From a virus, in IMG/VR virus record IMGVR_UViG_3300044823_000318, positions 1 through 25,731 of that record: 25,731 nucleotides of DNA. One strand, written 5' to 3'. Shown piece by piece: positions 1 through 25,731 of the stretch; positions within the stretch are counted from its first letter, which is position 1; each line of letters starts with the position of its first letter. The notes beneath the pieces were generated by a model that saw only the letters and a program-made list of their open reading frames with translations, was not told the DNA's origin and did not search any database. A program made the translations under genes and the position numbers.

Positions 1-463
1 TACAAAAACGGTGAAAATCAAAATAGTGCACTCCAAACCACTTCATACAATTATCTTTAAGCCATTTACTTATTTCAGTTCCCCTCTCATATCCAGTATA
101 CGGTGTTTTATCAATGATTGTAAAAGTTGCCCCGCAATGTTTAAAAATATCACGAATTTCTTCAAGATCATGACCATTTCGCATTGAAGCCGATATTACT
201 ACACATGTATTAGTTTCTTCACACAATGTATTAATTAATGACATTACTCTTGGACACATATTTTGTTCATAATATTCATACTTGGATATTTCATTCGCTT
301 TAAATTTTTTTCGTAAAAATTTAGTTATTATGCGATGAATAGGTTTTTTGTTTGATTTAAATATAATGTCACCAAATTTCTCTTTATAGAAAAGGTCTGA
401 ATTGTATACACCATCTACATCCAAAAACAATAAATTTTTAAACTTATTAAGTTCTATTTCCAT
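1..463 (-). CDS. HAD-fold phosphatase-like protein, 3' end cut by window edge
   Basis: The reading frame opens with ATG at 463 and runs off the window without a stop, giving about 154 residues. Near the N-terminus it has FLDVDGV (D15 and D17), the HAD-superfamily motif I that carries the nucleophile and acid/base aspartates. About 100 residues in comes VVISASMRNG, which fits motif II (a strand ending in T/S) and is followed by a helix as in HAD enzymes. The order of elements matches the complete HAD protein at 2576-3061 (FLDLDDV, IILTSDW), so the two look like distant paralogues. The C-terminal DD motif would lie near or beyond the edge. Such small phage HAD proteins are often nucleotidases or polynucleotide phosphatases; the substrate is not readable here. 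It follows the 469-723 gene by 5 bases and should share its transcript. Confidence 0.8.
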   Translation of the reverse strand, partial: MEIELNKFKNLLFLDVDGVYNSDLFYKEKFGDIIFKSNKKPIHRIITKFLRKKFKANEISKYEYYEQNMCPRVMSLINTLCEETNTCVVISASMRNGHDLEEIRDIFKHCGATFTIIDKTPYTGYERGTEISKWLKDNCMKWFGVHYFDFHRFC

Positions 464-468
464 TTTAT

Positions 469-723
469 TTACTTCTGGCTCAACCATTCTTCAACTCTTT
501 TATCACGTTCTTCAAATGTTTCAACCAGTGCTTTTCCGCCAGTATGATTCTGAATAAGTATAGCTAAATCAGTTCTGAAATTTTCCAGTTCTTTATTATT
601 ATCAAAATAGAAAGAACCTTCAAAATTAAATGTTGTGGGATTTTCGCCCCCAACAATAATATGAAAACCATTTATTTTCATGATTTTTAAAAGATTGGTT
701 AATAATTTTTTCGTAATTTTCAT
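469..723 (-). CDS. Small protein of unknown function
   Basis: I do not recognise this protein of up to 84 residues. It has a basic, leucine-rich N-terminus, a central stretch with FHIIVGGENPTTF and aromatic residues suggesting a beta sheet, and a charged helical C-terminus ending VEEWLSQK. It is first in a two-gene unit with the HAD protein. The start is uncertain: ATG 723 lies only 5 bases beyond the TTACGTATAA box at 729-738, so a transcript from that promoter would be nearly leaderless. The in-frame ATG at 681 (MKINGFHII) would give 70 residues and a normal leader. A second, host-type promoter at 781-810 would supply a leader for the longer form. Both could be used at different times. Confidence 0.7.
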   Translation of the reverse strand: MKITKKLLTNLLKIMKINGFHIIVGGENPTTFNFEGSFYFDNNKELENFRTDLAILIQNHTGGKALVETFEERDKRVEEWLSQK

Positions 724-728
724 GTCCT

Positions 729-760
729 TTATACGTAAGTGTTATATAAAAGGTTACAAA
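729..760 (-). promoter_or_regulatory. Class 2 phage promoter-like element, copy 1
   Basis: Read on the minus strand this is TTTGTAACCTTTT, nine variable bases, then TTACGTATAA. The same 13-mer and 10-mer with exactly nine bases between recur at 2524-2555 and 5005-5036. The TTTG end resembles the Bacteroidetes -33 box, while TTACGTATAA replaces the usual TAnnTTTG. It would drive the 469-723 and 1-463 genes. Confidence 0.8.
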
Positions 761-780
761 TTTTTTTATTAATTTTCATG

Positions 781-810
781 CAAATATACTAAAATTATTA
801 GAAACAACAA
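781..810 (-). promoter_or_regulatory. Host-type (Bacteroidetes) promoter
   Basis: On the minus strand TTG (810-808) is followed by 19 bases and TATATTTG (788-781), fitting the Bacteroidetes primary-sigma pattern TTG-N19-TAnnTTTG. It lies upstream of the class 2 element for the same unit, so the 469-723 gene may have tandem promoters. Confidence 0.65.
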
Positions 811-836
811 TATTTACAATTATTTTTTTGAAAAAA

Positions 837-867
837 TTTGTTAATTAAATAAATTGTATTACTTTTG
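837..867 (+). promoter_or_regulatory. Host-type (Bacteroidetes) promoter
   Basis: TTTG at 837-840, 19 bases, then TACTTTTG at 860-867 exactly match the Bacteroidetes consensus TTTG-N19-TAnnTTTG. The match lies 18 bases before ATG 886, which fixes that ATG as the start of the next gene instead of the in-frame TTG at 865 that lies inside the -7 box. Confidence 0.8.
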
Positions 868-885
868 CTTTTTAAATATTTCATT

Positions 886-1104
886 ATGGAAGAAATAAAA
901 AAACACTTAGAATATGAATATAATCGTGCAGATAATGCATGGTGGAGTTCATTAAGTTCTCGTGACTCTAAAAAAGAAGAATTAAAAAAACTTCAAATTG
1001 AAGTTAGTTTTTTAGAAGAAGATGTGAAAAAATATGAAAAAGAAAAAGAATATTTCAACAAATTATTGACTGAATTAAACGAAAACGAAGAAAATAAAAT
1101 ATGA
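886..1104 (+). CDS. Small coiled-coil protein of unknown function
   Basis: This is a 72-residue, highly charged protein that I do not recognise. After an N-terminal segment with NAWWSSLSS it is almost all Lys/Glu/Leu in a heptad-like pattern (ELKKLQIEVSFLEEDVKKYEKEKEYF), typical of a helical hairpin or coiled coil. There is no signal peptide or membrane segment. The frame is open upstream to a TTG at 865, but that codon is part of the -7 promoter box, so ATG 886 is chosen. It is the first plus-strand gene after the divergent promoter region and is likely made early by host polymerase. Such small acidic early proteins often bind host factors, but nothing here shows that. Confidence 0.75.
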   Translation: MEEIKKHLEYEYNRADNAWWSSLSSRDSKKEELKKLQIEVSFLEEDVKKYEKEKEYFNKLLTELNENEENKI

Positions 1105-1126
1105 CATGATTTAATTGAAGATTCTT

Positions 1127-1136
1127 AGTATTTATA
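1127..1136 (+). promoter_or_regulatory. Class 3 (late-type) box AGTATTTATA
   Basis: AGTATTTATA ends 14 bases before ATG 1151, the same arrangement as in front of the minus-strand late units. It lies inside a longer open frame that begins at 1115, so it argues for ATG 1151 as the real start of the GIY-YIG gene and gives this mobile gene its own promoter. Confidence 0.65.
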
Positions 1137-1150
1137 TAAAAATTTCAATT

Positions 1151-1789
1151 ATGTACATATATAAAATAACAAATAAAATTAATCAAAAAATTTATATTGG
1201 TAAACATGCATCAAAAAGAAAGAACTATTGGGGTTCAGGTAAAAGAATAAGATTAGCAATAAAAAAATATGGTAAAGAAAATTTTCTTCAAGAAATTATT
1301 GAATATTGTGAAAATGAAGAGCAATTATCTAATCGTGAAATTTTTTGGATTAATTATTTTGATGCAAGAAATGAAGATATTGGTTATAATATTTTAGAAG
1401 GTGGTGAGGGAAATAGCATTATATGTAAAGGATATTGGCTAAATAAAAAATTGAGTGACGAACATAAAAAAAATATATCGAAATATCATGCGGACGTAAG
1501 TGGTGAAAAAAATCCAATGTTTGGAAAAACACGTAGTGAATCATTTAAGGAAAACTTAAGAAAAATAAGAACAGGTTTTAAATATTCAGAAGAAACAAAA
1601 TTAATAGAATCAAAAAACAATATGGGTGCTAAGAATTCAAATTCTAAATTAACTGATGAAAATGTAATTGAAATTCGAAAAGCATATGAAAATGGAATAA
1701 CAATGAAAGACCTTGCAAATAAACATAGTGTAAATAAACCCTGTATATGGAAAATAGTTCATAACTATACTTGGAAACATTTAATTTAA
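1151..1789 (+). CDS. GIY-YIG homing endonuclease with NUMOD3-like and helix-turn-helix tail
   Basis: This 212-residue protein is a freestanding homing-type nuclease that would cleave DNA at a related, gene-free locus and promote its own spread. The catalytic module begins at residue 1: MYIYKIT (the GIY strand), IYIGKH at 14-19 (the YIG strand), basic residues around 23-39, and NREIFWINYF at 61-70, where E63 is the expected metal-binding glutamate, followed by YNILEGGEG. Next come segments of the NUMOD3 type (LNKKLSDEHKKNIS and GEKNPMFGKTRSESFKENL), known DNA-binding repeats of such nucleases. The last 45 residues (LTDENVIEIRKAY...MKDLANKH) look like a helix-turn-helix. An in-frame ATG at 1115 would add 12 residues, but it lies upstream of the AGTATTTATA box at 1127 and the conserved domain starts at 1151. 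It sits between unrelated small genes, as mobile genes do. Confidence 0.92.
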   Translation: MYIYKITNKINQKIYIGKHASKRKNYWGSGKRIRLAIKKYGKENFLQEIIEYCENEEQLSNREIFWINYFDARNEDIGYNILEGGEGNSIICKGYWLNKKLSDEHKKNISKYHADVSGEKNPMFGKTRSESFKENLRKIRTGFKYSEETKLIESKNNMGAKNSNSKLTDENVIEIRKAYENGITMKDLANKHSVNKPCIWKIVHNYTWKHLI

Positions 1790-1795
1790 TATGAC

Positions 1796-2374
1796 ATGAA
1801 TAAATTAATTTTTAAAGATTTAAGAGAAATTGCACGTAAACAATATAATGATGCGAATTGTAAGTATGGTAATAATGAATATATCTATCATATAGACATG
1901 GTATCTGATGCTATTGAAAAATATCAAAATGTGTTTATAAATCAAAACGATTATTTTAATACTTATGTGGCATCTCTTTTTCATGATAGTATAGAGGATG
2001 CAAGACAAACTTTTAATGATATGAAAGGCATAATAGGTATTGAAGCAGCAAGAGTTGTTCTTAGAGTAACTGATGTACCTGCAGAAAACAGACTTATGAG
2101 GCATTTGCTTACAATGGGCAAAACTGTTGAAGATTATCGTGCAATCATTCTAAAAATGGCTGATATGTGGGCAAATGTCACATACAGTAAAACAAGTGGT
2201 GGAACTATGTATATTAAATATGTTGATGAATACCAATATCGTAAACCGATATTTCAATCAGCATTAAAATGGTATATACAATATCTCGATCAAATTCTAC
2301 TTGCTGAATTATGGGAAGAACTTGATTATGCTCATGGGGTAAAAGGAACTTATTTGAATTTAAAATTAATATAA
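1796..2374 (+). CDS. HD-domain hydrolase resembling SpoT/Mesh1-type alarmone hydrolases
   Basis: The 192-residue protein carries the signature of the HD hydrolase domain of RelA/SpoT and of small alarmone hydrolases, which remove pyrophosphate from (p)ppGpp and related nucleotides. Visible residues are H32 (YHIDMV), H63-D64 and E67-D68 (LFHDSIEDA), and K120-A-D123...N127 (LKMADMWANV), which corresponds to the KxADxxxN motif of that family with the right D-to-N spacing of four. The length matches the roughly 180-residue single-domain Mesh1 form; no synthetase, TGS or ACT domain is present. It begins 6 bases after the GIY-YIG gene, so it may share that transcript. Inference: it may lower alarmone levels during infection or counter an alarmone-producing toxin. 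An alternative is another HD nucleotide phosphohydrolase of the same fold. Confidence 0.8.
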   Translation: MNKLIFKDLREIARKQYNDANCKYGNNEYIYHIDMVSDAIEKYQNVFINQNDYFNTYVASLFHDSIEDARQTFNDMKGIIGIEAARVVLRVTDVPAENRLMRHLLTMGKTVEDYRAIILKMADMWANVTYSKTSGGTMYIKYVDEYQYRKPIFQSALKWYIQYLDQILLAELWEELDYAHGVKGTYLNLKLI

Positions 2375-2413
2375 TAAAAAAAGTAAATTATGATATTCAA
2401 AAACAAATTGTAA

Positions 2414-2530
2414 ATGATTATGAAAAAAACGTATCGAATTATGAATTGGTTATATGATAATTCAACCATTTATTTGGCAAGAAAATATAATAAATTTAAA
2501 AATTTTAAATTAAATAACAATTTTTTGTAA
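2414..2530 (+). CDS. Possible 38-residue basic protein
   Basis: The only frame worth noting in the 200-base gap after the HD hydrolase. It starts at ATG 2414 (or ATG 2420, MKKTYRIMNW) and stops at TAA 2528-2530, inside the TTTGTAACC promoter box. The product is rich in Tyr, Asn and Lys (NWLYDNSTIYLARKYNKF), with a composition that looks like protein and not like random AT-rich sequence. It is unrecognised. The coding claim is weak because of its length. Confidence 0.35.
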   Translation: MIMKKTYRIMNWLYDNSTIYLARKYNKFKNFKLNNNFL

Positions 2531-2555
2531 CCTTTTCAATAAGATTTACGTATAA
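2524..2555 (+). promoter_or_regulatory. Class 2 phage promoter-like element, copy 2
   Basis: TTTGTAACCTTTT, nine bases, TTACGTATAA, ending 20 bases before ATG 2576. Spacing is identical to the copies at 729-760 (minus) and 5005-5036. It would drive the HAD, HNH and exonuclease genes that follow. Confidence 0.8.
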
Positions 2556-2575
2556 ATAGGCAATATAATAAAATA

Positions 2576-3061
2576 ATGAACAACGAAAAACGATATTTAT
2601 TTCTCGATCTTGATGACGTTATGGTGACTACAAGACAACATTTTGCAAAAAAATTACATCCAAAGTATATGACAGCACCTTTTGATTCTAAATGTGTTAA
2701 AGTGCTGAATGAAATTATTGATACAGCAAAACCACTTATTATACTTACCAGTGACTGGAAATTAAGATTTAAACTTGATGTCATAAATGAAATCTTTAAA
2801 GATAATGGAGTTGCCGATGTTGTTTTTGATTACACACCAGATTTTTGGGGCACACAGTTTAAAAGTATTCAAGAAATCGATACTTGTCGTGGATTTGAAA
2901 TTCTTAAATATGTTCATCAATATCAAATTGAAAAGTACGTTGCGGTGGATGACCTTGATCTCAGACCTTGGCTGATTGATCATTTTGTACAATGCACACA
3001 TGCAACTGAAGGAATAAAACAAAGTGGCGTTAAAGAAAAAATATTGAAAATTTTAATGTAA
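2576..3061 (+). CDS. HAD-fold phosphatase-like protein
   Basis: A complete 161-residue HAD-superfamily protein. Motif I is FLDLDDV (nucleophile D11, D13), motif II is ILTSDWK (T58, S59), and the C-terminal motif is AVDDLD (D125, D126) that would coordinate Mg2+. There is no large cap domain, so the active site should be open to bulky substrates such as nucleic acid ends or proteins. The layout is close to the compact HAD domains found in nucleic-acid repair proteins and phage nucleotidases; the exact substrate is not readable. The class 2 promoter directly upstream and the related HAD gene at 1-463, also behind a class 2 promoter, suggest joint expression of two versions of the same activity. 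Start ATG 2576 is the first after the promoter. Confidence 0.85.
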   Translation: MNNEKRYLFLDLDDVMVTTRQHFAKKLHPKYMTAPFDSKCVKVLNEIIDTAKPLIILTSDWKLRFKLDVINEIFKDNGVADVVFDYTPDFWGTQFKSIQEIDTCRGFEILKYVHQYQIEKYVAVDDLDLRPWLIDHFVQCTHATEGIKQSGVKEKILKILM

Positions 3062-3065
3062 AACT

Positions 3066-3347
3066 ATGTATAACTTTATTTTTATGAAAAATAAAAAACA
3101 GGTGTTTCTTAATTGGAATAACAGATGCTATTATACAAACAAAATTTTAAATAAAAATGTTGATTATAATGATTTGATATTTCCAGTTATTGACCATAAA
3201 ATTAGTGTCTATTTTGGTTTTATTAATGATGTTGATTTTAAAATTATTGGGGGATTAGATAATTTATGCATTTGTTCAAGAGAAATTAATGGAAAAAGGG
3301 GAATTATGTGTGAAAATGAATTTAAATTAAAAATAAATAAAATATGA
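3066..3347 (+). CDS. Small HNH-like endonuclease
   Basis: A 93-residue protein with the order of elements seen in compact HNH proteins: a Cys-containing knuckle (NRCYYTNKIL), then PVIDHKISVYFGF with the D-H of the ββα-metal motif, GGLDNLCIC with the central Asn, and SREINGKRG with the last Asn and basic tail. I read this as an HNH fold. Only one clear Cys of each zinc-knuckle pair is present, so metal structure may be reduced. It starts 4 bases after the HAD stop and overlaps the next gene by 4 bases (ATGA), so it is embedded in an operon. ATG 3084 (MKNKKQ) is an alternative start. It may be a mobile endonuclease or a phage-specific nuclease. Confidence 0.65.
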   Translation: MYNFIFMKNKKQVFLNWNNRCYYTNKILNKNVDYNDLIFPVIDHKISVYFGFINDVDFKIIGGLDNLCICSREINGKRGIMCENEFKLKINKI

Positions 3348-3868
3348 AAAGTAAACTTGTTTGTTGTGATATAGAAACAGACGGTCCATATATGCCAGAT
3401 TATTCAATTATTTGTTTTGCAGCAATTGTTGTTGAACCCTCATTATCTAAAACTTTTTATGGTAAAATGAGACCAATTTCAGATAAATGGAATCCAGAAG
3501 CATTAGCAATTAGTGGTTTTAGTCGTGAAGAACATTTAACTTTTGATGAACCAGAAAAGGTTATGAAAGAATTTGCCGAATGGTTAAAAATCAATTCTAA
3601 AGGGTCACCAGTTGGAATTTCAGATAATAATGGTTATGATTTTGGAGTATGTCTTAATTATTATTTTCATAAATTTTATGGTTCAAACCCACTGGGTTGG
3701 TCGTCAAGACGTATCGGAGATTTATTTTGTGGTGCTGAACATGATATGTATTATCGATGGAAAAAACATAGAATAACAATCCACAATCATGACTGTCGAT
3801 GTGATGTAAAAGGAAATGCTGAAGCATTATTGTATTTATCAAAAACTTACAACATTAAATTGCCATAA
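3344..3868 (+). CDS. DEDDh-family 3'-5' exonuclease (DnaQ-like)
   Basis: The 174-residue protein has all three exonuclease motifs of the RNase T/DnaQ superfamily. Exo I is CDIETDGP (D9, E11), Exo II is NNGYDFGVCLNYYF (D99), and Exo III is HNHDCRCDVKGNAEAL with H149 and D154 in the H-x4-D spacing of the DEDDh group. All acidic residues are present, so it should be active as a 3'-5' exonuclease on DNA or RNA. The size equals a single exonuclease domain, with no polymerase attached. It overlaps the HNH-like gene by 4 bases (ATGA) and is probably translated by coupling. Roles could be trimming of ssDNA ends, proofreading in trans or RNA turnover. It contrasts with the second exonuclease-fold protein at 8490-9316, whose catalytic residues are lost. 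Confidence 0.88.
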   Translation: MKSKLVCCDIETDGPYMPDYSIICFAAIVVEPSLSKTFYGKMRPISDKWNPEALAISGFSREEHLTFDEPEKVMKEFAEWLKINSKGSPVGISDNNGYDFGVCLNYYFHKFYGSNPLGWSSRRIGDLFCGAEHDMYYRWKKHRITIHNHDCRCDVKGNAEALLYLSKTYNIKLP

Positions 3869-3872
3869 AGGT

Positions 3873-4754
3873 ATGATAACACATCAAGAATTTTTAATCA
3901 AATTAATGAAAAATAATATTCACTACAAAAATAAAGAATTTGAAGTAATTGGTGAATATAAAAAAATGAAAGATTATGTTTTAATAAAAGATAATTTTGG
4001 ATTATTAAAAAACATACCTTATGACCTTCTACAAGGAAGAAAACCTACAGTACAATCTGCTTTAAATAAATATGAATATATTATAAATAAATTTAATTAT
4101 ATTCATTCTAACAAATATGTTTATAAAAAATTTCTTTATTTAAAAGAAACCACAGAATTTGAATTTATTTGTTCCAAACATGGTATAATAAAAACGTTGG
4201 TTAGGTATCATTTAAGACATGGATGCCCCAAATGTGGAACGGAGCAAGCAAAAAGTTGCATACAACCCAAATCATTAATTGATTTTATGAATGAATCTAA
4301 TGTTATACATAATAATAAATATAATTATTTTAATGCTATATATATTAATACTTCCACTAAGTTAATAATAACTTGTCCAATACATGGTGATTTTTTACAA
4401 ACACCCAATAAACATTTACAAGGTAGAGGTTGTAAAAAATGTAGTAGAGAAAATAATAATTTTATAAAATCGAATTGGATTTCCAAAGAGGGATTGGCAA
4501 CTTTTTATGTTTTAAAATGTTGGAATAAAAACGAAAATTTTTATAAATATGGCATTTGTACTGGAGAAATAGAAAATAGATATAATTCAAAAACAAAAAT
4601 GCCTTATAATTATGCAATAGAAATTAAAATACAAAATTTTGACAGGTCAATAATTTGGGAAACGGAAGAAAAATACAAGAAAAATAATTTATTAATTCAA
4701 TATAAACCTCAAATTTATTTTAAAGGTTCATCAGAATGTTTTATTAAAAATTGA
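3873..4754 (+). CDS. Zinc-ribbon / GIY-YIG homing endonuclease
   Basis: The likely start is ATG 3873, 4 bases after the exonuclease stop; an in-frame ATG at 3816 lies inside that gene. The 293 residues hold two tandem zinc-ribbon-like units of the form C-x2-HG-x(13-14)-H-x4-GC-x2-C: one with CSKHGII...HGCPKCG and one with CPIHGDF...RGCKKCS. These repeats are known in phage homing nucleases as DNA-binding modules. The C-terminus has FYVLKCWNKNENFYKYGIC (the GIY and YIG strands of the T5orf172-like subgroup), IENRYNS (catalytic Arg) and GSSECFI (metal-binding Glu). The same ribbon units occur in the 23607-24539 protein with a different nuclease. It carries no late box and should be co-transcribed with the upstream operon. 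Confidence 0.85.
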   Translation: MITHQEFLIKLMKNNIHYKNKEFEVIGEYKKMKDYVLIKDNFGLLKNIPYDLLQGRKPTVQSALNKYEYIINKFNYIHSNKYVYKKFLYLKETTEFEFICSKHGIIKTLVRYHLRHGCPKCGTEQAKSCIQPKSLIDFMNESNVIHNNKYNYFNAIYINTSTKLIITCPIHGDFLQTPNKHLQGRGCKKCSRENNNFIKSNWISKEGLATFYVLKCWNKNENFYKYGICTGEIENRYNSKTKMPYNYAIEIKIQNFDRSIIWETEEKYKKNNLLIQYKPQIYFKGSSECFIKN

Positions 4755-4772
4755 CACCAAATAAAATTTATT

Positions 4773-4991
4773 ATGACAAATTATAAAAAAGACACACCAA
4801 GACTTACAGTTAAGTTTATTGATACAGATACTGAAAAAACAATTCTTGAATTAAAAGATAGAACTTGGCTTACGATTGGTGAGTTACTCACAGACTATAC
4901 CGTTGATTCAATTGTTAAAAATGAATTAAAAGATAAAAAACTACCCAAAAACATAATGGTGCTTGTAGTAGCCGAATATACCTTGCAATAA
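4773..4991 (+). CDS. Small protein of unknown function
   Basis: A 72-residue protein that I do not recognise. It alternates hydrophobic and charged residues (RLTVKFIDTDTEKTILELKD), predicting a small beta sheet, then a helix (SIVKNELKDK) and a final strand (NIMVLVVAEYTLQ). There is no signal peptide or membrane segment. It follows the zinc-ribbon nuclease by 18 bases and ends just before the class 2 promoter at 5005. Since homing nucleases insert between genes, it may originally have been next to the exonuclease gene. ATG 4773 is the first start in frame. Confidence 0.7.
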   Translation: MTNYKKDTPRLTVKFIDTDTEKTILELKDRTWLTIGELLTDYTVDSIVKNELKDKKLPKNIMVLVVAEYTLQ

Positions 4992-5004
4992 AATATTCTA
5001 TTTT

Positions 5005-5036
5005 TTTGTAACCTTTTTAATGTTGTTTACGTATAA
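5005..5036 (+). promoter_or_regulatory. Class 2 phage promoter-like element, copy 3
   Basis: TTTGTAACCTTTT, nine bases, TTACGTATAA, ending 25 bases before ATG 5062. The frame of the next gene is open upstream to an ATG at 5020, but that codon lies inside this element, so 5062 is the start. Confidence 0.8.
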
Positions 5037-5061
5037 GACTCATAACATTAAATTTAAAACT

Positions 5062-5802
5062 ATGAAAAAAATGATTTTTATTATCGCAATCATTCTCACT
5101 GCAAACGCAGTATCTGCTCAGTTATCTGGTCTTCTTGGATATATTAAAGAAAGACCAGCATATGAATTTTCTCATGTCCCGTTCGCAGTTAAACAGGGTG
5201 CAGATGGTAGGTTTGTATATGATCTAACTCCGCAGAAATTTCAGCAAATGATCAATGAAACTACTTGGATGAAAGATTATTTAAGTACAAAAACATATTC
5301 ATTTTTCAAAGACGGTAAGTTTTATATGCTTTCATATGATACTTGTAGTAACTGTAATAGAAGTCCTTCTGTGAATAAGCCAATTGAAAGAGGATTATAT
5401 TTATTCCGTCTGGATAACGGTAACTGGACTAAAGCATGCTATGAACCAGTACAAGTTGATTATTTTAGTATGGATTCAAGCATATTTATACCAAATAAAG
5501 GTCAATACACCATTTGGTCAGCTTATTGTTATTTTCCTTGGAGAACTGCAGGTGATTTACCTGAAGATAAAGGACAGTTTGGTGATGGAGTAAAAGATGG
5601 TAGTGTAACCATATCAGATAATGGTGAAGTTACAATAGTACTTGTAAATCATAAATATTATTCCAATTACAGAAGAAAAATAGCTGATAAATTTTCTTTT
5701 GAAAACAGAACAGTTGTTCTTGTACCATATAGTTTTGATAATAAAGTAATGTATTCAATAGCTATCAGACCAATTTCATACAGCTCTGAAAACAATAAAT
5801 AA
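5062..5802 (+). CDS. Secreted or periplasmic protein of unknown function
   Basis: The 246-residue protein starts with a clear signal peptide: MKKMIF, a hydrophobic core (IIAIILTA), and a signal peptidase I site around AVSA-Q at residues 19-20. There is no lipobox cysteine. The mature part is rich in aromatic residues and beta-strand patterns, with CSNC about 100 residues in and isolated cysteines further on, which could pair in the periplasm. I recognise no catalytic motif. It has its own class 2 promoter, so it is likely made before the lysis genes; an early exported protein would suit a surface or superinfection-exclusion role, but that is inference. The codon style seems like its neighbours. 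A hairpin terminator lies 33 bases after the stop (5835-5875). Confidence 0.78.
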   Translation: MKKMIFIIAIILTANAVSAQLSGLLGYIKERPAYEFSHVPFAVKQGADGRFVYDLTPQKFQQMINETTWMKDYLSTKTYSFFKDGKFYMLSYDTCSNCNRSPSVNKPIERGLYLFRLDNGNWTKACYEPVQVDYFSMDSSIFIPNKGQYTIWSAYCYFPWRTAGDLPEDKGQFGDGVKDGSVTISDNGEVTIVLVNHKYYSNYRRKIADKFSFENRTVVLVPYSFDNKVMYSIAIRPISYSSENNK

Positions 5803-6227
5803 TGATAAATGTTGTACCGTATATTCAAACAATTGGGACTGAAATATATAAGAAATTCATTTCAGTCCCTTTTTCTGTAAATTTATTGTATCCTACAACA
5901 AAAGAAGAAGGTGTCCAAGTATTATTCGATGACTGGCATGGTAAGAATATGGGTACATATTGTAAATTTGCAAATGAAGAAAAAATAACTCTTGAATTTT
6001 ATGCAGAATATTATACTGTTTACAAGAATATGAAAAAATACATATTACCATTGCCTCAAACCATTAATGATTTTATCAATGATATGGACAGGTTTAAAGT
6101 TCAACTTTACTGGACTGAATGGGTTGATCAAAACTTCGAACCAAAAGATTATCTGAATGTTAATAAAATTGAAGAGTATTTTACACACTTATTGATCAGG
6201 ATGCAGAAAGAACAAGATTTGGACTAA
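5802..6227 (+). CDS. Protein of unknown function with an internal terminator hairpin
   Basis: The 141-residue protein is unrecognised; it is acidic and aromatic-rich (FYAEYYTVYKNMKKYI, VQLYWTEWVDQ) with a helical C-terminus. ATG 5802 shares its first base with the preceding TAA stop (TAATG), typical of translational coupling. Oddly, a strong hairpin plus T-run (5835-5875) lies inside codons 12-25. Either it attenuates transcription into this gene or the gene starts further in. The next in-frame ATG would remove roughly the first 50 residues. The sequence upstream of that Met (SVNLLYPTTKEEGVQVLF) looks like real protein, so I keep the long form. Confidence 0.65.
   Translation: MINVVPYIQTIGTEIYKKFISVPFSVNLLYPTTKEEGVQVLFDDWHGKNMGTYCKFANEEKITLEFYAEYYTVYKNMKKYILPLPQTINDFINDMDRFKVQLYWTEWVDQNFEPKDYLNVNKIEEYFTHLLIRMQKEQDLD
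5835..5875 (+). terminator. Intrinsic terminator or attenuator
   Basis: GGGACTGAAAT at 5835-5845 pairs perfectly with ATTTCAGTCCC at 5859-5869 across a 13-base loop, and TTTTTC follows. It lies 33 bases beyond the stop of the secreted-protein gene, as expected for its terminator, but also within the 5' end of the next frame. Confidence 0.75.
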
Positions 6228-6230
6228 TTC

Positions 6231-6261
6231 TTGCAATTTTAAATTATTTTATTTACCTTTG
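6231..6261 (+). promoter_or_regulatory. Host-type (Bacteroidetes) promoter
   Basis: TTG at 6231-6233, 20 bases, TACCTTTG at 6254-6261, close to the Bacteroidetes TTG-N19-TAnnTTTG pattern. It ends 11 bases before ATG 6273 of the GNAT-like gene and starts a new unit after the terminator-bearing one. Confidence 0.65.
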
Positions 6262-6272
6262 ACCTTTATAAT

Positions 6273-7019
6273 ATGAACATAGAAAAAAAATATTGGGATA
6301 TTTGGGATAATATAACCTTTAAGACTATCAGTTATCATAAAAATTTTGATTTGGTCAATGATGATGAAAGTCTTATTACTGAATATTGTGGGACAATATC
6401 TCTTATAAGATTAGCTGAATATAAACCACCACTTCTTATGGGTGAATTTGAACTTTCAACATGGAATATTGAATTAGGTAATAAATTTAATGCTAACATT
6501 AATAAGTTAATTAAATGTCACAAAATTGATATTGTTTACAGTGAATTGATGAATGTCATTAAAAAGGGAGATATTGATGTTAATAAATTCAATAAAATAG
6601 TTTTTGTTAACAATGTTATTCTTCGTCCAGAATTCAGAAAGTTTGGTTTAACCGAAGAATTGGTTGAATTGTTATATAGAGAACATTATGTTAATGGAGG
6701 TACAATTATTGCACTGGTAATGCCTCTTCAAAACAATCCAATTGATACTGAATATTATTTTAAGGAAAAAATTGTTGAAATTAGACCTTCACTTCAAAAT
6801 TATAACGAAATTGAACTTATTCCATCAGTTGAATATTATTGTTTAAATGACTTGCTTGAAAAAAAAGATACTGAAAAAAACGAATATAAATTATTTTCGG
6901 TTGCAGCAAGATGTGGATTTACACGTATTGGAGAATCATATTTATTTCAATATTCGCCAGAGAAAACAATTGAAAGAATGATTGAAAAAAGAGATTATAA
7001 ATTAAAGTTAAATTCTTAA
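6273..7019 (+). CDS. GNAT-like acetyltransferase
   Basis: The 248-residue protein has features of a Gcn5-related N-acetyltransferase. The central strand and helix read VNNVILRPEFRKFGLTEELVE, where RKFGLT occupies the R/Q-x2-G-x-G/A acetyl-CoA pyrophosphate loop, followed by a helix. The next strand is GGTIIALVMPLQNNP, and the C-terminus has KLFSVAARCGFTRIGESYLFQY, resembling the closing 'Y..GF...G' strand pair of GNATs. The N-terminal third is not recognised. The loop is imperfect (T for G/A), so activity is uncertain. A phage acetyltransferase could modify host proteins, alarm nucleotides or nucleobases. It is first in its unit behind a host-type promoter, with the small helical gene 5 bases downstream. 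Confidence 0.65.
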   Translation: MNIEKKYWDIWDNITFKTISYHKNFDLVNDDESLITEYCGTISLIRLAEYKPPLLMGEFELSTWNIELGNKFNANINKLIKCHKIDIVYSELMNVIKKGDIDVNKFNKIVFVNNVILRPEFRKFGLTEELVELLYREHYVNGGTIIALVMPLQNNPIDTEYYFKEKIVEIRPSLQNYNEIELIPSVEYYCLNDLLEKKDTEKNEYKLFSVAARCGFTRIGESYLFQYSPEKTIERMIEKRDYKLKLNS

Positions 7020-7024
7020 ATATT

Positions 7025-7270
7025 ATGTCAAAAAAGAAGAACTCAAAAAAGATTGGAAAGCTCAATGCGGGTTATTATCATGAAGCAATTGACAGGGCAT
7101 ATATTGTCGCAAATATGATTGAAGATGTATTGGTTGAGCATCCTGTTTTTATGAAGCATGGAAGACTACGTAGAAGAATTAAAAAAGCACAAAAATTAAT
7201 TCTTGAAGCATATCAACTTGTTGGAGGATTAGAATATAAATTATTTCCAGATAAAGGTAATAATAAGTAG
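7025..7270 (+). CDS. Small basic helical protein
   Basis: An 81-residue protein, unrecognised. It is mostly alpha-helical with a strongly basic N-terminus (MSKKKNSKKIGK) and a basic centre (GRLRRRIKKAQKL), which would suit nucleic-acid binding or contact with acidic partners. The middle helix AIDRAYIVANMIEDVLVEHP is amphipathic. It begins 5 bases after the GNAT-like gene and should share its host-type promoter. No membrane segment is present. Confidence 0.72.
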   Translation: MSKKKNSKKIGKLNAGYYHEAIDRAYIVANMIEDVLVEHPVFMKHGRLRRRIKKAQKLILEAYQLVGGLEYKLFPDKGNNK

Positions 7271-7293
7271 TTTGTAATTTATTTAAATTTATA

Positions 7294-7303
7294 AGTATTT
7301 ATA
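7294..7303 (+). promoter_or_regulatory. Class 3 (late-type) box AGTATTTATA
   Basis: The box ends 10 bases before ATG 7314. It may drive the small frame 7314-7511 and the lytic transglycosylase behind it, in keeping with late lysis expression. Confidence 0.6.
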
Positions 7304-7313
7304 AAAAATAATA

Positions 7314-7511
7314 ATGATAAAAAATAAGAACATATCAGCAAATTTTAATTATACTCATTGGAATATTAACTCTCGAAAAGTTGATATTGTTCAAAATTTA
7401 GACGTACTAAGTTCTCTAATACCCAGAAAAACACACATTTCTGGGCATTTTCATTTAATGCAAGTTAAATTTACTAAAAATAAGACTTGTAAACAACTGA
7501 TTTTCAATTAA
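7314..7511 (+). CDS. Possible 65-residue protein, or a leader RNA
   Basis: This frame encodes a basic, Asn- and Ile-rich protein (NFNYTHWNINSRK, KTHISGHFHLMQVKF) that I do not recognise. The AGTATTTATA box at 7294 fits ATG 7314 as a start. Against a simple protein gene, an 8-bp hairpin (7422-7445) sits about 110 bases in, so the transcript could equally be a structured leader for the lytic transglycosylase gene 24 bases downstream, or a decayed gene. Confidence 0.45.
   Translation: MIKNKNISANFNYTHWNINSRKVDIVQNLDVLSSLIPRKTHISGHFHLMQVKFTKNKTCKQLIFN
7422..7450 (+). terminator. Hairpin inside the 7314-7511 frame
   Basis: CCCAGAAA (7422-7429) pairs with TTTCTGGG (7438-7445) over the loop AACACACA, followed by CATTTTCATTT. 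The T-tract is interrupted, so this is a weak terminator or another RNA structure ahead of the lytic transglycosylase gene. Confidence 0.4.
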
Positions 7512-7535
7512 ATAATATTACTAAAATTTAAATTT

Positions 7536-8174
7536 ATGAAAAAATTTATCCTATTGTTAATATTTATGCTCTTTTGGTTTTTTATTGATGGGTCTTTTGG
7601 CGGTATTGAAAATGACACCATTAAAAATTATGAAATGCAAAGAATTAAAAGAGAAATGTATCTCAAAGGTTTAATTCAACAGATCGAAAGCGAATCTGAA
7701 GTAACAATTCCAGATTATGTTGATATTAAATATGTTGAATATATGTATGATCTTTCAAAAAAACTTGATTTACCAACAAGAATGGTTTTCAGACTGGTAT
7801 ATAGAGAATCACATTTTATTGATACCATTGTATCTCGTGAAGGAGCAGAAGGATTTTTTCAAGTAATGCCAGACACGTATGAATTGTACAGAAAAGCACT
7901 TCAAGTTGATACTCTTAAACTTAATGATAATCAGAAGAATATTTATATTGGCATGCATATGTTAAAAGATTTATATGATTATTGGATTGAAAAGGGTAAA
8001 CCCAATAATTATTCATGGAAACTAAGTCTTGCTTGTTATAATGCTGGTATGGGTAAAGTGCTCCATTATCATGGAATTCCACCCTATAAAGAAACAATTA
8101 GTTATATAAAATTTATTTTACAACCTCCATTAAATTCTCAATTAGTTACAACTAATTATTTAACAAATAAATAG
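7536..8174 (+). CDS. Lytic transglycosylase (SLT domain), exported
   Basis: The 212-residue protein cuts the glycan strand of peptidoglycan. It begins with a signal or anchor segment (MKKFILLLIFMLFWFFI), placing the catalytic domain in the periplasm. The SLT/GH23 motifs are present in order: YRESHF with catalytic E91, GAEGFFQVMPDT at 103-114 (family GxxGLMQxMPxT), and ACYNAG at 166-171 before a helix. The short length, with no LysM or tail-protein sequence, suggests a dedicated lysis or entry enzyme and not a tail-associated hydrolase. It lies behind a class 3 box and 2 bases before the next gene. With the GH25 lysozyme at 11296 the phage has two active-looking wall enzymes of different chemistry. 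Confidence 0.9.
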   Translation: MKKFILLLIFMLFWFFIDGSFGGIENDTIKNYEMQRIKREMYLKGLIQQIESESEVTIPDYVDIKYVEYMYDLSKKLDLPTRMVFRLVYRESHFIDTIVSREGAEGFFQVMPDTYELYRKALQVDTLKLNDNQKNIYIGMHMLKDLYDYWIEKGKPNNYSWKLSLACYNAGMGKVLHYHGIPPYKETISYIKFILQPPLNSQLVTTNYLTNK

Positions 8175-8175
8175 T

Positions 8176-8469
8176 ATGAAAACATACATCCGAACAGTAC
8201 ATGCAGAAGAATACTCCGATGGCAGCAAAACATTAGGTATTCTTTTAAATCACGATGAAGAAAATTATAAAGAAAGTTTTCCATATATTTACAATCATAA
8301 AAATACTATGTATATTTTTTTCAATACAATGGTGGACTTATTTGATTATTTGCTTTATGGTGAAAGCAAAATGAAAAGAGCATATATGGAAGAATTTGAA
8401 TTTGATAACTTATATGATGCTGATTTCATAAACGGTAAATTTAATGAAGAATTAACTTGGGTTGAATAA
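8176..8469 (+). CDS. Acidic protein of unknown function
   Basis: The 97-residue protein is acidic, rich in Tyr, Phe, Asp and Glu (MEEFEFDNLYDADFI), and I do not recognise it. Several short beta strands are likely (KTLGILLNHDEENY, TMYIFFNTMVDLFDYLLY). There is no signal peptide. It starts one base after the transglycosylase stop (TAGT-ATG), so the two are co-expressed; a small acidic protein next to a lysis enzyme might regulate it. It is the last plus-strand gene, ending only 20 bases from the last codon of the opposing minus-strand gene. Confidence 0.72.
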   Translation: MKTYIRTVHAEEYSDGSKTLGILLNHDEENYKESFPYIYNHKNTMYIFFNTMVDLFDYLLYGESKMKRAYMEEFEFDNLYDADFINGKFNEELTWVE

Positions 8470-8489
8470 TATATAATGAAAATAAAACT

Positions 8490-9316
8490 TTATACTTGCC
8501 TTAATTCATTTATGAGCTGAATAACCAGATTTGTTTGTGTTGCTGATTGCAATGCTACAAATTCTAAGGTTTCAACAGGTTTTTCGCTAAAGTTTTCCCA
8601 ATAATACTTACTAAGTTCGTTATTCGGTAATAGATCAACTGTTTTTTCAAACCAAGAAACTCTGCAATTAACATTAATGGAGAATAATCAAAACCATTAA
8701 ATTTCCAAACATTAACTGTATCTATAATACCAGACTCCCAAGGTTTAACATTAAATACTCTTTTTAATAAATATGGTAAATATTTAACGGTCTGAAATTC
8801 TTTTTTATTAACCATATATCTTTTCATTAAAAGAGGAATATCATAACTAATTATATTATGACCACATAATATTGAAAATATTTGTGGTGACGATTTTGAA
8901 TCATCCCTTGATATTTCATCCAATACGTACATGAACTGTTCAATAACAACAATTTCATTGTCATTTGCAATCCTTTTTAATTGCCTTTTAAGCTCACCCT
9001 TTTCGCTATATGCAGTAGCATATGTTATTGCAACAATTTTGCTGAATTCAGGATGTTGAATAGCATTATCTTCATAAATATGATTTTGAATTAATTGTAT
9101 TGCTTCCGATTCATTAGTTATAAGTGATTTAACTTCATGAACTTCATTAATTTCACAATTACATTTGACTTTTGAAAGATATTTCCATCGTTCATACATC
9201 TTGGAATTCTTTGACTGTAAGTCTGTGAGTGTAGGATAAATTAAAACTGCTTTAACGTTAAAAAAAAGCATGTTAAAAATGCTTTGCGGGTTAAATACAT
9301 CATCAAATAGTGCCAT
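8490..9316 (-). CDS. Inactive-looking PolB-type 3'-5' exonuclease-fold protein, frameshifted
   Basis: The protein aligns in pattern with the bacterial 'exonuclease related to the PolB exonuclease domain' group. The family's Exo I strand FLDIETV is here FFNVKAV, so both acidic residues are replaced (N20, K22). Exo II survives (CGHNIISYDIPLL, D159), as do KPWESGIIDTVNVWKF and SPLMLIAEFLGLKK. As written the frame then leaves the family and stops at 8564. One extra A in the A6 run (T8642-8647 on the plus strand) restores 49 more residues (VDLLPNNELSKYYWENF...) with stop at 8490, clearly the true C-terminus; the expected Exo III aspartate is also absent there. So the fold is kept but catalysis looks lost. 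The frameshift may be a sequencing error, a mutation or recoding. A host-type -7 box lies upstream. Confidence 0.75.
8642..8647 (-). other. Frameshift site at an A6 run
   Basis: Six A's on the coding strand (TTG-AAA-AAA-CAG). Reading on in frame 0 ends after 28 further codons with an unlike sequence; moving to the -1 frame gives the family-like C-terminus to 8490. One missing A explains it. Confidence 0.75.
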
Positions 9317-9348
9317 AAATTATTTTTATTTAAAGGTTTAATACTATG

Positions 9349-9356
9349 CAAATATA
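9349..9356 (-). promoter_or_regulatory. Partial host-type promoter (TATATTTG)
   Basis: TATATTTG on the minus strand, 32 bases before ATG 9316, matches the Bacteroidetes -7 box TAnnTTTG. No good TTG is found about 19 bases upstream, so strength is uncertain. It falls in the short gap before the exonuclease-fold gene. Confidence 0.4.
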
Positions 9357-9362
9357 CTCAAA

Positions 9363-9728
9363 TTATTTTAATTCTAAAGAAATATTAAAAATAAAATGAA
9401 AAAAATTTTTGATAGATGATTGTTTTTTAGATTTAATTTCATTGTAGATATCCTGTACATCATTATAACTATAACCCATTAATTCTTCTTTGGTATACTT
9501 CTCGTCATAATGTCTCAATATGTAAGGAATTAATTTCTGACTTTTAAGTGCCTGATTTCTTTTTTTTCTTTCAATTTCTTCGACAAGAATATCAGCGACT
9601 TCTTGAATTTCATGAGCAGTTAAATTCTTTTTTCTTGTAGTGTCTTCTTTTAGATATTCAGAAAATGCTTCATAATCTTTGCTATCATCTTCTGAATCGA
9701 TTGACAATATTTTCTTATCAAAAGCCAT
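9363..9728 (-). CDS. Charged helical protein of unknown function
   Basis: A 121-residue hydrophilic protein without recognised motif. The N-terminal 30 residues are acidic (SIDSEDDSKDYEAF) and probably disordered; the rest is helical, with HEIQEVADILVEEIERKKR and a Lys-rich stretch before a hydrophobic end (FFHFIFNISLELK). It starts 5 bases after the 9734-10282 gene and is the last member of the run of genes descending from 10783. Composition and position fit a small virion or assembly protein, but nothing proves that. Confidence 0.72.
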   Translation of the reverse strand: MAFDKKILSIDSEDDSKDYEAFSEYLKEDTTRKKNLTAHEIQEVADILVEEIERKKRNQALKSQKLIPYILRHYDEKYTKEELMGYSYNDVQDIYNEIKSKKQSSIKNFFHFIFNISLELK

Positions 9729-9733
9729 AAAAG

Positions 9734-10282
9734 TTATTTTACAACAGGTTCTTTGATTGAACTATTAACTGTTTCAGTTGCACCGCCAGTATTTGTTGTG
9801 GTAATATTTGCAAGTCTTTTAGTTTCCATCTCAGCTTTGGTGCTTCTGTGTCTTTTCGTTTCTTCACCTTCTGGACGCAAACTCTTTTCAAATTCTGCAT
9901 TAAGATTTTTAAATGAATTTTCTTTGATCTCGTCAAGTTCTTCATAAAATTCTTTAACTTCTTTCTCCAGAGTATTTCTCATTACTGCCATCTTATCGGT
10001 AAATTGTTTTTCTTTATCAGCAATTTTTTTATTGGTTGCTATTATGACTACAATAAATGCAACTAAATCATCAATAACAATATCAATGTTTTTTGGAGAT
10101 ATTTTTATTAATTTTCCAGTTTCTTCCTCACTGAGAATTTCACATTTAATTTCTTTGTTTTCATCAAAAACCCATCCTTTTGGTATACCAATTTCCATTT
10201 CATACCAGCCTTCCATTGGATTTCTTGTGATTGAAATTAAATAGCCCCTAATTGGGTCTAAAATTGATTCGATTGTTTTCAT
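9734..10282 (-). CDS. Coiled-coil protein of unknown function
   Basis: A 182-residue protein. The N-terminal half has beta-type sequence (GYLISITRNPMEGWYEMEIGIPKGW) followed by a hydrophobic strand or buried helix (IDDLVAFIVVIIAT). The middle is a long amphipathic coiled coil (KQFTDKMAVMRNTLEKEVKEF and onward), and the last 40 residues are Thr/Asn/Lys-rich and probably disordered. I do not recognise the family. It is separated from its neighbours by 3-5 bases and lies in the operon behind the class 3 box at 10834, so it is probably late and perhaps structural. Confidence 0.75.
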   Translation of the reverse strand: MKTIESILDPIRGYLISITRNPMEGWYEMEIGIPKGWVFDENKEIKCEILSEEETGKLIKISPKNIDIVIDDLVAFIVVIIATNKKIADKEKQFTDKMAVMRNTLEKEVKEFYEELDEIKENSFKNLNAEFEKSLRPEGEETKRHRSTKAEMETKRLANITTTNTGGATETVNSSIKEPVVK

Positions 10283-10285
10283 TAA

Positions 10286-10486
10286 TTATAATATATATGT
10301 AAAAAACATCGCTATTGATGCCCAAAGCATTATTTTTTCTGTATTATTTAATATAAAAGTAACATTTTCTTGTTTCAAAGCAAATCTTCCATATACTTTT
10401 ATAATTAAATCACTTAAGATATAAATTATAAAAATAATGGAAGAAATAAATAAGAACTGATATACTTTTTCAGCTAATATTGTCAT
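10286..10486 (-). CDS. Small membrane protein with two hydrophobic segments
   Basis: The 66-residue protein has two hydrophobic helices: FLFISSIIFIIYILSDLII (about 11-29) and IMLWASIAMFFTYIL (52-66), joined by a charged loop. Small proteins with two transmembrane helices in a phage late operon are candidate holins, but many other small membrane proteins look the same and holins have no diagnostic motif. The nearest lysis enzyme on this strand is the GH25 lysozyme, three genes upstream. It sits 3 bases from each neighbour, so it is certainly part of the operon from 10783. Confidence 0.72.
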   Translation of the reverse strand: MTILAEKVYQFLFISSIIFIIYILSDLIIKVYGRFALKQENVTFILNNTEKIMLWASIAMFFTYIL

Positions 10487-10489
10487 CTT

Positions 10490-10783
10490 TTATCCTTCTC
10501 CATGTGTTTGACCCGGGAGTGGTTGTGCTTTTGGTTGTGCAGGCGGGTTTTCTGTCAGTGTTTGATCAGACGTTACTGCTGGTGCAGGGTCTGGAAAATA
10601 TTGTTGTGTCAATGCCATCTCGCCATTCAAAAGAGTGATCTGTTTAAGTTTTTCTTCCATCTGGTCAATTTTTGACTTATAATTCATGTTAGGGTCTCCA
10701 GCAAGACGACCTAATTCAAGTTCTGCATAAAATTTTTCATTACCAAGTTGGTTGATAAGATCAACCTTTAAATTTACTGCCAT
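10490..10783 (-). CDS. Small protein with Pro/Gln-rich tail, first of its operon
   Basis: A 97-residue protein. Residues 1-60 are helical (VDLINQLGNEKFYAELELGR, IDQMEEKLKQITLLNGEMA); the rest is a flexible Pro/Gln/Ala tail (PAPAVTSDQ, PPAQPKAQPLPGQ). I do not recognise it. The codon use in the tail is less AT-rich than in the neighbours. A run of ten A's ends one base before the ATG on the coding strand, and the class 3 box at 10834 lies 50 bases upstream, longer than at other units. It heads the 10783-9363 gene run. Confidence 0.75.
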   Translation of the reverse strand: MAVNLKVDLINQLGNEKFYAELELGRLAGDPNMNYKSKIDQMEEKLKQITLLNGEMALTQQYFPDPAPAVTSDQTLTENPPAQPKAQPLPGQTHGEG

Positions 10784-10833
10784 GTTTTTTTTTTATTTAA
10801 TAAAATTATTTTTTAAGTTGTAAAAATAGTGAA

Positions 10834-10843
10834 TATAAATACT
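10834..10843 (-). promoter_or_regulatory. Class 3 (late-type) box AGTATTTATA
   Basis: Perfect box on the minus strand, 50 bases before ATG 10783, and 15 bases after the stop of the 10858-11295 gene. It probably starts the four-gene run down to 9363. Confidence 0.55.
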
Positions 10844-10857
10844 ATATGCAAGAGTTT

Positions 10858-11295
10858 TTAAACAATCTCCAATATATTTTTTTGCAAATTGACTGATTTA
10901 TCGTATATGTTGTATATTTCAACGAGAATATTTAAAATATTTTTATTTTTATCATTACTAATTTTGAATATACTTTCCCAAAACTTTTCATAATATTCTA
11001 ATGAAGTATTTTGATTTATATTCTCTTTATCAATCTTATAAAATTGATGATAATAATAATTATAAAAATATTGTTTTAAAACTTCATTTTTTCTAAAATC
11101 AATTTCCTCTAATAAAAATTCATCACAAACTTTTTTAAAACACCAAGAATAGTGATTATAAATATCTTCGTCCTTACTCAGACATTCTTTATCAAGATAA
11201 TATTTCTGAATATAATACAAGAGATTTAACGTGAAATCTTTAAATATTTCAACCCTGTCTTTAATTATTTGATATCTTTTACTATCATTACCCAT
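10858..11295 (-). CDS. Tyr/Lys-rich protein of unknown function
   Basis: A 145-residue protein, all-helical in appearance, rich in Tyr, Lys, Asn and Ile (KQYFYNYYYHQFYKI). No motif is recognised. It is much more AT-rich in codon choice than the lysozyme gene in front of it. The ATG follows the lysozyme stop with no base between (TAA-ATG), so it is translated by coupling and co-expressed with the lysozyme. A function in lysis control is possible from position alone. Confidence 0.7.
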   Translation of the reverse strand: MGNDSKRYQIIKDRVEIFKDFTLNLLYYIQKYYLDKECLSKDEDIYNHYSWCFKKVCDEFLLEEIDFRKNEVLKQYFYNYYYHQFYKIDKENINQNTSLEYYEKFWESIFKISNDKNKNILNILVEIYNIYDKSVNLQKNILEIV

Positions 11296-11976
11296 TTAAA
11301 ATTGATTAAAATAATCTTTCTTCATTATATCTAAATCAATATTCCCGTTATATCCATTAATTTGTCCTTGCTCGGTAAATTGCCAAATTTTCCATTCAGT
11401 CCAACCAAGTGGAATTAAGGGTAGATTAATTTCAGGATTATTCAAATAAGCTGCTACCCATAGTGAATATGAACCAAATTCATGTGTTGTATTAATATCC
11501 AGAAAACTTTTGTATGAATATATTATAACTGAAATATTTTGTGCTTGTAGACTCTGAATAAATGTGGTAATGAATCTGTTCATATGATCTACTTTATTGT
11601 CCCAGACAATTGAATTGGCATATGCTTCAATATCTAATGAAAGTGGCAGATCGGCAGTAGGTAAAAAACCAATATGACTAAGGACATTTTGTACTTCTGC
11701 ATTTGCATCGTCTTCAGGAGAATTTACATCTCCGGGTCTGGCAAAATGATAATAACCAATTTTTACACCGTTCTTTTGAGCTGAAAGAACTCTTGATTTT
11801 ACATCATAAATATTATCTTCATGTCCAGTTGTACCTTCGGTAATCTTTACGAACGCAAATTGAACTCCTGCTGCTTTTGCAAGACTCCATGTAATGTCCT
11901 TTTGATATTTTGAACAGTCAAGTCCGAGAACGCAGTCTAAACTATCTAATCTCTGTTGTGATATTGTTGAAACCAT
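11296..11976 (-). CDS. GH25 lysozyme (N,O-diacetylmuramidase), endolysin
   Basis: The 226-residue protein is a single glycoside hydrolase family 25 domain that hydrolyses the MurNAc-GlcNAc bond. Family features in order: GLDCSKYQ at 18-25 (D20), FAFVKITEGTT at 40-50, GVKIGYYHFARPGD at about 70-83, PLSLDIEAYA with the catalytic D115-x-E117, and the C-terminal WKIWQFTEQGQ...GNIDLDI. No signal peptide or wall-binding repeat is present, so it would need a holin or other route to reach the wall. A class 3 box lies 14 bases upstream and a terminator precedes that, so it starts its own late unit. It works alongside the SLT enzyme at 7536. Confidence 0.93.
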   Translation of the reverse strand: MVSTISQQRLDSLDCVLGLDCSKYQKDITWSLAKAAGVQFAFVKITEGTTGHEDNIYDVKSRVLSAQKNGVKIGYYHFARPGDVNSPEDDANAEVQNVLSHIGFLPTADLPLSLDIEAYANSIVWDNKVDHMNRFITTFIQSLQAQNISVIIYSYKSFLDINTTHEFGSYSLWVAAYLNNPEINLPLIPLGWTEWKIWQFTEQGQINGYNGNIDLDIMKKDYFNQF

Positions 11977-11990
11977 AATCTTCTTTTTCC

Positions 11991-12000
11991 TATAAATACT
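11991..12000 (-). promoter_or_regulatory. Class 3 (late-type) box AGTATTTATA
   Basis: Perfect box 14 bases before ATG 11976 of the lysozyme gene, directly downstream of a hairpin terminator (12005-12038). Confidence 0.7.
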
Positions 12001-12004
12001 TTAT

Positions 12005-12038
12005 AAATAAAATGGGATATAAATTTCTTCATATCCCA
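12005..12038 (-). terminator. Intrinsic terminator after the 12066-12434 gene
   Basis: On the minus strand TGGGATAT (12038-12031) pairs with ATATCCCA (12020-12013) around a 10-base loop and is followed by TTTTATTT. It ends the structural-protein unit just before the lysozyme promoter. Confidence 0.7.
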
Positions 12039-12065
12039 CAAATATAATAATAAAAATTTAATTTA

Positions 12066-12434
12066 TCAATAATAAATACTAATTAGTGAATTATATTCAT
12101 CGCTGGTAATTCCAAGTTCTTTCTTGATTTTTACTATTCTAATTTTATTGAGAATTACTGCACTAAATAAGTATAATACTAATGCTGACAATATGATTGC
12201 ATATAATCCAACAAAAATCTTAATAAATGTTTTGTTTGCATTAAATACTGTACCTAAAAATCCAACAAGAAATAAACCAAGTAATCCATAGGCAATACTG
12301 TTTTTCAATTCCATATTCTTTTGTTCTGTACTGGTTGAAAAATATTTGTATGCAAATTTTATAAACTTGCTCGGCAGATGCTTGTTATATGCTGAATCAA
12401 ATTGTTCTTTAGTTATAGTGCTTATATCTGTCAT
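12066..12434 (-). CDS. Membrane protein of unknown function
   Basis: A 122-residue protein with a soluble N-terminal part (residues 1-45, FIKFAYKYFSTST) and two strong membrane helices, SIAYGLLGLFLVGFLGTVF and IFVGLYAIILSALVLYLFSAV, then a basic helix (KIRIVKIKKELG) and a short tail. The family is not recognised. It starts one base after the stop of the 1071-residue protein and is followed by a terminator and the lysozyme gene, so a role at the membrane in assembly or lysis is possible. Confidence 0.75.
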   Translation of the reverse strand: MTDISTITKEQFDSAYNKHLPSKFIKFAYKYFSTSTEQKNMELKNSIAYGLLGLFLVGFLGTVFNANKTFIKIFVGLYAIILSALVLYLFSAVILNKIRIVKIKKELGITSDEYNSLISIYY

Positions 12435-12435
12435 A

Positions 12436-15400
12436 TTAAAATCCCCTATTTTTCTTAACGTTACTTGTATTGGTAAAAGAATCTGGTTTATAATTAGTTA
12501 AATGTTTCATTTTTTCAAACTGTTCATTTATTGGACTCTTTTTACCTATTTGTTCATTTTCATTCAAAATTTGGACAGGATTTTTTGTTGTAAATATATC
12601 TTTACCATTGGTGTAATATTTGCATTCAGATAAAATAGTTTCAACACTTTCTTTAACAACAACTTTTTTATCTTGTGATTTATTTTCATATTTATTACCA
12701 AATCCTGTAAAATCCAATTGAAATAATGGTTCAATGAATTTAGCATCATCAGAAACTAATTTAGTTTCGTTCAATCTGAAGTCCATGATATGACTTTTAC
12801 CAAGAGCATCGATGTATCTGCCAGTAACCATAGATTCTTTAATTCCTTTTCTTTCATTCCAACCAGATTTTTCTTTATCAAACTGTTTTTTATCAATACC
12901 AGTTTCTATTGGTTGAGTATCCTTGTTATACATAGGTGCTTTACCACGAAATTCAAGATTTGTCTGTCTTTGTTTGTAGTTTTTTTCGCCCATATCTTTT
13001 TTCATACGATCTTCAAACTTCTGATCAGGTTTGTTATCATAAACATAATCTTTTAAATTAAGTTTATATTTTTTAACTTCTTCAGCTTCTTCCTCAGTCA
13101 TATTACGTTTTGGTATTTCATCACCCTTTTCGTTTGTTGAATTACCAACATTTTTAAGTGTTTCATCACCTTTTGCATCAGTTGCTTTAATTTCTTCATT
13201 TTCAAGGTCTTCCCCTAATTTATTTGGATTTTCATCAACTTCGGTTTGCTGATCTTTCCACTGTAAATTTTTTTCAACATCGATAATTTCTTTTGTACCG
13301 CTATGTTGCAAATCTTTTTTAAAATTTGCTTTGTTTTCATCACCAAGACGATCTTTTAGTATCAAAGATGATGGTTTTTTATCTTCACTCATTTTCATTA
13401 ATTTTTTATGGTGAATTGAATATGCTTTCAATTCGTTATCTAATTCTTCTAATAATTTTATATCACTTTCGTTCATTGCACTACCACCACCAGTATTTTG
13501 CATGCCCATAGGAACGTTGCCACCTACAGTATTGGTTGGTATTGCTTTATTTGACATAGAATTTTGTTTGTCGCCAATAATTGACTCTTCAGTTTCATCA
13601 ACTTTTTTTACTTTTTCTGGCAAACCTTTATGTTTAGTTGAAGCAAAATCTTCAACATCTTCAGGACTTACATCTTTTGCAATTTTTTTCACTGCACCGC
13701 CAACTTTACTTGGACTTAATTCGCCTTTTTGTACAGCATGTGCCATACCGAATAATTGTTGCTGGCTTTTTGATTTTGCAACTTCTTTAATTTCTTTTGA
13801 TTCTTCCATTTGTCTAAGATTAGGATTATCTAATTTTTCTGTGTTAATATCTGTATTAATTATGTTAAGATCAGTAATTGGCATATTGCCTAAATCGCCA
13901 TATCCATCATCTGATTTCTTTTCAATATCTGTAATTTCTGGTGTTTGTTTACCATTACCAGCTTTTATTTTATCCCATACTCCAACTGGAGTTCTTGGTA
14001 TCGATTGAACAATACCATCTGTTTGCATTTGTGGAATTTTATTATCAGGATGTGGTATGAGTGTATGTGGTTCTGTCATATCCTGATGAAAAATTTCAAC
14101 ATCGCCATCTGGACTGTGTTGAAGGTCTTGTCCAAGAAATAACATCGTATTATCTTCAATTTCTCTTATTTTTCCATCACGTTCGGGTGATTGCTGTAAT
14201 TCACTAACGCCCAATCCCTTATTACTTTTTGAATGTGTTGCTTGGTATACTTGACCAAGTTTATTATTAAAATCTGAATTGTCTTCATTCAATGCCTGAA
14301 TATATTTTTCAAAACCTTCGGTTTCAATTAAGTAATTACTTTCCTGAATAATAGTACCACCTTTCCACTGTGGTTTTGTTTTTACAGGTGCTTCACCTTT
14401 GGGATGTATTAAATCACCTTTACCCCATGCGCTGGGTGTGTAATAAGGACCTGAACCACTTTCACCATTACCTGATACACCTTGACCGCCAGAAAGACCA
14501 CTACCACCACCAGTACCAGTTGTTTCATTTAAAATGTTACCTTCATCATCAATCAAATTAAAATTACCATGATCAGAAATAAACCAAGTATTGGGATACC
14601 ATTTATTTGATGTTTTCCATGTTTTTACTGCAGTAAGTGCATCAGTCATTTCTTGAAATTTACCAATTGGTTTTCCATTACAAGAAACATTATATTCTGA
14701 ACCATTTGATTCAATATAACAATCATCATCTTGAGGTTCATCTTCAGCTTCAACATCAACATTTTTTTGAGGTTCGCCACCAACCATTGTAAATTCTCCC
14801 ATTAATTTCTTTTTTTCTAAAGGAGCATTTTTTTCATAAATTTTTCTTTTTACCATACCTAATGGTGCACTAAATGCGCCACTACTACCAGCACCAGTCG
14901 TTTCTGTTATACCATTAACTACTTCAAGATTATACCCAAGACTTTCAAGTTCTGTTTTTAAACCTTGATATTCTTCAGGAGTGGCAGGACGACTTTCTTT
15001 TGCATATTCAGGAGAAGCAGATGAGTGCTGTCCCACATGTGAATATGCTGTTTTAAACTTACCATCATCATCATAATTTTCTTCTGGAAAATAAGCAAAT
15101 AAATCAGTATTTTTAGGGTCTCTTTCATTAACTAAAAATTCTACTTTTGTTAATGGTTCATTACTTTCAACAACTGCTGGTTTTAAGCCAGTTGGAGCAA
15201 GTTTTTCTGGTTTTTGAATATCGGTTTTATGTTGCATGGTTTTTTCTCCCGCCTTTTTTAATTGATTAATACCACTTTGATCTCTTCTTGTCTTTTCTTT
15301 AGGAATTGCTTGTTTATATTTTTGCAAATATTTCGGACTGTTGAGAACATAATCATTGAAAATTATATTTTGAATAGTTTCATTATAATGATAACCATAT

Positions 15401-15651
15401 TTTTCTTCACCATTTTCAGCCATTTCTTCGTATTTTGCAGATAATTTAGGGTCTGAAAATACCAATGCTTCCATTTTTGACAAACTGAAGATTTTTTTCT
15501 TCAAAGACTGTTCTGCTTCACTCAATAAACCATCAGTTTCATTCAATTTAAGACCTGCTTGAGTATTGATCTTTTTAGTATTGTTTTGAAACTTAACACC
15601 CTGTACTGTTGGTTTATTTAATGTCGGTTTAAATGTTTCTTCTTTTAACAT
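12436..15651 (-). CDS. Large disordered multi-segment protein, probable virion or prohead component
   Basis: A 1071-residue hydrophilic protein, mainly Lys/Glu/Asn/Gly with no membrane segment or enzyme motif. Recognisable pieces: residues about 310-375 form a compact domain with NGKPIGKFQEMTDAL, NKWYPNTWFISDHGN; Gly/Ser linkers preceded by ETTG occur near 250 (ITETTGAGSSGAFSAPLG) and 377-404; residues about 628-681 match a phage domain beginning KSQQQLFGMAHAVQKGE and ending KHKGLPEKV (DUF3008-like, from memory); residues near 960 read GRYIDALGKSHIMDFRLNE. Similar ETTG-GSSG-linker and KSQQQ elements occur in structural proteins of T4-like phages, hence the call. It heads its unit behind a class 3 box 19 bases upstream. 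An HNH endonuclease gene lies directly before it. Function is inferred from composition and context only. Confidence 0.75.
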   Translation of the reverse strand: MLKEETFKPTLNKPTVQGVKFQNNTKKINTQAGLKLNETDGLLSEAEQSLKKKIFSLSKMEALVFSDPKLSAKYEEMAENGEEKYGYHYNETIQNIIFNDYVLNSPKYLQKYKQAIPKEKTRRDQSGINQLKKAGEKTMQHKTDIQKPEKLAPTGLKPAVVESNEPLTKVEFLVNERDPKNTDLFAYFPEENYDDDGKFKTAYSHVGQHSSASPEYAKESRPATPEEYQGLKTELESLGYNLEVVNGITETTGAGSSGAFSAPLGMVKRKIYEKNAPLEKKKLMGEFTMVGGEPQKNVDVEAEDEPQDDDCYIESNGSEYNVSCNGKPIGKFQEMTDALTAVKTWKTSNKWYPNTWFISDHGNFNLIDDEGNILNETTGTGGGSGLSGGQGVSGNGESGSGPYYTPSAWGKGDLIHPKGEAPVKTKPQWKGGTIIQESNYLIETEGFEKYIQALNEDNSDFNNKLGQVYQATHSKSNKGLGVSELQQSPERDGKIREIEDNTMLFLGQDLQHSPDGDVEIFHQDMTEPHTLIPHPDNKIPQMQTDGIVQSIPRTPVGVWDKIKAGNGKQTPEITDIEKKSDDGYGDLGNMPITDLNIINTDINTEKLDNPNLRQMEESKEIKEVAKSKSQQQLFGMAHAVQKGELSPSKVGGAVKKIAKDVSPEDVEDFASTKHKGLPEKVKKVDETEESIIGDKQNSMSNKAIPTNTVGGNVPMGMQNTGGGSAMNESDIKLLEELDNELKAYSIHHKKLMKMSEDKKPSSLILKDRLGDENKANFKKDLQHSGTKEIIDVEKNLQWKDQQTEVDENPNKLGEDLENEEIKATDAKGDETLKNVGNSTNEKGDEIPKRNMTEEEAEEVKKYKLNLKDYVYDNKPDQKFEDRMKKDMGEKNYKQRQTNLEFRGKAPMYNKDTQPIETGIDKKQFDKEKSGWNERKGIKESMVTGRYIDALGKSHIMDFRLNETKLVSDDAKFIEPLFQLDFTGFGNKYENKSQDKKVVVKESVETILSECKYYTNGKDIFTTKNPVQILNENEQIGKKSPINEQFEKMKHLTNYKPDSFTNTSNVKKNRGF

Positions 15652-15670
15652 TATAATTAATTCTTTTCAA

Positions 15671-15680
15671 TATAAATACT
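15671..15680 (-). promoter_or_regulatory. Class 3 (late-type) box AGTATTTATA
   Basis: Perfect box 19 bases before ATG 15651 and just after the HNH gene stop; starts the large-protein unit. Confidence 0.65.
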
Positions 15681-15683
15681 AAT

Positions 15684-16337
15684 TTAAATTTTAAAATCAA
15701 TATTATCTCTTTTTATATGTCTATTGGTGTATGAGCACAATGGCTGTAAGTTTGTATAATGATTTAGTTTTAAAATTTCTTCTTCGGTTTTTGCTGAACA
15801 TAATGGAATGATGTGATCAATATCCCATGCAACATTTATTTCATTTGGTTCTCCATTCCAATTGCCATAATTACTCCAATTCATCCAACATTCAAATTTA
15901 GATTCTAAATAGATTTTAAATTCTTCAAAATTACAGCCAAGAATTTTTTCTGTTTTTAATACTTTTCTATATCCCTTTAATTTTATCGAACTCACTATTA
16001 AACATCTAATATTACATATTAGTTTATATAACGTATCGTATGATTTTCTATCATTTCTGTGTTTTACACTTTTTTTATTTATTTTTTCTTTATTGTTTAA
16101 ATAACGTATTTTTTTATGCTCAGAAATTTTTTCCTTATTATTTAAATAATACTCTTCAAATTTTTCTATGTTATCCAAATAATATTCTTTTTTATATTTT
16201 AAAATTTTTCCAGCATTGTTTTTATAATATTCTTTTTCCTTTTCAAGAATTTTTTCTTTATTATTCAAATAATAAATTCTTATTTTTTCTTTATTTTTTT
16301 CATAATATTCTTTATCGTATTTGCCTCTAATTTTCAT
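15684..16337 (-). CDS. HNH homing endonuclease with N-terminal YY-NNKEKI repeats
   Basis: The 217-residue protein has two parts. Residues 8-90 are six imperfect repeats of 11-15 residues around YYLNNKEKI, probably a helical DNA-binding array. Residues 170-210 are the HNH nuclease: WDIDHIIPL (D174, H175), LNHYTNLQPL (N196) and CSYTNRHIKR (N205, H207). A linker around 140-165 (GCNFEEFKIYLESKF...GNWNGEP) is typical of phage HNH proteins of this type. There is no class 3 box before ATG 16337; it lies 17 bases after the preceding small gene and is read from that unit. It sits between a small gene and the large structural gene, a usual place for a freestanding homing nuclease. Confidence 0.9.
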   Translation of the reverse strand: MKIRGKYDKEYYEKNKEKIRIYYLNNKEKILEKEKEYYKNNAGKILKYKKEYYLDNIEKFEEYYLNNKEKISEHKKIRYLNNKEKINKKSVKHRNDRKSYDTLYKLICNIRCLIVSSIKLKGYRKVLKTEKILGCNFEEFKIYLESKFECWMNWSNYGNWNGEPNEINVAWDIDHIIPLCSAKTEEEILKLNHYTNLQPLCSYTNRHIKRDNIDFKI

Positions 16338-16354
16338 AATTTCTTAATTATCAA

Positions 16355-16570
16355 TTATTTGATGTCCGTCTTCCAGAAATCACGTTTAGCCCAAAGCGTT
16401 TTAACTACTGCCTCCATCGCATTCTTAATAGTCCCAATCATTTCATCTCTGGTCTTACTATTGGTGCTATGAAGTATTCTTTTAATTTCTTTATCGAGAC
16501 TATCATTAACGAATTTTTTTATTTCATCATTAACAACCTTTTCAACATCAATTTTTTCCATGTTATTCAT
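16355..16570 (-). CDS. Small helical protein of unknown function
   Basis: A 71-residue protein if started at ATG 16570 (MNNMEK), or 68 from ATG 16561. The frame is open upstream to ATG 16615, but the class 3 box at 16579-16588 falls inside that extension, so the upstream start is rejected. The protein is amphipathic-helical and charged (VEKVVNDEIKKFVNDSLDKE), with a central TRDEMIGTIKNAMEAVV. I do not recognise it. It opens the unit that continues with the HNH gene. Confidence 0.7.
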   Translation of the reverse strand: MNNMEKIDVEKVVNDEIKKFVNDSLDKEIKRILHSTNSKTRDEMIGTIKNAMEAVVKTLWAKRDFWKTDIK

Positions 16571-16578
16571 TCGTTTAT

Positions 16579-16588
16579 TATAAATACT
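16579..16588 (-). promoter_or_regulatory. Class 3 (late-type) box AGTATTTATA
   Basis: Perfect box 8 bases before ATG 16570 and 17 before ATG 16561. A terminator hairpin (16605-16634) lies immediately upstream. Confidence 0.65.
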
Positions 16589-16604
16589 TAGATGGTGCAA
16601 AAAG

Positions 16605-16634
16605 AAAAAACGCATAATAAGTACATTATGCGTT
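16605..16634 (-). terminator. Intrinsic terminator after the 16673-17455 gene
   Basis: On the minus strand AACGCATAAT (16634-16625) pairs perfectly with ATTATGCGTT (16618-16609) around a six-base loop and runs into a T-tract. It lies 38 bases beyond the stop of the spanin-like gene. Confidence 0.85.
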
Positions 16635-16672
16635 CTTTCGTGATATAAACAGTCCCCAACTTAGTGGGTATA

Positions 16673-17455
16673 TTACTTTGCTAAAAAATGATATAGTACT
16701 GCGCCACCAACACCACCAGCACCAAACCATATTAATTTACCACCACTTTTAGTGAAAAAATTACCTATTTTTTGCCAAAATGTTGGTTTAAGTGCTGGTA
16801 ATATTATTTCAGGAATAATATAACTATCAATATTAATTATTCTAAAATAATCATTAGTATTTGTTACGCTAAATGCAACAGGATAACCTACCTTTTTATC
16901 GTTCTTCCAATGAAATTCAATAAATTGTGTATTTGGTAGTGTTAAATATTGAAATGTCAATGTAGGATTTAATTTAAGTACAGGCATAACATTACCAATC
17001 CTAATACCATATTTAAGATTTTTTGTTGAATCGCTAAATGTTATGTTCTTATTTATAGTATCGACAAGGGGTTTAGTTAGATTTTTTAGTGAATCAATAA
17101 TTACATTTGATTCAATTAACGCTGCTGCAATTATTGTATTTTGTTTGTTTGCTGCTGCAACTCTTGCCAATAAATCTTTTTGCTCTGTTGTTAATTGACC
17201 ATTAATTTTGTTAAGATTTTTTAATGTTTCTTGTAACGTAAGTTTTTCTGTAACCCATTCACCTTGCTTGTTTTGATAAACAGTTGCAGTATCTAACAGT
17301 GCATTTTTCAATTTAGTTGCTAAATCAAGTTCTGATTTGAGATTAGCTACTTTCTTTTGATAGAGATACCATCCGCCAGCAACTCCTAATACTAACAATA
17401 CAATAACTATTATTGTTGTCAGATTTAATTTTATTTGTAATGTACTTCCACTCAT
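16673..17455 (-). CDS. Membrane-anchored coiled-coil protein, spanin-like
   Basis: A 260-residue protein with an N-terminal membrane helix (IIVIVLLVLGVAGGWYLY, about 15-32), a long coiled coil (35-130), a beta-rich region (NVMPVLKLNPTLTFQYLTL), and a C-terminal hydrophobic segment (LIWFGAGGVGGAVLYHFLAK). The N-terminal anchor followed by a periplasmic coiled coil resembles inner-membrane spanin subunits (Rz type), which join the membranes at the last step of lysis in Gram-negative hosts. The extra beta region and second hydrophobic end are unusual for Rz and would allow one protein to reach both membranes; this is inference. It has its own class 3 box and its own terminator, so it is a single-gene late unit. 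Confidence 0.7.
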   Translation of the reverse strand: MSGSTLQIKLNLTTIIVIVLLVLGVAGGWYLYQKKVANLKSELDLATKLKNALLDTATVYQNKQGEWVTEKLTLQETLKNLNKINGQLTTEQKDLLARVAAANKQNTIIAAALIESNVIIDSLKNLTKPLVDTINKNITFSDSTKNLKYGIRIGNVMPVLKLNPTLTFQYLTLPNTQFIEFHWKNDKKVGYPVAFSVTNTNDYFRIINIDSYIIPEIILPALKPTFWQKIGNFFTKSGGKLIWFGAGGVGGAVLYHFLAK

Positions 17456-17472
17456 GGCTTATAAAATTTTAT

Positions 17473-17482
17473 AATAAATACT
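17473..17482 (-). promoter_or_regulatory. Class 3 (late-type) box, variant AGTATTTATT
   Basis: One mismatch from the consensus (last A to T), 17 bases before ATG 17455, downstream of the terminator at 17501-17532. Confidence 0.6.
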
Positions 17483-17500
17483 AAGATAATCAGTTTTATA

Positions 17501-17532
17501 TAAAAAAATCCTGACAATTACTTATCAGGATT
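17501..17532 (-). terminator. Intrinsic terminator after the 17541-18062 gene
   Basis: On the minus strand AATCCTGA (17532-17525) pairs with TCAGGATT (17514-17507) and is followed by a run of T's. It begins 9 bases after the stop of the gene. Confidence 0.8.
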
Positions 17533-17540
17533 CTTGATTA

Positions 17541-18062
17541 TTATTGTTCTGCAGATTTTTGAATTACACTATCAATCCAATATTCATAAAATTTATCAAA
17601 ATACGATTCAACTTTTTTCATTATTTCATCGTTCTTTGGGTCATCTTTATTATATCCCTCTAAAGGATTAAATTCAACACCATTTGTATTTTCATCAGGT
17701 GTTACCTTATAAACGAATTGTAATACTCCATTAATTGTGCCACCCCAAAAAACATATTTATCGGTTACTTCAAGTTCAATAAAATCAATGCTAATATCAT
17801 AACCAGTAGGAAATGAATCTTTAAATTTTTGTTCCTCATTTGCCTGATCTTGATCATTTTTTTTATTTACAGGTTTTGCTTCAGCAGTTTCTGGCTGATC
17901 TGTCTCTGGTTGAACATCTTCATTTAATTTACGTGTGATTTTAAGCATATCACGCATTGATAATTCGTGCTTTGTTGTTCCTTTGCTCTCATTTACATAT
18001 GGTTCACCACGCATTCTGCGGAGAAAAATTCTTATTTGACTTGGGGTTGTTTTATCGTTCAT
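17541..18062 (-). CDS. Protein of unknown function, possible virion component
   Basis: A 173-residue protein. The basic N-terminus (SQIRIFLRRMRGEPYV) and MRDMLKITRKLNE are followed by a disordered acidic linker (EDVQPETDQPETAEAKPV) and then a folded C-terminal half (YDISIDFIELEV, YVFWGGTINGVLQFVYKV). No family recognised. The basic head plus LNE-type linker resembles the N-terminus of prohead or core proteins that are trimmed in T4-like phages, but this is only a resemblance. It is a single-gene unit with class 3 box and terminator. Confidence 0.75.
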   Translation of the reverse strand: MNDKTTPSQIRIFLRRMRGEPYVNESKGTTKHELSMRDMLKITRKLNEDVQPETDQPETAEAKPVNKKNDQDQANEEQKFKDSFPTGYDISIDFIELEVTDKYVFWGGTINGVLQFVYKVTPDENTNGVEFNPLEGYNKDDPKNDEIMKKVESYFDKFYEYWIDSVIQKSAEQ

Positions 18063-18075
18063 ACTTTCTATTTTA

Positions 18076-18085
18076 TATAAATACT
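18076..18085 (-). promoter_or_regulatory. Class 3 (late-type) box AGTATTTATA
   Basis: Perfect box 13 bases before ATG 18062, 9 bases after the stop of the amidase-like gene. Confidence 0.7.
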
Positions 18086-18094
18086 CTATACGAG

Positions 18095-18700
18095 TTAATT
18101 ATGCAATTTTTTATTAAAATTTACAATGTCAAATAAAGGATTAATATCACTGCTTTCATCAATATAATTACTTCTAAAAATAATGCCTTTGTATTTAATA
18201 ATTTCTTTATTGTAATGATGAAAATCAATACATTGTTTTGGTATATTATATTCTTCACATAATTGTTTACACAGAAGGAAAATACTTTCTATTTGTTCAT
18301 CAGTAAATTTTTCCCAATATTTATAACCAAACCAATCTTTTTCAATTACGTTTTCATTTTCACATACTTCGCTCAACCAATTAACATATTTATCATCTGG
18401 AGATTTAAATAAGTATCCCATGTTTTCAACAATAACTGAAATTAATTTCTTATCGGCTTCTTTAATACCTAGAAAATCTGAATGAAATTTAGTATCAAAA
18501 TGTTGATATACCACACCATTTCTTGCAATAGTGAAAGTATTCCATTTTTTTGTGTTGCCAATTTCTTTATGTTGTAATCTGATAATATGAAAATTCTCTT
18601 TTCTTAAACTTGTTCCCAAAACTATCTGTGTCTTTACAATTTGAGATTTATAATGATTATTATCACCAACTTTATATGTTTCGCTATCTATCTTTAACAT
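18095..18700 (-). CDS. Amidase_2-like protein lacking the zinc ligands
   Basis: The 201-residue protein follows N-acetylmuramoyl-L-alanine amidases of Bacteroidetes phages across its length: KTQIVLGTSLRK where active members have VLHHTxSG, NTFTIARNGVVYQHFDTKF, FLGIK, SVIVENMGYL, then GYKYWEKFTDEQIESI, EEYNIP and GIIFRSNYIDESSD...NPLFD. In active enzymes a zinc ion is held by the His of HHT and a His near the C-terminal SxxR region; here those places are G29-T30 and F175-R176. The fold seems intact but amidase activity is unlikely. It starts 3 bases after the dCMP deaminase stop, in the same operon. Possible roles: wall binding, a structural part, or an enzyme with changed chemistry. Confidence 0.72.
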   Translation of the reverse strand: MLKIDSETYKVGDNNHYKSQIVKTQIVLGTSLRKENFHIIRLQHKEIGNTKKWNTFTIARNGVVYQHFDTKFHSDFLGIKEADKKLISVIVENMGYLFKSPDDKYVNWLSEVCENENVIEKDWFGYKYWEKFTDEQIESIFLLCKQLCEEYNIPKQCIDFHHYNKEIIKYKGIIFRSNYIDESSDINPLFDIVNFNKKLHN

Positions 18701-18703
18701 AAT

Positions 18704-19144
18704 TTAAACGTATTTTACTTCAATACCACATTCATTAAATAATTCTTCTGCAACTCTCCAACTTTCACCCCTTTTTTCACTATTAAAATCTGGTTTAGTG
18801 CAAACAACTCTTTTAATACCCGATTGTATTATTGCTCTGGCACAATCTACACAAGGATATAATTGCATGTAGATTGTAGCATTTCTTGTTGAATCACCCT
18901 TTTCTGCTGCTGAATAAATTGCATTCCTTTCGGCATGTTCTGTGTATAAGTACTTCTTATCTTTTTCATATCTGCTTTCAATTGAATCATTTGCACCAAT
19001 TACAAACCCGTTATAGCCAGTTGAAATTATTCTATTTGAATCATTAACAATTACTGCTCCAACCTTTGTATTCTTATCTTTTGACCACCCCGAAATGTGT
19101 TTTGCCAATTCAATAAATTTTAAATCCCATTTTTCGCTATTCAT
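18704..19144 (-). CDS. dCMP deaminase
   Basis: The 146-residue protein belongs to the zinc-dependent cytidine/deoxycytidylate deaminase family and should convert dCMP to dUMP, the precursor of dTMP, supplying thymidine for an AT-rich genome. The catalytic set is complete: HAERNAI with zinc ligand H70 and proton-shuttling E72, and YPCVDCA with zinc ligands C98 and C101. The N-terminal segment KNTKVGAVIVND and GYNGFVIG are typical of the family. Length matches single-domain dCMP deaminases. It follows the GIY-YIG gene by 5 bases and overlaps nothing. Read behind a class 3 box at 20263 it would be expressed late unless an internal promoter exists. Confidence 0.95.
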   Translation of the reverse strand: MNSEKWDLKFIELAKHISGWSKDKNTKVGAVIVNDSNRIISTGYNGFVIGANDSIESRYEKDKKYLYTEHAERNAIYSAAEKGDSTRNATIYMQLYPCVDCARAIIQSGIKRVVCTKPDFNSEKRGESWRVAEELFNECGIEVKYV

Positions 19145-19149
19145 AATTA

Positions 19150-20052
19150 TTATTTTTTAAAAAATTTATCTAACCATTTATTTTTTAAAGATGCTTCATA
19201 CGCTCCCTTATATTTTTTCTTAAAATCAAATCTCCCTTTGCAATTTAATGATGCTTCATAACATTTTTGTTCTGTCCAATATATTCTTCCATTAATCATA
19301 TGTTTACAAATATCATCAAGCCAACCATTTTTATATGCTGCTGAAAATTCATGTATAAAATTTTTTTTAAATTCTTTTCTCGTTCTGCATGACAATGCTT
19401 TTTCTTTACATAATTCTTTGGTATGTTTAATTTTAGGACCTTTATTAAGTTTTAAAATTAAATTAATCTCATTATGCCAATCATTTTTTAATGATGATGA
19501 ATATGCACCTCGATATTTTTTTTGAAATTCACTTCTCGTTTTGCATTTTTTTGCTGCTTCAATACATCTTTCTTTAGTCCAAATTAATGTAGTACCACCA
19601 ATACCACCAGTTTTTGCAACATTTAATATATTCCAACCATCATTTTTATATTTTTTAACATATTCACCTTCCAATTTAGAAGCCTTTTCAACATTAATAT
19701 AATCAGTTAATTGCTTTCTTATTGGAACATATCCTGTTTTTTTGATATGTTTTGTTACTTGGTCAGTATTACGGCAATCTCTACCATTTTGTCTTTCAAT
19801 AATATTGTGCGTTATACCAACATAAACACATTTATCTTCAATAAATTCATATGAATATACGCATCTTTTGTATTTGCTACCATATAATATCATATGTGTT
19901 GAAATTGTTTTCATCCAACCATTTTTGTATGCAATAGTATTTGCTGATGGTGATTTTTCTTTAAATTCTTTTTTAGTTAAAAATTTTAATGCTTCAATAG
20001 CACAATTATTATATGTCCAGTAACCATCTGGTTTTCTTACCTCAATTTCCAT
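19150..20052 (-). CDS. GIY-YIG homing endonuclease with four W-x2-E/N-x-C helical repeats
   Basis: The 300-residue protein combines a GIY-YIG nuclease (about 65-150: VYSYEFIEDKCVYVGIT, IIERQNGR with the Arg, KLEGEYVKKYKNDGWNILN with the Glu) with four copies of a 43-residue repeat at about 12-54, 158-200, 210-252 and 259-300. The repeat reads roughly WT-x2-x-C-x3-A-x2-C-x-(T)R-x-EF-x-K...AY-x2-xKN-x-W. Such repeats in phage homing nucleases are taken as DNA-recognition modules. One copy precedes the nuclease and three follow. ATG 20052 overlaps the end of the upstream 70-residue gene by 16 bases. It separates that gene from dCMP deaminase and was probably inserted there. Confidence 0.88.
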   Translation of the reverse strand: MEIEVRKPDGYWTYNNCAIEALKFLTKKEFKEKSPSANTIAYKNGWMKTISTHMILYGSKYKRCVYSYEFIEDKCVYVGITHNIIERQNGRDCRNTDQVTKHIKKTGYVPIRKQLTDYINVEKASKLEGEYVKKYKNDGWNILNVAKTGGIGGTTLIWTKERCIEAAKKCKTRSEFQKKYRGAYSSSLKNDWHNEINLILKLNKGPKIKHTKELCKEKALSCRTRKEFKKNFIHEFSAAYKNGWLDDICKHMINGRIYWTEQKCYEASLNCKGRFDFKKKYKGAYEASLKNKWLDKFFKK

Positions 20053-20249
20053 AGTCGGTTTTTAGTTAATTTTTTTGCATCTTCGATTAATTTTTCCAAA
20101 TCTTCTCTCTGATCATCTTCAGCAAAGATATCATCAACATCCATTTTTGCTAATTTATCAACTAGTTTCAATGAATCTTTGAGAATCACTGCTTTTTCGT
20201 GATCTTCAGCGTATTGTTTTCGCTGTTCTTCACTAATTTGTGTTGCCAT
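20037..20249 (-). CDS. Small acidic helical protein
   Basis: A 70-residue protein, acidic and alpha-helical (AEDHEKAVILKDSLKLVDKL, FAEDDQREDLEKLIEDAKK), with a basic end (NRLWKLR). Not recognised. Its last codons overlap the first codons of the GIY-YIG gene by 16 bases, so the insertion of that gene may have changed its C-terminus. It is first in the operon behind the class 3 box at 20263. Confidence 0.72.
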   Translation of the reverse strand: MATQISEEQRKQYAEDHEKAVILKDSLKLVDKLAKMDVDDIFAEDDQREDLEKLIEDAKKLTKNRLWKLR

Positions 20250-20262
20250 AATTACTGTTTAT

Positions 20263-20272
20263 TATAAATACT
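20263..20272 (-). promoter_or_regulatory. Class 3 (late-type) box AGTATTTATA
   Basis: Perfect box 13 bases before ATG 20249. Its upstream end lies within 10 bases of, and partly reaches, the stop end of the SbcDC gene (20275). Confidence 0.7.
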
Positions 20273-20274
20273 AA

Positions 20275-23200
20275 TTATTCAATAGTAAGTGATGATATAC
20301 CTTCTTCATCCAATTGAACATTAATCAGGTAATCTGGATTAATTTCTTCTTTAGGTTCAATAACCAGAACCTTTCTCATTCCTGCTTTTATTAGCTGAAG
20401 TATTTCAATAAATTCTTCAACACTGATGTTAATCAATTTACCCATTACTTCATCAAGTAAGAATATTGTTGGTTTTGCTTTTACATTAATTTGATTCAAT
20501 GCAAACTTCATTACCACGCTGGAGAATGTTCTTTCTTTACCAGATGTACTAATACAATCAACGATAGCAGTTGGTCTGTTATTATATACCAGTTTGGGAC
20601 GCAAATCTTCCTGATCAAGCCAAACCTTAAATGGTGCAACAGATAATATATCCTGCAAAGTTATGTTGATCTTTGGTAATATATAATTTGCAAGCATCTG
20701 TCTTGGTATGCCATCTCTGTGTACACATTTTTTATATAGACCCATAACAGTATCTTGATATTCCTGTGCTTTAAATGTAACAACTAATAATTCATTGTTC
20801 TTAATCTTTATCTGTTTTTCACCAACACTTGTTTTTTTAATTAAAACATTTTCTCTTTTTTCAGTTTCTTCACCTTCTAGTTCAGTCAATTTTAACTTAG
20901 CTGCTGTAATACCTTTTTCAATCTTCTGATTTTCTACAATTTGTTTCAAACTATTGTCGTAATTATCAATCTTTTGCTGAAGTAATGTGATTTTAAGTTC
21001 TTCATTCTGAATCTTTGTTGGTATTTGATCTAATTCTGTTTGAAGTTCTTTACGTTTTTCAACATCATTCTTTTCATTCGTAAGTGTACCAATTTTTTTA
21101 AGTGTTTCTTCCATTTCAAGAGAAGCAAGACGAATTTCTTCATTAATTTTTGCAATTGTTTTGTCTTCATCAATAATATTAAGTTCATGTACCACTTTAT
21201 CTAAATGTTCTTTCGTATTAATCTTTTCAGCAAGAGGAAACATTTGATCTTCTTTCAGTTTAACTGTTTTGAAAATGTGATCAATATGTTCTTGTTTATT
21301 AATTACCTGTCCGCACTGACTACAAATTTTACTATTTTTTAGATCAACAATTTCTTTTTTTAATTTAGCACCCTCTTCTTTTAATCTAAAAATATCACCA
21401 TTAATAATTTCAATTGCATGATCTTCGATTGTTTTTGTTTGTTCATGGGTTTTAATAAGCATTTTTTGCTGATATTCATTTGTTTTATGAGCATCTTTCT
21501 TTTCGATAAACATTTTTAGTTTTTCAGCATCATATGTTTCTTTCAATGGGACGATACTTTGCTCTATAACCGCTTTTCGTGCGTTTAGCTTATTGATCTC
21601 TTTGTTGTGAATACCAATAGTCTCTTTTGTACTATCTACGTCCAGAGTGTAAATTTCGGGGTCTATTTTAAATAATTTCTTTGTAAGGTCTTCAACATAT
21701 TTTCTACCTTTAGCAATTCTTTCCTGAACATCTGGTAATTTAATCGTTTCAATTTCTTTTATTTCAGTTTCAAGTGTTTCAATTTCATGTCCTAATATTT
21801 GGTTTTGAAGTGTGATACCATCAATATCACAAAATACTCTAAGTTTTTCATTAACTCTCTTCTCATATATTTTATAACCAGTCAATTTTTTATCAAAAAT
21901 ATCCAGTCCACTATCAAATAAAAGTGAATCGATAAATACTGCCATATCATTAGATAATATTCTATTAAGAGTGTCAGATGTCGTCATAACAATACGCATA
22001 AAATTATCATAAGTACCTATGATGCTTTCTATCTTCTTCTGTGTGAGTTTTCTACGATCTTCATCAAGTTTCTCTAATGAAGTATTGTCATTCATTTCTT
22101 CATCAGGATTATTAAGCAGATAATAATTCAATGTAGTTGGAGCACCGATAATATCACCTGATTTAGATTTTTTAATTTCAGTTTTTTTCTTAATACCATA
22201 ATATTCACCATTAGCTTCGATTACAATATAACCTTCGCAATAATCAGCATTGTTTCTGTTATTAACAAAACGTGAATCACCGTATAACTTACGACTTTCT
22301 GTTTCCAGTGTTTTGCCAAAAAGAATGTATGATATGAGTTTCATTATGGTTGTTTTTCCAGCAGTATTTTCTCCAGTAATCTGAAATAAACCATCCATAT
22401 TTCTCCAATCGATTTCTAATTCAGCATATGACATGAAATTCTTACCACCAAACTTAATTACATTCCATTCAATAGTTTGATCTTCAGTAGTGTCAATTAA
22501 TCCAAGTATTTCTTCATCAAGTGTAATTATATCTTCAATTAGTTGTGAATCAGTACCAATTTTTGCAAGATATTCTCTAAATATTTCATGCTGAACATCT
22601 TTATCTGTGATATTCTGCAAAGTAATATTTTCATTTATATCAATTTTTTCATTTTCAAGAAATTCATTCTTATGTGAAATAATTATATCATTATATTTGC
22701 TTTTAATATATTCAGCCAGTTTTCTTTCATTTTCTTTAATTCTTGTTTGTGGTAATGTACCCCAGATAAACCTGACCTTCATATATTTTGTTGGATTCGG
22801 GATTTCAAAATCCAAATCATTAAAATCTGTATATTGTGTAATTCGAATGTTTTTAAATGAATGTTCATTTTCAATTGGGATTTCTTGAACTGTTTTTGTA
22901 TTAAGATGCCATAAAAGATAGCCGTGAAACGCATCATCTCCCTCTGTAATATCTTGAGAAATTAATGACCCACAAAATGCTTTAGTTTTATTTTTATCAA
23001 GATATTGTTGTTTATGAATGTGAGCAAAAAATGATAAATCACCTTTAAAATCACCTATTTTATAAAATGATTTACTTTTCATTTCAAAACCAGTTGTGGA
23101 TTTGCAACCATTTACCGATTCATGAAATAGATCAATGTATGTTTTATTTGGGTCTTTTTCTATAAGAAATTTTTTACCCTCTTTTGTTTTCCAAACATTA

Positions 23201-23601
23201 TTTAGTTCGCCATAATGCCAAACCGCCCATACAACATTATCATCATTATAAAAACCAGTTTTATCGTAATAAATAACATTAGGATTATTTAATGTCTTTA
23301 CAATTGCTTTAACGGAATCAACTCTTTTGGAATTAGATTTTTGCATGTCATGGTTTCCACGTGTTATTCTTACTGGTGCAATTTTACTCAGTTCATTGAG
23401 TAAATTATGTGCCATAATTAATTGTTCTGATTGAAGATTTAAATTATCATGAACAAAGTCTCCAACAATTACAATTCTGTTAGGTTTTTTTTCTTTTAAT
23501 GATTCTATAAGATTTTTAAATACTTTTTCATATTCTTCGTTACGTGTTGGTATTTTACGAATGTGAATATCACCAGTGTGGGCAATTGTTTGTATATTCA
23601 T
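20275..23601 (-). CDS. Fused Mre11-Rad50 (SbcD-SbcC; T4 gp47-gp46 type) nuclease-ATPase
   Basis: One 1108-residue chain carries both halves of the double-strand-break repair complex. Residues 1-330 are the Mre11/SbcD phosphodiesterase: GDIHI (D11, H13), VIVGDFVHD (D48), TRGNHD (N83, H84, D85), FFAHIH (H194, H196). Residues 380-1108 are the Rad50/SbcC ATPase: Walker A GENTAGKTT at 410-418, long coiled-coil arms, a zinc hook CSQCG at C760 and C763, a signature-like TSGKER at 1019-1024, and Walker B TIFLLDE with D1050-E1051. Every motif is present. In T4 and in bacteria these are separate genes (47/46, sbcD/sbcC). It should process ends for recombination-dependent replication. It starts 5 bases after the zinc-ribbon nuclease and is probably transcribed with it from the host-type promoter at 24555. 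Confidence 0.93.
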   Translation of the reverse strand: MNIQTIAHTGDIHIRKIPTRNEEYEKVFKNLIESLKEKKPNRIVIVGDFVHDNLNLQSEQLIMAHNLLNELSKIAPVRITRGNHDMQKSNSKRVDSVKAIVKTLNNPNVIYYDKTGFYNDDNVVWAVWHYGELNNVWKTKEGKKFLIEKDPNKTYIDLFHESVNGCKSTTGFEMKSKSFYKIGDFKGDLSFFAHIHKQQYLDKNKTKAFCGSLISQDITEGDDAFHGYLLWHLNTKTVQEIPIENEHSFKNIRITQYTDFNDLDFEIPNPTKYMKVRFIWGTLPQTRIKENERKLAEYIKSKYNDIIISHKNEFLENEKIDINENITLQNITDKDVQHEIFREYLAKIGTDSQLIEDIITLDEEILGLIDTTEDQTIEWNVIKFGGKNFMSYAELEIDWRNMDGLFQITGENTAGKTTIMKLISYILFGKTLETESRKLYGDSRFVNNRNNADYCEGYIVIEANGEYYGIKKKTEIKKSKSGDIIGAPTTLNYYLLNNPDEEMNDNTSLEKLDEDRRKLTQKKIESIIGTYDNFMRIVMTTSDTLNRILSNDMAVFIDSLLFDSGLDIFDKKLTGYKIYEKRVNEKLRVFCDIDGITLQNQILGHEIETLETEIKEIETIKLPDVQERIAKGRKYVEDLTKKLFKIDPEIYTLDVDSTKETIGIHNKEINKLNARKAVIEQSIVPLKETYDAEKLKMFIEKKDAHKTNEYQQKMLIKTHEQTKTIEDHAIEIINGDIFRLKEEGAKLKKEIVDLKNSKICSQCGQVINKQEHIDHIFKTVKLKEDQMFPLAEKINTKEHLDKVVHELNIIDEDKTIAKINEEIRLASLEMEETLKKIGTLTNEKNDVEKRKELQTELDQIPTKIQNEELKITLLQQKIDNYDNSLKQIVENQKIEKGITAAKLKLTELEGEETEKRENVLIKKTSVGEKQIKIKNNELLVVTFKAQEYQDTVMGLYKKCVHRDGIPRQMLANYILPKINITLQDILSVAPFKVWLDQEDLRPKLVYNNRPTAIVDCISTSGKERTFSSVVMKFALNQINVKAKPTIFLLDEVMGKLINISVEEFIEILQLIKAGMRKVLVIEPKEEINPDYLINVQLDEEGISSLTIE

Positions 23602-23606
23602 ATATT

Positions 23607-24539
23607 TTATAAATTTAAATTATTAATTAAAATCTTTTCAACATTTTTCATTATATATGAAATTCTAATTAATTTAATGTTTTGATTTTTAGCATAATCA
23701 TTTTTTAAATCATCATTATGTTTTAACATTTTAAACGCTAATTCAGCTCTTTCGTCTGAAATACCGTGAAAATTAATTGGCTTTTCATGTTGTATACCAT
23801 CATATTCAATAAGTATGTTGTGTTCAGGTAAATAAAAATCAAAGGGTAAAGATATTTTATTCTTACAGTTTTTGAATATTTTTTCTTGAACAAATTTAAT
23901 ATTATTTAATTTTAAAATGTTACCAATTTTTATTTCTCCTTTTGATGAGGTACAAATAGGACAGCCTTTACCACATAAATGATTGCGTGGTAATTGTTTA
24001 AAAATTCCATGTTTTTTACAAATAATTTTTATTTTAGTTTTTGCATTAACATAATTTACTAATTTATAATTATATAAATAATTATGTATAATATTTGCAT
24101 TTTTATTAAATTCATTACTTGTAAATCTATATTTTTTCACACATTTCGAACAACCACTACCACTTAAATGAGATTGGGGTATTTGTTCAAATATACCATG
24201 AATTGGACAAATAATTTTTATTTTAGTTTTTGTATCAATATAACTAACCAACGAATAATCATATTTATTATTATGAATTTTATTTGCTTTATTTATGAAA
24301 TTATTAGTTGTTAAAAAATGATGTTGTCTGTTAATTTCAATACCACAGATAGGACAGCCACGATTATGAACATGATTATCTGGTGTTTGTTTAAAAACTC
24401 CATGTACAGGACACAATATTTTTATTTTAGTTTTATTATTAATATATTCGGCTAATATATAGTCATATTTATCATCATGAACATTATTTGCTTTTTTAAT
24501 AAAATCCGATAAATGGGCAATACGACTAATTTTATTCAT
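23607..24539 (-). CDS. Zinc-ribbon / PD-(D/E)XK homing endonuclease
   Basis: The 310-residue protein has three tandem zinc-ribbon-like units of about 65 residues, each with C-x2-HG-x-F-x-Q-x-P-x3-H-x4-GC-x2-C (CPVHGVFKQTPDNH, CPIHGIFEQIPQSH, CKKHGIFKQLPRNH), interleaved with a YDY-LV-YINxKTKIKI strand pattern. The C-terminal 110 residues are a Vsr-like PD-(D/E)XK nuclease: GEIKIGNIL, LPFDFYLPEHNILIEYDGIQH with the Asp and Glu in the expected place, and QNIKLIRISY. The ribbon units are the same type as in the GIY-YIG protein at 3873. It lies between the sigma factor and SbcDC genes and has its own host-type promoter, so it may also transcribe SbcDC. Confidence 0.88.
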   Translation of the reverse strand: MNKISRIAHLSDFIKKANNVHDDKYDYILAEYINNKTKIKILCPVHGVFKQTPDNHVHNRGCPICGIEINRQHHFLTTNNFINKANKIHNNKYDYSLVSYIDTKTKIKIICPIHGIFEQIPQSHLSGSGCSKCVKKYRFTSNEFNKNANIIHNYLYNYKLVNYVNAKTKIKIICKKHGIFKQLPRNHLCGKGCPICTSSKGEIKIGNILKLNNIKFVQEKIFKNCKNKISLPFDFYLPEHNILIEYDGIQHEKPINFHGISDERAELAFKMLKHNDDLKNDYAKNQNIKLIRISYIMKNVEKILINNLNL

Positions 24540-24554
24540 TAATAAAAATTTTCA

Positions 24555-24585
24555 CAAATATATCAAAACATACATTCAAAAGCAA
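24555..24585 (-). promoter_or_regulatory. Host-type (Bacteroidetes) promoter
   Basis: On the minus strand TTG (24585-24583), 20 bases, TATATTTG (24562-24555), 15 bases before ATG 24539. It is the only promoter seen ahead of the zinc-ribbon nuclease and SbcDC genes. Confidence 0.7.
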
Positions 24586-24615
24586 GGGTTTTTTAAAATT
24601 ATCAGGATGACAGTC

Positions 24616-25281
24616 TTATTCTAATATATCTGCGTTTTGTTTTTTTAATTTGGTCTTAATGTAATTTATTCGATTACTAACAGTACTGCTGGTAAGATTG
24701 AATTCTTTACCGATTTCACAATGACTATATCCTTGTATATATTTCATATTTAATAAGCTATAATCAACTGGAGATATTTGCGATGATAAATAAGATACAG
24801 TATTACAATTTTCAAATTCTGTATTATTACAAACAGTAAACGAACAACTATTTGATAACGGATTGTCATTATTTGCACTTAATGAAATACCATTACCAGC
24901 TACCCAAGCAGTTGGTTCTCCATTAAATCTTAAATTTTGAGCACCATTATCACTGATGCTTATACCGGAATTATTAAACGTTAATGTAAATGAAGTTGAA
25001 TTTTTTCTCCATGTATCAGTTATAAAATGTTTTGTAATAACCAATACCCATGTTTTAACACTGCCTTTTTCTGAATCAATTGATTTAAGATTTTCAAAAA
25101 CTTTAATCAATATTTCTGATACATAATCATCAACGTCTTCTGGTTTTTGTTTGGGAAAATTACTTCGTATATAATCATTAACTATTTTTTGATATTTTTT
25201 AAAAAATATTTTTTCTGCCTGATGATTTCCATTCACAATGTTTTGAATTAAAATCACGTCTTCCGTATCCTTTCCTATCAT
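24616..25281 (-). CDS. Phage-encoded ECF-type sigma factor
   Basis: The 221-residue protein has the two domains of group 4 sigma-70 factors. Sigma-2 spans about residues 12-92 (EKIFFKKYQKIVNDYI, DVDDYVSEILIKVFENL, GSVKTWVLVITKHFITDTWRK), the part that binds core polymerase and the -10 region. Sigma-4 spans about 165-215 (LSSQISPVDYSLLNMKYI, YSHCEIGKEFNLTSSTVSNRI), with a clear helix-turn-helix. The linker is long, about 70 residues, and rich in Asn/Ser/Thr/Gly with three cysteines (NSCSFTVCNN, FENCN), unlike ordinary ECF linkers. By analogy with T4 gp55 it may direct late transcription; the class 3 box found throughout this window is the natural candidate target. A near-match (AATATTTATA) lies before its own start, hinting at autoregulation. 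Confidence 0.88.
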   Translation of the reverse strand: MIGKDTEDVILIQNIVNGNHQAEKIFFKKYQKIVNDYIRSNFPKQKPEDVDDYVSEILIKVFENLKSIDSEKGSVKTWVLVITKHFITDTWRKNSTSFTLTFNNSGISISDNGAQNLRFNGEPTAWVAGNGISLSANNDNPLSNSCSFTVCNNTEFENCNTVSYLSSQISPVDYSLLNMKYIQGYSHCEIGKEFNLTSSTVSNRINYIKTKLKKQNADILE

Positions 25282-25287
25282 AAATCA

Positions 25288-25297
25288 TATAAATATT
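25288..25297 (-). promoter_or_regulatory. Class 3-like box, variant AATATTTATA
   Basis: One mismatch from AGTATTTATA, only 6 bases before ATG 25281 of the sigma gene and 8 bases from a terminator hairpin upstream. Spacing is shorter than at other units. Confidence 0.4.
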
Positions 25298-25305
25298 TTA
25301 TACAT

Positions 25306-25347
25306 AAGAAATTTGCATCAAAACAAAGGCTTTAATGCAAATTTCTT
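25306..25347 (-). terminator. Intergenic 13-bp hairpin, probable terminator of the 25361 gene
   Basis: AAGAAATTTGCAT (25306-25318) and ATGCAAATTTCTT (25335-25347) are perfect inverted repeats with a 16-base loop. On the minus strand it begins 13 bases after the stop of the upstream gene. The T-tract after it is poor on the minus strand. Confidence 0.6.
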
Positions 25348-25360
25348 GTTTATTTTTTAA

Positions 25361-25731
25361 TTAAAACCTTTTATACTCGTCCAAAAACGGAAAGAATCTA
25401 ATTAATCTGTTCAAAAATGCTGCAGGATAAATAATTAAATTATTTCCTAATGAAAGATATTGTGCCTGAATTTCATTAAATAATTCAATGACCTTTGTTT
25501 GTAGTTGTCCATCAGAATTACTGGTATTTAACGTAACACCATTTTTTAATTCCTGAAATGCTTCAAAAATTCTTGAATAATCATTTTTAGCAAGTGTTGC
25601 TTCACTTTTTAATCTTTCGTTTTCTTCAGATAATTTTGATGCTTGTTCTTCAAGCCAATTAACATCTTTTGAATCTGGTTCTGGTGTTATTTCAAGAATC
25701 TCTTCCTTCTTTTCTTCAGTTTTTAGTGTCA
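25361..25731 (-). CDS. Coiled-coil protein, 5' end cut by window edge
   Basis: An open frame enters from the window edge and stops at TAA 25363-25361, leaving the C-terminal 123 residues. The visible part has an acidic stretch (TEEKKEEILEITPEPDSKD), a coiled coil (WLEEQASKLSEENERLKSEA), a further helical region (TKVIELFNEIQAQYLSLG) and an aromatic, basic end (FLNRLIRFFPFLDEYKRF). No family recognised. A long coiled coil with a compact hydrophobic tip would suit a structural or scaffold protein. A 13-bp hairpin follows its stop. Confidence 0.75.
   Translation of the reverse strand, partial: TLKTEEKKEEILEITPEPDSKDVNWLEEQASKLSEENERLKSEATLAKNDYSRIFEAFQELKNGVTLNTSNSDGQLQTKVIELFNEIQAQYLSLGNNLIIYPAAFLNRLIRFFPFLDEYKRF

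Follow-up and report, generated by a model that had tools for sequence, protein, structure and literature searches.

The window analysed here is a 25,731-nucleotide stretch of viral DNA (IMG/VR record IMGVR_UViG_3300044823_000318). It has no near match among annotated phages, and its relatives are present in viral contigs. It contains a gene for a sigma-like protein and, ahead of its genes, a short recurring sequence, the class 3 box. The original prediction connected the two and proposed that the phage protein, an ECF sigma factor, is the reader of the box. Is the protein a genuine sigma factor, and is the box a promoter? If so, does this sigma read that box, or has it another target among the promoters of these phages? 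The gene and the parts of its product are:

24616–25281, minus strand: gene for the ECF-type sigma factor of the phage, 221 aa (ORF, profiles, structure model)
24997–25263, minus strand: sigma domain 2, the proposed reader of the -10-like box (residues 7–95; Pfam region 2, pLDDT)
24811–24996, minus strand: disordered Asn/Ser/Thr-rich linker (residues 96–157; pLDDT 31–42, hypervariable in length and sequence)
24637–24810, minus strand: sigma domain 4, the most conserved part (residues 158–215; Pfam, AlphaFold)
24619–24636, minus strand: C-terminal tail NADILE, a weak lead only

The product is a genuine ECF-type sigma factor, consisting of sigma2, a disordered linker and sigma4. The clear sigma-2 and sigma-4 regions of the original prediction were recovered by Pfam (Sigma70_r2, E 1e-9; Sigma70_r4, E 1.5e-5), and the NCBIfam sigma70-ECF profile (TIGR02937) scores the protein at 59.5 bits, above its cut-off of 42.9. 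An AlphaFold model built on a 42-sequence alignment agrees, with a pLDDT of about 90 for sigma2 (about residues 4–95) and of 83–90 for sigma4 (159–215). The best Foldseek matches of this model include SigW (5wuq) and SigE (1or7), at probability 1.00. The layout is that of ECF factors (sigma70 group 4), with sigma2 and sigma4 only and with sigma1.1 and sigma3 absent. Across the 42 homologues the mean majority-residue identity is 0.65 in sigma2, 0.77 in sigma4 and 0.26 in the linker, and the C-terminal tail has a family form of about (N/S)PEIIYE. No peptide common to the C-termini of the sigma and the DNA polymerase was seen. A search of genome_contigs confirmed no relatives in bacterial genomes, and the family is apparently viral only. 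No anti-sigma gene was recognised near the sigma gene. A contig usually has a single main sigma that can be detected; a second sigma gene, more distant, is found in the large contigs G008, G019, G021, G029, G030, G038 and G043.

The region between the domains had been described as an unusual Cys/Asn-rich linker. In the window its 62 residues include 12 Asn, 9 Ser, 6 Thr and 5 Gly, with Cys 146 and Cys 151 inside it and Cys 159 at its edge, and the model has no confident structure for residues 97–158 (pLDDT 31–42). Among the 42 homologues, 49% of linker residues are Asn, Ser or Thr and 10% are charged; the figures for the domains are 24% and 27%. Linker length ranges from 23 to 80 residues, with a family median of about 50. 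The composition is kept across homologues, and the sequence and the positions and spacing of the cysteines are not. The Asn/Ser-rich character is therefore a trait of the whole family and the set of three cysteines is not, and the linker is not supported as a special feature. Because length and sequence vary and the cysteines are unconserved, the linker is an uncharged disordered spacer and not a hidden domain.

The promoter motif was rebuilt independently of the list in the original prediction. Across the window and six relative contigs, AGTATTTAT is the most enriched upstream 9-mer, with 129 upstream copies versus 6.5 expected. The class 3 box has a direction and stands at the heads of genes: on the coding strand, 86 of 101 copies of AGTATTTATA precede a start by no more than 60 nt, and the reverse complement does so in 2 of 101. 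The whole element is AGTATTTAT-N4-AA, and in 323 non-redundant boxes the offsets +13 and +14 are A in 95% and 93% of cases. The distance from box to start codon is mostly 11–25 nt; the distance from box to AA is the same for an ATG 8 nt off and for one 45 nt off. The AA is thus phase-locked to the box and not to the start codon, which argues for a promoter pattern rather than a translation signal. Judged by the AA mark, position 1 of the box tolerates any base, and position 2 needs G or C. Of 29 cases of ACTATTTAT, 28 have the mark; with A or T at position 2 its frequency lies much nearer to the background. No -35 consensus was found upstream of the 323 boxes, where the sequence is no more than weakly T-rich, between -16 and -11 relative to the box. 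The box is invariant across the sigma-bearing clade. From its sequence, the class 3 element looks like a -10 box with a start site pattern and without a -35 consensus.

In the window itself AGTATTTAT occurs 11 times (1.1 expected) and AGTATTTAT-N4-AA occurs 8 times (0.17 expected), a number reached by none of 100 shuffles. The genome-wide single-box motif is real, and sharper than it was originally written. The eight predicted class 3 promoters are:

1127–1141, plus strand: before a GIY-YIG-like ORF whose likely true start is near 1151 (sequence)
7294–7308, plus strand: before ORF 7314–7511 (box match)
11986–12000, minus strand: before the endolysin gene 11296–11976 (conserved in G004, G005 and G007)
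15666–15680, minus strand: before the 1071-aa ORF 12436–15651, DUF3008 (box match, Pfam, orthologues)
16574–16588, minus strand: inside ORF 16355–16615, before the likely true start ATGGAAAAAATT (box match)
17468–17482, minus strand: before ORF 16673–17455 (box match)
18071–18085, minus strand: before ORF 17541–18062 (box match)
20258–20272, minus strand: before ORF 20037–20249 (box match)

What kinds of genes carry the box? Orthologues were compared in up to seven diverged genomes. Class 3 elements stand before the tail sheath gene, the baseplate wedge operon, the genes for a tail-like 442-aa protein and a 471-aa protein, the endolysin gene and the RuvC-like resolvase operon. The structure model of the 471-aa protein is poor (pLDDT 45). 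In the same comparison the helicase, DNA polymerase, primase-sigma and SbcCD genes mostly have host-type TTTG-N-TAnnTTTG promoters, and UvsX operons have both a class 3 box and a host-type promoter. There are two exceptions: the helicase/polymerase operon of G008 traces to class 3, and the baseplate orthologue of G004 gave a class 1 match, probably by chance. As far as the limited annotation reaches, class 3 heads late genes, and the replication genes and the sigma operon use host sigma-A-type promoters. In unannotated phage sequence the box is a predictor of late genes and of true start codons.

The box also goes with the sigma. In 20 sigma-bearing contigs it is present in 417 copies versus 109 for reversed-pattern controls; in SbcCD relatives that lack the sigma there are 22 copies versus 49 for the controls. 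Boxes were present at every locus where the sigma was found, down to about 28% sigma identity. They were at or near control levels in the SbcCD relatives that lack a close sigma, which are contigs of 119, 235, 167, 77 and 65 kb, LR756501 and Tenacibaculum phage PTm1. None of 531 host genes was preceded by a class 3 element. Phages with the motif and no sigma homologue would speak against the proposed pairing, and such cases were looked for among the related phages. Three loci (L165, L168 and L173) have boxes and no sigma beside SbcCD, and on each of these contigs a sigma is present elsewhere. The proposal that the sigma reads the class 3 box survived this search and is supported by the co-occurrence, that is, by comparison between genomes. 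The relatives without a close sigma all fall into a single clade, set on a long branch, so the co-occurrence amounts to about one evolutionary change and not many. One of these relatives, the 735-kb phage LR756501, has no enrichment of AGTATTTAT and has another upstream box, AATATATAG, about 10–20 nt before many starts; a distant sigma region 2 is encoded elsewhere in its genome.

The window also has promoters of another kind, class 1:

729–759, minus strand: class 1 promoter, TTGTAACCTTTT-N12-CGTATAA, host rpoD-type ECF promoter and probably not the target of the sigma (host matches)
2525–2555, plus strand: class 1 promoter (TTGTAACCTTTT-N12-CGTATAA match)
5006–5036, plus strand: class 1 promoter (TTGTAACCTTTT-N12-CGTATAA match)

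Could the phage sigma read class 1, leaving class 3 to something else? The class 1 form, TGTAAC-N-CGTATAAT, is of the textbook ECF type, with the AAC -35 and CGTA -10 typical of ECF sigma factors, and the phage protein, with its intact sigma4, belongs to the ECF sigmas. Yet four sigma-bearing contigs, of 203, 365, 247 and 340 kb, have almost no class 1 promoters or none at all. Moreover, a scan of bacterial genomes found class 1, among the matches listed, almost only in Bacteroidota. Most of the host matches listed lie 17–55 nt before the primary sigma gene, identified as RpoD, and a host ECF factor presumably reads them. In F. psychrophilum, ECF promoters with a CGT -10 box precede the genes of band-7 proteins, among others (PMC9723704). 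Class 1 looks like a host ECF promoter, mostly that of the host rpoD, which phages have copied. Since it matches a host promoter no phage sigma is needed for it, and we consider class 1 a decidedly unlikely target of the sigma. The 334-kb contig G008 has, at 245598–268878, a series of class 1-like promoters (GAAAC-N-CGTATAA) at close intervals.

The remaining alternatives leave class 1 aside. Class 3 might be a late promoter whose reader is some other protein of the phage, either a second sigma or a gp55-like factor that went unrecognised, while the sigma described here serves other promoters. Many phage genes are unannotated and some contigs do have a second sigma, but the SbcCD-linked sigma is present in every box-enriched contig tested and the second sigmas in some only, and we regard this alternative as unlikely. 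That AGTATTTAT is no promoter, and acts instead as a signal for translation or RNA stability, is highly improbable. It does lie near start codons, and Bacteroidota do not depend on Shine-Dalgarno pairing (PMC9723704). Against this, the lock of the AA to the box holds over ATG distances of 8–45 nt, and the box heads groups of genes and is absent from host genes. An equally poor prospect is a functional role for the Asn/Cys-rich linker, as an insertion that acts, for example, as a redox or metal switch. Cysteine is richer in the linkers (3.5%) than in the domains (1.2%), and at least one is present in 33 of the 42 homologues. The number per linker varies from 0 to 5, however, with none in 9 of the 42, neither position nor spacing is conserved, and the region is predicted to be disordered; the switch was rejected on conservation. 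The reading that we prefer, and hold to be probable on the sequence comparisons, is that the protein is the late sigma of a large Bacteroidota phage family, with contigs up to about 370 kb, and reads single-box promoters with the host polymerase. In its favour, the class 3 box has the core GTAT in common with the class 1 -10, and CGTA is known as a -10 core of the ECF type. Among the points against it, sigma4 is intact and highly conserved, which would not be expected of a factor that reads no -35 sequence, and some large contigs have a second sigma gene. The invariance of the box, the single evolutionary change behind the co-occurrence and the missing operon context of the sigma gene in the window count on the same side.

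How is the sigma itself expressed? The features around its gene are:

25289–25297, minus strand: near-match box AATATTTAT before the sigma gene, judged non-functional as a class 3 promoter (position 2 not G/C; no AA at +13/+14)
25306–25347, minus strand: perfect hairpin of 19 bp separating the sigma gene from the gene upstream of it, terminator-like (z -7.1; shared with L002)
23607–24539, minus strand: HNH/treble-clef homing-endonuclease-like gene between the sigma gene and SbcCD (phrog_559, E 7.5e-76)
20275–23601, minus strand: SbcD-SbcC fusion like T4 gp47-gp46, the conserved downstream neighbour of the sigma gene (profiles, relatives)

A near-match box before the sigma gene had been noted originally and taken to create a positive feedback loop. 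The sequence AATATTTAT does exist, and it lacks both diagnostic features: its position 2 is neither G nor C, and the AA at the fixed distance is absent. In L002, the closest relative, the site reads AAATATTTGTA, so the near-match is not kept. Because AATATTTAT is the only box-like sequence upstream of the gene in the window, positive feedback is unsupported there. For the most part, the relatives have a sigma ORF that overlaps a primase gene at the latter's end, and the operon of this primase is headed, 4–8 nt before its first ORF, by a host-type (sigma-A-type) promoter and not by the box. The feedback loop was rejected on both counts. With such a promoter at the head of the primase-sigma operon, the sigma is expected to be made before the late genes, from host sigma-A. 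In the window and in L002 the primase is absent from the sigma locus, and the usual operon context is missing. The hairpin upstream of the sigma gene is terminator-like, and would be a terminator or a processing site. Downstream, SbcD and SbcC are fused in one 1108-aa protein, whose closest homologue in the annotated collection (38% identity) is in the 735-kb phage LR756501. Further homing-endonuclease-like or endonuclease-like ORFs in the window are 3816–4754, 15684–16337 and 19150–20052.

Most probably, then, the phage sigma redirects the host RNA polymerase to the single box before late genes; a search of 15 contigs found no phage RNA polymerase of the multisubunit type. In the proposed sequence of events, to judge from the relatives, the sigma would be made from the primase-sigma operon at a host sigma-A-type promoter, alongside replication and recombination genes, and would bind the host core RNA polymerase. 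Its sigma2 would read the single -10-like box AGTATTTAT, at about -13 to -5, and transcription would start on the AA four bases past the box. Sigma4 would sit on the beta flap with little or no demand for a -35, a demand that would go no further than T-richness around -27. The disordered linker would span the distance between the two domains. The tail, baseplate, lysis and other late genes would in this way be switched on by the sigma.

If this is true, the gene-expression programme of these Bacteroidota phages, including genomes of about 370 kb, becomes readable. It would consist of host sigma-A promoters, for the sigma and the replication genes, an rpoD-type ECF promoter copied from the host, and a single-box promoter that the phage sigma uses for the late genes. 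For T4 it would offer an example from nature that bears on an unanswered question, why the late sigma is divided between gp55 and gp33.

The phage sigma resembles ECF factors of the SigW, SigE and SigH types (TIGR02937) in its two-domain architecture, its fold and the -10 core GTA. It differs from them in its long and disordered linker and in being apparently viral only. Its presumed class 3 target lacks the AAC -35 of common ECF targets, which is a common trait and no strict criterion. The PHROG 1740 sigmas of crAss-like phages and Agrobacterium phage Atu_ph04 belong to the same profile family (E 1e-15 to 1e-18); they are distant, very weak matches, with 22–34% identity to the phage sigma. 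In function, and by description, the protein can be set beside SPO1 gp28 and gp34, the sigma factors with which that phage takes the host core polymerase through a timed cascade, at other boxes. A survey of jumbo phages describes phage sigma factors closer to cellular RpoD, and its text does not mention ECF factors (PMC7824862). Neither the class 3 motif nor a phage ECF late sigma was found in the literature that was searched.

The closest parallel is with T4, whose late box is TATAAATA and differs from the class 3 box. In T4 late transcription gp55 serves the -10-like box, and gp33 is a sigma4 mimic on the beta flap that reads no DNA (PMC2988020). T4 late promoters have no -35 and are activated by the gp45 clamp (PMC2988020). 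The family described here likewise has single-box late promoters without a -35, and its sigma gene lies upstream of SbcD-SbcC in the same direction, as in the T4 order 55-47-46; use of the host core polymerase is presumed here as well. There is also a loose likeness between the short acidic-hydrophobic C-termini (SLDFLYE in gp55, about PEIIYE in the phage family). The comparison with T4 made in the original prediction holds in the sense of 'works like', and does not extend to homology with gp55. The sigma did not match phrog_234 and had an hhalign probability of 0.3% with T4 gp55, and its membership of the gp55 family was rejected on these grounds. The profile PF02916 finds the gp45 clamp of T4 and finds none of this type in 12 relatives, in which a diverged clamp is possible. 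Another difference is that T4 divides between gp55 and a separate gp33 what is here one phage protein with a real, conserved sigma4. Geiduschek and Kassavetis ask why a fused late-transcription sigma is nonexistent or has not been found, and artificial gp55-gp33 fusions work when the connector has the right length (PMC2988020). It is a tentative idea, to which we give somewhat less than even chances, that the phage sigma is a natural one-piece late sigma. An ECF-derived protein would then do the work of both gp55 and gp33, with the linker as connector and possibly with coupling to replication, through a clamp if there is one, via the C-terminus. By analogy, the phage sigma may work like the T4 system while belonging to the ECF family, as its one-piece version.
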